From a virus, in IMG/VR virus record IMGVR_UViG_3300036828_000342, positions 1-41,570 of that record: a DNA stretch of 41,570 nucleotides, one strand, 5' to 3'. Below are positions 1 through 41,570 of this stretch, piece after piece; position 1 is the first letter of the stretch, and every line of letters starts with the position of its first letter. The notes below the pieces were generated by a model. That model searched no databases. It had not been told where the DNA came from and saw nothing but the letters and a program-made list of their open reading frames with translations. Position numbers and translations under genes: made by a program.

Positions 1-147
1 AGCGGCATGTACTTGGCGCTTACCTTGTGGAACGAGCCAACGATACCGCGCTTGAAGATCGACCAAAAGCCTTCAATCGTTTGCGTGTGGACCGCGCCGA
101 CAACATATTGATGTTTGGCATGGTCAACAGTCGCATGCGGATACTTC
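1..147. repeat. 147-bp direct terminal repeat (left copy)
   Basis: Bases 1-147 match 41424-41570 with a single difference: T at 21 against G at 41444, a silent change in the transposase frame. The match runs exactly to the last base of the window. This is what a circular contig with overlapping ends looks like, or a contig that stops in two copies of the same transposase gene. The mismatch favours two slightly different copies, or variants in a population, over a pure k-mer overlap. Confidence 0.95.
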
Positions 148-165
148 TTATGTGGATCACCAAAG
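1..165 (-). pseudogene. C-terminal fragment of IS1595/ISXO2-type transposase (left window edge)
   Basis: Read on the minus strand, bases 165 to 1 encode the end part of a DDE transposase of the IS1595 (ISXO2-like) family. The recognisable signature is GAVHTQTIEGFWSIFKRG, followed by VGSFHKVSAKYMPLY; the E of TIEGFW is the usual catalytic glutamate. A TAG stop lies in frame just upstream (about base 178), so the N-terminal two thirds, with the first two catalytic Asp residues, are absent here. The reading frame leaves the window at base 1 and is matched by the copy at 41345-41570. The Sak4-like gene begins only a few bases away in the opposite direction. Most likely a truncated element remnant or a contig end inside a repeated element. 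Confidence 0.7.
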
Positions 166-172
166 GTGTCTG

Positions 173-1180
173 ATGGCTACTACCGCACGCAAATTCGAAG
201 TCAAGCCAGCCATTCGCGAATCGGTGCCGCTGCTGGTCGGTTTGATGGGCCCGAGCGGATCCGGCAAGACCTTTTCGGCCTTGCGCCTTGCAACCGGCAT
301 CCAGCAAATCAGCGGCGGCGATATCTATGGCATCGACACCGAGGCCCGCCGCATGCTGCATTACGCCGACCAATTCAGGTTCAAGCATCTGGAATTCAAC
401 GCGCCGTTCGGCTCGCTGGATTATCTCGCCGCGATCGACCACTGTATCAGGGACGGCGCCAAGGTCATCATCATCGACAGCATGACGCACGAGCACACCG
501 GCCCCGGCGGCTATCTGCAGACCCAGGACGCCGAGGTCGATCGCATGGCCGGCAATGATCTGGCCAAGCGCGAGCGCGTCAAGATGGCGGGATGGATCAA
601 GCCGTCGGCGCTGCGCCAGCGCATGATATCAGGTCTCCTGCAGATGAATGCCAATTTCATTTTCTGTTTCCGCGCCAAGGAAAAGACCAAACCGAAAACC
701 GGCGGCGGCATTGTCGAGATGGGCTTCATGCCGGTGGCCGGCGAGGAACTATTGTTCGAGATGACTGTCAACTGCCTGCTGCCGCCCAAGTCGAACGGTG
801 TACCGCAATGGCGCAGTGACCAGATCGGCGAGCGCATGATGATGAAGTTGCCGACGCAGTTCACTGACACTTTTGCCGACAGCAAGTCGCTTGATGAAAA
901 TACCGGCGTTGCCCTGGCTCAATGGGCCAAAGGCGGCACGGCCGCTCCGTCCGAATTGCGCCCCCAGCCCCAGGACGGAGCGGCTGACATTCTGATGGAG
1001 ATCGAGGCCGACCTTGATCAATCGGCAAAATTCGGCACCGCGGCGCTTGAAGAAGCATGGACCAGCCTGCACAAGAAACATCGTCAGGCGTTCGCCGGCA
1101 AACTGGCTGGCCTCAAGGACATCGCAGCAAACGCCGACAAATCCGCAGCTTTGGCAGCAGCGCAGGAGATAGGAACGTGA
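173..1180 (+). CDS. Sak4-like phage recombination ATPase (RecA-fold, AAA_24 type)
   Basis: A 335-residue P-loop ATPase of the phage nucleotide-binding type. Walker A is GPSGSGKT (residues 26-33) and Walker B is KVIIIDS (97-103). The fold and length fit the Sak4 group, single-strand-annealing or RecA-like helpers that act with a phage exonuclease in DNA recombination. Start chosen at ATG 173 because AAAGG lies about 7 bases upstream. The C-terminal third is Ala/Gln/Lys-rich and poorly conserved in kind. If the contig is circular, the PD-(D/E)XK exonuclease at 39516-40517 is the upstream partner, separated only by inserted DNA. It ends in a GTGA overlap with the next gene. The family call rests on motifs and context. 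Confidence 0.75.
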   Translation: MATTARKFEVKPAIRESVPLLVGLMGPSGSGKTFSALRLATGIQQISGGDIYGIDTEARRMLHYADQFRFKHLEFNAPFGSLDYLAAIDHCIRDGAKVIIIDSMTHEHTGPGGYLQTQDAEVDRMAGNDLAKRERVKMAGWIKPSALRQRMISGLLQMNANFIFCFRAKEKTKPKTGGGIVEMGFMPVAGEELLFEMTVNCLLPPKSNGVPQWRSDQIGERMMMKLPTQFTDTFADSKSLDENTGVALAQWAKGGTAAPSELRPQPQDGAADILMEIEADLDQSAKFGTAALEEAWTSLHKKHRQAFAGKLAGLKDIAANADKSAALAAAQEIGT

Positions 1181-1395
1181 AGCGAACTTGTGGAACGTGT
1201 AATGCTTTCGATCCCGTACTGGGCGGGAATGGCAACATCCGCAAGGGATCATGCCGCGCATCAAGTCCCGGCGTGATGCAGGGTATGTCACAGGCGTCCG
1301 TTGTATCCGGCCAGATGGTGCCAGTAATCCAGGGCGTCTGGCCGCCGACAAATTCCGAGCAATGGTGCCGGATGTGGGAAAAAAACGATGAATGA
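1177..1395 (+). CDS. Small four-cysteine protein, probable zinc-binding
   Basis: A 72-residue protein starting at GTG 1177, whose start overlaps the stop of the ATPase gene (GTGA). It begins KRTCGTC and has further cysteines at GSC and in QWCRMWE near the end, a C-x2-C...C...C layout that suggests a zinc knuckle. Short proteins of this pattern (CGxC, then SPxVM, then WCxxWE) are familiar in rhizobial phages and genomes, without known function. It sits downstream of the recombination ATPase in a chain of overlapping genes, so it may be a recombination or replication accessory; that is inference. Its last 22 bases form the first half of the 39-bp repeat found again at 1833. Confidence 0.65.
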   Translation: MKRTCGTCNAFDPVLGGNGNIRKGSCRASSPGVMQGMSQASVVSGQMVPVIQGVWPPTNSEQWCRMWEKNDE

Positions 1396-1412
1396 TCAAA
1401 TCCAACACGCCA
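1374..1412 (+). repeat. 39-bp perfect direct repeat, copy 1
   Basis: Bases 1374-1412 are identical to 1833-1871, 459 bp apart. The repeat spans the end of one gene and the first eight codons of the next (reading MNDQIQHA). The preceding genes end in different frames within it: one reads WEKNDE, the other VGKKR. This looks like the footprint of a cassette insertion or unequal duplication at a gene junction. Confidence 0.95.
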
Positions 1413-1474
1413 TGAAGTTGGAAACGATGGCCGAGGATTCCCTGACTTCTGCATTGGGTGAGGTTGAGAAATGA
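1388..1474 (+). CDS. 28-residue ORF with duplicated head
   Basis: A small reading frame, ATG 1388 to TGA 1474, overlapping its upstream neighbour and joined by ATGA to its downstream neighbour. It starts MNDQIQHA, identical to the 59-residue protein at 1847, then runs MKLETMAEDSLTSALGEVEK, a short acidic helix. It may be a real micro-protein or only the relic of a gene head duplicated by the 39-bp repeat. No family is recognised. Confidence 0.35.
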   Translation: MNDQIQHAMKLETMAEDSLTSALGEVEK

Positions 1475-1740
1475 AAGCCACGGACCAACAGATTGCGAGC
1501 GCGTGCCTGTCATATCGTCACGACTACGGCCTTCTTTCTGAGGGCGAGCGTGCAGATGTTCGCAATGAAGCGCGGGGATGGCTGGTCGCGTGGCTCAAGG
1601 AAGGCATCGGGTGTGATCGAGACGAAGTGATAGAGCGCTGCGCCGCCATCGTCGATCAATGTAACCGCGAAGGGCCGTACAACGCCATCGCAGCGGCCCC
1701 GCGCATCCGTGCCTTAAAGAGCGCAGAGGGAAAGCCATGA
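1471..1740 (+). CDS. Hypothetical protein, 89 aa
   Basis: An 89-residue protein starting at ATG 1471 in an ATGA overlap with the preceding micro-ORF. It is charged and mostly helical, with the stretch SACLSYRHDYGLLSEGERADVR followed by a WLVAWLKEG segment and a cysteine-containing second helix. It has no membrane segment or signal peptide and I do not recognise the family. It lies between the two copies of the 39-bp repeat, so recombination between them would delete it together with the next gene. That makes it a likely cassette-type accessory gene of the early region. Confidence 0.6.
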   Translation: MKATDQQIASACLSYRHDYGLLSEGERADVRNEARGWLVAWLKEGIGCDRDEVIERCAAIVDQCNREGPYNAIAAAPRIRALKSAEGKP

Positions 1741-1850
1741 GATACCAAGTCGAAGTCCTGATCCGTAACTTAGAGACTGGCGCGGTTAGCATCAGCCAGC
1801 GCACAGTCACCCTAGAACGCGAGAAATCATCCGTGGGAAAAAAACGATGA
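1737..1850 (+). CDS. Hypothetical small protein, 37 aa
   Basis: ATG 1737 overlaps the previous stop (ATGA) and the gene ends in an ATGA overlap with the next start at 1847. The product begins MRYQVEVLIRNLETGAVS and ends SSVGKKR, resembling one beta-hairpin plus a basic tail. Coupled starts on both sides are the main reason to call it a gene. No family is recognised. Its last codons are supplied by copy 2 of the 39-bp repeat. Confidence 0.45.
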   Translation: MRYQVEVLIRNLETGAVSISQRTVTLEREKSSVGKKR

Positions 1851-1871
1851 ATGATCAAATCCAACACGCCA
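1833..1871 (+). repeat. 39-bp perfect direct repeat, copy 2
   Basis: Second copy of the repeat at 1374-1412, identical over 39 bases. Here it joins the end of the 37-residue ORF to the head of the 59-residue ORF. Confidence 0.95.
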
Positions 1872-2026
1872 GCGGCGCGCAGATATCCGCGGCCATCAAA
1901 ACGGCGCTGAAGCAAATCGAGATTCGCCGCCTGTCGGTCGAACTAGCCGCAAAATTTCAGACCGATGATCCGGTCGGGCTGGCAAGGAAAATTCACGCAT
2001 TCATTGGGGAAGAAAATGCCGCTTGA
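1847..2026 (+). CDS. Hypothetical protein, 59 aa
   Basis: ATG 1847 to TGA 2026, in an ATGA overlap with the preceding ORF and overlapping the next start at 2016. The product starts MNDQIQHASGAQISAAI and continues as two amphipathic helices, ending ARKIHAFIGEENAA. It reads like a complete small helical protein, so the 28-residue ORF at 1388 is probably the shortened duplicate of this gene head. Function unknown. Confidence 0.55.
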   Translation: MNDQIQHASGAQISAAIKTALKQIEIRRLSVELAAKFQTDDPVGLARKIHAFIGEENAA

Positions 2027-2201
2027 AGATTCCTATGACTGGTATTGCCGTTATTACAAAAACGCCTACGGTCGCGACTACCCGGTTTCGCGCGTAACCT
2101 GGGCCGACTGGTGCAAGTCGGACAACCATCCTCATCTGGGCAAACAGGACACCGACATCACGACCGAACAGCGCGACGGCTGGACATATCAGACAGACTA
2201 A
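2016..2201 (+). CDS. Hypothetical protein, 61 aa, Trp/Tyr-rich
   Basis: Starts at ATG 2016 behind GGGGAAG, inside the end of the previous gene. The product is rich in Trp and Tyr (SYDWYCRYYKNAYGRDYP, later TWADWCKSDNH) and ends GWTYQTD. There are only two cysteines and no membrane segment. I do not recognise a family. The position in the coupled early chain supports expression. Confidence 0.6.
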   Translation: MPLEDSYDWYCRYYKNAYGRDYPVSRVTWADWCKSDNHPHLGKQDTDITTEQRDGWTYQTD

Positions 2202-2211
2202 TGGGGGATCA

Positions 2212-2304
2212 GTGAAAGTGGATAAGGCAACCAACCGATATTGCGCTCATGGCGTGACGCAAGATTGCCCGGCCTGTCAAGGGGTATTTTCATGCACGTT
2301 TTGA
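2212..2304 (+). CDS. 30-residue Cys-rich micro-protein
   Basis: GTG 2212 lies 4 bases after GGGGGATC, a plausible ribosome site. The product (ATNRYCAHGVTQDCPACQGV and a last CTF) has four cysteines and a histidine in a C-x7-C-x2-C-x5-C spacing, suggesting a tiny zinc knuckle. It overlaps the start of the methyltransferase-like gene by 13 bases. Function unknown. Confidence 0.45.
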   Translation: MKVDKATNRYCAHGVTQDCPACQGVFSCTF

Positions 2305-3245
2305 TAGGTTGTGAGCAATTTGGCCATATGCGGCAGGCTTTCCGGCGCCGGGGTCATGCTGCCTGGTCGTGCGACCTCAAACCGACCCGTGACGGAAGCC
2401 AATTCCACATTCAGGCCGACGTGCGTCGGCATCTAGAGCGGGCTCCAGACGGCCAGAAATGGGATCTAGCGATCTTCCATCCCGACTGTACCTACTTCAC
2501 CAATTCCGCAGCATGGGCCTTCAAGGATGGTCCCTACCATCAGAAGGTCAAGCCGGGGACATTAGTTGGCGCAGCCAGGCGCGAACGGCGCGAGATTGAC
2601 GCTGCATTCGTCCGAGAACTGCGTGACTGTCCGATCCCTCGCAAGGCGATCGAGAACCCGATCGGCTATTTGAGCACTGTTCTCGGAACAGACTACCAGA
2701 TCATCCAGCCGCATCAGTTCGGCGACGACGCCAGCAAGGCGACATGCCTTTGGCTCTATGGACTGCCTCGGCTAGTTCCGACGAAACATATCGCGCCCCG
2801 CATAGTGAACGGGCGCCCGCGCTGGGCCAATCAGACTGACGGCGGACAGAACAAACTAACGCCCTCCGATGATCGCGCGATGTTGCGCGCCGCCACCTAT
2901 CCCGGAATCGCTGATGCTTGTGCCGACCAGTGGACCAATATTTTCGTCACCTATCTGGTGCGGTGCCACGTTATGGATGGCGCTTACGAGCGGCTGCCGC
3001 GCGATCTACGACAAATGCGAACCCGCCGAGAAGGATTTTTCCAGTTCCGGCAAACTCGCCAAGTCCATCGGAGAACGCAAGTGACAACAAAATATGAACT
3101 GGTCGGGCGAGATGGAAAAATATTTGGCCCCTACGATTCGATCCTTGAGGCCAACCGCACCGCGAAAGAGAAGTGGCCCGACCAGAACCAGGACGAGGAT
3201 CATATCGGCGATGGCTGGGATATCCAGATCGCCGGCCTGCGGTAG
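2292..3245 (+). CDS. DNA methyltransferase-like protein with unusual C-terminal read-through
   Basis: Starts at ATG 2292. Residues 1-220 match a phage family distantly related to cytosine methyltransferases: MHVLIGCEQFGHMRQAFRRR (a SAM-site-like start), WDLAIFHPDCTYFTNSAAW, KAIENPIGYLST, then CLWLYGLP and a TYPGIADACADQW ending. The PDC of HPDC resembles a PC-type catalytic motif. Related proteins usually stop just after the QW motif. Here the frame stays open for about 95 more residues. The next 46 look like out-of-frame sequence (CHVMDGAYERLPRDLRQ and so on), and the last 54 (from GTG 3081) look like a separate small domain. A lost stop, frameshift or fusion is likely. Modification activity is inferred. 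Confidence 0.65.
   Translation: MHVLIGCEQFGHMRQAFRRRGHAAWSCDLKPTRDGSQFHIQADVRRHLERAPDGQKWDLAIFHPDCTYFTNSAAWAFKDGPYHQKVKPGTLVGAARRERREIDAAFVRELRDCPIPRKAIENPIGYLSTVLGTDYQIIQPHQFGDDASKATCLWLYGLPRLVPTKHIAPRIVNGRPRWANQTDGGQNKLTPSDDRAMLRAATYPGIADACADQWTNIFVTYLVRCHVMDGAYERLPRDLRQMRTRREGFFQFRQTRQVHRRTQVTTKYELVGRDGKIFGPYDSILEANRTAKEKWPDQNQDEDHIGDGWDIQIAGLR
2977..3084 (+). CDS. Possible small gene overlapping the methyltransferase tail, 35 aa
   Basis: In another frame inside the methyltransferase read-through, ATG 2977 to TGA 3084 encodes MALTSGCRAIYDKCEPAEKD and on to SIGERK. It ends in a GTGA overlap with GTG 3081, the start of the 54-residue domain that begins MTTKYELVGRDGKIFGPYDS. The coupling and the sensible composition suggest this is the real reading of 2977-3084. 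There is no clear ribosome site. Confidence 0.35.
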   Translation: MALTSGCRAIYDKCEPAEKDFSSSGKLAKSIGERK

Positions 3246-3282
3246 CGGTGTCTTAAAGCACATTCAAAACAGGAGAGAGAAG

Positions 3283-4020
3283 ATGGATACGACTATGCCG
3301 GCCCTCGCGCCGACGATCCTAGACGATGCCGCCGACTTCACCGTTGTGGCGACAAACCCCGCTGCGATGCAGACCGCTCAGCATTCGTTGATCTTGTGGG
3401 CAGCGCGCAAAATTCACGCGATTAAGGGCGACCTTATCACGGCCCAGGAACAACTCGACCTCGCCAAGAAGAACAAGTGGAACACGTCGGCCTGGAGCCG
3501 CGAGGTCGGCAAGCACGAGCGGCGAGCCGAATTTTACCGCAAGATTAAGATGGCGCTAGAGGCTGGATACTACATTGTGCCGCCTTTCCCGATCGACATC
3601 TTCGCGATCAGAACGGCCAAGGCAACGCCCAAGGCGATGCACAGTCGGCTTCGAGACAATCACGATCAGTCGGCGCAAATTCTGCCCGCTGGCGAGGGGC
3701 GCTATGTCGATTCCAAGCCTCACTGCGACAGCTATACCGATCAAATCCGTCAGAAGGATGGATCGGTCAACCAGGTCACGACCTATTACGCTGATCGATT
3801 TTCGGACGTGGATTTTCCCTTCAAGCTCGCTCGATCAGAAATTCGAGAAGCTACCGACAAGGCTTTGAGTCTGAAGGTGTTCGATCAGGTCGGCGTCCTG
3901 CCTCGTGTCCGAGCACCTGATCCCGTAGTCTGCGGCCAAATTCTGATCCCTGACCAACGATACGGCGAGAAAGCCGTGACGTTCTTCGTCGCTTGGTGGC
4001 TCGATACCAAGACGCTTTAA
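3283..4020 (+). CDS. Conserved phage protein of unknown function, 245 aa
   Basis: Starts at ATG 3283 behind AGGAGAGAG. The N-terminal half is helical, with a HSLILWAARKIHAIKGDL segment. The centre carries the pattern GYYIVPPFPIDIFAIRT, a core seen in uncharacterised proteins of rhizobial phages. The C-terminal half is mixed alpha/beta and ends FFVAWWLDTKTL. There is no membrane segment and no known catalytic motif. It lies among early genes between the methyltransferase-like and ASCH genes, suggesting a role in DNA metabolism or host takeover; that is inference only. Confidence 0.6.
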   Translation: MDTTMPALAPTILDDAADFTVVATNPAAMQTAQHSLILWAARKIHAIKGDLITAQEQLDLAKKNKWNTSAWSREVGKHERRAEFYRKIKMALEAGYYIVPPFPIDIFAIRTAKATPKAMHSRLRDNHDQSAQILPAGEGRYVDSKPHCDSYTDQIRQKDGSVNQVTTYYADRFSDVDFPFKLARSEIREATDKALSLKVFDQVGVLPRVRAPDPVVCGQILIPDQRYGEKAVTFFVAWWLDTKTL

Positions 4021-4048
4021 CGCGCGTCGTTTAAGAAAGGGTTGAACC

Positions 4049-4573
4049 ATGGGTGATCTTCTGCGGCTTGCCTTATCCGTGCGCCAGCCATGGGCCTGGG
4101 CGATCATCTATGCTGGCAAGGACATCGAGAACCGGAGCTGGCAGGCCGTCAACCACGGCCTTCGGCAGCGCGGCCGAATAGCCATCCACGCGGCCAAAGG
4201 CATGTCTCGGGAAGAGTACGAGGATGCCAGTGAAACTATCAACGCGATCTTGGCGGCAGCGCCGGATTCGGGGATACGATGCCCCGAGGCAAAGGATCTG
4301 TTGCGCGGCGGGATAATCGGCAGTGCGGATGTTGTCGATGTGGTGACGGAAAGTGATAGCGATTGGTTCTTTGGCCCGCGCGGGCTGGTGCTGCGCCGAC
4401 CCGAGCCATGCGACTTTGTGCCATCCGTTGGTGCGCTCGGCTATTTCGCTTGGGCGCCGGCCGATCAATCTATCGTTCCGGAGCCGGCAAAGTGGATGTT
4501 GCCGAAAGCACCAAAGGAAGCTCGCGCCGAAACTGACGCGCCAGCATCCGCTCAACAAGCCTTTCGTTTTTAG
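4049..4573 (+). CDS. ASCH-domain protein
   Basis: A 174-residue protein starting at ATG 4049. The ASCH signature is at the N terminus: LALSVRQPWAWAIIYAGKDI followed by ENRSW, then RGRIAIHAAKG and a GGIIGSADVVDVV strand. ASCH domains (PUA-like fold) bind RNA and are common in phage early regions; some are nucleases or translation modulators. The PUA-like core covers roughly residues 5-140, ending FGPRGLVLRRPEPCDFV and ALGYFAW. The Ala/Pro-rich tail looks disordered. It follows the 245-residue gene with a short gap and precedes two small unknown genes. RNA binding is a family property, not shown here. Confidence 0.8.
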   Translation: MGDLLRLALSVRQPWAWAIIYAGKDIENRSWQAVNHGLRQRGRIAIHAAKGMSREEYEDASETINAILAAAPDSGIRCPEAKDLLRGGIIGSADVVDVVTESDSDWFFGPRGLVLRRPEPCDFVPSVGALGYFAWAPADQSIVPEPAKWMLPKAPKEARAETDAPASAQQAFRF

Positions 4574-4585
4574 ACAGGTAAGGCG

Positions 4586-4840
4586 ATGAACGACAAAGCA
4601 AGCTTGCGTATGGAGCGGATTGAAAAGCTTCTCTACGAATTGCGTTATGAGGTTGAGCGCGGCCTCATGGAACGCGAGATCGACGAGGAAATTGGCTTTC
4701 GGTTCTATTTTCCGTTCAGTCAAAAGATTCCAGATGGGGTAGTTTTTTGTGAGTTTCGCACGCGACCAATGCCGCGATATGTGGCACTCGACGCCTGTGA
4801 GCCCAAGCTAAAACTCGTCAAGTCAGATATTCATTCATAG
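4586..4840 (+). CDS. Hypothetical protein, 84 aa
   Basis: Starts at ATG 4586 behind AGGTAAGGCG. The first half is a charged helix with coiled-coil character (RMERIEKLLYELRYEVERGL, then MEREIDEEIG). The second half contains beta strands (FRFYFPFSQKIPDGVVFCEF) and RPMPRYVALDACE. No family recognised. It is the second-last gene of the rightward early chain before the convergence terminator. Confidence 0.6.
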   Translation: MNDKASLRMERIEKLLYELRYEVERGLMEREIDEEIGFRFYFPFSQKIPDGVVFCEFRTRPMPRYVALDACEPKLKLVKSDIHS

Positions 4841-4851
4841 GTAGATAAAGC

Positions 4852-5100
4852 ATGTATGACATTCTTGGAGAAATCATTCGGCGCAACCCTCTTCGCTCGC
4901 AGCGCGAAGCCTGCCAAGTCGCAGCACGCCGTTCGATAGCGGCCTTTGGCCCCGCTAAGACTAACGAGGCGATCCTGAGCGCGTGCCTGGAGCTTACTGA
5001 AGGGCTATTCGGGAACGCCTATTCGGGCGGCTCTACGGACGAGCGGGAGAGAATGCTTTCCATGATGGACGAGGAATACCGCAAAGCGATTGGGCGCTGA
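4852..5100 (+). CDS. Hypothetical protein, 82 aa, last gene of the rightward chain
   Basis: Starts at ATG 4852 shortly after the previous stop. A fully helical, soluble 82-residue protein (RRNPLRSQREACQVAARRSI, then ACLELTEGLFG) ending MMDEEYRKAIGR. No motif recognised. Downstream come only tRNA-like fragments and a strong hairpin, so this is the end of the rightward transcription unit. Confidence 0.55.
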   Translation: MYDILGEIIRRNPLRSQREACQVAARRSIAAFGPAKTNEAILSACLELTEGLFGNAYSGGSTDERERMLSMMDEEYRKAIGR

Positions 5101-5185
5101 TGGCGCATTAAGGAATATCATGACCTTGATCGAAAAATCGACCCGCGATTCGAAAAGCTATGGCCCTCACTATAGGCCCTCGCAG

Positions 5186-5231
5186 CGGTGTTAGCGCACC
5201 CGCAGGGGTTCGAATCCCCTCGTCTCCGCCA
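5186..5231 (+). tRNA. 3' half of a tRNA-Ser-like gene (partial)
   Basis: Bases 5204-5220 form a perfect T-arm (AGGGG TTCGAAT CCCCT), followed by a 7-base acceptor strand CGTCTCC (5221-5227), discriminator G and encoded CCA (5229-5231). Upstream, GCGGTG and CACCCGC can pair as the long variable arm of a type II tRNA. G73 plus a long variable arm points to serine. The matching 5' half (starting GGAGACG) does not lie upstream on this strand, so the gene is incomplete. Such 3' fragments are typical of phage attachment sites. Confidence 0.65.
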
Positions 5232-5232
5232 A

Positions 5233-5282
5233 GCCCTCACCAGATTAGGAATCTGGCACTTTAACCGCTCAGTCACGTCTCC
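5233..5282 (-). tRNA. 5' half of a tRNA-Ser-like gene, inverted (partial)
   Basis: On the minus strand from 5282, GGAGACG forms the 5' acceptor strand, then a D-arm (ACT, loop GAGCGGTTAA, AGT), then an anticodon arm CCAGA TTCCTAA TCTGG (5256-5240), with U33 and A37 in place. The anticodon would read CCU. The acceptor is a perfect 7/7 complement of the 3' half at 5221-5227, so both halves come from one tRNA type, but they lie on opposite strands. No 3' half follows on this strand. Confidence 0.6.
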
Positions 5283-5289
5283 TATCCAA

Positions 5290-5314
5290 GCCGGACCCGA
5301 GAATCGGGTCCGGC
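5290..5314. terminator. Bidirectional hairpin terminator
   Basis: A perfect 11-bp GC-rich stem (GCCGGACCCGA / TCGGGTCCGGC) with a 3-base GAA loop. It lies between the last rightward gene (ends 5100) and the last leftward gene (ends 5400), and GACGGGTTT follows on the plus strand. The U-run is weak, but the position between converging operons makes termination in both directions likely. Confidence 0.75.
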
Positions 5315-5399
5315 GACGGGTTTACTATATCTGCCTAATACCGCAGACACGAAAGCTTTCCGAAACGGTGAGGAACGGTAAGCTTGTCTTTGTAAGCAA

Positions 5400-5888
5400 T
5401 CAGAGCGGGATCGGATAGATCGCACTCAGCATCAGCATCAAGTCGCGCGGGTCCACCAGATGCCACGGCGCGGCCACGGGCCAGCGGAATACGCAATCCT
5501 TGTGCCGCAATCCAAGACCGACCTTGGCCGAACAGATCGCATGGAATTTCAGATGTAGATGCATCAGGTTTGACGGCATCACGAACCCGGCAATGGCCTG
5601 CCAATCGTAGGGTTCACCAATCGACGATTCCATGTATTCGTAAAACGCATCTGTCTGCTCTTGTTCCACCGGAAGATGCCAGAAAAATTCCGCTGCAAAC
5701 GTACCGGCATCATAGCCAGGTTCCCGCGCCAGCATCCCGCCGGATGCATGTTGGCCGAGATACTTCCCCGCTGGCGTAACGCACTCGACATGGCTTGGCG
5801 TGATCGGCATCGCGACGGCCTCGCGCCATTCGATGGCCAACGATTCCCACTGCTCCCCCTGCACAAACCGCAAAATAATTTCGGCCAT
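5400..5888 (-). CDS. Permuted papain-like (NlpC/P60-superfamily) hydrolase candidate
   Basis: A 162-residue protein and the last gene of the leftward chain. The order of motifs fits permuted papain-like enzymes: a histidine in TPSHVECVTPAGKYLG near the N terminus, a middle SSIGEPYDWQAIAGF, and a later cysteine in FHAICSAKVGLGL that would be the nucleophile. Similar phage genes lie at the end of lysis or tail modules and may cleave peptidoglycan peptides or lipids. It follows the outer-membrane protein gene by 4 bases and has no signal peptide. The fold is a motif-based call; the substrate is unknown. Confidence 0.55.
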   Translation of the reverse strand: MAEIILRFVQGEQWESLAIEWREAVAMPITPSHVECVTPAGKYLGQHASGGMLAREPGYDAGTFAAEFFWHLPVEQEQTDAFYEYMESSIGEPYDWQAIAGFVMPSNLMHLHLKFHAICSAKVGLGLRHKDCVFRWPVAAPWHLVDPRDLMLMLSAIYPIPL

Positions 5889-5892
5889 CAGT

Positions 5893-6624
5893 TTACCAAA
5901 TTACGCTGGTGCCGACCATGTACTGCGGACCGAGGCCGCCGGTGGCCTGCTTGCCGATGGGTCCAATGGTAAGGCCCTTGTCCTGCATCACGACCTTGGC
6001 AAACGCACGCAGGGCGGTCCCGTTGCTCAATTGTTCCATCGCGGCAACGCCGATCACCGGCGAAAACCGCCATTCACGGTTCGAAACGAGGCCAGGGAAA
6101 TTCAGCGAGATGTCGTTGCCGTGTGCGCCGACGAACAGACCGCTTTGCAGGTTCGACGCCACCGTACCGGAGGGTAGCGGCGCGAACGGAGGAACTGTCC
6201 AGTTTGCCCAGCCCGGCAGCAACGCAAGGATGTTGGCGAATGGCGTCCACGCCGTCAGGCGGGTTTCAGTTTCCAGCGGGCCGCTGATGTTGAGGCCGGC
6301 GGCACTGCCGTTGAAGTTCGTAAAGCCCACATCCTGCTCGATCGTGTAGGCGAACGAACTGGTTTTCGATCCCCAGGCCCAACCGAACGTCGCGCCGATG
6401 TTCGCCTGCGTGGTCGTCAAGCTGTTGGCGTTCACGCCTGGAACGGTCGCGCCATTCACCGAGCTGGCCCCGCCCTCGACATAGATGCCGAAGATCGGCC
6501 CCGAGCTCTGGTAGGGGTAGCCGTTCGGAAGCCACGACACGGCAGGGGTTTTCACCGGCAAATCGGCTGCGAACGCGGATGCGGAAAAGACGAGCGCCGC
6601 GACAATTCCAAATAATCGCTTCAT
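5893..6624 (-). CDS. Omp25/porin-like outer-membrane protein with Sec leader
   Basis: 243 residues. A clear signal peptide (MKRLFGIVAALVFSASAFA) is followed by ADLPVKTP, the mature N terminus typical of many Bradyrhizobiaceae surface proteins. The rest is Gly/Asn/Thr-rich with alternating hydrophobic strands (NIGATFGWAWGSKTSSFAYT) and ends in an aromatic residue (GTSVIW), as beta-barrel proteins often do. The ribosome site GGAG lies 9 bases before ATG 6624. It sits between the holin and the papain-like gene. It may alter the host surface during infection, for example by blocking superinfection, or be a captured host gene; that is inference. Confidence 0.7.
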   Translation of the reverse strand: MKRLFGIVAALVFSASAFAADLPVKTPAVSWLPNGYPYQSSGPIFGIYVEGGASSVNGATVPGVNANSLTTTQANIGATFGWAWGSKTSSFAYTIEQDVGFTNFNGSAAGLNISGPLETETRLTAWTPFANILALLPGWANWTVPPFAPLPSGTVASNLQSGLFVGAHGNDISLNFPGLVSNREWRFSPVIGVAAMEQLSNGTALRAFAKVVMQDKGLTIGPIGKQATGGLGPQYMVGTSVIW

Positions 6625-6708
6625 GGCTTTATCTCCAATAGCTGCACAGCCAGCATTGCTGCCACAACCAGAGCGGATTTACTGTCACCAGAAAGCAACA
6701 GTAGCTAA

Positions 6709-7062
6709 CTATCCGTGACCGTTTTTGGCGGTCTGAGCGACCGCTGCCTGAGCTGATGGCGTCGGAGCGATCTTGGACTGACCGGGATCAACTGCGATTG
6801 TCGCCAAGGCCATATTTGCCTGAGAATTCACGGTGATTTTCTCGACGCCAGGCATAGCCGCAACATCTTTCACAAGACTGCCTTGCCCGGATAACGTCGT
6901 GCCGACCGAATTGATGATGATGCCGATAATGCCGAGGACAGCGACAATTTTCAGCGTCAGATCCTGACCAAACAATGTTTGCAACAGGGCCGCTCCGGTG
7001 ATCAGTCCGCCATTGATCCCGCTGATGATTTGAAACCATTGCTTGCTAGTGAGTTGGGTCAC
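6709..7062 (-). CDS. Holin
   Basis: 117 residues, starting at GTG 7062 in a GTGA overlap with the endolysin stop. Two hydrophobic segments lie at about residues 10-32 (ISGINGGLITGAALLQTLFG) and 38-58 (LKIVAVLGIIGIIINSVGTT). They are followed by a soluble tail with KDVAAMPGVEKITVNSQANM, a pattern familiar from holins of alphaproteobacterial phages. Holins form inner-membrane lesions that time lysis and release the endolysin. The coupled start right after the GH108 endolysin supports the call. The tail ends in an Ala/Gln-rich stretch. Confidence 0.8.
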   Translation of the reverse strand: MTQLTSKQWFQIISGINGGLITGAALLQTLFGQDLTLKIVAVLGIIGIIINSVGTTLSGQGSLVKDVAAMPGVEKITVNSQANMALATIAVDPGQSKIAPTPSAQAAVAQTAKNGHG

Positions 7063-7619
7063 GCTACATTCCCGCTGTTTGCAAACATCGCAAGGGATGC
7101 AGCCTTGCACCGCTCCGCGCGACCAAACCAATCGGACGCGAATTTCTTTTGACTTGGATCGTGAGTGATGATGGCGGAATAGAACGCCACTTCATCATTG
7201 TAAAATGCAGAGATAATATGCGGAACGTCGTTGATTTCATTGACCGCATTGCCGGTGATCGGCCCCCAGACACCATCAACCGAAAGACCCATCGACTGCT
7301 GCAGGAGACGGACGCCGCGGGCGGGGCCGCCGTTGATATCGATGTTGAAGAACGAAAGGTCGAGACCAACAGGGAGCTGTGGGCAATGCGGCAGCCAGTA
7401 GTTCGTCCAATAAATCTCGGTGTATTCGTCTACCGAAATCAGGTTAACGGATTGCAGCGGGAGGCCCTTGGAATGCCGAAAAATGTTGTATTCGGTCTGG
7501 ATGATGCCGTACCGCGTTGCGCCGCCATGATCGCCTGGCGTATTTGAAAATCGCGTGCCTTCCTCCTGAATGATGAACGGCATGCAGGCGATAAATCGAG
7601 GTGATGTGTCTACAGTCAT
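7059..7619 (-). CDS. Endolysin, GH108-type N-acetylmuramidase
   Basis: 186 residues, start ATG 7619. The N-terminal domain has the GH108 signature: FIIQEEGTRFSNTPGDHGGA followed by TRYGI, with E20 as the expected catalytic acid. The C-terminal part (GGPARGVRLLQQSMGLSVDG, then VWGPIT) matches the peptidoglycan-binding repeat that usually follows in this family. The enzyme cuts the glycan backbone of peptidoglycan at the end of infection. No signal peptide, so export depends on the holin encoded by the overlapping next gene. Length is normal for the family. Confidence 0.88.
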   Translation of the reverse strand: MTVDTSPRFIACMPFIIQEEGTRFSNTPGDHGGATRYGIIQTEYNIFRHSKGLPLQSVNLISVDEYTEIYWTNYWLPHCPQLPVGLDLSFFNIDINGGPARGVRLLQQSMGLSVDGVWGPITGNAVNEINDVPHIISAFYNDEVAFYSAIITHDPSQKKFASDWFGRAERCKAASLAMFANSGNVA

Positions 7620-7694
7620 TATCTACCACCAGTATTTGATACCAAGATCGAATATCTAGCGAGCCAATCTAACCGCACTGATGGCCGCTAGCCT

Positions 7695-8495
7695 TTAATA
7701 CTCCTTCACGATTATCTTGCCAGCCGCGCCACTTCCCCCCGCTTGGCCGCCAGTACCGGCACCACCAGCCGCGCCAAGGGCACCAGTCGTATAGGAATAA
7801 GTACCGCTGGGGCTATTGATGATCTTGAAAAACCAGCCGCCTGCGCAACCTCCTCCACCTGAAAGCGCTGTTGTATTTTCTCCTGCCCCGCCGCCACCGC
7901 TGCCGGAATTGGTGGCCGCAGCACCGCCCGCAGCGTTTGATGGACCACCATAGCCAGCACCACCAAATTTGGAGTTTCCACCCGGAGAACCATAAGCATT
8001 CGAGATTCCGACCGCCGTTCCACCGAGGCCGCCGGTCAGGGAAAAATCGGCACCGCTGACTGTACCGCCTGTGCATATTCCTCCATCAGAACGACCTTTC
8101 GTTCCGCCGTTGGCGGTGACTGTGCTGAATGTCGTGTTGCCTCCATCGCCTGCGGCGCTCGGCGTCGATCCAGATCCGGCGCCTCCACCGCCAGCACCAA
8201 CACCCTCGATCTCCAGCCGCGTTGCACCCGCTGTCGGCGTGTACGTTCCGTTATTGGCCTGCGAGCCGCCACCATTGCAAGTCACTGCGGAAGTGCTGTT
8301 GATCTCGCAAACGGTCGACGCGCGGAAAGTTACCGGGCCGCCTGTGGTGTTTACCGCATTGTTGAGTGCCGTCAGAACGCCGGTACCGAGCCCCGTGATC
8401 CCGGTATTCGACGAACTGAGATCAAGGCCCTGTAGTGCCCACGCAATAGCGCAGGTTGCAAACAGCGCACTGATTGAAGAGATAATCCGCTTCAT
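7695..8495 (-). CDS. Glycine-rich fibre/adhesin-like protein with signal peptide
   Basis: 266 residues, start ATG 8495 behind GAGGA. A Sec-type leader (MKRIISSISALFATCAIAWA) precedes a beta-rich region (about 30-90) with EINSTSAVTCNGGGSQ. From about residue 100 the chain is dominated by Gly-rich stretches (GVGAGGGGAGSGS, GGLGGTAVG, SGSGGGGAGE) and ends GGSGAAGKIIVKEY, a typical C terminus of Gly-rich phage tail-fibre tips or adhesins that form polyglycine-II sheets. Receptor binding is the expected role. The signal peptide is odd for a virion part assembled in the cytoplasm. Overlapping frames were rejected. Confidence 0.65.
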   Translation of the reverse strand: MKRIISSISALFATCAIAWALQGLDLSSSNTGITGLGTGVLTALNNAVNTTGGPVTFRASTVCEINSTSAVTCNGGGSQANNGTYTPTAGATRLEIEGVGAGGGGAGSGSTPSAAGDGGNTTFSTVTANGGTKGRSDGGICTGGTVSGADFSLTGGLGGTAVGISNAYGSPGGNSKFGGAGYGGPSNAAGGAAATNSGSGGGGAGENTTALSGGGGCAGGWFFKIINSPSGTYSYTTGALGAAGGAGTGGQAGGSGAAGKIIVKEY

Positions 8496-8506
8496 TGCAT
8501 CCGTCC

Positions 8507-10024
8507 TCAGTTCGCCACGCCGCCAGTGGCTGTCGAACAATTTGAACTGCCTGGGAAATAGGTGTTTGGAGCTCCTGTGTTGCTCAGGATCAGCCCGAGA
8601 GTGTTGGCGTTGCACCGAGGACCTGTAATCGTATTGGCATTCGTATTGATTGTCAGGGACACGAAGCCAGCCTGCGCTCCGGTGTCGGCGTAGGCAAACC
8701 CCAACACGGAAAACGACGGGTTAACGCCGGGCAAGAAGTTGATGTTGGCGGCGACATCGGCCTCGAAAAGTCCCTTGTTTTGTACCTGGACAAACGAGGT
8801 CCCGGCGCTGGAAATGATCCCAATATCGCCCTCGACGTGAAGCTGAGCCTCATTAAACAGTGATATATGAGCCCCTGCGGGTGAGCCGCCGAAAATATTA
8901 CCGGCGTTCAGGTAGATTTTGCATCCCCAGTCCCCGGAGATACCACTCGATGGGTTGAGAAAGGTGACATTTGAGATTTGAAGCACCGTTCCGAAGAAAC
9001 ACGCTAGCCCTGTACTGGCAGTGGTGAAAGACGATCCGTTGGTAACGGTGCCTCCGCTGGTATACGCACCACCGAACGTCGTGCTTTGCAGCGTCAGGTG
9101 GGTACTATCGGTGACCGTGACCTTCCACGTTCCGTTGCAGCCAGTCGCGCCGGCGATGCCGTAAACCGAAACGATCTGGTTTGTCGAGTACGTTCCCGTC
9201 GCGCTGACCGTGATCTCGCACAGGCCACCGTTACTTACCGCCCCGCTGATCGCAAGCGAGGCGCCAATGATCTGGAACGCCGCACCCCCTTGGCCTCCGA
9301 CCAGGGAATGAGCCGCCAAGTGAAGGCTCCCAGCATCAGCCGTTGCCGCAGCCATATTGCAGTTAACCAATGTCTGGGACGACTCGTCGCCGTTATAGTC
9401 GATCTGATCAAGCGTCATCTGGTAACAGTGTTGAGCACTCTTGAATGCCTGAGAGCCAGTGCCAAGTCCGTCAACCCCAAGAGCATCGCTGCCGTTGGTG
9501 AAATCAGTTTTGAAATTAATCGTGGTTGATCCCGGAGGGCGCCATCGTCCCGGCCTGGATAAAACTGCCCAAGCACCATTTACGATGCCAATCGCGCAAG
9601 ACTGTTGAGGCCACAGTACATTGCGAGTTGAACAACCGGGGTCGTTCGAAATTGCCTTGCCGCGCCCAGTATCTCCATTGAACAGCGTAACGACGCACGT
9701 CGCTGGAAAACCAGAAACGGATGGCACCGTAAGAGTAAAATAGCCCGTAGACCCCGTTCCTAGTTGAATCGTTTTGCCGCAATCTGTCGTCGCAATCGTG
9801 TAATTTGCGATCTGCGTATTTAGAGTGTTGGTTTCAACGCCGGGCGGCAAGGCCGTAGGAGAGATGCCGCCATTGCAACCGAATCCGCCATCTTTGAGCA
9901 CAGTCGTCGAGGAAAACTGCGGGCAGTCTCCGGGCGTGATCGGGCCGATGACGGTGACGGGCTGGGCTAATGACGATGCCAGACCAATCATCAGAAACAA
10001 CAGAGCGGCGACGACACGAATCAT
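8507..10024 (-). CDS. Large beta-rich tail-spike/fibre-like protein with signal peptide
   Basis: 505 residues, start ATG 10024 in an ATGA overlap with the upstream gene. The leader is MIRVVAALLFLMIGLASSLA. The mature part is Ser/Thr/Gly-rich. A middle module reads TYSTNQIVSVYGIAGATGCN, then GTWKVTVTDSTHLTLQST and GGAYTSGGTVT, the FCCH/Ig-like fibre module found in many phage tail proteins. The C-terminal half (CFFGTVLQISNVTFLNPSSG, ... GGSPAGAHISLFNEAQLHVE) has the short-strand rhythm of a right-handed beta-helix. A receptor-binding or depolymerase spike is plausible, but no catalytic residues can be pointed to. Confidence 0.6.
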   Translation of the reverse strand: MIRVVAALLFLMIGLASSLAQPVTVIGPITPGDCPQFSSTTVLKDGGFGCNGGISPTALPPGVETNTLNTQIANYTIATTDCGKTIQLGTGSTGYFTLTVPSVSGFPATCVVTLFNGDTGRGKAISNDPGCSTRNVLWPQQSCAIGIVNGAWAVLSRPGRWRPPGSTTINFKTDFTNGSDALGVDGLGTGSQAFKSAQHCYQMTLDQIDYNGDESSQTLVNCNMAAATADAGSLHLAAHSLVGGQGGAAFQIIGASLAISGAVSNGGLCEITVSATGTYSTNQIVSVYGIAGATGCNGTWKVTVTDSTHLTLQSTTFGGAYTSGGTVTNGSSFTTASTGLACFFGTVLQISNVTFLNPSSGISGDWGCKIYLNAGNIFGGSPAGAHISLFNEAQLHVEGDIGIISSAGTSFVQVQNKGLFEADVAANINFLPGVNPSFSVLGFAYADTGAQAGFVSLTINTNANTITGPRCNANTLGLILSNTGAPNTYFPGSSNCSTATGGVAN

Positions 10025-10323
10025 TGGTAGAATTCCAGGATTACAATCACATTGGTTCCGGCCGACGACGCTATCGCGTTCATGCCCGCGGTCCATTGCG
10101 TCGTGTTCGGCGGTCCAAACATCTGACCCTGCTGTGGCTGGATCGCGATTCCGTTGCCAACCACGGCGGCGGTGCCGAGCGGCATCACCCAAAGTGTCAC
10201 GGATCCCGATGGATTGAACACATAGAGTCCGGCGCGCTGCAAATTCGGAGTTGCTACCTGCACGCTTGCATTGCTGACATTGGCCGTGATCAGTGCGCTT
10301 GGACTAGGATAAGTGCTCGACAT
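10021..10323 (-). CDS. Small beta-sandwich virion protein, 100 aa
   Basis: ATG 10323 overlaps the upstream stop (TAATG) and the gene ends in ATGA with the next. The product begins MSSTYPSPSALITANVSNAS and contains RAGLYVFNPSGSVTLWVMPL, later WTAGMNAIASSAGTNVIVIL. It shares its pattern (an R-x-L/G-L..N..S..LWV core, a G-x-GI-x-I strand, a final VILEF/VLDY strand) with the 138-residue protein at 12102-12518, which carries a leader; they look like paralogues. Probably a small fibre or decoration subunit. No signal peptide in this one. Confidence 0.5.
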   Translation of the reverse strand: MSSTYPSPSALITANVSNASVQVATPNLQRAGLYVFNPSGSVTLWVMPLGTAAVVGNGIAIQPQQGQMFGPPNTTQWTAGMNAIASSAGTNVIVILEFYQ

Positions 10324-10727
10324 TATTTCACACCGAAGTCGACCACAATACCCGTAGCAACGGTGGACGTATCCGTGTCCGAAAGCGCCCCTGTGAAGCA
10401 AATTCCGATGCCCTTGAGAAACTTGAACGGAACCGCCAGAGGAAACGAGAACGTCGCTTGTGTTGCGATCAAGAATGTCTGCACGGGAACGTCGGTCCCG
10501 CAGGTTGGCGCCGTCGCCTTGTCGTACAGTTTGAGCCACGCCGATGAATTGAGGGGGTTGCCTATTGCGACGGAGGCCAACTCGCCAGCGCCCCCCTGCA
10601 CCAGATTTGTCGGCGTTGCGCTCGTCGTGCCGTTGCTCTGAAAATGCAAGGGCTGCGCAATCTGCGCCAGCGCCGCTCCGGCAAGGAACGTAGACGCTAC
10701 CACCGACACAAAGGCGATATTGCGCAT
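10323..10727 (-). CDS. Fibre-associated protein with signal peptide, 134 aa
   Basis: Start ATG 10727. The N-terminal 21 residues (MRNIAFVSVVASTFLAGAALA) are a textbook Sec leader with an ALA cleavage site. The mature domain has IGNPLNSSAWLKLYDKATAP followed by TCGTDVPVQTF and a GIGICFTG strand. The NxxxSSAWLKLYD..xxPxxGT pattern is a common small virion/fibre-associated domain in phages. It is usually cytoplasmic, so the leader is notable. Coupled (TAATG) to the next gene. Confidence 0.6.
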   Translation of the reverse strand: MRNIAFVSVVASTFLAGAALAQIAQPLHFQSNGTTSATPTNLVQGGAGELASVAIGNPLNSSAWLKLYDKATAPTCGTDVPVQTFLIATQATFSFPLAVPFKFLKGIGICFTGALSDTDTSTVATGIVVDFGVK

Positions 10728-10729
10728 GG

Positions 10730-10948
10730 TCACTCCTTGATGAATCGGCTGGGAAGGCCTATGCGTCCGCGTCGGCCACCTTCGTCCGGGTATACACATC
10801 CGCTATTTGTCTCTCGGATCGGCATTCCTCGCGGCCCCTTGACCGCCAGATCACCTGTGGTCGAATTAGCCACCGCGCCGCGGGTGAACTTCGGTTGCAG
10901 ACGTTCGGTTTTTGATGCCGGAATGATATCTCTGTACATCGTAGCCAT
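10730..10948 (-). CDS. Hypothetical protein, 72 aa
   Basis: Start ATG 10948 behind AAAGGGAG. A basic, Gly/Arg/Pro-rich soluble protein (RGAVANSTTGDLAVKGPRGM, then PIRETNSGCVYPDEGG) with no membrane segment. It lies 2 bases upstream of the leader-bearing 134-residue gene's start. No family recognised; the low complexity suggests a virion accessory. Confidence 0.55.
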   Translation of the reverse strand: MATMYRDIIPASKTERLQPKFTRGAVANSTTGDLAVKGPRGMPIRETNSGCVYPDEGGRRGRIGLPSRFIKE

Positions 10949-10950
10949 GA

Positions 10951-11085
10951 TCAACTCCCTTTGACTGGAATGAAGAACCTTTTCACAACGCCGTCCCGAA
11001 ACCGATGCTCGAACGGCATGACGCGAGCAGCCAGAACAAGCAGGCTGACGGATTTTTCAAAGTCACGTTCGCGCCATCCTCTCAA
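10951..11085 (-). CDS. Possible small basic protein, 44 aa
   Basis: A frame from TTG 11085 to the stop at 10951 encodes LRGWRERDFEKSVSLLVLAA, then RVMPFEHRFRDGVVKRFFIP, ending VKGS. The sequence is coherent and fills the gap between the O-antigen-ligase-like gene and the 72-residue gene. The start is weak: TTG without a good ribosome site, overlapping the upstream gene. An alternative GTGA-coupled frame here is shorter and less convincing. Confidence 0.35.
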   Translation of the reverse strand: MRGWRERDFEKSVSLLVLAARVMPFEHRFRDGVVKRFFIPVKGS

Positions 11086-12097
11086 GGTTAATTCGTCGGC
11101 GGTACATAGCGAAATCGAGTAGAGTAAACCGGCTCCGCACAGCATGGCCTGCAGCCAGCATTCCGATAAAGGCCGTGGCTGGAATATGGATCGGAAAGGC
11201 AAAACAACTCTCCACAGCAAGAGTGATCAGAACGAGGCGGGCGGTATCCAGCGGTCCCGTCATGGTGAAGCACCATAGGCAGAATAGCAACAATCCGGGC
11301 AGGCCGAGTTCAAAAGCGACGTGAAGCCATTCGTTGTGGGCAAACTCCGGCCGTTCGATCATCTGCCCCCGCACGAATTGCGGATAGTCGGTCCAGAACG
11401 ATCCGATGCCATGTCCGAACGGTGTCAGTCCGTACAGCGTCGATTCCCAGATCTGGCATCGCCCGGTGCAGATCGAATTACGATCAAGCGTGTACTCGAC
11501 GATAGCCACGCCAGCCACGGCGATGATGCCGAACGCTAGCAAGCGTTTTCCCCTGAAATACACAGCCAGGGCGATCGCGCCGGCCAGTATGGCGCCCCTC
11601 GCTCCGGAAATGACCAAAGTCGGTCCCATCAGCGCCGCCAGCCACCACATTCTTTCGACCATTGCGGCGACCAAAATCAGCGCGGCGGTCTCGCCCAGAA
11701 AGATCTGATTGACGAATAGTCCGGAGGTTCCCACCCCCCGGACCAGATCTACCCCAAAAACATGCACCGCAGCAACGACTCCGGATATGGCGACCGCTAT
11801 TCCGGCACCCACATAGACTGGTCGCATATCCTCGATCTGATTGCCGAGGCAGAAAATCTGCGCCAGCAATCCGATGATAAACAGGCTGCCGATCCCATCT
11901 ACCGGGACCGGCGTCCACGCCAGCGACAGTGCCGCCCATGCGATCAGCAATAATCCGACGACGTGGGCCGCCGTCCAGTCCTGGCGCCTCACGAGCCACG
12001 GCACGATCAAGAACAACAGCGCCCAACGCGGCGTAGTGGCAGCCCCGGCAATGCCCGGCCAGTATAAAACCGACGCTAGGAATGCCAGGATCGCCAC
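11063..12097 (-). CDS. O-antigen ligase/polymerase-like membrane protein (Wzy_C/WaaL type)
   Basis: 344 residues from GTG 12097 (GGAGG about 8 bases upstream). About nine to ten hydrophobic segments run through the chain, starting VAILAFLASVLYWPGIAGAA. The long periplasmic loop has the family pattern: GLTPFGHGIGSFWTDYPQFV, then RPEFAHNEWLHVAFELGLPG, the H-N-x-x-L/W-x-x-x-x-E-x-G core of Wzy_C proteins. Such enzymes join or polymerise O-antigen or exopolysaccharide at the inner membrane. In temperate phages, related genes change the host's LPS. It lies inside the virion/fibre cassette between leader-bearing genes. Activity and substrate are inferred. Confidence 0.7.
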   Translation of the reverse strand: MAILAFLASVLYWPGIAGAATTPRWALLFLIVPWLVRRQDWTAAHVVGLLLIAWAALSLAWTPVPVDGIGSLFIIGLLAQIFCLGNQIEDMRPVYVGAGIAVAISGVVAAVHVFGVDLVRGVGTSGLFVNQIFLGETAALILVAAMVERMWWLAALMGPTLVISGARGAILAGAIALAVYFRGKRLLAFGIIAVAGVAIVEYTLDRNSICTGRCQIWESTLYGLTPFGHGIGSFWTDYPQFVRGQMIERPEFAHNEWLHVAFELGLPGLLLFCLWCFTMTGPLDTARLVLITLAVESCFAFPIHIPATAFIGMLAAGHAVRSRFTLLDFAMYRRRINLERMART

Positions 12098-12101
12098 AGT
12101 G

Positions 12102-12518
12102 TCAGCCTCCGTAATCCAGCACGGAAAGCGTTGCAGGCGTGGCCGACGCCACCGCATTCCATGCGGCGCCAATGCCTCCGGTCACCTGACCGAAGGTTAC
12201 AGCCGGGATGTTGATGCAGGTCGTCGTTCCCGAGGATACGGGCGGGATGGAAATCGAACCGATGCCGTTCGCGGCCGGCACGGTCGGCGCCGGCGCTACC
12301 CATATCGTCGGGCTCGCGCTGACATTGCAAAGCGTCAGCAGCTTGCGACTCGGATTGGCGAGCACGCACGATGTCGATGCGTTGGCTCCGGTGATCAGGC
12401 AACCCGTGGCGAGTGGGCCAAGCTGGGTTGTCTGGGCGATCGCTGGCACAAACCACACCGCATAACCGAGCAGCGCTGCGACGGCGACTGAGGTGGCAAA
12501 AAGTCCAAGACGGGTCAT
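12102..12518 (-). CDS. Small beta-sandwich protein with signal peptide, 138 aa
   Basis: Start ATG 12518. A long Sec leader (MTRLGLFATSVAVAALLGYA then VWFVPAIAQ) precedes a Thr/Ala/Ser-rich beta domain: ASTSCVLANPSRKLLTLCNV, SASPTIWVAPAPTVPAANGI, and a last ATLSVLDYGG strand. Four cysteines (GC, SC, LC, TC) in the mature part could form disulphides in the periplasm, which agrees with export. The core resembles the leaderless protein at 10021-10323. Role unknown; a surface or fibre component is possible. Confidence 0.55.
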   Translation of the reverse strand: MTRLGLFATSVAVAALLGYAVWFVPAIAQTTQLGPLATGCLITGANASTSCVLANPSRKLLTLCNVSASPTIWVAPAPTVPAANGIGSISIPPVSSGTTTCINIPAVTFGQVTGGIGAAWNAVASATPATLSVLDYGG

Positions 12519-12522
12519 GTGG

Positions 12523-12780
12523 TTATCCTCTTTTCCAGTAGAGCAGGGTTTGCGGGAGCACGAACACGAGCGAGAAGGCGACGGCGGCGAACAGTCGGTC
12601 ACGGGTCGGATCGTAAATCGTCCAGATCCAGATCGCGGCGCCGGTCAGGACGGCGATCAGCAGCAGCATGCGGGTCGCGCAGATGGCGGCAACCGCTTTC
12701 GCCATCTCGACATAGGACGGGCTGATATCTTCGGCCTCGGGGCCTGGCTGGCTATCCTGGAAAAGCGGGGTGATGCTCAT
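12523..12780 (-). CDS. Small two-span membrane protein
   Basis: 85 residues, ATG 12780, in an ATGA overlap with the preceding gene. Two hydrophobic helices: ICATRMLLLIAVLTGAAIWI and LFAAVAFSLVFVLPQTLLYW, with a short charged loop (YDPTRDR) between and a basic end (WKRG). The first 28 residues are soluble and acidic. Topology is holin-like, but a convincing holin already follows the endolysin. It may be a second holin/antiholin or a virion membrane protein. Confidence 0.55.
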   Translation of the reverse strand: MSITPLFQDSQPGPEAEDISPSYVEMAKAVAAICATRMLLLIAVLTGAAIWIWTIYDPTRDRLFAAVAFSLVFVLPQTLLYWKRG

Positions 12781-12974
12781 TTTGAAAAGAAATTCTCCTC
12801 GTCGCCGCCACCAATCTTATGTCTGATCGCCAGCAACCTGCTGCCGACATTGACCGCCTGAAGCCGTTCGGCCGGCGTGCAGCGCTTGGCCTTCAGCACC
12901 TCGCGGACCCCGTTTTCGAGCAAACTAAGGAATTCTTCATCCTTATCATCTATTTCGAGCGGTTTCTTCGACAT
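12777..12974 (-). CDS. Hypothetical small charged protein, 65 aa
   Basis: ATG 12974 behind AAGG, ending in ATGA with the two-span membrane protein. The product (MSKKPLEIDDKDEEFLSLLE, then VREVLKAKRCTPAERLQAVN and a GGGDEENFFSK tail) is helical and highly charged. This kind of short helical protein is common next to internal virion protein genes in podoviruses. Function unknown. Confidence 0.6.
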   Translation of the reverse strand: MSKKPLEIDDKDEEFLSLLENGVREVLKAKRCTPAERLQAVNVGSRLLAIRHKIGGGDEENFFSK

Positions 12975-12979
12975 GTACC

Positions 12980-14455
12980 TTATTCCGACGTTCCGCTGCC
13001 GACAAGGGCCGGAACCGCCCCGCGGAGCGCACTGACACCAGGCAGCATCTGGGCTTCGGCCTCCCCTGCCGCGTTCCTGGCCGCGATCGGGCGGCTGATC
13101 GGGGCATTGCGGTTGATGATGCTTTCCAGTTCGCGGATTTGCCGCGCCGTCAGGTACTCGCCGAGCGATTTGGCCGCTATCCCCGTCGCAGCGAGCCCAG
13201 CCGCAGCGCCATGCCCTCCCGCCAGATCGGTCCCCAGGATGCTCAGAAGCGACACCGGGCCGGCCGGCGCGAACTTGCTCAGTTTTCGCGCCTGGTTGCC
13301 GAGCCACGTCCCAGTGACGATTTCCTCCATCTTGTCGCGAGCCTCTTGCGACATGCCGCGCGAACGCTTCTCGCTATCGAGGATTTTGCGAATCTCCTGC
13401 CGCTGCGTGTTGATGGTGTTGGCCCCGGTGCCGCTAACATCGGCGCGGTGTTGACCCGTCTTGGTCGATTTTTCCAGATCCTGCAGCTTTTTGTAAGTCG
13501 CCCACTCCCCCTGCGAATGCTTCAGGAGCGCCGCGGCGAGAACGGGGTCGCCAGCCAGCACATGATCGGGCGGGACGTTCATCAACCAATGGTCGATGGT
13601 GTCGATGGCAATGTTCGCCGCGGTGCGATCCTCCGGTTTTGTCACGGATACGTTGCCGAGCGCACTTCGTACCTTGTCAATCTCGCCGATCTTGACCGGC
13701 CCCTTGAACCCGTCGAGCACTTCCAGCGTTTTGAACGTGTCCCCGGCCAGGTGCGGCAGGAAATTCTTGTCTGCCAGTTGCGCCCGCACCTGCTCTGCCA
13801 GTTGATCAGCGCCTTCCTTGGAAATCTGTACGTCCATGTTGCGCATCAGTTTGTAGCCGGCATCGGCCGCTTCCTTGTGCCGCGCCAGTGTCGGCAATTC
13901 CTTCGCCAGCCGCGCGCTCTGAGCCCCGCCCGCGACGGCGCCCGCAAGCCCGCCGCCGGCGAGGCCGCCGAGAACGCGAGCGCCGCGTTCCAACCCGGTG
14001 TCTTTTGCAACCTCTGCCAGACCTTCCGCGCCCAATGTCGAACCAACGGCGCCCGCCGTCTTGGCCAACGCGCCGCCCGGTCCCATGTAGGTCGTCGGCG
14101 TGATCGCGGCCTCGCCAAGCCCTGCGCCGACGCGCCCCGTAAACCCCTGCGGCTTGTGCAGGGGTCCGGTGACTTGCTGCTCCAGAATGTTTTCCGTCTG
14201 CGGTGCCGATGGCACGTCCGGCGTCTGGCCCATCTCGGCCTGCGCCGCCTGTCCGGCTTCGCTGGCAAGACCGGAGAATCCCTTCACGGCACCCGTTGGA
14301 ATCGACTTGAAGAAATCACCGGCCGCACTTGACGCAGCCTCCGCGCCCGGATGCTGCTTCAACACCTGTTCGCGAACCTGATCGTCGCTCGCGCCGGCCG
14401 GCCCGTCGATCTTGTAAGTGTTGCCGTCCGGGGCCCTGATTTTGTAGGTCGGCAT
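12980..14455 (-). CDS. Internal virion/ejection protein, 491 aa
   Basis: ATG 14455 overlaps the upstream stop (TAATG). The N terminus YKIRAPDGNTYKIDGPAGAS, then DDQVREQVLKQHPG, is a short domain seen at the start of phage internal and baseplate-like proteins. It is followed by a long Ala/Gly-rich part (about 60-190) with GGALAKTAGAVGSTLGAEGL and GGLAGGGLAGAVAGG, probably membrane-active, and a helical C-terminal half. By position (third of three long genes after the tail nozzle) it fits an ejection protein that enters the cell envelope with the DNA, like T7 gp14-16 or P22 gp7/16/20. Confidence 0.65.
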   Translation of the reverse strand: MPTYKIRAPDGNTYKIDGPAGASDDQVREQVLKQHPGAEAASSAAGDFFKSIPTGAVKGFSGLASEAGQAAQAEMGQTPDVPSAPQTENILEQQVTGPLHKPQGFTGRVGAGLGEAAITPTTYMGPGGALAKTAGAVGSTLGAEGLAEVAKDTGLERGARVLGGLAGGGLAGAVAGGAQSARLAKELPTLARHKEAADAGYKLMRNMDVQISKEGADQLAEQVRAQLADKNFLPHLAGDTFKTLEVLDGFKGPVKIGEIDKVRSALGNVSVTKPEDRTAANIAIDTIDHWLMNVPPDHVLAGDPVLAAALLKHSQGEWATYKKLQDLEKSTKTGQHRADVSGTGANTINTQRQEIRKILDSEKRSRGMSQEARDKMEEIVTGTWLGNQARKLSKFAPAGPVSLLSILGTDLAGGHGAAAGLAATGIAAKSLGEYLTARQIRELESIINRNAPISRPIAARNAAGEAEAQMLPGVSALRGAVPALVGSGTSE

Positions 14456-15912
14456 TACTTTACGACCTCTGCCGGTCCCCAGCCGCCTTCCGCGGCGCCG
14501 CCAGCGCCGTACCCCTCGAACGGATCGGCCATGGCATCGTCGCCCTCCGGTCCTTCCAGGGTTTTCTTGGTCGCCGCCTTGGAAACCGTGACCTCTTTCC
14601 ACAGCCGCTTGAGCTGCGTCATGTAGGCGGCCTGGCTGGTTGCGGTTGAGAGAATGCCCATGGCGTGCTGTTCAAGCCGATCGTTGACGCGCGGCACACC
14701 TTGCGGGTTCATCGCGCGCGTATAGGCGTTGATCAGCGAGAAATTCGCCAACTCCCAGTCGTTCAGTTCGGTGTCGCTGATCTGTCGTTTCAGGGCCAGA
14801 TTGACCTTGTTGAGCGGCACGACCTGTCCGCGCAAGACCTTTTCCGATGTCTCGATCGCCTGCGGGATCAGCGCCTGCACCTCGTTGGTGGCGTTTTCGA
14901 CGCGCGCCGCCATGCCGGCCGCAGTGCGCGCATAAGCGTTCTTTTGTGTTTGCTTGGCCTGAAAATTCTGGATTTCTTCCGAGGTCGGCGGGTTTCCGGC
15001 CGCCGTGCGCTCATCGATGAACTGGCGCAAACTCATGGCGGTCGCCGAGCGCGGCTGCGCGCCGCCCTGCTTCTTGGCGTACAGTTCGATCATCTGTTTG
15101 ACGCCGGCCTTTTGCTGCTCCGACAATGCGCCGGGCTGGCCGGCCGGCAATTCCATCCGCGCCTGTCCGTCAGGCGACAGCCAATAGGTAGCGGATTGCT
15201 CGGCTTTCTGCTGCTGCTCTTGCCTCTTTTCGACGAGTTTATCGCGCGCCTCACTCGCCTTCTCGGTGAATTGAGCATTCTTTTCGTAAATTCCGGCAAC
15301 CAGCGTGTAATTCTTCGCCGCCGATGCGTCGTACATCATCTTGTCGTGGTACTGCGCCGCGATCATCTGGATGTTCGCCATCTGCTGGTCGATGTTGTTC
15401 TTGCGGTTTTCCAGCTCCAGCTTGTACTTGTCCATCACCATCTTGTTGTTGTCGATCGCGGCCTTCGAGTCCTGCTCCCATTTTTTCGCGGCGCCCTCAT
15501 AGGCCTGCAGATTGCCCTCCTGCCAGCCCTTCAATGCGCCGCCGAACGCGGACAAGGCGGCGGTGCCGGGTACGCGCGCAAATTTCCCGGCAACCGCCCC
15601 TAGCACCGCCATGGCGGAAGCCCATGCCATCGCATCCTTCTGGTAGTCCTGCTGGTCCGGCGCCGGCCCGAGTTGCTGCTGAGTCGGCGGCGCCGGCGGC
15701 GGTGTGTTGAGCGAATGCGACAACGCCGAGCGCGGTCCCTTCAGCGCCTTCTGTTCGGCGGCAAACGCCGCGTCGTCCTGACCCTGCAAGCCCTGGATTT
15801 TGTCGGCCATGGCAAGGGCCGGATTATTGCCGGCAAGCGCCTGCGGCGGTCCCTTGTCCATGATGTAGGGGCCCTGGCTGGCGATCGGGTCGGTTACGGT
15901 CGTGTCGGTCAT
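14455..15912 (-). CDS. Internal virion/ejection protein, 485 aa
   Basis: ATG 15912 in an ATGA overlap with the preceding gene. The first 90 residues are Pro/Gln-rich, then a small-residue hydrophobic stretch (WASAMAVLGAVAGKFARVPG). From about 150 to 250 a long coiled coil follows, with KYKLELENRKNNIDQQMANI and SEARDKLVEKRQEQQQK. The C-terminal third is helical with an INAYTRAMNPQGVPRVND segment and a Gly-rich end. Size, coiled coil and position between two other such genes indicate an internal ejection protein. No enzymatic domain was seen. Confidence 0.65.
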   Translation of the reverse strand: MTDTTVTDPIASQGPYIMDKGPPQALAGNNPALAMADKIQGLQGQDDAAFAAEQKALKGPRSALSHSLNTPPPAPPTQQQLGPAPDQQDYQKDAMAWASAMAVLGAVAGKFARVPGTAALSAFGGALKGWQEGNLQAYEGAAKKWEQDSKAAIDNNKMVMDKYKLELENRKNNIDQQMANIQMIAAQYHDKMMYDASAAKNYTLVAGIYEKNAQFTEKASEARDKLVEKRQEQQQKAEQSATYWLSPDGQARMELPAGQPGALSEQQKAGVKQMIELYAKKQGGAQPRSATAMSLRQFIDERTAAGNPPTSEEIQNFQAKQTQKNAYARTAAGMAARVENATNEVQALIPQAIETSEKVLRGQVVPLNKVNLALKRQISDTELNDWELANFSLINAYTRAMNPQGVPRVNDRLEQHAMGILSTATSQAAYMTQLKRLWKEVTVSKAATKKTLEGPEGDDAMADPFEGYGAGGAAEGGWGPAEVVK

Positions 15913-16589
15913 AGCAATGCCAATGCTGCTGGAGCCGCGGCGGCGAACATCTTGCCGATCGACGAGAACGCCGAAGTCAACGAATCACTATAGGCCTTGT
16001 CCTGCTGCAATTGCGCCTGGCCAGCCTGCAGCAGGATGTTGCTGGCGGCGCTTGATGCGGCCAGCGACTGCCCGGAGAAATTCGAGCCGGACGACAGTTC
16101 GCCGAGCCCGAGTTGGATCGTGGTTTGGATCTGCTGCTGCGCCATGGCGTTGACCTGGGCGTCGTCGTTGGCCTGCTGGGTGATCGCCGCGGTGTCGGCA
16201 TCGGGATTTCGCCCCATGCTGGCGAACATCTGGCGCGATTTGTTGGTCAGGCCTGTGGAAAACTGGCCGAGTTGGGCTTGCTGTTCCGGCGTGAGGCGAC
16301 CCGCTTCTGCGTCGGCGAGCGCCTGCGTGCCCTGCGCGGTCAATGTCTGCCCCTCGTTGAATAGCGTGCCAGCATTGGCCTGCAGGGCCGGCACTTGGCC
16401 GAGTGCCTGCCCGTACTCGGTCGGCAACGGTGATTCGCCCATGCCCAAGATGGTGCCAAAGCCGGCGGCGCCGACCCCGAGCGCGGCAAGGCCCCCCAAG
16501 CCTCCGATGCCCCCCAGACCGCTGCTGTCGCTGGCACCCTTACCGGCAGAATCACCGAGCGACGTGTCGCCGAATGATGTATCAGACAT
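15909..16589 (-). CDS. Internal virion protein, 226 aa
   Basis: ATG 16589. The Gly/Ser-rich N terminus contains a hydrophobic glycine-zipper-like run (GLGGIGGLGGLAALGVGAAG). A Gln/Ala-rich helical body follows (NAMAQQQIQTTIQLGLGELS), ending in a hydrophobic stretch (IGKMFAAAAPAALALL). Short Ala/Gln-rich proteins of this kind lie first in the ejection-protein cluster of podoviruses. It is coupled to the next gene by ATGA. The role in making a DNA-translocation channel is inferred. Confidence 0.6.
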   Translation of the reverse strand: MSDTSFGDTSLGDSAGKGASDSSGLGGIGGLGGLAALGVGAAGFGTILGMGESPLPTEYGQALGQVPALQANAGTLFNEGQTLTAQGTQALADAEAGRLTPEQQAQLGQFSTGLTNKSRQMFASMGRNPDADTAAITQQANDDAQVNAMAQQQIQTTIQLGLGELSSGSNFSGQSLAASSAASNILLQAGQAQLQQDKAYSDSLTSAFSSIGKMFAAAAPAALALL

Positions 16590-16592
16590 AGG

Positions 16593-16922
16593 TCATAGCC
16601 CCTTACCAAATTCGGATTTGACCCCGGCTGCGAGCGGTCCACCCAGCGCCAATGCCGCGGCGGGGTCCGGCGCGGGCTGCTGGGGCGATTGCGGCGCGCC
16701 CGGCGGAGTAATGCCGGGCGGTGCGGCAACCGGCGGCTGCGCGCCCGGCTGTGGCGGCGTAGGGGCTGGCGGCATGGTCCCGGGATCGCGTCCGGACAGG
16801 TCGCTTCCGGTCATGGCGCCGCCGATCGGGGCGTTGGGGCCGAACACGCCGCCCTGGGGATCGACCGATTGCCACGGAGGTCCCGATAATCCAAAATTAC
16901 CCGCAAAATCTGACCCGAAAAT
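16593..16922 (-). CDS. Pro/Ala-rich protein with possible ATT start
   Basis: The clear part, from GTG 16847, is a Pro-rich segment (PAPTPPQPGAQPPVAAPPGI). The frame is open further upstream to 16922, encoding a sensible head (FGSDFAGNFGLSGPPWQSVD) but without ATG, GTG or TTG. The only strong ribosome site, GGGAGG, lies five bases before an ATT codon at 16922. Initiation at ATT is rare but known (infC of E. coli). With ATT the product is 109 residues, otherwise 84 from GTG. It ends just before the ejection-protein gene. Function unknown; Pro-rich linkers are common in virion assembly proteins. Confidence 0.5.
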   Translation of the reverse strand: MFGSDFAGNFGLSGPPWQSVDPQGGVFGPNAPIGGAMTGSDLSGRDPGTMPPAPTPPQPGAQPPVAAPPGITPPGAPQSPQQPAPDPAAALALGGPLAAGVKSEFGKGL

Positions 16923-16951
16923 TTTAGCCTCCCGTCGAACAAGCGTGCCGC

Positions 16952-17302
16952 CTAGCTAATCCCCAATGCCTGCCGGATTTGCTGGTGCGTGCTCGAGTGA
17001 TAACCCAAAAAGCTGTAAAAATCATCCTGACTGTCGATATTGAACTGGCTGAAGTCGAGCGTCGTGACACCGATCGCCTGTGCGAGCAACTGATGGGCCT
17101 CCTGATGGGCCTCGAGTTGGGCCTTCCTGGTCGGCCCCGCAGTCAAAAACGACAGAAAATCGTAATCAGGAATCACGACGGCCGGAGTTAGTCCGGACAG
17201 CACCTGGACGAATTGCAAATGTTCGCGGTGATGGCCGATATCCCACCCGCCATAGCCGGGGAGATCGCTGAACGTCACCTGGTCCGGAGAGAAATTAGGC
17301 AT
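16952..17302 (-). CDS. Hypothetical virion-region protein, 116 aa
   Basis: ATG 17302 overlaps the stop of the tail-nozzle gene (TGATG). A soluble helical protein rich in His and Gln (YGGWDIGHHREHLQFVQVLS, QLEAHQEAHQLLAQAIGV, HSSTHQQIRQALGIS). No family known to me. Genes in this spot, between tail nozzle and ejection proteins, are often small head-tail accessories. Confidence 0.55.
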   Translation of the reverse strand: MPNFSPDQVTFSDLPGYGGWDIGHHREHLQFVQVLSGLTPAVVIPDYDFLSFLTAGPTRKAQLEAHQEAHQLLAQAIGVTTLDFSQFNIDSQDDFYSFLGYHSSTHQQIRQALGIS

Positions 17303-19500
17303 CACGCCCTACTCCGGTTGCCGACATTGGTCTCCTGAAATTCGATCGTCGCATTGGTGGCGGTGAAACTTGCCAGCGTGCCGGTGATCGTCAATCCGAG
17401 ATAGCGCCCGGCGCCGTCGATGTGATTGCCGGCGTTGTCGGTCTGATAACTGAGTGCACGGAATCCCGACGCCAATGTCTCGGTATAGCTGTTTGACCCC
17501 TCGTCGGTATCCACCGACATCGACACCGTTCCGGTGGTTCCGAGCGTCACCGCAAACCCGGCGCGGATTACCTTCTTGCGCTGCACCGCATTGCCGTGGT
17601 GAGTAAGGGACGATTGCAGCTTGAACGAGACAGCCACGGTGGGATCGCCAAACAATGCCGTTATATCGGTGCCGGATGATCCGTAAAGCTGAGTCTTTCC
17701 GGTCGCCGCACTCGGTGCGGTCGCGAATGCCACCAGATTATTACCCTGCGACCCGACAAACCATTTCTTGCCGCTGAAGATCAGCATGATCGATCGCGTC
17801 GTGCTGAGAGGATCCTTGTACCGAACCAAAAATGCGATGTTGTGGATGTTGTTCATATCGACAATTGCGGCCTGGGGCCCCTGCGAAAAATCGATCAGCT
17901 TGAAGATGCCGTCCATATCATCGGAAATTTTCTGCACGCTGGAGCCGAACACGCCATAGATGCCATTGGAGTTGGCAAACATGAACACGCGATTGAACGA
18001 CGCGCAGCTTTGCGGATAGATTGTGCCCTGATCGGACGACAGCGTCAGGATCGTAAACAGCGTGATATTGCCGGCAGAGTTGAGCGATATGTTTCCGATC
18101 TGCTTCACCGACTGGTCGCCCATGATATAGAGATAATTGTTCAGCGAGCGCAGCGCCGTGATCGAATGCACGAGATCCGCGTCCGAAATCACCAGAGATC
18201 CGCTGGCGTTGGCAGCGTTGAAATCGTCGTAGCCTTGCGTTCCCGTATATTGCAGCAACTGACCGCCAGCGAGCCACACCCGGCCCTGAAAAACGGCCAG
18301 CGTCGTTCCCTTGGGGATGAACGGCCAGACATGGCCAGTGGCCGCAGCTCCGGATCCGGTGCCGATGATGACAGAGGGAGTCGATGTGTAGCCCGAGCCG
18401 ACAGTATCCAGAATCAGGGCATTGACCGATCCGCCCGAGATCGTGGCATGAGCGGTCGCGCCCGACCCGCCGCCGCCGACAATGGACACGGTCGGCGCCG
18501 CAACATAGCCACTGCCGCCGGCATCGCGCACGATCGAGGCAACGCCTGACGTTCCCAGAAACACGTTGAAAGTTGGCGGCTGACCTCCGCCAAAGGTTAT
18601 GTTGCACGACGGCGGCGAAGTGTAGCCGCTGCCGCCCGCCGTCAACGCCACCCCGTCCACGGTGTAGACCGTCGGCCCAGGGCCATTAAAAATCACGTTG
18701 GCAAAGCCGGCCGCGCCGGTGCCGCCGCCGCCGGCAAAGACAAAGCTGTAATTGCCGGGCGTGTTGGCTGGATTTGTCTGGAAAAGACCCCTGTTGTTGA
18801 TGGTAACGGATGACACCGGGAATCCCGGCATCGTGACGTGCCCGGCGGCGCCGGACCCGACGCCGGTTCCGAACGAAACCGTCAACGTGTCGCCTACCTG
18901 ATAGCCTGTACCGGGGCTGGTCAGCACAATCCCGACGACAACGCCGTTGACGATCGTCGCCGTTGCCGTCGCTCCGGTGCCGGAACCACCCGAGATTGTC
19001 ACCGGCGGCGGGCTGGAATAGCCGCTGCCGCCATTGCTGATGTTGAATACCGGAGACACGCCGCCCTGATGGACAAAGACCGTGCCGTCAAAGGTGCAGT
19101 AACCCGCAATCGAGTCGTTGATCAGGACGCGGGAGGCCTGCCATGTCGTCAGGTCAGGCGACGTCGAAAACGTTCCAGCGGTCGCGAATTGATTGACAAA
19201 CCCGGTTGCGATATTGACCGATGACGCCGATCCGTCCGATGCAAAATCAAAGAGATAATCGACACCACCAATATCGGCATAGAACATGCTGACGGTGGAT
19301 GCCGGAAGCGTTGTCAGTGCAGGTGATATCGGGCCGGGAACGACGGTCAGATTATTCGGCGCGATCGGCTGCAGGTTTTCCAGCCACGCCAGTTCGTTTT
19401 CCTTCAAAGCCTGCCGCACGCTTTGCGTATTCAGCTTCTCGAACTGCTCGAAAACGATGAATTTCGAAGTCGCGCGCTGTTCTGCTCCGGGCGGCGGCAT
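17302..19500 (-). CDS. Tail nozzle protein (T7 gp12/P22 gp10-like) with GxGY repeats
   Basis: 732 residues. The N terminus (FIVFEQFEKLNTQSVRQALK) and the C-terminal half (GTTLAVFQGRVWLAGGQLLQ, YLYIMGDQSVKQIGN, SCASFNRVFMFANSNGIYGV) have the blade-like repeats of podovirus tail nozzles, which form the distal end of the short tail. Between about 150 and 391 lies an inserted block of five GxGY units (for example NGGSGYSSPPPVTISGG and AGGSGYTSPPS), each followed by a GATATA-like strand. The same module occurs in the next two virion genes upstream. The nozzle assignment rests on size, repeats and order (adaptor gene 3 bases upstream). Confidence 0.7.
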   Translation of the reverse strand: MPPPGAEQRATSKFIVFEQFEKLNTQSVRQALKENELAWLENLQPIAPNNLTVVPGPISPALTTLPASTVSMFYADIGGVDYLFDFASDGSASSVNIATGFVNQFATAGTFSTSPDLTTWQASRVLINDSIAGYCTFDGTVFVHQGGVSPVFNISNGGSGYSSPPPVTISGGSGTGATATATIVNGVVVGIVLTSPGTGYQVGDTLTVSFGTGVGSGAAGHVTMPGFPVSSVTINNRGLFQTNPANTPGNYSFVFAGGGGTGAAGFANVIFNGPGPTVYTVDGVALTAGGSGYTSPPSCNITFGGGQPPTFNVFLGTSGVASIVRDAGGSGYVAAPTVSIVGGGGSGATAHATISGGSVNALILDTVGSGYTSTPSVIIGTGSGAAATGHVWPFIPKGTTLAVFQGRVWLAGGQLLQYTGTQGYDDFNAANASGSLVISDADLVHSITALRSLNNYLYIMGDQSVKQIGNISLNSAGNITLFTILTLSSDQGTIYPQSCASFNRVFMFANSNGIYGVFGSSVQKISDDMDGIFKLIDFSQGPQAAIVDMNNIHNIAFLVRYKDPLSTTRSIMLIFSGKKWFVGSQGNNLVAFATAPSAATGKTQLYGSSGTDITALFGDPTVAVSFKLQSSLTHHGNAVQRKKVIRAGFAVTLGTTGTVSMSVDTDEGSNSYTETLASGFRALSYQTDNAGNHIDGAGRYLGLTITGTLASFTATNATIEFQETNVGNRSRA

Positions 19501-19503
19501 ACG

Positions 19504-20472
19504 CTACCTCGATACGCGGCGCTGGAATGATTTGTTGTAGGGGTTGGGTATCCGCACGCCGCCGGCCCCGATGATGATCTTGGGAACGCGGGCGCTGTAC
19601 AGCTTCAGCATGAATTCGGCCTGCTGGAAATTCTGCAGTTTCATCAGGCAGAGATACGATGCCCAATACTGCACCGCATCGTTCCACGGCGCGGTTACCT
19701 GGGTGTCGAGATCGGTCGTTAGCACCAGCGGAAGCGGATCGACGCAGATCACATCCCATTCGGTGACATAGGACTGGTCGGGCGGCGGCTGGATCAGCAC
19801 GAACCCGGCCTGCTGGTGAATCGTCGTGATCAGGCCGCGCTGGGTGAAAAACGTCTGCGAGCGCATATAGGCCTGGAACAGCGTGAAGCCGCGCCAGCAC
19901 AGCATATAGCGTTGATTGCCCCAAAGGTACGAAATCGAGATCACGTTGAACACGTTGTTGAACATGGTGGCGGTGGCGGTGGCTCCCGATCCGCCGCCGC
20001 TGTCCGCGATCGTGACCGCTGGAACGCTGGCGGTGCCCGGCAATGCCGGGGTGTAGCCCGTGCCCCATGCGGTCATGTTGATGCCGGTGATCACGCCGGC
20101 GACAATGACCGGAACCGCGGTGGCGCGCGTTGACCCGGTTGGACCGGCCGCGAATGTCACCGTGGTAGCCGCGGTGTAGTTGGTGCCTCCGGCCGTCACC
20201 GTCGCGCCGACCACCTGGCCGTTGAGGCCGTTCTGGCCAACCAGAGGATAAATCTCCTGCAGCGGAGGAACCGTGACCGACTGATAGAACGGCGAGGACG
20301 GCGCACCGATCTGCGATGGCGCGAGATACGCCACCCGGCAGCACTGGAAATCCTCTGCAACGACCTTGCGGGCATTGTTGATGGCAGAGATCAGCTCAGC
20401 CTGGGTGAAATCCGAAAATGTCTGGTCGTGAACCAGAAACTGGACCTGAGCGATGTAGTCGGAAAGGAGCAT
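19504..20472 (-). CDS. Tail adaptor / head-tail connector (T7 gp11/P22 gp4-like) with inserted GxGY module
   Basis: 322 residues, ATG 20472. The helical start (LSDYIAQVQFLVHDQTFSDF, then TQAELISAINNARKVVAEDF) is typical of podovirus adaptors that dock under the portal. After LQEIYPLVG (about 71-79) the chain is interrupted by an inserted module (87-175) with NYTAATTVTF, GTGYTPAL and GSGATATATM, then resumes with FNVISISYLWGNQRYMLCWR and a helical end (AVQYWASYLCLMKLQNFQQA). So the module sits in a loop of the adaptor core. It lies directly upstream of the nozzle gene, as in other podoviruses. Confidence 0.75.
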   Translation of the reverse strand: MLLSDYIAQVQFLVHDQTFSDFTQAELISAINNARKVVAEDFQCCRVAYLAPSQIGAPSSPFYQSVTVPPLQEIYPLVGQNGLNGQVVGATVTAGGTNYTAATTVTFAAGPTGSTRATAVPVIVAGVITGINMTAWGTGYTPALPGTASVPAVTIADSGGGSGATATATMFNNVFNVISISYLWGNQRYMLCWRGFTLFQAYMRSQTFFTQRGLITTIHQQAGFVLIQPPPDQSYVTEWDVICVDPLPLVLTTDLDTQVTAPWNDAVQYWASYLCLMKLQNFQQAEFMLKLYSARVPKIIIGAGGVRIPNPYNKSFQRRVSR

Positions 20473-20480
20473 TCACTTTT

Positions 20481-20891
20481 TCAGGCTCTCACTTCGATCC
20501 GGCGCGGCGGGGTAAATGTCGGCTCGCGGTCCGGCTGCGGATCGGCGGGGATCGGCAGCGAGGTGTCGGCCTCGACCTGGACCAGCTTGTACATCACGGG
20601 CTCGATCTTCAGCTTGGCGAACCAGCGCTCGGCCAGCGTCTTGCCGCTGTCGTCGGCCTCGAGGAATCTCGGTGTGTTCCAGCCCTGCCGCTTGGCGACG
20701 TGCTTGCCCATCATGACCTGATCCGAGAAATCAGGCCCGAAGAAATGCAACGCCATGTCCACCGGGAAATTTTTGGCTTCGCCCGGCATCACCTTGACCG
20801 GCACGCCGTCGTGGCGATCGGTAAAGGGGATATCGAGCCCGTTGGTGAGCTTGACGTATTTGACGCGAACCTGTTCGGTCTGATCTTCCAT
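20481..20891 (-). CDS. Virion-region protein of unknown function, 136 aa
   Basis: ATG 20891 overlaps the upstream stop (TGATG). The product contains VKYVKLTNGLDIPFTDRHDG, VPVKVMPGEAKNFPVDMALH and FFGPDFSDQVMMGKHVAKRQ GWNTP in sequence, a beta-rich fold followed by a Pro-rich tail. Proteins like this are regularly found between capsid and tail-adaptor genes of podoviruses; a head-completion role is plausible. No catalytic motif. Confidence 0.6.
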   Translation of the reverse strand: MEDQTEQVRVKYVKLTNGLDIPFTDRHDGVPVKVMPGEAKNFPVDMALHFFGPDFSDQVMMGKHVAKRQGWNTPRFLEADDSGKTLAERWFAKLKIEPVMYKLVQVEADTSLPIPADPQPDREPTFTPPRRIEVRA

Positions 20892-21094
20892 CACAATGTC
20901 CTGTAGATTTCCTGTAACAGTTTGATCGCCGCTGCCATCTTTTCGGCAACGGTCAGTTCATTGGCCGGCGCTGACGGCTCATAGCCCTCGATCGGGCCGT
21001 CCGGGCCGTGTCCGGGCGCATAGGATACCGACGGCGCAGCAGGTGCAAATTCTTCGGTGGCCGCGGGTTCTTCGTTCGAATCGGTGTCACTCAT
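20891..21094 (-). CDS. Small acidic virion-region protein, 67 aa
   Basis: ATG 21094 overlaps the stop of the 302-residue gene (TGATG). The first 50 residues are acidic, Pro/Ala-rich and probably disordered (EEPAATEEFAPAAPSVSYAP). The end is one amphipathic helix (LTVAEKMAAAIKLLQEIYRT). No family recognised. Confidence 0.55.
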   Translation of the reverse strand: MSDTDSNEEPAATEEFAPAAPSVSYAPGHGPDGPIEGYEPSAPANELTVAEKMAAAIKLLQEIYRTL

Positions 21095-22002
21095 CACTGC
21101 ACCCTTGGCTGAAGCAGAACAAGGCTGACGGCCGGCGTGGTGTTTGCGACGGCGCCGGTCGCGGCAACGCCGCCCGCGCCGCCGGTAAAGGTGACGGTTC
21201 GCGACGAACTGGTATAGCCGCCGCCGGGATTGTCGATCACAAGGCCGGTCAGGGTGCCGGATCCCGTCAGCGCGATCGAAGTAAGCTGCACGCCGGTTGC
21301 CGACGTGTTCTGGTTGCCGGGAACGGCATTGCTCGGGAAAACCAGACCTGGGGCCGGGATGGCGCCGGCCGCAACGCCCTGTGCCGGGCCGCCCTGATAG
21401 AGCGCCGGTTGCGGGATCACCCAGAAATTAGGCGAGGCCAGATAGCCGCCGCCAACATTGGCCATGCTGACGGATGCAACGGTGCCGGTGGCGGAAAGCG
21501 CGCAGGTGGCGGTGGCCTGGATGCCGCCGGGCGGCGGCGGGTCGATCACGATCAGCGGCGGCTCGAGGAAACCGGAACCGGCCTGCGTGATGGTCGGCGC
21601 CGCCACCGAGCCGCCGACGATGGTGGAGACGGTACCCCTGACGCCGCCGGTGGTGTCGCTGACCGGAACGGTGGCCGACACGCCATTGATGGTCGAGCCG
21701 ATACCGTTGGTCATGGTCGAACCGGCATTGCTGATCGTGGTCGAGGTGAAAATCCCGGCCGTGTTCAGAAAGCGGAAATTGTAACCGTCGGCCGACAGAT
21801 AGCCGCCACCGGACGCGGGCGTCAGCGTCTGCCAGGTCTGGGCCTGGCCGTCGAAATATTGCAGGATGGTGTTGGCATCCAGATTGTAGATGTACTCGCC
21901 CGGAGGCGGATAGAACACGCCGCCGGAGGCCAGTTCAACCCGCGAGCCGCCCTCCTGCACCTGGGCGAGGGGAAGGGGAAATGCGCCGCCAATGCGAGCC
22001 AT
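21094..22002 (-). CDS. Virion decoration/structural protein with GxGY repeats, 302 aa
   Basis: ATG 22002 follows GAGG, 10 bases after the capsid gene. The first 90 residues have a distinct domain (VFYPPPGEYIYNLDANTILQ, YFDGQAQTWQTLTPASGGGY). The remainder holds at least three GxGY-type units (ITQAGSGFLEPPLIVI, VGGGYLASPNFWVI, NPGGGYTSSSRTVTFTGG) separated by GATATA-like strands. The position right after the major capsid gene suggests a head decoration or head-tail protein. The repeats match those in the adaptor and nozzle genes and may present an Ig-like surface. Confidence 0.6.
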   Translation of the reverse strand: MARIGGAFPLPLAQVQEGGSRVELASGGVFYPPPGEYIYNLDANTILQYFDGQAQTWQTLTPASGGGYLSADGYNFRFLNTAGIFTSTTISNAGSTMTNGIGSTINGVSATVPVSDTTGGVRGTVSTIVGGSVAAPTITQAGSGFLEPPLIVIDPPPPGGIQATATCALSATGTVASVSMANVGGGYLASPNFWVIPQPALYQGGPAQGVAAGAIPAPGLVFPSNAVPGNQNTSATGVQLTSIALTGSGTLTGLVIDNPGGGYTSSSRTVTFTGGAGGVAATGAVANTTPAVSLVLLQPRVQ

Positions 22003-22011
22003 GTTGAGACC

Positions 22012-23022
22012 TCAGATGTTCAGGAACGCCAGGCCGTCGAACTTGCCGTGCGCCTTGCATTTCACGTCAACCAGTTCGAGCAGCGACAGGATGGCGCCGA
22101 TGTAACCGAGCTGGTTGTTCGGCAGCGTCGATTCGAAGCCGGTGAACGAGAACGCCGCGCGCTCGTGCAGGTACAGCGACAGGTAGTTGGTGTTGATCAG
22201 ATAGAGCACGCCTTCCGGGCAGTACGGATCGGCATAAAAGGGGACGCCGGCCACGTCAAGCGCGCGAAACAGCGCCTCGGCCTTCTTGTCGGCGCCGAAC
22301 GCATCGCCGGGAGTGATGACGTAGCGTTCCTGCGACGTGAAGTCCTGCGCCAGCAGCGTCCAGGTTCCGAATCCCATGATGCCGATGGTCGGCATTTCGC
22401 CGGTGGTCTTGGAGACCTGGGCGATATACTGCAGCATCAAATTGCGGGTCGGCGTGGTGGCGCCGCCGTTGTGAACGTAGGTCGATTTCCAGAATGCGTT
22501 GGTGGTGCGCGACACGCCGCCGTAACTGGTCGAGAACGTGCCGTCGTCGATCGCCGCCGGCAATCCGATCAATTGCTGGTTGTTGGCGACGTTGTTGAAC
22601 AGGGCTGTCGCAAAGGTGTCGATGGTGACGTTGGTGGAGTCGTTCATGCGCGCTTCGATCAGCGGCACCACGGAATAGTCGAGCTGCACCAGGCCCTCCA
22701 TCCCCAGGAACGGGATGGTCGAGACAAAGGCCTTGAGGTTGAATTCGGCGTTCTGGATGCCGGGCTGCACGCCTGGCTGCTGGAACGAACCTGAGTAATC
22801 CACCCACTGGCCCGACACCATCGGCGTGCCCTGCAGCGGGGCTGTGATCGGCGACAGGCCGCCGGTCGCGACCTGGGCCGACGCCAGCATGGCCGCCATA
22901 AGTGGAGCACTTTTCCAGAGTTGCACGTACACGCGAGGCATGAACGCCCTTCGTACCACTGACGAAAGCTCGGCTGCAATGGCTCCGCTGGCGGGGATTA
23001 TGCCCGATCCGAGTTGCGGCAT
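22012..23022 (-). CDS. Major capsid protein
   Basis: 336 residues, ATG 23022 behind AAGGA. The sequence has the features of HK97-fold capsid proteins: an N-terminal helical arm (AAELSSVVRRAFMPRVYVQL), an E-loop-like beta segment with GLSPITAPLQGTPMVSGQWV, a spine-helix region (ALFNNVANNQQLIGLPAAID), and a late domain with VAGVPFYADPYCPEGVLYLI and NTNYLSLYLHERAAFSFTGF. The position (downstream of portal and scaffold-like genes, upstream of adaptor and nozzle) is the standard one. The exact subfamily cannot be set without a search. Confidence 0.8.
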   Translation of the reverse strand: MPQLGSGIIPASGAIAAELSSVVRRAFMPRVYVQLWKSAPLMAAMLASAQVATGGLSPITAPLQGTPMVSGQWVDYSGSFQQPGVQPGIQNAEFNLKAFVSTIPFLGMEGLVQLDYSVVPLIEARMNDSTNVTIDTFATALFNNVANNQQLIGLPAAIDDGTFSTSYGGVSRTTNAFWKSTYVHNGGATTPTRNLMLQYIAQVSKTTGEMPTIGIMGFGTWTLLAQDFTSQERYVITPGDAFGADKKAEALFRALDVAGVPFYADPYCPEGVLYLINTNYLSLYLHERAAFSFTGFESTLPNNQLGYIGAILSLLELVDVKCKAHGKFDGLAFLNI

Positions 23023-23043
23023 GTCCTTGATATCCTTACGTTT

Positions 23044-23166
23044 TTACTGGAACGTCGCGAACGACGCGCCAGCGTTAAACAGATTGTTCTCCTGCCAGGC
23101 ACACTCCGTCACCGCGCTGCAATATTCGCAGGTAAACGTCGGTGGCGCTTGGCGGGGACGGCTCAT
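23044..23166 (-). CDS. 40-residue zinc-knuckle-like protein
   Basis: ATG 23166 in an ATGA overlap with the scaffold-like gene. The product (PPTFTCEYCSAVTECAWQEN) has three cysteines in C-x2-C-x5-C with a Gln/His-poor tail, like half a zinc ribbon. Coupling to its neighbour supports a real gene. Role unknown. Confidence 0.45.
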   Translation of the reverse strand: MSRPRQAPPTFTCEYCSAVTECAWQENNLFNAGASFATFQ

Positions 23167-23708
23167 CTGCGTTTCCGCATGAGTTCGGAAATCACCGTGT
23201 TGGCGGTCTCTCGGCTGGCGCGCACCGGATCCTTGCCGAACTTGCCCCACTCCGGAAATTCCCAGGTGGTGCCGTGAACCTCATGGGGGCCATCGCCTGG
23301 CTTGGGATTGTCGGGCGGCAGCGTGGCGGCGTACAGGATCGCGCCATCGTTGTAGTCGGTGATGCCCTTTTTCTGCATCAGGGCCTCGATCGCCTTGACA
23401 TCGTCCTCCGAATATTTGCGGCCCTCGCCATCCTCGCCGCCGCCGAGCAGACGTTGGCGCTGGCCGTTCATGCGGCCCACCACTTCGTCCTGCTGGCGCT
23501 GCAGCTCGCGGGCTTCCTGTTCGGCCTTGAAGGAATCAAAGCGTTCCTCCTGCTCGACATCGCTGAAGGATCTGGCTTCCGGCGAGTCCGGCATGACCTC
23601 GCGCACGGCTTTCGCCACCATCCTTCGGGTCTTGGGATTCTGCGCGAGGCCGGCAAACAATTTGCCGAGCGAGGCGGCGGTGGCGGGATCGAGATCGGGG
23701 CCGGCCAT
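23163..23708 (-). CDS. Scaffold-like protein, 181 aa
   Basis: ATG 23708 overlaps the upstream stop (TGATG). A highly charged helical protein: the centre is a coiled coil (FDSFKAEQEARELQRQQDEV) followed by a charged region (GGGEDGEGRKYSEDDVKAIE) and a basic end (VISELMRKRR). Charge, coiled coil and a position two genes before the major capsid gene fit a procapsid scaffold, although the FPEWGKFGKDP segment shows it is not all coil. No protease domain is seen. Confidence 0.5.
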   Translation of the reverse strand: MAGPDLDPATAASLGKLFAGLAQNPKTRRMVAKAVREVMPDSPEARSFSDVEQEERFDSFKAEQEARELQRQQDEVVGRMNGQRQRLLGGGEDGEGRKYSEDDVKAIEALMQKKGITDYNDGAILYAATLPPDNPKPGDGPHEVHGTTWEFPEWGKFGKDPVRASRETANTVISELMRKRR

Positions 23709-23920
23709 CAGATCGGCTTCCCTTTCTGGGCGGTCGGCCCGCCGCGTTCAAGCGACGGGCTGCCGGTTTTCATGCGCTGGCCGGACGGCGAATTCCATTT
23801 CTCGCCGGACGTGAAGCCGCCGAGCGCGGTATAGGTCGGAGGATTGCGGAAAATGCCGTCCTCCATGCTGCGCTTCGAGAGATCGCCGGTCTTGACCTTC
23901 GGACGTAAATATTCTGTCAT
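23708..23920 (-). CDS. Hypothetical small protein, 70 aa
   Basis: ATG 23920 behind GGAGGAAAAACA and coupled to the HNH gene stop (ATGA). The product (MTEYLRPKVKTGDLSKRSME) is basic, Pro/Gly-rich and probably disordered, ending GPTAQKGKPI. This gene's own strong ribosome site lies inside the end of the HNH gene, so it can be translated with or without the endonuclease insertion. Probably a small capsid-assembly accessory. Confidence 0.55.
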   Translation of the reverse strand: MTEYLRPKVKTGDLSKRSMEDGIFRNPPTYTALGGFTSGEKWNSPSGQRMKTGSPSLERGGPTAQKGKPI

Positions 23921-24384
23921 TGTTTTTCCTCCAGATGCTTCCATACCCGCCTTGAACGGATGTGGTAGATGGTGGCGAGAGATATCCCCATTTCTGCCGC
24001 CAGTTTGCGGGCTGGATCTGAAGATGCACGAATCGAAATCACTTCAGCTTCCGAAAGTTTGCTGCTGCCGTGGCGAACTCCAACGTTGTTGCGCCCCTTT
24101 GCTTTGCAATCCTCACAATTTTCGAGGTTTGTTCCTACGAACATGTGCTCGGGATTGACGCAATACGGATTATCGCACGTATGGCAGAGTTGCCTGTCTG
24201 CCGGGATCGGACCGACCAATAGTTCATAAACGAGGCGGTGAGCCTTCGCGTCGCGCTGTAGTCGGCTGTCCCACGCGCGGCCGTAGTTATCCTTGTCCAC
24301 ACCGCCGAGCCAACACCAGCATCCCGAATTAGGCTCTGGACTGATTTTATCCTCTATCCGATCTGGCAGCCCAAAAACACTCAT
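23917..24384 (-). CDS. HNH homing endonuclease
   Basis: 155 residues, ATG 24384, joined by ATGA on both sides. The HNH region is AHRLVYELLVGPIPADRQLC, then HTCDNPYCVNPEHMFVGTNL, with the CHTCDNPYCVNPEH core holding metal-binding Cys and catalytic His. The C-terminal KLSEAEVISIRASSDPARKL, ISLATIYHIRSR is a DNA-binding helix-turn-helix. Free-standing phage HNH enzymes cut related genomes and spread by copying themselves. It sits between the Pro-rich and 70-residue virion genes without breaking either. Activity inferred from the intact motif. Confidence 0.88.
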   Translation of the reverse strand: MSVFGLPDRIEDKISPEPNSGCWCWLGGVDKDNYGRAWDSRLQRDAKAHRLVYELLVGPIPADRQLCHTCDNPYCVNPEHMFVGTNLENCEDCKAKGRNNVGVRHGSSKLSEAEVISIRASSDPARKLAAEMGISLATIYHIRSRRVWKHLEEKQ

Positions 24385-24809
24385 GCGGCCGGCCCCGGTG
24401 TTAGAGCGTCGATACCAGGCGGCGCACCGCCTCCGGGAGAAAGACCAGGCGGTGGAGCTGCTGATAGCGGCCCCTGTTTGGCTGCCTGAGCCATAGTGGC
24501 AAGACCCGCTGGGACCATGTTGGCGCCTTCCGCCTTGCCAAAGATCGGGTTGAGCGCGGACACCGCGCGAAGAATCGCCTGCTGTTCCTTCGATCCGCCT
24601 TCGAATGCCATGGCGCCGATCAGCAGCGCCGGCATCACGGCCTTGATCTGTTGCACCGCGGCAGCCTTGTTGCCGGCGCCACCGCCGGGCGACATCATCG
24701 GAGAGCCGCCGGGTCCAGCAGGCCCGCCTATCGGGGACTTTGGCAACGCGGGCGCGGCGCCCGGAGCTCCGGGTGGGCCATCAGCGCCAGGTGGCGGCAT
24801 CGCATCCAT
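24381..24809 (-). CDS. Pro/Gly-rich virion-region protein
   Basis: The body (MDAMPPPGADGPPGAPGAAP) is strongly Pro/Gly/Ala-rich at both ends with a helical centre (KAAAVQQIKAVMPALLIGAM, AILRAVSALNPIFGKAEGAN). Start taken at ATG 24809; the frame is open up to a TTG at 24893, where a hairpin overlaps, so the true start is uncertain and no strong ribosome site is seen. It ends in an ATGA overlap with the HNH gene. The composition suggests a structural or assembly accessory of the head module. No family recognised. Confidence 0.5.
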   Translation of the reverse strand: MDAMPPPGADGPPGAPGAAPALPKSPIGGPAGPGGSPMMSPGGGAGNKAAAVQQIKAVMPALLIGAMAFEGGSKEQQAILRAVSALNPIFGKAEGANMVPAGLATMAQAAKQGPLSAAPPPGLSPGGGAPPGIDALTPGPAA

Positions 24810-24891
24810 CAAGGAATCCAGAGATGTTCCATAATCTGGCCGCAAGTGATACGCCGCTTTAATCTCTGCCGTCAAGTAGCTGAAAACGAAC

Positions 24892-24920
24892 AAGCCCTCC
24901 AGTCAGGTGATGGAGGGCTT
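24892..24920 (-). terminator. 10-bp perfect hairpin before the Pro-rich gene
   Basis: AAGCCCTCCA and TGGAGGGCTT pair over 10 bases with a 9-base loop. On the minus strand GTTCGTTTTC follows, a poor U-run. It lies between the tiny basic ORF and the Pro-rich gene, inside the leftward late operon. It could be a weak terminator/attenuator between portal and capsid gene groups, or an RNA-processing or stability element. The 3' arm also contains GGAGGG. Confidence 0.5.
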
Positions 24921-24951
24921 GCCGTTTGGAATTACCAGAAGGGTCGAAAGG

Positions 24952-24999
24952 TCACTTCCGACGATGCTTCCTCTTGCCGCGTTTGTGCTTGCGCTTCAT
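24952..24999 (-). CDS. 15-residue Lys/Arg-rich micro-ORF
   Basis: ATG 24999 lies 7 bases after GAGGAG, a good ribosome site. The product is MKRKHKRGKRKHRRK, almost entirely basic. It ends just before the hairpin at 24920. It may be a true nucleic-acid-binding micro-protein or a leader peptide; coding cannot be proved at this length. Confidence 0.3.
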   Translation of the reverse strand: MKRKHKRGKRKHRRK

Positions 25000-25063
25000 G
25001 GCGATGCTCCTCTTACTGATACCGGCGGGCCCGCCGGCGGGGGATGCGAACGCGCCGACTATA

Positions 25064-25384
25064 TCAAGCCGACGCCGGTTGTCCATGGAGTTTTGAGCGC
25101 AGCAAATATCCTTCCAACGCCCAAATCTTGTTGCGCGCGTTGTCGCGGGCGATTTTGCGGCCGATTTCCACGTCGAAGTTTTCCGGCGACGCCGCTGCAC
25201 TTTCGCCAATCACCTGAAATCCGTTCTGCAGCGTAAGCGCGCAGACCGTCATCGTTGTACCGGGAAACACGTGATAGGCTTCCGCCTTGATCGTGGCGTC
25301 GATGTGCGCCGGATTAAGGCGAGGCGCGTTCAGGCCCTTCGACTGAATTTCCTTCTCGATAGCCTGTTCGTCGTGATTTACCAT
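25064..25384 (-). CDS. Gp49-like phage protein
   Basis: 106 residues, ATG 25384 behind GAGGAAG. The sequence follows the Gp49-like family pattern: AHIDATIKAEAYHVFPGTTM, then TVCALTLQNGFQVIGESAAA, SPENFDVEIGRKIARDNARN and IWALEGYLLRSKL (the T-x-C-x-L-x-L-x-NGF and LEGYxL marks are diagnostic). These proteins are widespread in phages, usually near packaging or structural genes; function is unknown. Here it follows the portal gene. No catalytic residues are known. Confidence 0.8.
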   Translation of the reverse strand: MVNHDEQAIEKEIQSKGLNAPRLNPAHIDATIKAEAYHVFPGTTMTVCALTLQNGFQVIGESAAASPENFDVEIGRKIARDNARNKIWALEGYLLRSKLHGQPASA

Positions 25385-25432
25385 GGTTCTTCCTCTGCGG
25401 GTAATGCCGAAAACCGTCCGGCGCGGATTCAA

Positions 25433-27199
25433 TCAAATCGGCGCGGCATGTCCATTGGGCTTTTTGCCGCCGCGCGGCGGTCCGTCCGGAATTCCCATCG
25501 CGGCTTTCTTGGCCTGCATTTCCGCGGCTTTCTTCTGCCGTGCCCGCAGCGCGTGAATCAGGTTGTTGCGGTTCGGCGGGTTGATCAGGCGAATCAGGCC
25601 CTCGGCGTCGATCGCCTGGGCCTTGAACAGCAAGGCGGCGGCTTCCTTGGATTCGTCGGCGAACAGCGGCGAGTGCGAATGACCGGCCACCGTCAGCGAG
25701 TAGTCGCCGACCAGATTATGGTAGTAGAAGGGATCGCCTGGCTTGCCGTCCTCCTTGGGATCCGGCGGGATCGGATCGTCGTTGTTGCGCATGTTGAGTT
25801 TCAAAGCGAGGTCGCCCATCCGCACCAGCGGCGCCTCGAGCCGCCCTGCGGTTTTCTTGATTCGCCCCGAGCCCGTGGTTTTCAGTTCTTTGGCGTGGCC
25901 TCGGCTGCGGACGCCCTCGGTGCCCTTGCCCTGCAGCACTTCGGTCAGGCCGGAGGCCTCGACGAACAACTGGCCGATCTGCTGGTAGTCGGCAAAAATA
26001 TCCGGCGGCATCTCCGGGTACAGTTCCTTGATCGAAGCCTGCGGCAACTGGTCCATCACCCAGGAATCGGCGCCGCCGAACGCTTCCATCTTCTCGTCCG
26101 ACAGCCCCAGGAAGCCGGAGCCGACCCGCGGCGGGTAGGCCTGCCGCTCCAGGATATCGTGGATCTGGTCAAGCCGCTCGTTCGACCATTGCTGCAACGG
26201 GATCAGCGATTCGATGTGCGCCTTGCCCCAGAAATAATCATAGACCTGGTAGGGCCGGAGCTGGATGAACGGGGTGTCCTTCGGCAGAAACGGATTGCAG
26301 GACGTGTTGTAGAACTGTTCCTGCTGTTTGCGCTGCGATACGAACTTGCCGTTTCGCTTCAGCACGTCGATGGTGGCCTTGGAATCCGAGATCACCAGCC
26401 CCGGAGCCACCATGAAAAACACGCGGTAATCGCCGCACTCGTCGTCCCACACCGTCAGTTCGTGGAATTCAACCAGCGGCCGATCGACCTTGGCATGGTA
26501 GGACGGACGCGCCTCGTAGGTCGGGTTGAGCGAGCCACTGACGTTGCCGCCGAGATTGGACCCGGAGGTCGACGCGATGATCATGCGGGTGATCAGTTCC
26601 GGGAATGGTGATTCGAACGGGGTGTTGACCACGGTCAAGTCGGGGATTTTCGCCCCGAGCCCGGCCCGCAGCAGGCGCTGGCAGGCGTTGTCGTAGTCGA
26701 TGTGATAGCAATGCACGAATGCCGGCTGGTTTTCCAGTTCAGTCTGCTCCTCCGAGAACACCCCGAATTTCCACGGCTCGACCAGCGTGCAGGTCAGCTC
26801 GTCCCTGGTGTCGGACCATCCCATCTTCAAGAGCATGGTGTCGAACACGATCGACCACGGCAGCGCATCGCCGAAGAAATCGAACATGCCGGCGTCGGCG
26901 AAATCGCGGTTGAAATGATCCTGCGCCGCCAGGAACTGCTTGACCACCGCGTCCTCGGAATTCAGCGGCGCCGACAGCGAGAACTCGGCGTGGTCGGGCG
27001 AGTACAGGAACGACGACACCAGGTCGATATGGGATTCGATCCGGTTGTAGATGATATCGCTGTCGGAATTCGAACCGTGCAGGAAGAACTGGCGGCGGCG
27101 GTCGTACAGGTCCTTGCGGTCCCTCTTGGATTCGAGGCAGCAATCCAGCACCCATTTCAGGTGTTCCTCGCGCTGGCGCTCGTTGTCCGGAATGATCAC
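25433..27199 (-). CDS. Portal protein
   Basis: 588 residues. Start set at GTG 27199: AGGAAGG lies just upstream and the start overlaps the preceding stop (GTGA); the upstream extension looks like shadow sequence. Portal features: DLYDRRRQFFLHGSNSDSDI at the start, a wing region with PWKFGVFSEEQTELENQPAF, the helical crown/stem part (PLQQWSNERLDQIHDILERQ), and VEASGLTEVLQGKGTEGVRS near 430. The tail is Lys/Pro-rich. The length is typical of P22- and T7-like portals, which form the dodecameric DNA gate. TerL is encoded three genes upstream, capsid downstream. Confidence 0.78.
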   Translation of the reverse strand: MIIPDNERQREEHLKWVLDCCLESKRDRKDLYDRRRQFFLHGSNSDSDIIYNRIESHIDLVSSFLYSPDHAEFSLSAPLNSEDAVVKQFLAAQDHFNRDFADAGMFDFFGDALPWSIVFDTMLLKMGWSDTRDELTCTLVEPWKFGVFSEEQTELENQPAFVHCYHIDYDNACQRLLRAGLGAKIPDLTVVNTPFESPFPELITRMIIASTSGSNLGGNVSGSLNPTYEARPSYHAKVDRPLVEFHELTVWDDECGDYRVFFMVAPGLVISDSKATIDVLKRNGKFVSQRKQQEQFYNTSCNPFLPKDTPFIQLRPYQVYDYFWGKAHIESLIPLQQWSNERLDQIHDILERQAYPPRVGSGFLGLSDEKMEAFGGADSWVMDQLPQASIKELYPEMPPDIFADYQQIGQLFVEASGLTEVLQGKGTEGVRSRGHAKELKTTGSGRIKKTAGRLEAPLVRMGDLALKLNMRNNDDPIPPDPKEDGKPGDPFYYHNLVGDYSLTVAGHSHSPLFADESKEAAALLFKAQAIDAEGLIRLINPPNRNNLIHALRARQKKAAEMQAKKAAMGIPDGPPRGGKKPNGHAAPI

Positions 27200-27606
27200 G
27201 ACACCTTCCTGTGCTGGCCGACGCCGGGAAGTTGCTTGCCGATCGCCGCCGCGGTCTTGAAACTGATGTTGTTTGATGTCGGCACGCACTGCGACTGCGT
27301 CATGTCCACCGGCGCGGTGAAGCCGCCGGCGAACGTATGCGTGGCTCCCTTGTTCGGTTTCTGCACGAGTTTCGGCTTGGCCGCCTCGCCGCGCGCCGCC
27401 GAATGCAGGTCGGTCATCCTGAAGGCGTCGGTCAGGGCGCGGAATTCGGCGTCACACGCTTTTGCCGTGCCGCCCATGTGGCCGCCGCCGGGCACCCACT
27501 GCACCCGCACGCCATGGCAGGCCGGGCATGAGGGGTTGGCGTCCCACGAATCGAAGGCATTCGTGCAGATATGGTTGAGGCAGAGCCAGGAGCGGATCAC
27601 GGACAT
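27196..27606 (-). CDS. Zinc-ribbon-containing hypothetical protein, 136 aa
   Basis: ATG 27606. The N terminus has a likely zinc ribbon: WLCLNHICTNAFDSWDANPS followed by CPACHGVRVQWVPGGGH, with C-x-N-H-x-C and C-x2-C pairs. The remainder is Lys/Ala/Thr-rich and may be flexible. Ends in GTGA overlap with the portal. Small Cys-rich proteins of this kind are found beside portal genes in rhizobial phages. Function unknown; nucleic-acid binding is conceivable. Confidence 0.6.
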   Translation of the reverse strand: MSVIRSWLCLNHICTNAFDSWDANPSCPACHGVRVQWVPGGGHMGGTAKACDAEFRALTDAFRMTDLHSAARGEAAKPKLVQKPNKGATHTFAGGFTAPVDMTQSQCVPTSNNISFKTAAAIGKQLPGVGQHRKVS

Positions 27607-27616
27607 GACGGCAATC

Positions 27617-27958
27617 CTAACCCATCGTGACCTTGGGCAGCAAGTCGTGCGTGGCCGGCTCCGAGATCACCTCCGGGGTCTGGTCGCCCCTGATCTTGCG
27701 CATGCCGGAGGCGCCGACGTTGACCATGCTGTTGATGACGGCCTGCACGCCCTGCGAATACCGCACCGCCTCGTCGCGCTCGATTTGGATCTGCAGAAGG
27801 TCAGCCTCGTATTTGCGCTGCATGGCGCCGACGCGGGACGAAAGCATGTCGTACTGGTCCCTTACCAGATGATGGGCGCTTTCGAGAGTGGCGTAGGCGT
27901 CTCGCAGCGAATCCCGCTCGTCGATGATGCGCTGGACTTGCGAGGTCAGGTCGGTCAT
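27617..27958 (-). CDS. Coiled-coil protein next to TerL, 113 aa
   Basis: Start ATG 27958 behind AGGAGAA; the longer frame upstream is a shadow of TerL. A nearly continuous coiled coil from 4 to 75 (DLTSQVQRIIDERDSLRDAY, HHLVRDQYDMLSSRVGAMQR, KYEADLLQIQIERDEAVRYS) is followed by a short flexible end. It might be a small terminase or assembly chaperone, but no DNA-binding helix-turn-helix is visible, and it follows rather than precedes TerL. Confidence 0.6.
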   Translation of the reverse strand: MTDLTSQVQRIIDERDSLRDAYATLESAHHLVRDQYDMLSSRVGAMQRKYEADLLQIQIERDEAVRYSQGVQAVINSMVNVGASGMRKIRGDQTPEVISEPATHDLLPKVTMG

Positions 27959-27969
27959 GTGGTTTTCTC

Positions 27970-29805
27970 CTATGTTGGAACGGAAATGTTCATCTTCTTC
28001 ATGAAGCCGGTAATCAGGCGGTCGAGCGGCTGGGTGCCGCCGGTTTCCTCGATTTTTGCAGACTGCGCCACCGACATGCCGGCCGCCTTGGCCTTCGGCT
28101 GCACCCACATGTTCCATGCCTGGTAGGCGAACGCCGCCGCCATCACCCGGTCGTCCTTGGCGTTGCCCTCGGCGCCGATCGAGCCCTCGTCGTTGACGAT
28201 GCGGCGCATTTCCTCGCACAGCGCCACGCTGCGCGGCACCATGCGGCCCAGCTCGATGCCGTTCTTCATCTGGTTCATGGCGCGGCGCTTCAGATCCTCG
28301 GTCGTCACCCACTGGTACACCAGCGAGCCGCCGCCGGGGTTGTCCATGCGGTGGTAGAAAAAATGCCGCATGTTCTGCAGCACGTTGCGGATGCCGAACT
28401 GGTCCTCGGTCGGCTTGATCTCGCGCGCCAGCTGGTTGACCTTCTGCAATTCGTCGAACACCGCTTGTCCGGCGCCGTTCATTTCCAGGATCGGCATCAG
28501 GAAGTTCTGTCCGTAATAGCCGGCGAGATGGGCGAGCACCCAGGCGCACTGATAGGTCGATGGTTGCGGCGAGCAATATTCAGCAACCTGGACCAATGCG
28601 TCGGAGAAACAACGCCAGACGGAAATAACTGTGCGATCGGCGTCGTCGCTTGATCCATACGCAGGATCGCATCCGATGGCGTAGTATCCGAAGGAGGATC
28701 TATCTTCCCAGATGCGCAGCTCGGCCCTGACATCCTTGACCTGAGCAACGCGAGTTTCCTCGAATTTATGCGTGAGACGATACCTGTAGGTCTGGAACGG
28801 CAGTTTCTTGGCTTCGCGAGTGACATTGGTCATCGCCTCCACGGTGAAGAATTTCGACCCCGTGGCCTGGAACGCATCGGATTCGGTCCACGGATATTCC
28901 TGGTCCATCATCGCCTGGTCGCCGTCCTTTTCCGACGCCAGGTGCCAGCGATACCAGGATATCTGCTGCAGCGAGATTTCGAAATCATAATCCTCGCGCA
29001 CCTCGCGCACGCGCTTGCGCTCCAGCACCGACAGCGCCGATGTGATTCCGTCCGGCATGTACGCCTTGAAGAACGGATGCGTGACCGGAAACTGGTTGCG
29101 CTCGTCGCGCCACCAGCCGACGAATATCGCGTGCTTGGTCGGGTCGCCCTTGGCCTGCTCCCACATCTCGTGAAAATGATTGAAGCCGTTCGCCGTGGTC
29201 TCGTAGACCTGCAGCCGATGCGGGTACAGCGATGAGGTCTGCGAACGAAACTCGGCGATTCCGTCGCCGGAGCCGTAGAACGCGGTCTCGGTCGAATGCA
29301 CGAAGTTGGCGGCGCCGGATCGTCCCAACCCGCCCTTGCGGTTCTCGTTGGTGCCGGCGATCAGGTAGCGAAACTTGGAGGCGTTTTTCAGGATCAGCAG
29401 ATTGCGATTGTGGCGAACATATTTGATCATGAATTTGCGCGGTGTCTCGGCGAAGAACACCTCGACCGCGGCGCGGAAATCGTCGCGCGCTTCCTCCTTG
29501 TGGGTCAAGAGCACGCCGAGCAGGCCGGGATGCTCGAAGCCCCAGAACATATCGAGCGCGAGAAAGAACGTGGTCGAGCCGAGCTGCCGAGATTTGAGGA
29601 TGACAAAAGTCGTCACCCCGCGCGACAGGCCGTCCTCGATCTGGTCCAGGATGTAGCGCTGCGAGCCCAGCAGTTTGAACGGCACCAGCCCGAAATCCTT
29701 CGACTGCACCTTGAGCCGCGACAGGAATTCGAGAAACCTCGCCCGCGGGAACGGCGCAACTTCCTTGAATTCGATCTCGAACTTGTGGCTGTCGATTTCG
29801 GTCAT
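27970..29805 (-). CDS. terL: Terminase large subunit
   Basis: 611 residues, ATG 29805, coupled (ATGA) to the upstream gene. ATPase domain: a terminase-type Walker A VILKSRQLGSTTF (68-80, K71), Walker B end STETAF with E173, and coupling motif YETTANG (201-207). EYPWTESDAFQATG (303-316) marks the domain border. The nuclease domain has GCDPAYGSSDDADRT with D380, LEMNGAG, and a late Asp in GNAKDDRVMAAAFA. The protein packages DNA into the procapsid through the portal. All motifs appear intact and length is normal. No clear small subunit was found. Confidence 0.92.
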   Translation of the reverse strand: MTEIDSHKFEIEFKEVAPFPRARFLEFLSRLKVQSKDFGLVPFKLLGSQRYILDQIEDGLSRGVTTFVILKSRQLGSTTFFLALDMFWGFEHPGLLGVLLTHKEEARDDFRAAVEVFFAETPRKFMIKYVRHNRNLLILKNASKFRYLIAGTNENRKGGLGRSGAANFVHSTETAFYGSGDGIAEFRSQTSSLYPHRLQVYETTANGFNHFHEMWEQAKGDPTKHAIFVGWWRDERNQFPVTHPFFKAYMPDGITSALSVLERKRVREVREDYDFEISLQQISWYRWHLASEKDGDQAMMDQEYPWTESDAFQATGSKFFTVEAMTNVTREAKKLPFQTYRYRLTHKFEETRVAQVKDVRAELRIWEDRSSFGYYAIGCDPAYGSSDDADRTVISVWRCFSDALVQVAEYCSPQPSTYQCAWVLAHLAGYYGQNFLMPILEMNGAGQAVFDELQKVNQLAREIKPTEDQFGIRNVLQNMRHFFYHRMDNPGGGSLVYQWVTTEDLKRRAMNQMKNGIELGRMVPRSVALCEEMRRIVNDEGSIGAEGNAKDDRVMAAAFAYQAWNMWVQPKAKAAGMSVAQSAKIEETGGTQPLDRLITGFMKKMNISVPT

Positions 29806-30467
29806 CGCGTTGAGCGTTCCTCATCGCGTTTGGCCATGTCGGCCCGCGCGGTCGCACTCAAGGTCAGATCGGCCGCTGGCTTCCAAGCGTCCAGCCTAAT
29901 CCTGACGCCACTGTCGTCGATTGCCGCATCCCATTTGTACCACGCGACCCAGATGCCGGCGCGGTTGTCGCTCGACCGACCGTAGCGCCAGTGACGCGGG
30001 TCGGTGTCAGGCAGCGCCGCCCAGGCGACCAGATAGGCATAGCGGCGGTGGCCGTCGGGAACGAACACGGTGGCAAGGTCGCTGGGGCACCGCGGCGGGG
30101 CCTCGAGACGGGGCCGGCTGAAATCGATCGGCGGGCCAAGTTTGGCAATCCGGTCGCGCCGCGCCGCGAGCGCCTCGCAATAGACCTTCAGCTCACCAGA
30201 CTGCGGCATGAACGTCATGTATTTTTCCGTCGTCTGGATCCCGGTGCGGGGGTCCGTGACCTCGCACACCAGCTCCGGATCGTACAGCGTCAGCACCGCG
30301 CCAATCGCCGCCACATAGCCATCCGCGTCGTTGGCGTCACCGCGGCGATAGCAGCCGAACAACATTTTCGCCCTGGTCGCCGCCAGTTCCGCCGGACAGC
30401 GGGTTGTCGAAGGCCCTGATTCGTTCAAGGAGGTCGTCCGCGGCCTCGTGGACTGTTCGCTTGCCAT
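29802..30467 (-). CDS. Conserved rhizobial-phage protein upstream of TerL, 221 aa
   Basis: Start ATG 30467 gives 221 residues and overlaps the replication gene by 131 bases; ATG 30365 would be a shorter alternative with less overlap. The core pattern is MLFGCYRRGDANDADGYVAA, IGAVLTLYDPELVCEVTDPR, TGIQTTEKYMTFMPQSGELK, which recurs in rhizobial phage proteins placed between replication and packaging genes. The later part is Trp-rich with LDAWKPAADLTLSATARAD. It might be a replisome helper or a replaced small terminase, but no helix-turn-helix or catalytic motif is clear. Coupled to TerL by ATGA. Confidence 0.6.
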   Translation of the reverse strand: MASEQSTRPRTTSLNESGPSTTRCPAELAATRAKMLFGCYRRGDANDADGYVAAIGAVLTLYDPELVCEVTDPRTGIQTTEKYMTFMPQSGELKVYCEALAARRDRIAKLGPPIDFSRPRLEAPPRCPSDLATVFVPDGHRRYAYLVAWAALPDTDPRHWRYGRSSDNRAGIWVAWYKWDAAIDDSGVRIRLDAWKPAADLTLSATARADMAKRDEERSTR

Positions 30468-31035
30468 TTTTGGATTGCCCTTTCGCTGTGATGGTCCTGA
30501 TTCGGTTGCGCCAGGTCGCCGGCCAATCGGTTTTTCGGCCGCGCAGTCCGGGCACCGCGCACCAGTAATCGACAAATTCGGCCCATATTTTGGGAATTTG
30601 GCGCGGATCGGCACCGATCACCACCGCCGCCTCGTGAAATTCGTCCGTCAAAATCGCGCCGGCATCGAGCCGCGTCCCTCGCGCGCGCAACCCCCCCTTA
30701 CTTTCTTTCTTTTCCTTAACTTCTAAAGGAAGAGAAGAAGTAAGAAAGGAAGTATCTATATGTCCGTTCTCAGTCGGTTCTGGCAAAGTGGCTTGGCAAG
30801 ATATTGATTTTTCTTGTGTTTCTTCCGTGTCACGCTCTGTCACTGTGACATAACGTGACGTAACGTTACGTAACGTTTTACGGTCCCTCCAGCGCTGCTG
30901 ACGGTCACGGTTTTTCGCCCGCGCCTTGTCCTCGGCAGCTAGATCCGCCTCCTGCTGAGCCTCAATGAAATCGATCAGAGCCGACGGTGAAATTCCACCG
31001 GCCGCCAACGCCCGCAACGCCGCAATCGAAATCAT
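30337..31035 (-). CDS. Phage replication protein (DnaT/O-like) containing an iteron array
   Basis: 232 residues, ATG 31035 behind GGAG. The N terminus has a short helical domain (ISIAALRALAAGGISPSALI), then a basic RAKNRDRQQRWRDRK stretch typical of phage replication initiators. After a flexible linker the C-terminal domain reads IPKIWAEFVDYWCAVPGLRG, RKTDWPATWRNRIRTI, matching DnaT-type single-strand DNA-binding/helicase-loader ends. The linker region of the gene holds 10-bp tandem repeats and a polypurine tract, as the origin lies inside gene O of lambda. It is likely to load the host replicative helicase; that is inferred. It lies upstream of packaging genes. Confidence 0.65.
   Translation of the reverse strand: MISIAALRALAAGGISPSALIDFIEAQQEADLAAEDKARAKNRDRQQRWRDRKTLRNVTSRYVTVTERDTEETQEKSISCQATLPEPTENGHIDTSFLTSSLPLEVKEKKESKGGLRARGTRLDAGAILTDEFHEAAVVIGADPRQIPKIWAEFVDYWCAVPGLRGRKTDWPATWRNRIRTITAKGQSKNGKRTVHEAADDLLERIRAFDNPLSGGTGGDQGENVVRLLSPR
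30698..30753. repeat. Polypyrimidine/polypurine imperfect inverted repeat
   Basis: A pyrimidine run (CTTACTTTCTTTCTTTTCCT) is followed by a purine run ending AAGGAAGAGAAGAAGTAAG, which pairs with it imperfectly over about 20 bases. It is AT-rich compared with its neighbours and encodes only a Lys/Glu linker in the replication protein. It could be the DNA-unwinding part of an origin beside the iterons. Confidence 0.5.
30845..30877. other. Iteron-like array, candidate replication origin
   Basis: Three head-to-tail 10-bp units (GTGACATAAC, GTGACGTAAC, GTTACGTAAC; 30845-30874) with one or two changes each. They contain overlapping perfect palindromes (14 bp at 30858-30871, AACGTTACGTAACGTT at 30862-30877). 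The array lies inside the replication gene with an AT-rich polypurine tract 100 bases away, the lambda O arrangement. Origin function is inference. Confidence 0.5.
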
Positions 31036-31675
31036 GCTCAGCTCCAAATAGGAACCGATGCGCCAGGCCGGATGTTGAGGGCAGGGTTGACGAAAGGCGG
31101 TATTTTGCCTATGTCCATCCTGTCCGAGCAGCCAGCAAGCCATCGGACATAGTTTACGGCTCGCGGGAAACCCCATCTCGCGGGCCGTTCGCTTTTCTGG
31201 CCCCAAATCACCAAACCGTCAAGCCAGAAACAACAGCAAAATCAGCGTAGGCCAAAAACCACCAGCAAGGCCAAACACCAACCCATTGACAAACACAGAG
31301 AAATTTTCCTGAATTTTTTTTATGGGGTGGACAGAGAGCGGGGCGACCGAATCCCCGAACTCAAGACCCATCGAGCTCGGGCGGGCGCCGCGCGCCAGGC
31401 CTCCGAGCCGCCAGGATGCCGCGGTGTGTGGCCCAGATCACACTTCGCATAACATCCATTACGGAACATTTGAGATATTCACTAACGAAATCAATCAGTT
31501 GGTTGTGTGATGTTACCCAGATTCGGGCGCCGCGTCTACATCTTGTGCCCGCGGGCCGTCGCGCCAGGCCGAATCAACTCGAAAACCACTCGAAAAGCCG
31601 AAATGTTCCCGAATTATGGGCTCGCCGGCCGGTCCTCGCGCGTATGGCACTGACGATGTAATTTCGATGTATCTT
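31036..31675. promoter_or_regulatory. 640-bp gene-free region upstream of the replication gene
   Basis: No convincing gene on either strand. It contains an AT-rich block (TTTTCCTGAATTTTTTTTAT near 31304-31323), a TTGACA at about 31289 and a TAACATC...GATGTTA inverted pair roughly 60 bases apart (about 31450 and 31509). This is the only long gap in the leftward chain, so it is the natural place for an internal promoter driving replication, packaging and late genes. No specific promoter can be proved. Confidence 0.45.
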
Positions 31676-31897
31676 TCACAGGTTTACGGATTTGAGGGCT
31701 TGGGCGACCCGCCGACCAGCTTCGGAGGTGGTTGAGAAGCGTTGGCCCTCGATGATTTGATAGAGGAAGCGCCTGGTTACACCGGCGCTGGCTGCGATGC
31801 CATTGATTGACGGCGCCTGACGCTTGTTGCGGGTTTCTTGGCATGAGAAGCGAACGACGCGGAGGCGACGGCGGATTTCGTCCGTGGAGAGCATCAT
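31676..31897 (-). CDS. Small helix-turn-helix DNA-binding protein, 73 aa
   Basis: Begins with two Met codons at 31897 and 31894. The end is a helix-turn-helix: INGIAASAGVTRRFLYQIIE followed by GQRFSTTSEAGRRVAQALKS, with a conserved-looking APS-x-N-x-IA-x-xAG-x-T start. Similar short regulators are common in rhizobial genomes. It is the last gene before the 640-bp gap, so it may control that region or its own operon; that is inference. Basic overall, no dimerisation domain apparent. Confidence 0.6.
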   Translation of the reverse strand: MMLSTDEIRRRLRVVRFSCQETRNKRQAPSINGIAASAGVTRRFLYQIIEGQRFSTTSEAGRRVAQALKSVNL

Positions 31898-31949
31898 AGG
31901 TCAGTGCCTCTTACCAAAAGCGTGAGCAATAGATATAGTCTTATGTTGC

Positions 31950-32462
31950 TCACAGGGCTTGACGCTTGGCAAGCTTGCGGGCGGCTCGGAGTTTTCGCAT
32001 AAGTTCCTTGTTGCGTTCTTTTCGCAACTTCGTGCGTTGCGCCCGCGGTACATCAACGGCTCCTATCGTCTTGATTTTGAGCGTTTGTCGGTCGGCATAA
32101 GTGAGATGTAGCCGCCAAGCTAGGGCGTCGGCCTTCCATCGCTGCGGGTTGGTGGCGACTTCTGCGACCAGATACTTCAAGTCTGCGATGGTGTACCAGG
32201 GAGCCCTTACCTCGAGCCAGGCGCCGACGCATTTTCCGATCTCGCGGCCTGTTGCGGCGAGGTGGTTAGCCATGACCACGATATCATCTCGCCCGGCGTC
32301 GTCGTCTGGCATGGTCTCGCCATACCTGGCGCTGAACAAGCGGTTAAGTTCGCTGATTCGCAGGGTTGCGAGTTGTCGTGGTGATGGCCGTTTGCGGCGG
32401 CGGTATCGCTGCTCAATTTCTGCGAGTTTTGCAGCAATAGTCGCTGGTTTTGGCCGTTGCAT
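31950..32462 (-). CDS. Conserved hypothetical protein, 170 aa
   Basis: ATG 32462, 41 bases after the end of the split winged-helix gene. Basic and helical: RYRRRKRPSPRQLATLRISE and LNRLFSARYGETMPDDDAGR, a middle AAWYTIADLKYLVAEV-like segment (actual PWYTIADLKYLVAEVATNPQ), and a very basic end (TKLRKERNKELMRKLRAARK). The LTYADRQTLKIKTIGAVDV part resembles replication-region proteins of rhizobial prophages. No catalytic motif identified; DNA or RNA binding is likely from charge. Confidence 0.55.
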   Translation of the reverse strand: MQRPKPATIAAKLAEIEQRYRRRKRPSPRQLATLRISELNRLFSARYGETMPDDDAGRDDIVVMANHLAATGREIGKCVGAWLEVRAPWYTIADLKYLVAEVATNPQRWKADALAWRLHLTYADRQTLKIKTIGAVDVPRAQRTKLRKERNKELMRKLRAARKLAKRQAL

Positions 32463-32503
32463 CAGCCAAACGTACGGGATTGCCGCAGAAGGTCAATGCG
32501 CGT

Positions 32504-32655
32504 TCATCCCACCGATTTCTGCTCGAGATAATAGCGCCCGCCGCGGCCTCGGGCCTGGCACCTGATCTGCTGTCCGGCTTCCTTCAGCCGCCTGTTCATG
32601 TTGTTAACGGTGACGCGAATCACGTTGAACGCGGTGTCGGGACCGCCGTCTGGGT
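32504..32655 (-). pseudogene. 3' part of the split winged-helix gene
   Basis: On the minus strand, from the target duplication to the stop at 32504, the frame reads PDGGPDTAFNVIRVTVNNMN, RRLKEAGQQIRCQARGRGGR, YYLEQKSVG. This is the recognition-helix and wing half of a winged-helix (OmpR-C-like) domain. No start codon precedes it; the frame runs straight into the transposon end at 32656. Joined at the duplicated GAC-GGC-GGT to the 5' part at 36361-36522, it gives a continuous 99-residue protein. Probably inactive as it stands. Confidence 0.8.
32642..32655. repeat. Target-site duplication, left copy
   Basis: ACCGCCGTCTGGGT; the first 12 bases are identical to 36361-36372, and over 14 bases there is one difference (G against C). 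It directly abuts the terminal inverted repeat at 32656. IS1-type elements make duplications of about 8-14 bp, so the length fits the upper end. Confidence 0.85.
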
Positions 32656-32670
32656 AGTGGGTCAGTTTGA
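32656..32670 (+). repeat. Terminal inverted repeat, left
   Basis: AGTGGGTCAGTTTGA, perfect complement of 36346-36360. The identity stops at base 16. The GGTCA core recurs in the internal parA-transposase promoter region. Confidence 0.9.
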
Positions 32671-32724
32671 TTGTGGCAGCTTGGACGCCTAGGAATCGGC
32701 CCGGTTCGGGGTCATATTGCCGGG

Positions 32725-32964
32725 ATGCAGAAAAAGCCCTGGAAGATAATTGTCTTTACGGAACGCCTTGGAGGCGGCCCCGGCACACGGGAATTTTTCA
32801 TCGTGAAGGCCCCGGACGCTGGACAGGCTGTAAAGGTGCTTCACATTTTCCGGCCTGATCTTGGCGACGCTAGAATCGAAGTAAAGGGCGAGGCTCCGCC
32901 TGAGTTTTTGGATTGGTTCGGAGTTGAGGGGGACGTGTATTCCATTCAGGTGCTGTCCCCATGA
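32725..32964 (+). CDS. Transposon passenger protein, 79 aa
   Basis: ATG 32725 follows CCGGG; no strong ribosome site. The product MQKKPWKIIVFTERLGGGPG, then TREFFIVKAPDAGQAVKVLH, appears alpha/beta and ends VEGDVYSIQVLSP. It is coupled by ATGA to the basic 77-residue gene. No family recognised. It lies just inside the left end of the transposon. Confidence 0.55.
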   Translation: MQKKPWKIIVFTERLGGGPGTREFFIVKAPDAGQAVKVLHIFRPDLGDARIEVKGEAPPEFLDWFGVEGDVYSIQVLSP

Positions 32965-33194
32965 CCCCCAAACGCCCTAGGGACCCCAACCAGCTCGCCA
33001 AGTCGATCATCGATATCGCGACGGGGGAGAAGCCGGACCGCGATCCTACGCCTGAGGAACAGGGCAAGGACGCGGCTGCGGTAGCGCGGGGCCAGCTTGG
33101 TGGTGCCAAGGGCGGTGCGGCCCGAGCTGCAAAGCTGACCGGCGCGAAAAAGTCAGCCATCGCCAAGAAGGCCGCGAAAGCGCGCTGGAAATAG
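32961..33194 (+). CDS. Lys/Ala-rich basic protein, probable nucleic-acid binding, 77 aa
   Basis: ATG 32961 overlaps the previous stop (ATGA). It starts MTPKRPRDPNQLAKSIIDIA followed by TGE, and ends in a histone-H1-like Ala/Lys stretch (LTGAKKSAIAKKAAKARWK). Proteins with this PKRPRDPxQLAKxxxDIATGE head and KAxKARW tail are common in Bradyrhizobium genomes and prophages, function unknown. DNA binding is suggested by the tail. It converges on parA with a gap of 3 bases. Confidence 0.65.
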   Translation: MTPKRPRDPNQLAKSIIDIATGEKPDRDPTPEEQGKDAAAVARGQLGGAKGGAARAAKLTGAKKSAIAKKAAKARWK

Positions 33195-33197
33195 CCC

Positions 33198-34250
33198 TTA
33201 GATTGTGGACGCCAGTGACTTCAATTCTCTCTGGTATCGCGTAAGCGACTCATTGACCTCAAGTCGCTGCCCCTCAATCGAATGAGATTCACCGACGCTA
33301 AGTTGCGCTAACGGAATGCGCTTAGAGCCGCTGATACGGCCAGCGGAGTGAAAATCATCCAGCAAGTGGATTGAATCAATAGGGTCGTCGCCGGAAAAAA
33401 CATCGGCGTGAGCGTTCACGATATCAATCACCTGCGCCAGATAAGCTTGGGTGGATCGATCCGGGGTGAAGGCGGTTTGCCGGTTCCAGCCGCAATGCGT
33501 CATCACGACTGCATGAACTTTGGGAAGTTTGGTGATGCCGGCCTGTGCGTTTAGCCTTAGAAAATCCATTGTGGGGTCTTTGAGCATAGAGAGGGTAAGT
33601 TTCAATGCCTCCATCGAGTGTTGATCGACCCGAACAGGGATCACTAAGGCATCGGCCGCGACCCAGCCAAGATGCGTTGCACCACCAAAAAAGGGGCTGG
33701 TGTCGATCAGGATTTTTGAAGCCCGCAAATGTTTACGCAGCGATTCACCAAGTTGCTCGACGGATTGCAAAATATTCCGCGTGGTTTCCCGACTACGCGC
33801 GCCCAAGTTCGCCGCAGCGCTCAACTGCGTATAGAGCAGGCTCGGAAATAAAAACAATTCACTCGACCCGGCAACGACGTGCGCTCCAGCGCCGCCCTTG
33901 AACGACACGCAAGACGGCGGAACGCTGGTGACCAAATCATCGATCTCAATTGTAGGGGTGCCAGCCATCACATGCGGCAGCAGCGCATCATAGATGGTGC
34001 TCGAACTCTGATTGATGTCCTCGCCCAACAATGACTGGGTAAAATTCCGCTGCGGACAAAGGTCAAACAACAAAGACCGATTTGTCCGCGAGATCTCCCA
34101 AGCCAGGTTGAACGCCAGCGTACTTTTGCCGATTCCGCCCCGAAAATTGGTAACGGTGTAGGTTCCAAACCGAGCCTTTGGCCGGTCTACCGTTCCGCCT
34201 TCAGCAACAATCTTGAATTGTCCCAATAGCTTATCCAAATTACTAGACAT
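33198..34250 (-). CDS. ParA/MinD-superfamily ATPase with altered Walker A
   Basis: 350 residues; start ATG 34250 (MSSNLDKLLGQ) chosen for AAGGAACGAGG upstream. The Walker A reads FRGGIGKST (36-44): the first, signature lysine of the KGGxGKS/T motif is arginine here, while the catalytic lysine (K42) is kept. LLFDLCPQ (61-67) is the DxxPQ motif, and KILIDTSPFFGGATHLGWVA the Walker B region. ParA proteins move or place DNA by ATP-driven dimerisation on the nucleoid. No ParB or parS is seen, and the gene lies inside a transposon, so it probably serves the element (target choice, transpososome control or maintenance). This is inference. Confidence 0.82.
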   Translation of the reverse strand: MSSNLDKLLGQFKIVAEGGTVDRPKARFGTYTVTNFRGGIGKSTLAFNLAWEISRTNRSLLFDLCPQRNFTQSLLGEDINQSSSTIYDALLPHVMAGTPTIEIDDLVTSVPPSCVSFKGGAGAHVVAGSSELFLFPSLLYTQLSAAANLGARSRETTRNILQSVEQLGESLRKHLRASKILIDTSPFFGGATHLGWVAADALVIPVRVDQHSMEALKLTLSMLKDPTMDFLRLNAQAGITKLPKVHAVVMTHCGWNRQTAFTPDRSTQAYLAQVIDIVNAHADVFSGDDPIDSIHLLDDFHSAGRISGSKRIPLAQLSVGESHSIEGQRLEVNESLTRYQRELKSLASTI

Positions 34251-34386
34251 TGACCTCGTTCCTTCGATTTGAGCGGGTTGACCTGATCGACCAGCATAAC
34301 TTAGACTACGCAGGTGAAGCGGGTCAAGCGTCTTGACCTGCATAAAAGGATTGACGCGGGTCATGCTCTCAAGCATAAAGGTCAGT
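34251..34386. promoter_or_regulatory. Divergent parA-transposase control region with GGTCA sites
   Basis: 136 bases between divergent parA and transposase starts hold six GGTCA/TGACC motifs, far above chance for this length. One pair is a palindrome, GGTCAAG CGT CTTGACC. The same motif is part of the terminal inverted repeats. A shared regulator (the transposase or the ParA protein) may bind here and control both genes. Confidence 0.55.
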
Positions 34387-35400
34387 ATGAACAGGCTGAC
34401 CAGACAAGCGCGCGCGCAAATCCTCCACCTCCTTTGCGAGGGGCAGTCGATCCGGGCCGTCACCCGATTGACCGGATGCAGCAAGAATACGGTCGCGAAG
34501 CTGCTGGTGTCGGCTGGCCATGCCTGTGCCGCCTATCAGGACAAGACGCTCCGCAAGCTGCCCTGCCAGCGCGTCCAGATGGATGAAATCTGGTCGTTCG
34601 TTTACGCCAAGGCTGCCAATGTAGGGGCCGCCAAGACTGCTCCGGCGACCGCCGGTGATGTCTGGACCTGGACTGCGATCTGTGCCGACACCAAGCTAAT
34701 CGTTAGTTGGTTGCTCGGCGCTCGCGATACGGATGCCGCCCTTTCGTTCGTTGGCGATCTGCGGAACAGGCTAACCAATCGCGTCCAGCTAACCAGCGAC
34801 GGCCATAGGCCCTACCTGACGGCCGTTGATGCGGTATTCGGCGATGAAGTCGATTACGCCATGCTGGTGAAGATCTACGGTGCCGATCCGCAGGCCGAAA
34901 CCCGCTACAGCCCGGCCAAGTGCATCGGTGCGGAACGCCAGCCGAAGATCGGTTCGCCCGACAAGGACCATATCAGCACGTCATATGTCGAGCGGTCGAA
35001 CCTGACGATGCGGATGCATATGCGTCGGTTCACGCGGCTGACGAATGCGTTTTCAAAGAAGGTCGAAAATCACGCCGCCGCAATCGCGCTGCATGTAATG
35101 TACTACAATTTCGTCCGTATCCATCAAACGCTCAAGGTGACGCCGGCAATGGCCGCTGGCGTGACTGAGAAGCTTTGGGAGATGGACGATCTTGTCGGGC
35201 TGATCGATCAATGGGAGTTGGCTAACTACAAGCCGGAATATCAGTTCGTGGTCCGACAGTACCAGATCGGGAAGGGCCATTCGGTTAGCGTTCTGTGGCG
35301 CGGCGGAGAAATCGATACGATTTATGGTTTCGACAAGGAGGCCGATGCGATTGAATGGATCAAGGAGAGGTCGGCGGCGTGGCTGATGGAGAACCGATGA
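34387..35400 (+). CDS. IS1-type DDE transposase (Rhizobiales kind)
   Basis: 337 residues, ATG 34387 behind AAAGG. The N terminus is a helix-turn-helix (AQILHLLCEGQSIRAVTRLT, GCSKNTVAKLL). Catalytic residues: D in VQMDEIWSFVYAKAANVGA, D in LTSDGHRPYLTAVDAVFG, and E in YVERSNLTMRMHMRRFTRLT followed by NAFSKK. This is the single-ORF IS1-type transposase common in Bradyrhizobium and relatives. It looks complete and probably active. Its last 41 bases overlap the end of the membrane-protein gene on the other strand. Confidence 0.9.
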   Translation: MNRLTRQARAQILHLLCEGQSIRAVTRLTGCSKNTVAKLLVSAGHACAAYQDKTLRKLPCQRVQMDEIWSFVYAKAANVGAAKTAPATAGDVWTWTAICADTKLIVSWLLGARDTDAALSFVGDLRNRLTNRVQLTSDGHRPYLTAVDAVFGDEVDYAMLVKIYGADPQAETRYSPAKCIGAERQPKIGSPDKDHISTSYVERSNLTMRMHMRRFTRLTNAFSKKVENHAAAIALHVMYYNFVRIHQTLKVTPAMAAGVTEKLWEMDDLVGLIDQWELANYKPEYQFVVRQYQIGKGHSVSVLWRGGEIDTIYGFDKEADAIEWIKERSAAWLMENR

Positions 35401-36265
35401 TTTCGCTGGAGGGAGGATTCCCAAAGATAAATGCGGGCTCGTCTGCTAAATTGTCATCCCTATCCAGACCCCATTGTCCGTTGATGTTTGCGTCCTGCAG
35501 TAGCTTGCCTGCCATTTGAATATGCTCAGGTAGATCGGCAAACGGTTTTCCTGCATGTTTTTTCGCTACACCAAGAACGACGCCGATGAGATCAGGGCGC
35601 ACATCACTGAACAGGCAATTCCCAGAGAACTTCCAATCATGATCGGAAACTATTTTTGCGAAGTATTCGGCAAATGTCCGCGATCCGGAATCCGACATAC
35701 AGCGAATCAGAATTGGAAATCTTTTATCTTTCGGAATCTCATCTAGTGCCGCACCAAGTTTTGTTCTTTGCTCATCCGTCATGTGCCACAAAATAGGGTG
35801 GACCGATGCCTGGTTTTGAAGGGCAACGTCGCGCTTGCCAACTTCCTCTTTGATGTAAATTTCAACGTAGCCGGTGATACCGGTTACGATAATGGCCGTG
35901 GCCAGCAATCCAAACACCGTCCAGCCGAGGTACGGCCACCAATGATGGCGCTGAGTATTGTTCTTTGGTTCGCCTATTAGGACGATATATGCGGCAGCAA
36001 AGAGTCCAACGGTCGGACCAAAAAACGGCGACGAAATTAGTGCCGCGATCATTGCCGGAAGCCCACCGAGCGATTTTGCGGCGGCGAGCCAAAAATCGTA
36101 ACGGCTCTTCCAATCTGGAATCTCTCGGATGACGAGGAGAGCAATGGCCGCCCATGCGGGGATTTTGGGAGCCGTAACCAGTACGCAAGCCCGCTTGCGT
36201 ATAGCGACCCAATTGATCGCTGGCGTTGGTTCGAGTGGAAGTTCTGGCTCTCCGCTATTATCCAT
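35360..36265 (-). CDS. Transposon-carried membrane protein with soluble C-terminal domain, 301 aa
   Basis: ATG 36265. The N-terminal half has about three or four hydrophobic helices: IPAWAAIALLVIREI, GGLPAMIAALISSPFFGPTV with GLFAAAYIVLIG, and YLGWTVFGLLATAIIVTGIT. The C-terminal half is soluble (HMTDEQRTKLGAALDEIPKD, KPFADLPEHIQMAGKLLQDA) and ends in a Pro/Ser tail. Base composition is more AT-rich than the phage genes. No family recognised. It overlaps the transposase end by 41 bases, tail to tail. A defence or surface role is possible but unsupported. Confidence 0.6.
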   Translation of the reverse strand: MDNSGEPELPLEPTPAINWVAIRKRACVLVTAPKIPAWAAIALLVIREIPDWKSRYDFWLAAAKSLGGLPAMIAALISSPFFGPTVGLFAAAYIVLIGEPKNNTQRHHWWPYLGWTVFGLLATAIIVTGITGYVEIYIKEEVGKRDVALQNQASVHPILWHMTDEQRTKLGAALDEIPKDKRFPILIRCMSDSGSRTFAEYFAKIVSDHDWKFSGNCLFSDVRPDLIGVVLGVAKKHAGKPFADLPEHIQMAGKLLQDANINGQWGLDRDDNLADEPAFIFGNPPSSEIIGSPSATPPTSP

Positions 36266-36345
36266 CGAGGTTGCATATCATGTCCTCCTTGTTCGTCGCA
36301 GGAGGGCAGCGAGGCAGGTCAAGAATTAACCACAGGGGTCATTTC

Positions 36346-36360
36346 TCAAACTGACCCACT
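36346..36360 (-). repeat. Terminal inverted repeat, right
   Basis: TCAAACTGACCCACT, the exact complement of 32656-32670. Just inside it, TGACCC/GGGTCA form a further nested palindrome (GGGTCATTTCTC side), a likely transposase binding site. Confidence 0.9.
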
Positions 36361-36374
36361 ACCGCCGTCTGGCT
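36361..36374. repeat. Target-site duplication, right copy
   Basis: ACCGCCGTCTGGCT; first 12 bases identical to 32642-32653. Directly abuts the right inverted repeat. Confidence 0.85.
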
Positions 36375-36522
36375 CATCGCCGTAGACTTGGCAGGCCAGA
36401 TCGGCGCTGCCGAGGTAGTGCGGCCTGGCGCGGACCAAGTCGTAGATCCGCCGCTGCAGCGGCGTGAGCTGCACGGGCGGGCCGTCGATCTCGCCGGATC
36501 CGCCGCAACACGGGCACCTCAT
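36361..36522 (-). pseudogene. 5' part of the split winged-helix gene
   Basis: ATG 36522, in an ATGA overlap with the GcrA-like gene. It begins MRCPCCGGSGEIDGP, a CxCC zinc-like start, then LTPLQRRIYDLVRARPHYLG and SADLACQVYGDEPDGG, the first helices of a winged-helix domain. At the transposon end the frame picks up four foreign codons (SGSV) and stops at 36346. The missing half is at 32504-32655. Together they would form a 99-residue DNA-binding regulator. Its loss may alter phage regulation. Confidence 0.8.
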
Positions 36523-36989
36523 CGCGGCGTACCGGCCGAAGCCATGGCGTGGTCGAAGCAATAGGGCCCGACGCATTGCCGGACGCCGCAGAACAGGACC
36601 GGGGTCTGGGCGGGCCAGCCGCCGATCGGCCAGCGGCAATCGTTGGCCTCCAGCTCGACCAGCGCGATCAGGCGCGGCGGTGCGGCCGGCGGGCGCGGTG
36701 GTGTCGCCACGGCGACGCATTTCGGCCTTGGAATCCTGTTGGCGTTGGTCATGTAGGCGCCCTTTGCGCGGGCCTGTCGGGTCGAGGGCAGGCTGTCCGG
36801 GCGGCCGGCCCCGACGAGGCCGATTCGCTTGCCCCGCCCGATCGTTGCGTTGCGGCTGTAGGCGGTGCCGAACTCGGAATTGAGTGCTGCGGCGGCTTCG
36901 CTATACGATTTCCCGGCGATGATCAACCCGGTCAGCCGCGCATCCTGTTCCCCATTCCATTTGGTATCTCGTTTTGTGTAGAAAACCAT
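36519..36989 (-). CDS. gcrA: GcrA-family cell-cycle regulator homologue
   Basis: 156 residues, ATG 36989. The GcrA pattern is clear: WNGEQDARLTGLIIAGKSYS, EAAAALNSEFGTAYSRNATI, GRGKRIGLVGAGRP, then a variable middle and the C-terminal ELEANDCRWPIGGW, FCGVRQCVGPYCFDH. GcrA binds sigma-70 RNA polymerase and CcrM-methylated promoters in alphaproteobacteria and drives cell-cycle genes. A phage copy may redirect host transcription or time replication to the cell cycle; that is inference. It lies in the leftward early operon before the split winged-helix gene. Confidence 0.85.
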   Translation of the reverse strand: MVFYTKRDTKWNGEQDARLTGLIIAGKSYSEAAAALNSEFGTAYSRNATIGRGKRIGLVGAGRPDSLPSTRQARAKGAYMTNANRIPRPKCVAVATPPRPPAAPPRLIALVELEANDCRWPIGGWPAQTPVLFCGVRQCVGPYCFDHAMASAGTPR

Positions 36990-36991
36990 GG

Positions 36992-37324
36992 CTAAATCTC
37001 CGTGATTTCAATGTGATGTGATGCTTCGATGATCTTTTTCTTGAGCTTATACACCGGCAGTTTAAGCCCCTTGCAATCCTCTATCACTCTTTCGCCTGAT
37101 TTCTCGTAATAGGCGAAATCAGCGATATAAGTGAACATCTTGCTGCCGTTTATCGAGAAATCGAATGAAGGTTGCAGTTCCAAGCCGTTGATTTCTCCGG
37201 CCTTTGCCAGAAGTTTCAATTCGGCATACCTGGCGCCTTCCTTTTGAGATTGAAATTTGATGCCGTCGATCGTGATGGCCTTGGCGCCGTATTTGTGGCC
37301 GCCCGGGCTTCGCCAGTGCGTCAT
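36992..37324 (-). CDS. DUF1064 phage nuclease-like protein
   Basis: 110 residues, start ATG 37324, ATGA-coupled upstream. The DUF1064 signature is nearly complete: GGHKYGAKAITIDGIKFQSQ, KEGARYAELKLLAKAGEING, then LQPSF, YIADFAYYEKSGERVIEDCK, G, and YKLKKKIIEASHHIEITEI. The E..DF...EDxKG arrangement fits a PD-(D/E)XK-type nuclease core, possibly a Holliday-junction resolvase. The length is usual. It lies before GcrA in the early leftward chain, consistent with replication or recombination. Confidence 0.85.
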   Translation of the reverse strand: MTHWRSPGGHKYGAKAITIDGIKFQSQKEGARYAELKLLAKAGEINGLELQPSFDFSINGSKMFTYIADFAYYEKSGERVIEDCKGLKLPVYKLKKKIIEASHHIEITEI

Positions 37325-37428
37325 CGCCGATACCTCGCCGCGAGTGTGCGACAGCTCGCGCAAAGCCGCCGGCGGGTCTGCCAGATGCAGGTGAGATGCC
37401 GCGGGCTCGGGATGTGGCGCGGGATCAT
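37321..37428 (-). CDS. 35-residue basic micro-protein, ATGA-coupled on both sides
   Basis: ATG 37428 overlaps the preceding stop (ATGA), and its TGA overlaps the DUF1064 start (ATGA). The product is MIPRHIPSPRHLTCIWQTRR, then RLCASCRTLAARYRR, very basic with three cysteines, two of them in C-x2-C. Perfect coupling at both ends is the main support. Function unknown. Confidence 0.5.
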   Translation of the reverse strand: MIPRHIPSPRHLTCIWQTRRRLCASCRTLAARYRR

Positions 37429-37616
37429 TTGATGCCGGCCTTGAGCCGCTTCAGCAGCTCGTCGGTCCCCACCGTCACCGGCGGCAGATCGTCGCTCCAC
37501 AGGTCGCGGTCGCGAATCGCCGGCGGTTTTGGGCCGCGGAATCGGATAGAGAGGTTTTTCCGCACCGCATCCTTCCATCCCTTGTGCGGTTGGCCTGGGG
37601 CCCGCGGGCGGCTCAT
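37425..37616 (-). CDS. Hypothetical basic protein, 63 aa
   Basis: ATG 37616 overlaps the preceding stop (ATGA). Starts MSRPRAPGQPHKGWKDAVRK, basic, followed by IRFRGPKPPAIRDRDLWSDD and a short helical end. No membrane segment and no family recognised. It is the second gene of the leftward chain. Confidence 0.55.
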   Translation of the reverse strand: MSRPRAPGQPHKGWKDAVRKNLSIRFRGPKPPAIRDRDLWSDDLPPVTVGTDELLKRLKAGIK

Positions 37617-37861
37617 TTCAGGGCCTCGTCGATCATGCGTTCCCAAGAAATACCTGGTGATGGATAGTCGCCCATCGAATTTAAATCACCGCCGGCAAGC
37701 AACATCGCCTCGGTCGGATCCCGCATCGCCGCGATGGCCGCGCGGGCAAGAATCTTCATTCCCTCACGAAATTCGTCAGGAACGTCGTTCCACGGATGGC
37801 CGCTGCTTCCCAAATGCTTGGAATAGATCGCGACCGCCACGCGCTCGACCATTTCCGACAT
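37613..37861 (-). CDS. First gene of the leftward operon, 82 aa
   Basis: Start ATG 37861 is preferred over ATG 37873 because GGAGGGCAGG lies just before it. The product MSEMVERVAVAIYSKHLGSS, then HPWNDVPDEFREGMKILARA, AIAAMRDPTEAMLLAGG is a helical protein of a pattern (xxxARAAIxAMRxPTxxMLxAG) found widely in alphaproteobacterial phages. Function unknown. It follows the divergent promoter region directly. Confidence 0.6.
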   Translation of the reverse strand: MSEMVERVAVAIYSKHLGSSGHPWNDVPDEFREGMKILARAAIAAMRDPTEAMLLAGGDLNSMGDYPSPGISWERMIDEALK

Positions 37862-37951
37862 CCTGCCCTCCATTATTATTCAGTATCGGCTTGACAAGAA
37901 TATACCGTGAGAATATACCAGCGTCAATGGACCAACGCAAGGGACATCAAA
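37862..37951. promoter_or_regulatory. Divergent promoter/operator (control switch) region
   Basis: On the plus strand TTGACA, a 17-base spacer, then TATACC form a good sigma-70 promoter pointing right. The spacer and -10 contain a direct repeat GAATATACC-GTGA-GAATATACC, a likely operator. On the minus strand the same AT-rich sequence offers TATATT boxes for the leftward operon. This is the only divergent gene junction of the phage backbone, with an XRE regulator encoded just to the right. Confidence 0.65.
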
Positions 37952-38032
37952 ATGACCATGACCGAAATCCACTTTATCAGTTTTTGCGTGATAGCGTTCG
38001 GCGGTTCGATGCTGATCGCGTGCCTGATCTGA
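37952..38032 (+). CDS. 26-residue single-span membrane micro-protein
   Basis: ATG 37952, 9 bases after AAGGG. The product MTMTEIHFISFCVIAFGGSM, then LIACLI is one hydrophobic helix. It is the first gene behind the rightward promoter. A competing frame from ATG 37927 has no ribosome site. Small membrane peptides at this place may be toxic or signalling; nothing more can be said. Confidence 0.45.
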   Translation: MTMTEIHFISFCVIAFGGSMLIACLI

Positions 38033-38039
38033 GGATGTC

Positions 38040-38618
38040 ATGAGCGTTGAAGCCTTTCCCCTGCAGTGGCCCGATGGTTGGCCGCGCAATCCGTATCGCG
38101 GCGGGTCGCGGTTCGACACCAGCTTTGACAAGGCCAGGATCAAGCTTCTTAACGAACTGCGGATGCTCGGCGCCGACAATATCGTCATTTCGAGCAATCT
38201 GCCGCTGCGGCAGGACGGCTACCCGTATTCGGACAAGTACAAGGTGGACGATCCCGGCGTTGCGCTCTATTTCCGCCTCAAGAAGCGGCCAATGGTCATG
38301 GCACGCGACGACTATTCCTATGTTCGCGACAATCTCTGCGCGCTCTGGCACGCTATCGCGCATCTGCGCGGATTGGAGCGCCATGGCGGCGCAACGATGA
38401 TGGAGCGGGCGTTTGCCGGCTTTGTCGCCATCGCGCCGCCGGATTGGAAAAAGCCTTGGCGTGAAGTGTTCGGCGTGAAGCCGGAGTGGTCTGGTGACAT
38501 TACCGCGCTCTATCGTGAAAAGGCCCGCCGCCGCCACCCCGACGCCGGCGGCAGCGACACTTTGATGGCTGAGTTGAACCTCGCGTTTGCCGAGGCCAAG
38601 AAGGAGATTCGCACCTAA
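38040..38618 (+). CDS. J-domain (DnaJ-like) phage protein, 192 aa
   Basis: ATG 38040. The N terminus FPLQWPDGWPRNPYRGGSRF and the centre (LNELRMLGADNIVISSNLPL, RQDGYPY, DDPGVALYFRLKKRP) form a conserved domain of alphaproteobacterial phages. The C-terminal part (ALYREKARRRHPDAGGSDTL, MAELNLAFAEAKKEI) is a short J domain with the HPD motif that stimulates Hsp70 (DnaK). It may recruit host chaperone for replication, as DnaJ does in lambda. Coupled by TAATG to the XRE gene. Confidence 0.78.
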   Translation: MSVEAFPLQWPDGWPRNPYRGGSRFDTSFDKARIKLLNELRMLGADNIVISSNLPLRQDGYPYSDKYKVDDPGVALYFRLKKRPMVMARDDYSYVRDNLCALWHAIAHLRGLERHGGATMMERAFAGFVAIAPPDWKKPWREVFGVKPEWSGDITALYREKARRRHPDAGGSDTLMAELNLAFAEAKKEIRT

Positions 38619-39004
38619 TGCCGCGCGTCACCGATCCTGATTTTACCGCCCGCGTCGGCGCCGCTATCGTCGCCCGCCGCAAGTGGCTGGAGATAGGCCA
38701 GGCTGAGCTGGCGCGCCGGCTCGGCATAACCGCGGGCCAGATGAGCAAATACGAGCTCGGGCTCAATACGCCGGACGCTCTTTTCCTGGTGCGGTTATCC
38801 ACGGCCCTCGGCATGACGCCGAATGACCTGCTGGATCATCAGGGCACGCCGCAGGGCGCGCGATCGCATCTTTCCGAACTATCCGCCCTGCTCGGCGATG
38901 TCGATATCAGCGGCGTCGTGGCGGCCATGAAGGGCATGGATGGCGCCGACCGCCGCCGCGTGCGTATGCTGGTTGCGGCCTATCACAGGGGGACTGCGGC
39001 ATGA
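38618..39004 (+). CDS. XRE-family transcriptional regulator
   Basis: 128 residues, ATG 38618. A lambda-repressor-type helix-turn-helix lies at 20-75: RKWLEIGQAELARRLGITAG, QMSKYELGLNTPDALFLVRL, STALGMTPNDLL. The C-terminal 45 residues are helical (LSALLGDVDISGVVAAMKGM, RRRVRMLVAAYHR), with no LexA/CI protease domain. It is probably an autoregulator or lysis-lysogeny control protein; the direct repeat at 37890-37920 is a candidate site. Ends in ATGA with the HNH gene. Confidence 0.82.
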   Translation: MPRVTDPDFTARVGAAIVARRKWLEIGQAELARRLGITAGQMSKYELGLNTPDALFLVRLSTALGMTPNDLLDHQGTPQGARSHLSELSALLGDVDISGVVAAMKGMDGADRRRVRMLVAAYHRGTAA

Positions 39005-39519
39005 GCGAGTTTGTGACTTTTCCGCTTTCACCCTCGTATGAGGTTTCGCGAGACGGTCGCGTAAGGCGGATCGGCAAAGCGGCGTGCATGTCCCAGAGTC
39101 CAGACGGCGACGGCTACCCCAAGATGACTTTATCCGAGGCCGGCAAGCGATCGACGTGGAAGGTATCACTCCTAGTTTGCTACACTTTCCATGGTCCTCG
39201 GCCGACGCCAAGACACCAAGCGGCGCACCGAGACGGAGATAAAACAAATAGTCATGAGAAAAATATCAGGTGGGCTACACCAAAGGAAAACGAGGCCGAT
39301 AAAATCGCTCACGGGAAAGCCAACCATGGCGAGCGGCATGGCAACGCCAAGTTAACCAACTTACAAGTGACCGAACTACGAGGGAGGGCCGCCGTTCTCC
39401 CTCGAAGCACGTCAGGCCGGCAGGTCAGGCGGGGCGAATTCAGCAGGCTGGCTAGGTTTTACGGAATCACCGTTGAGCATACTCGGGCCATCATCAACAG
39501 ACAGGCCAGAATACTATGA
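39001..39519 (+). CDS. HNH endonuclease with NUMOD4-like head
   Basis: 172 residues, ATGA-coupled on both sides. The start (FPLSPSYEVSRDGRVRRIGK) is NUMOD4-like, followed by the HNH core: RPTPRHQAAHRDGDKTNSHE, then KNIRWATPKENEADK (H-x-D-G-x3-N...N-x-x-W-x-T-x3-N). The C-terminal part has KLTNLQVTELRGRAA and a helix-turn-helix (LARFYGITVEHTRAIINRQA). A free-standing homing endonuclease placed between the regulator and the exonuclease gene. Its base composition is lower in GC than its neighbours, suggesting recent gain. Motif intact. Confidence 0.85.
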   Translation: MSEFVTFPLSPSYEVSRDGRVRRIGKAACMSQSPDGDGYPKMTLSEAGKRSTWKVSLLVCYTFHGPRPTPRHQAAHRDGDKTNSHEKNIRWATPKENEADKIAHGKANHGERHGNAKLTNLQVTELRGRAAVLPRSTSGRQVRRGEFSRLARFYGITVEHTRAIINRQARIL

Positions 39520-40517
39520 ACGAAATTACGCCCGGTTTTTACGAGATCGGTATCGAGGACTATCATCTCGATCCTTGTCCTTCGCCATCTCTCAACAATT
39601 CCTTAATTTCAGTGTTCTTGCAGGCGCCAGCGAAGGCGCGAAACCAGCATCCGAAGCTCAATCCTCTTTGGAGAGGAACCAACTCTAATCGATTCGATTT
39701 GGGGTCAGCAGCGCATAAACTCCTGTTAGGTCGCGGTCGCGAAATCTCGGTGCTCGAGTTCGACGACTACCGCAAGAACGACGCCAAAGACGCTCGCGAT
39801 GCCGCCCGCGCCGCCGGCCTGATCCCAATCTTGGGCAAGGACTTTGATATCGCCAGCGCGATGGAAACGGCTGCCCGCCGCCAGATCAAGGAATTTGAAT
39901 TGGCCGGCGCATTCGGCTCCGAGGGGCGCAGCGAAATGGCGCTGCTGTGGCTCGATTCGTCGGGTGCATGGGGCCGCAACCTCATCGACTGGTCAACCGA
40001 TGACCTGACCGAGATTTGGGACTATAAGACCACCGATCGCTCCGCCCGCCCTGAGGATCCCGGCCTCGGCGTCCACGTCGTCTCGATGGGTTACGACACC
40101 CAGTCCGCGATGCAGGAACGCGGCCTGACGACTCTGTTTCCGCAGCTCGGCGGCCGGATAAAATTCCGTCTGCTGTTCCAGGAAACCGAACCGCCCTACC
40201 TGATCAGCGCGGTCGAACCGGACGCCGCCACCATGACCATGGCCCACAAGAAGGTCGATTACGCCTTCAACAAATTCGCCGAATGCCTGAAGTCCGGCGT
40301 CTGGCCCGGCTATACGCCGAAAATCGTACCGTTGGTTCACGCCGGCTACCTGGCCAATCGCTGGCTGGAGCGCGAGATTGCGGAATTCGAGGGCGATGGC
40401 AATGAACTGGCACCGCCGGTCGCGCTGCCGAAGCGCAAGCCCGGCCGTCCGAAGTTTTCCCGCAATAAGAAGCGCATTCTCGTTCCCCGCGTCCCCAATC
40501 CGTTCGGAGCAGGCTGA
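39516..40517 (+). CDS. PD-(D/E)XK exonuclease (RecE/YqaJ-like)
   Basis: 333 residues, ATG 39516, ATGA-coupled. A helical head with FDLGSAAHKLLLGRGREISV (H67 in the G-x-A-x-H motif of RecE/Cas4-like enzymes) precedes the catalytic core: SEMALLWLDSSGAWGRNLID and EIWDYKTTD, with E140, D158 and D169-x-K171. The end is basic (PKRKPGRPKFSRNKKR). It degrades double-stranded DNA to yield single strands for annealing or recombination; its partner would be the Sak4-like ATPase at 173-1180 across the contig join. Start and length are usual. Confidence 0.8.
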   Translation: MNEITPGFYEIGIEDYHLDPCPSPSLNNSLISVFLQAPAKARNQHPKLNPLWRGTNSNRFDLGSAAHKLLLGRGREISVLEFDDYRKNDAKDARDAARAAGLIPILGKDFDIASAMETAARRQIKEFELAGAFGSEGRSEMALLWLDSSGAWGRNLIDWSTDDLTEIWDYKTTDRSARPEDPGLGVHVVSMGYDTQSAMQERGLTTLFPQLGGRIKFRLLFQETEPPYLISAVEPDAATMTMAHKKVDYAFNKFAECLKSGVWPGYTPKIVPLVHAGYLANRWLEREIAEFEGDGNELAPPVALPKRKPGRPKFSRNKKRILVPRVPNPFGAG

Positions 40518-40612
40518 TGCTCGGAACCTCCCGCCGCGGCTTCGTCACTGGCCTGATTTCGTTCATTGGTGATAGGAGTGGGAGGGGCCGTCGTGTCAGC
40601 TCTCGCTCTTGA
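40517..40612 (+). pseudogene. Twin-arginine-leader micro-protein, truncated by insertion
   Basis: ATG 40517 overlaps the exonuclease stop (TGATG). It begins MLGTSRRGFVTGLISFI, the usual RR-x-F-x-TGL head of small phage proteins that normally continue with an APAIVRAS-like stretch. From about 40568 the sequence changes to Gly/Arg-rich (GDRSGRGRR) and stops at 40612. The break coincides with the start of the membrane protein/IS1595 DNA, so the gene appears cut by that insertion. Confidence 0.55.
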
Positions 40613-41339
40613 AAACCCTATACATCGCGCTAGGGCCGTTCTCTTTTTCGGGTTTCTTGGGATCGTGGGTTTTATTCTTACGGTGCTAACCTATGAACAG
40701 ACGCCGGGTGTCCCTCATATCGCGGATGCAATCGAATGGATTCGACCGAGTTTAGTAGCAGCGCGGGAAACCCTTGTTTGGGCAGTTTGGCGTCCATCTG
40801 TCGGGATGCTGGTGACATTCGTTGTCGGCTCAATACTGGGGCCTCTTTCGATCCTTCTTTATTTGCGATCAAGGAAACGTACTTGGCACTCATCTTACGA
40901 CATTTTCAAACTGGCTAATCCTGAATTGATGAAAGATGCGGAAGTGGCAGAGGATGAAGTTCAAAAACTAACCGAGCGCATCCGTGAACTCCAAATTGAA
41001 CGTGAGAGCCTGAGCATACCGTTTGAGTCTCATACCTATTTCACTGAAGAATCAGAAAGCATGTTGAAATGGAGAGGGGCTATTCGCGACGCTACCACCA
41101 GAAATTTGGCGTTGCATGAATTGAGAGAGAAGGCACGGAGGAACGCTCTAAACGACATTTATGACAAACTTACACGCGGAGGATTAATTGCGAGAGGGTT
41201 TAAGGACCCGCTTGGTTTGCACCCAAAAGAAATTGAAATCCCGATGGCATATTGGAAGTTTCTGAAATTCAGCGGGGACTACAAAGAGGCGCAGGGTAAT
41301 GGCATCAAATATACCGCCATCGAAGTTGCGAGGGGATGA
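40593..41339 (+). CDS. Two-span membrane protein with coiled coil, probable insertion cargo
   Basis: GTG 40593 is favoured because GGAGGGG lies 5 bases before it; product 248 residues. Two hydrophobic helices (VLFFGFLGIVGFILTVLTYE, SVGMLVTFVVGSILGPLSIL) are followed by a coiled coil (EDEVQKLTERIRELQIERES) and a soluble domain with NDIYDKLTRGGLIARGFKDP, IPMAYWKFLKFSGDYKEAQG. The soluble domain appears in accessory proteins of rhizobial genomes, function unknown. AT-rich compared with phage genes. It lies 5 bases from the end of the IS1595-type transposase on the other strand and so is likely its passenger. Confidence 0.6.
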   Translation: MSALALENPIHRARAVLFFGFLGIVGFILTVLTYEQTPGVPHIADAIEWIRPSLVAARETLVWAVWRPSVGMLVTFVVGSILGPLSILLYLRSRKRTWHSSYDIFKLANPELMKDAEVAEDEVQKLTERIRELQIERESLSIPFESHTYFTEESESMLKWRGAIRDATTRNLALHELREKARRNALNDIYDKLTRGGLIARGFKDPLGLHPKEIEIPMAYWKFLKFSGDYKEAQGNGIKYTAIEVARG

Positions 41340-41344
41340 TGGTG

Positions 41345-41570
41345 TTAGCATCCCTCAATCGCCGCTGCGAAAATGTCATTATTGAAGCGGTTGTTATAGC
41401 GGAACTGAAATTCCGCGACGTACAGCGGCATGTACTTGGCGCTGACCTTGTGGAACGAGCCAACGATACCGCGCTTGAAGATCGACCAAAAGCCTTCAAT
41501 CGTTTGCGTGTGGACCGCGCCGACAACATATTGATGTTTGGCATGGTCAACAGTCGCATGCGGATACTTC
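41345..41570 (-). pseudogene. C-terminal part of IS1595/ISXO2-type transposase (right window edge)
   Basis: Minus strand, stop at 41345. The frame reads (from the window end) KYPHATVDHAKHQYVV, GAVHTQTIEGFWSIFKRGIV, GSFHKVSAKYMPLYVAEFQF, RYNNRFNNDIFAAAIEGC, a typical end of ISXO2-like transposases with catalytic E in TIEGFW. The gene continues beyond the window. The same sequence up to base 147 is found at the left edge. If the ends join, only about 80 C-terminal residues exist and the transposase is dead; if not, a full copy may lie outside. Confidence 0.75.
41424..41570. repeat. 147-bp direct terminal repeat (right copy)
   Basis: Matches bases 1-147 with one silent difference at 41444. See the left copy. 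Confidence 0.95.

Follow-up and report, generated by a model that had tools for sequence, protein, structure and literature searches.

Why would a tailed phage place Sec signal peptides on genes in and around its fibre and lysis region, when tailed phages, by textbook, assemble in the cytoplasm? The question is raised by 41,570 nucleotides of viral DNA (positions 1 to 41,570 of IMG/VR record IMGVR_UViG_3300036828_000342; hereafter the window), for which a preliminary description reported clear Sec leaders on five proteins and offered an either/or: proteins of the cell surface, or parts that the virion acquires outside the cytoplasm. Our best explanation, which taken whole we hold about equally apt to be right or wrong, is that the leaders are functional Sec signals removed by signal peptidase I, that the late proteins are exported and disulphide-folded in the periplasm, and that the fibres likely join virions at lysis. 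The argument turns on the following features (arrows, predicted cleavage points):

12102-12518, minus strand: B*, a small beta-domain protein that is exported; leader at residues 1-28, PAIA↓QTTQ; mature part of 110 aa with 4 cysteines, in two pairs
11063-12097, minus strand: polytopic Wzy_C enzyme (O-antigen ligase/polymerase/O-oligosaccharyltransferase superfamily; PF04932, 1.7e-8), directly after B*
10323-10727, minus strand: small exported protein, unclassified; leader AALA↓QIAQ; 2 mature cysteines
10021-10323, minus strand: B-domain protein without a leader; gene in translational coupling with the fibre gene; homologue of mature B*
8507-10024, minus strand: modular fibre; leader SSLA↓QPVT followed by the conserved QPVTVIGPITPGDC module and a variable tip; 14 cysteines in the mature part
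7695-8495, minus strand: glycine-rich fibre-type protein; leader CAIA↓WALQ; 1 cysteine in the leader, 4 in the mature part
7059-7619, minus strand: endolysin, GH108, leaderless (PF05838, 3.1e-13; phrog_315, 1.2e-29)
6709-7062, minus strand: probable holin, from a weak PF16083 match only and its position after the endolysin
5893-6624, minus strand: outer-membrane 8-stranded beta-barrel, host-type OMP; leader SAFA↓ADLP; aromatic C-terminus ...TSVIW; 0 mature cysteines

Leaders were called with a home-made Sec-leader score rather than with SignalP. The five proteins (12102-12518, 10323-10727, 8507-10024, 7695-8495 and 5893-6624) score 14.6-17.1, with 14.6 for 12102-12518, against 12.7-19.3 for 12 well-known E. 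coli leaders; the leaders first described are thus borne out, as are the four cysteines of 12102-12518, all of which lie in its mature part. Features of Sec export and signal peptidase I cleavage are present—a positive n-region, a hydrophobic core and an A-x-A site near residue 18-30—and all five ORFs start with ATG, preceded by a Shine-Dalgarno-like sequence in every case except 8507-10024. The remaining window genes score at most 5.6, the sole exception being the polytopic Wzy_C protein (10.6), and no soluble gene outside the five bears a leader. All five fall within about 12 of the roughly 50 window genes (p ~4e-4).

Scanning viral contigs with 12102-12518 alone returned no match and with 8507-10024 alone a single relative, so a capsid query was needed to reach the family, by which we mean the relatives retrieved via the capsid gene: uncultivated soil phages of a podovirus-type lineage. 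Their leader-bearing genes concentrate in the same fibre/lysis region, and leaders are nearly absent from their terminase, portal, capsid and tail-tube genes. In the family, A-x-A sites are present in 86 distinct leader genes, 50 of which have Q at +1. We rejected internal leaderless starts as the true starts, since a ribosome site and start just downstream of the cleavage point occur in only 2 of the 86; Tat export and lipoprotein export were likewise rejected, a twin-Arg-like motif being found in only 2 and a lipobox-like motif in only 3.

The count of cysteines provides a further line of evidence. Among proteins whose mature part has no membrane segment, the number of mature cysteines is even in 71 of 74 cysteine-containing leader-bearing proteins, versus 305 of 714 leaderless proteins of the same phages; other residues are even in 34-50%. 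Of the 18 proteins whose leader holds one cysteine, 17 have an even number in the mature part and 1 has an even number overall; the former figure stays at ~15/17 after single-linkage clustering. That the number becomes even once the leader is removed argues that the leaders are real and cleaved and the proteins exported and disulphide-bonded. As a computational signature, it strongly supports placing the mature proteins in an oxidising compartment.

Several of these exported proteins are of fibre type. The product of 8507-10024 occupies the fibre position and joins a conserved leader and VTVIGPITPGDC module to a variable tip; it matched no family above cut-off in Pfam or PHROG, its tip giving only a sub-threshold E1_FCCH match. 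When distinct genes with its N-terminal module were aligned, the leader was found on 13 of 13, and their tips were unrelated. One leader-bearing relative with this module ends in Peptidase_S74 (7.6e-12), a tail-fibre chaperone, and also matches tail-fibre PHROG 1980 (6e-20). The glycine-rich protein matches, in a profile search after iteration, residues 112-419 of a leader-bearing fibre (L006:19061-20329; 9e-143), and some of its leader-bearing relatives match Gly_rich_2. For 10323-10727 we found about five relatives, none of an annotated family; an iterated search had linked it to a leaderless ~219-aa head-module protein, a link dropped as drift at a profile-profile probability of 0.3%. The initial impression was that four of the mature parts look like fibre, spike or small virion proteins; not all five are of such a type, 5893-6624 being an outer-membrane barrel.

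Coupled to the fibre gene, whose start overlaps the stop of the preceding gene as ATGA, is the leaderless B-domain gene 10021-10323. Its product shows ~70% identity in many relatives, matches B* by profile (1.9e-15) and has no match among annotated phages. Fibre genes of relatives are likewise coupled to leaderless B, and in one relative the B domain is fused in frame to the fibre. Leaderless fibre-type genes stand at the same place in two relatives (L089, L052) and the B-fibre fusion, in L124, is leaderless, so a fibre in this lineage does not depend on export. In the distant relatives OP596615 and MW202753/MW202825, no strong leader was found on fibre-type genes.

We propose that late proteins, including both fibre-type proteins and the small proteins 12102-12518 and 10323-10727, would be exported to the periplasm and fold there with disulphide bonds. 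The fibres would most likely wait in the periplasm for the endolysin to open the cell, then attach to virions freed through the same lesion, perhaps via the leaderless beta-domain protein 10021-10323, made just before the fibre. The barrel 5893-6624 would have a separate role at the surface of the infected or lysogenic cell, placed like lambda Lom-type proteins. Computation supports the leaders and their conservation, along with the disulphide signature, the barrel and the fibre-type domains; virion attachment and its timing are what we infer. Attachment after lysis would face dilution, a point against this explanation.

The main alternative, which we consider rather unlikely, accepts export, itself well supported by cysteine parity, and holds that the fibres never reach virions. 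They would instead work on the infected cell or its debris, binding or cleaving the receptor or the polysaccharide at the surface and so blocking superinfection and progeny loss, or else act as free enzymes, and receptor binding by the virion would fall to another protein, for example the gp12-like 17302-19500. The cell-surface genes in the same late cluster (the outer-membrane barrel and Wzy_C) and an esterase domain on one leader-bearing relative fit this reading. Against it, the fibre position of the window offers no other fibre candidate, the matches to the S74 chaperone and to a fibre PHROG point to virion fibres, and the fibre genes are coupled, and once fused, to leaderless B proteins.

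The B family itself divides into a leader clade and a leaderless clade. All 22 leader-bearing homologues have 2 or 4 mature cysteines; the main pair is present in 19-20 of the 22, two members using a different pair, and in 0 of 33 leaderless homologues. Because the leader-bearing proteins form one clade, leader and cysteine pair may have arisen as a single event. Leaderless homologues, without the pair, occur in the head module, and leader-bearing B is also found among head genes in relatives. Leaderless homologues had been named at the outset as evidence against the leaders: such homologues exist, but the beta-domain ones lack the cysteine pair and look more like a form that stays in the cytoplasm than a refutation of the leader. 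AlphaFold2 models B* as a beta-sandwich (pLDDT 85), whose nearest folds are small uncharacterised phage proteins; a PDB fold search with the model gave no match at E <= 0.001. No B* was found in 398 genomes of one phylum, in a search that had no positive control.

The Wzy_C assignment of the neighbouring gene draws on its polytopic form, PF04932 and a conserved HN..L....E.G motif seen by alignment; sequence searches found no solved relative. Neither it nor 12102-12518 had a match among annotated phages. Proteins of this superfamily act at the periplasmic face, and members adjoining their acceptor protein are known for pilins. In most relatives carrying Wzy_C, the gene lies 0-2 genes from a leader-bearing B*, and this neighbourhood recurs at two distinct places in the genome. 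We regard as doubtful a further proposal, which would supplement the main explanation: that Wzy_C is an O-oligosaccharyltransferase that adds glycans to the phage's exported proteins within the periplasm, B* being its partner or substrate. Many genomes, however, have B* without the enzyme, Wzy_C lies away from B* in L015, L017, L002 and L055, and the same domain performs O-antigen polymerisation or ligation, its usual use in phages. Other phages, D3 among them, likewise encode polytopic Wzy_C enzymes as O-antigen polymerases; 11063-12097 differs in lying in a late cluster beside a small exported protein, and it had no match in 50,697 phage records.

The barrel 5893-6624 is modelled with long antiparallel strands, at a pLDDT of only 65, and its best PDB matches are OmpA (2.9e-4), OmpX and Ail. 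The window protein has no Pfam OMP match, whereas a relative (L097:11217-11864) matches OMP_b-brl (4.8e-8). Cellular homologues occur in 31 of the 398 genomes, and no match was found among annotated phages. Like Lom-type proteins, which have the OmpX/Ail fold, it has a leader, an 8-stranded barrel and an aromatic C-terminus and is a late-region phage gene; the likeness is one of fold and position. The nearest sequence relatives found are rhizobial Omp25/31-like proteins. It is a separate class, a host-derived barrel that probably alters the surface of the infected or lysogenic cell. GcrA, together with the carriage of GcrA by the barrel's cellular homologues, points to an alphaproteobacterial host; capsid matches in genome bins fell in metagenome bins of unrelated phyla and were judged unreliable for host assignment.

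Genes of ParA type and XRE type suggest a plasmid-like temperate phase, and they and the host-type barrel favour reading the leader-bearing proteins as lysogenic-conversion products displayed on the lysogen and unrelated to virion assembly. This reading fits 5893-6624 well and the fibres poorly, the genes lie inside the late operon, overlapping and coupled to structural-type genes, and leader-bearing B sits among head genes in relatives; we consider it improbable for the set. That the hydrophobic stretch is an uncleaved tip of a cytoplasmic virion protein, as the long hydrophobic stretches of some leader-bearing relatives and the normal cytoplasmic assembly of tailed-phage fibres might suggest, is very improbable given the conserved A-x-A↓Q sites, a cysteine number that is even only without the leader, and leaderless homologues that lack the cysteine pair.

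Returning to export and late attachment, the phage late-operon products 8507-10024, 7695-8495 and B* have relatives that are fibres or lie in the head module, and both earlier readings seem to be present among the five: 5893-6624 is of cell-surface type, and for the others cysteine parity supports export, the virion half being the part we infer. Fibres and tailspikes of tailed phages (the P22 spike, S74-chaperone fibres) resemble the family in lying ahead of the lysis genes, in joining a conserved N-terminal module to a variable tip, and in the S74 chaperone and tail-fibre PHROG matches of family members; the family differs in its cleavable Sec leader and paired cysteines. To our knowledge, known tail fibres and tailspikes are leaderless and assembled in the cytoplasm. 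The filamentous phage coat proteins pIII and pVIII are structural proteins with Sec leaders, inserted in the inner membrane and assembled during extrusion, whereas the proteins of this family are soluble and belong to a lytic phage of podovirus type that has an endolysin and a probable holin. We rejected membrane-spanning coat proteins of the filamentous type, as the mature parts in the parity set lack a membrane segment and lysis genes are present. In the literature searched, we found no leaders reported on tailed-phage fibres and no description of two-compartment virion assembly for tailed phages; leaders have been reported on endolysins (PMC8951688, PMC10820202).

Testing cysteine parity costs little and could serve, for any uncultivated virus, as a way of finding its exported proteins without culture. 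For this family we tentatively envisage, at somewhat less than an even chance, a two-compartment route in which receptor-binding fibres, and perhaps head-decoration-type proteins, would be secreted, disulphide-bonded, possibly glycosylated, and fitted at or after lysis. If the fibres do pass through Sec, receptor-binding proteins would gain access to disulphide formation and periplasmic enzymes, would meet the receptors of the host itself at an early stage, and the virion would be completed outside the inner membrane.

Five genes in the window were described in preliminary form as opening with Sec signal peptides, a reading that our analysis bears out. They lie in a podovirus-type late region on the minus strand of this 41.6-kb uncultivated virus record, which runs from the capsid gene through gp11/gp12-like tail genes and internal proteins to a fibre/lysis stretch whose last genes encode an endolysin and a probable holin. 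The features discussed here are as follows.

22012-23022, minus strand, capsid gene
12102-12518, minus strand, leader-bearing small beta-domain protein
11063-12097, Wzy_C enzyme
10323-10727, minus strand, leader-bearing protein
8507-10024, minus strand, leader-bearing fibre
7695-8495, minus strand, leader-bearing protein
5893-6624, minus strand, leader-bearing protein
33198-34250, ParA-type gene
36519-36989, phage-carried homologue of the GcrA cell-cycle regulator (PF07750, 1.4e-20)

The GcrA homologue and the rhizobial-type outer-membrane protein at 5893-6624 point to an alphaproteobacterial host, and the ParA-type gene together with XRE-type genes hints at a plasmid-like temperate phase. Adjoining the ParA-type gene is an IS1-type transposase gene (34363-35400), an insertion in the phage genome. 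We also observed repeated GSGYTSPPSVTISGG-type segments in a head-module protein (21094-22002) and in a tail protein (17302-19500) whose length varies among relatives. Nearly all relatives encode, immediately following their internal virion genes, a conserved protein with two membrane segments, represented in the window by 85 residues at 12523-12780, which is possibly a second holin.

Using a leader score written for this analysis, we obtained 14.6-17.1 for the five proteins and 5.6 or less for all other soluble window genes; known E. coli leaders, scoring 12.7-19.3, bracket the five. All five are genuine open reading frames. Ribosome-binding sites precede four of them, and the remaining gene, 8507-10024, overlaps its neighbour as ATGA. 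With the capsid gene, 80 loci were retrieved, and from approximately 30 contigs we extracted the regions that follow the tail genes. Leader-bearing genes are abundant in these regions; the terminase-to-tail part is nearly devoid of them, the exceptions being displaced leader-bearing copies of the same families. A-x-A sites are common to 86 distinct leader genes, and the commonest first mature residue is Q.

Leaders were also seen in other settings. Tiny leader-bearing proteins of 53-65 residues (L096:8722-8913, L112:5987-6184, L090:9157-9327 and L099:9474-9635, each in a related phage locus) have a common C-terminal motif resembling C.G.LDLS.GC(A)... L143, a distant relative from a Chloroflexi genome bin, has a Sec-like leader even at the start of its major capsid ORF (9860-10999); the start codon follows a perfect AGGAGG site, and the ORF showed no better start further in. 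On the same contig, a signal peptide-bearing protein containing TPAVTVIGP adjoins a polytopic protein resembling Wzy/ligase.

That the leaders are used is indicated by the cysteines of the proteins that carry them. Among complete leader-bearing, cysteine-containing proteins, which were not picked by cysteine content, the mature part holds an even number of cysteines in 71 of 74; the count is even in 305 of 714 leaderless proteins of the same phages, and other residues of the leader-bearing proteins are even in 34-50%. Of the 18 proteins with one cysteine inside the leader, 17 have an even count once the leader is removed and one has an even count over its full length. Collapse to single-linkage clusters left approximately 15 of 17, and an initial pass at 40% identity, covering proteins with 1-6 cysteines, gave 28 even of 30. 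The simplest reading is that the proteins are exported, cleaved and disulphide bonded. Export of the leader-bearing proteins is strongly supported, and we regard it as very probable.

The small beta-domain family of 12102-12518 comprises three branches, one leader-bearing, one leaderless and adjoining the fibre gene, and one leaderless in the head module, linked by profile matches of 1.9e-15, 1.6e-9 and 3.7e-17. The preliminary description noted four cysteines in 12102-12518, as is common in exported proteins. Two or four cysteines lie in the mature part of every one of the 22 leader-bearing members, and the main cysteine pair is missing from all 33 leaderless homologues. Since the leader-bearing members group in one clade (95/89), the coupling of leader and cysteine pair may date from a single event; later pairs (C40/C51 in the window, another in L003, and an alternative pair in L041 and L097) give the impression of cysteines gained in twos. 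The predicted fold of 12102-12518 is a small beta-sandwich (pLDDT 85), whose nearest folds are small uncharacterised phage proteins.

In most relatives carrying Wzy_C, its gene lies 0-2 genes from a leader-bearing beta-domain gene, and does so at two distinct genome sites. This proximity suggests that the two proteins form a functional pair at the periplasmic face, whose target would be either surface polysaccharide or the exported proteins themselves.

Features of an outer-membrane barrel were found in 5893-6624. In its model (pLDDT 65) the strands are long and antiparallel, and the solved structures closest in fold include OmpA, OmpX and Ail; the C-terminal residue of the protein is tryptophan, and a relative matches OMP_b-brl. 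Of 398 genomes searched, 31 contain cellular homologues, and GcrA is present in 12 of 12 tested genomes with a homologue versus 1 of 8 others.

The fibre, 8507-10024, is modular, with a leader followed by QPVTVIGPITPGDC..F.STTVLKD.G..C and then a tip that shows no relationship from one phage to another in most cases. The leader is present in each of the 13 distinct genes that carry this N-terminal module, whatever their genome position. In the related loci L089 and L052, fibre-type genes at the same place are leaderless, so exported and non-exported fibre versions coexist in the lineage. A leaderless beta-domain gene directly precedes 8507-10024, and in one relative the beta-domain and fibre are fused, without a leader. 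Another relative, with leader and module, carries an S74 intramolecular chaperone at its C-terminal end and has matches to tail-fibre families. Separately, L108:11506-14235 encodes a 909-residue leader-bearing protein of the fibre region that contains an esterase domain (PF00756, 1.7e-13). We found no description of Sec leaders on tailed-phage fibres in the literature searched, which excludes most subscription journals. The preliminary description offered two destinations, the cell surface or virions completed outside the cytoplasm. The main rival to the second is that exported fibres bind the surface of the infected cell; attachment to the virion after periplasmic maturation seems to us about an even prospect.
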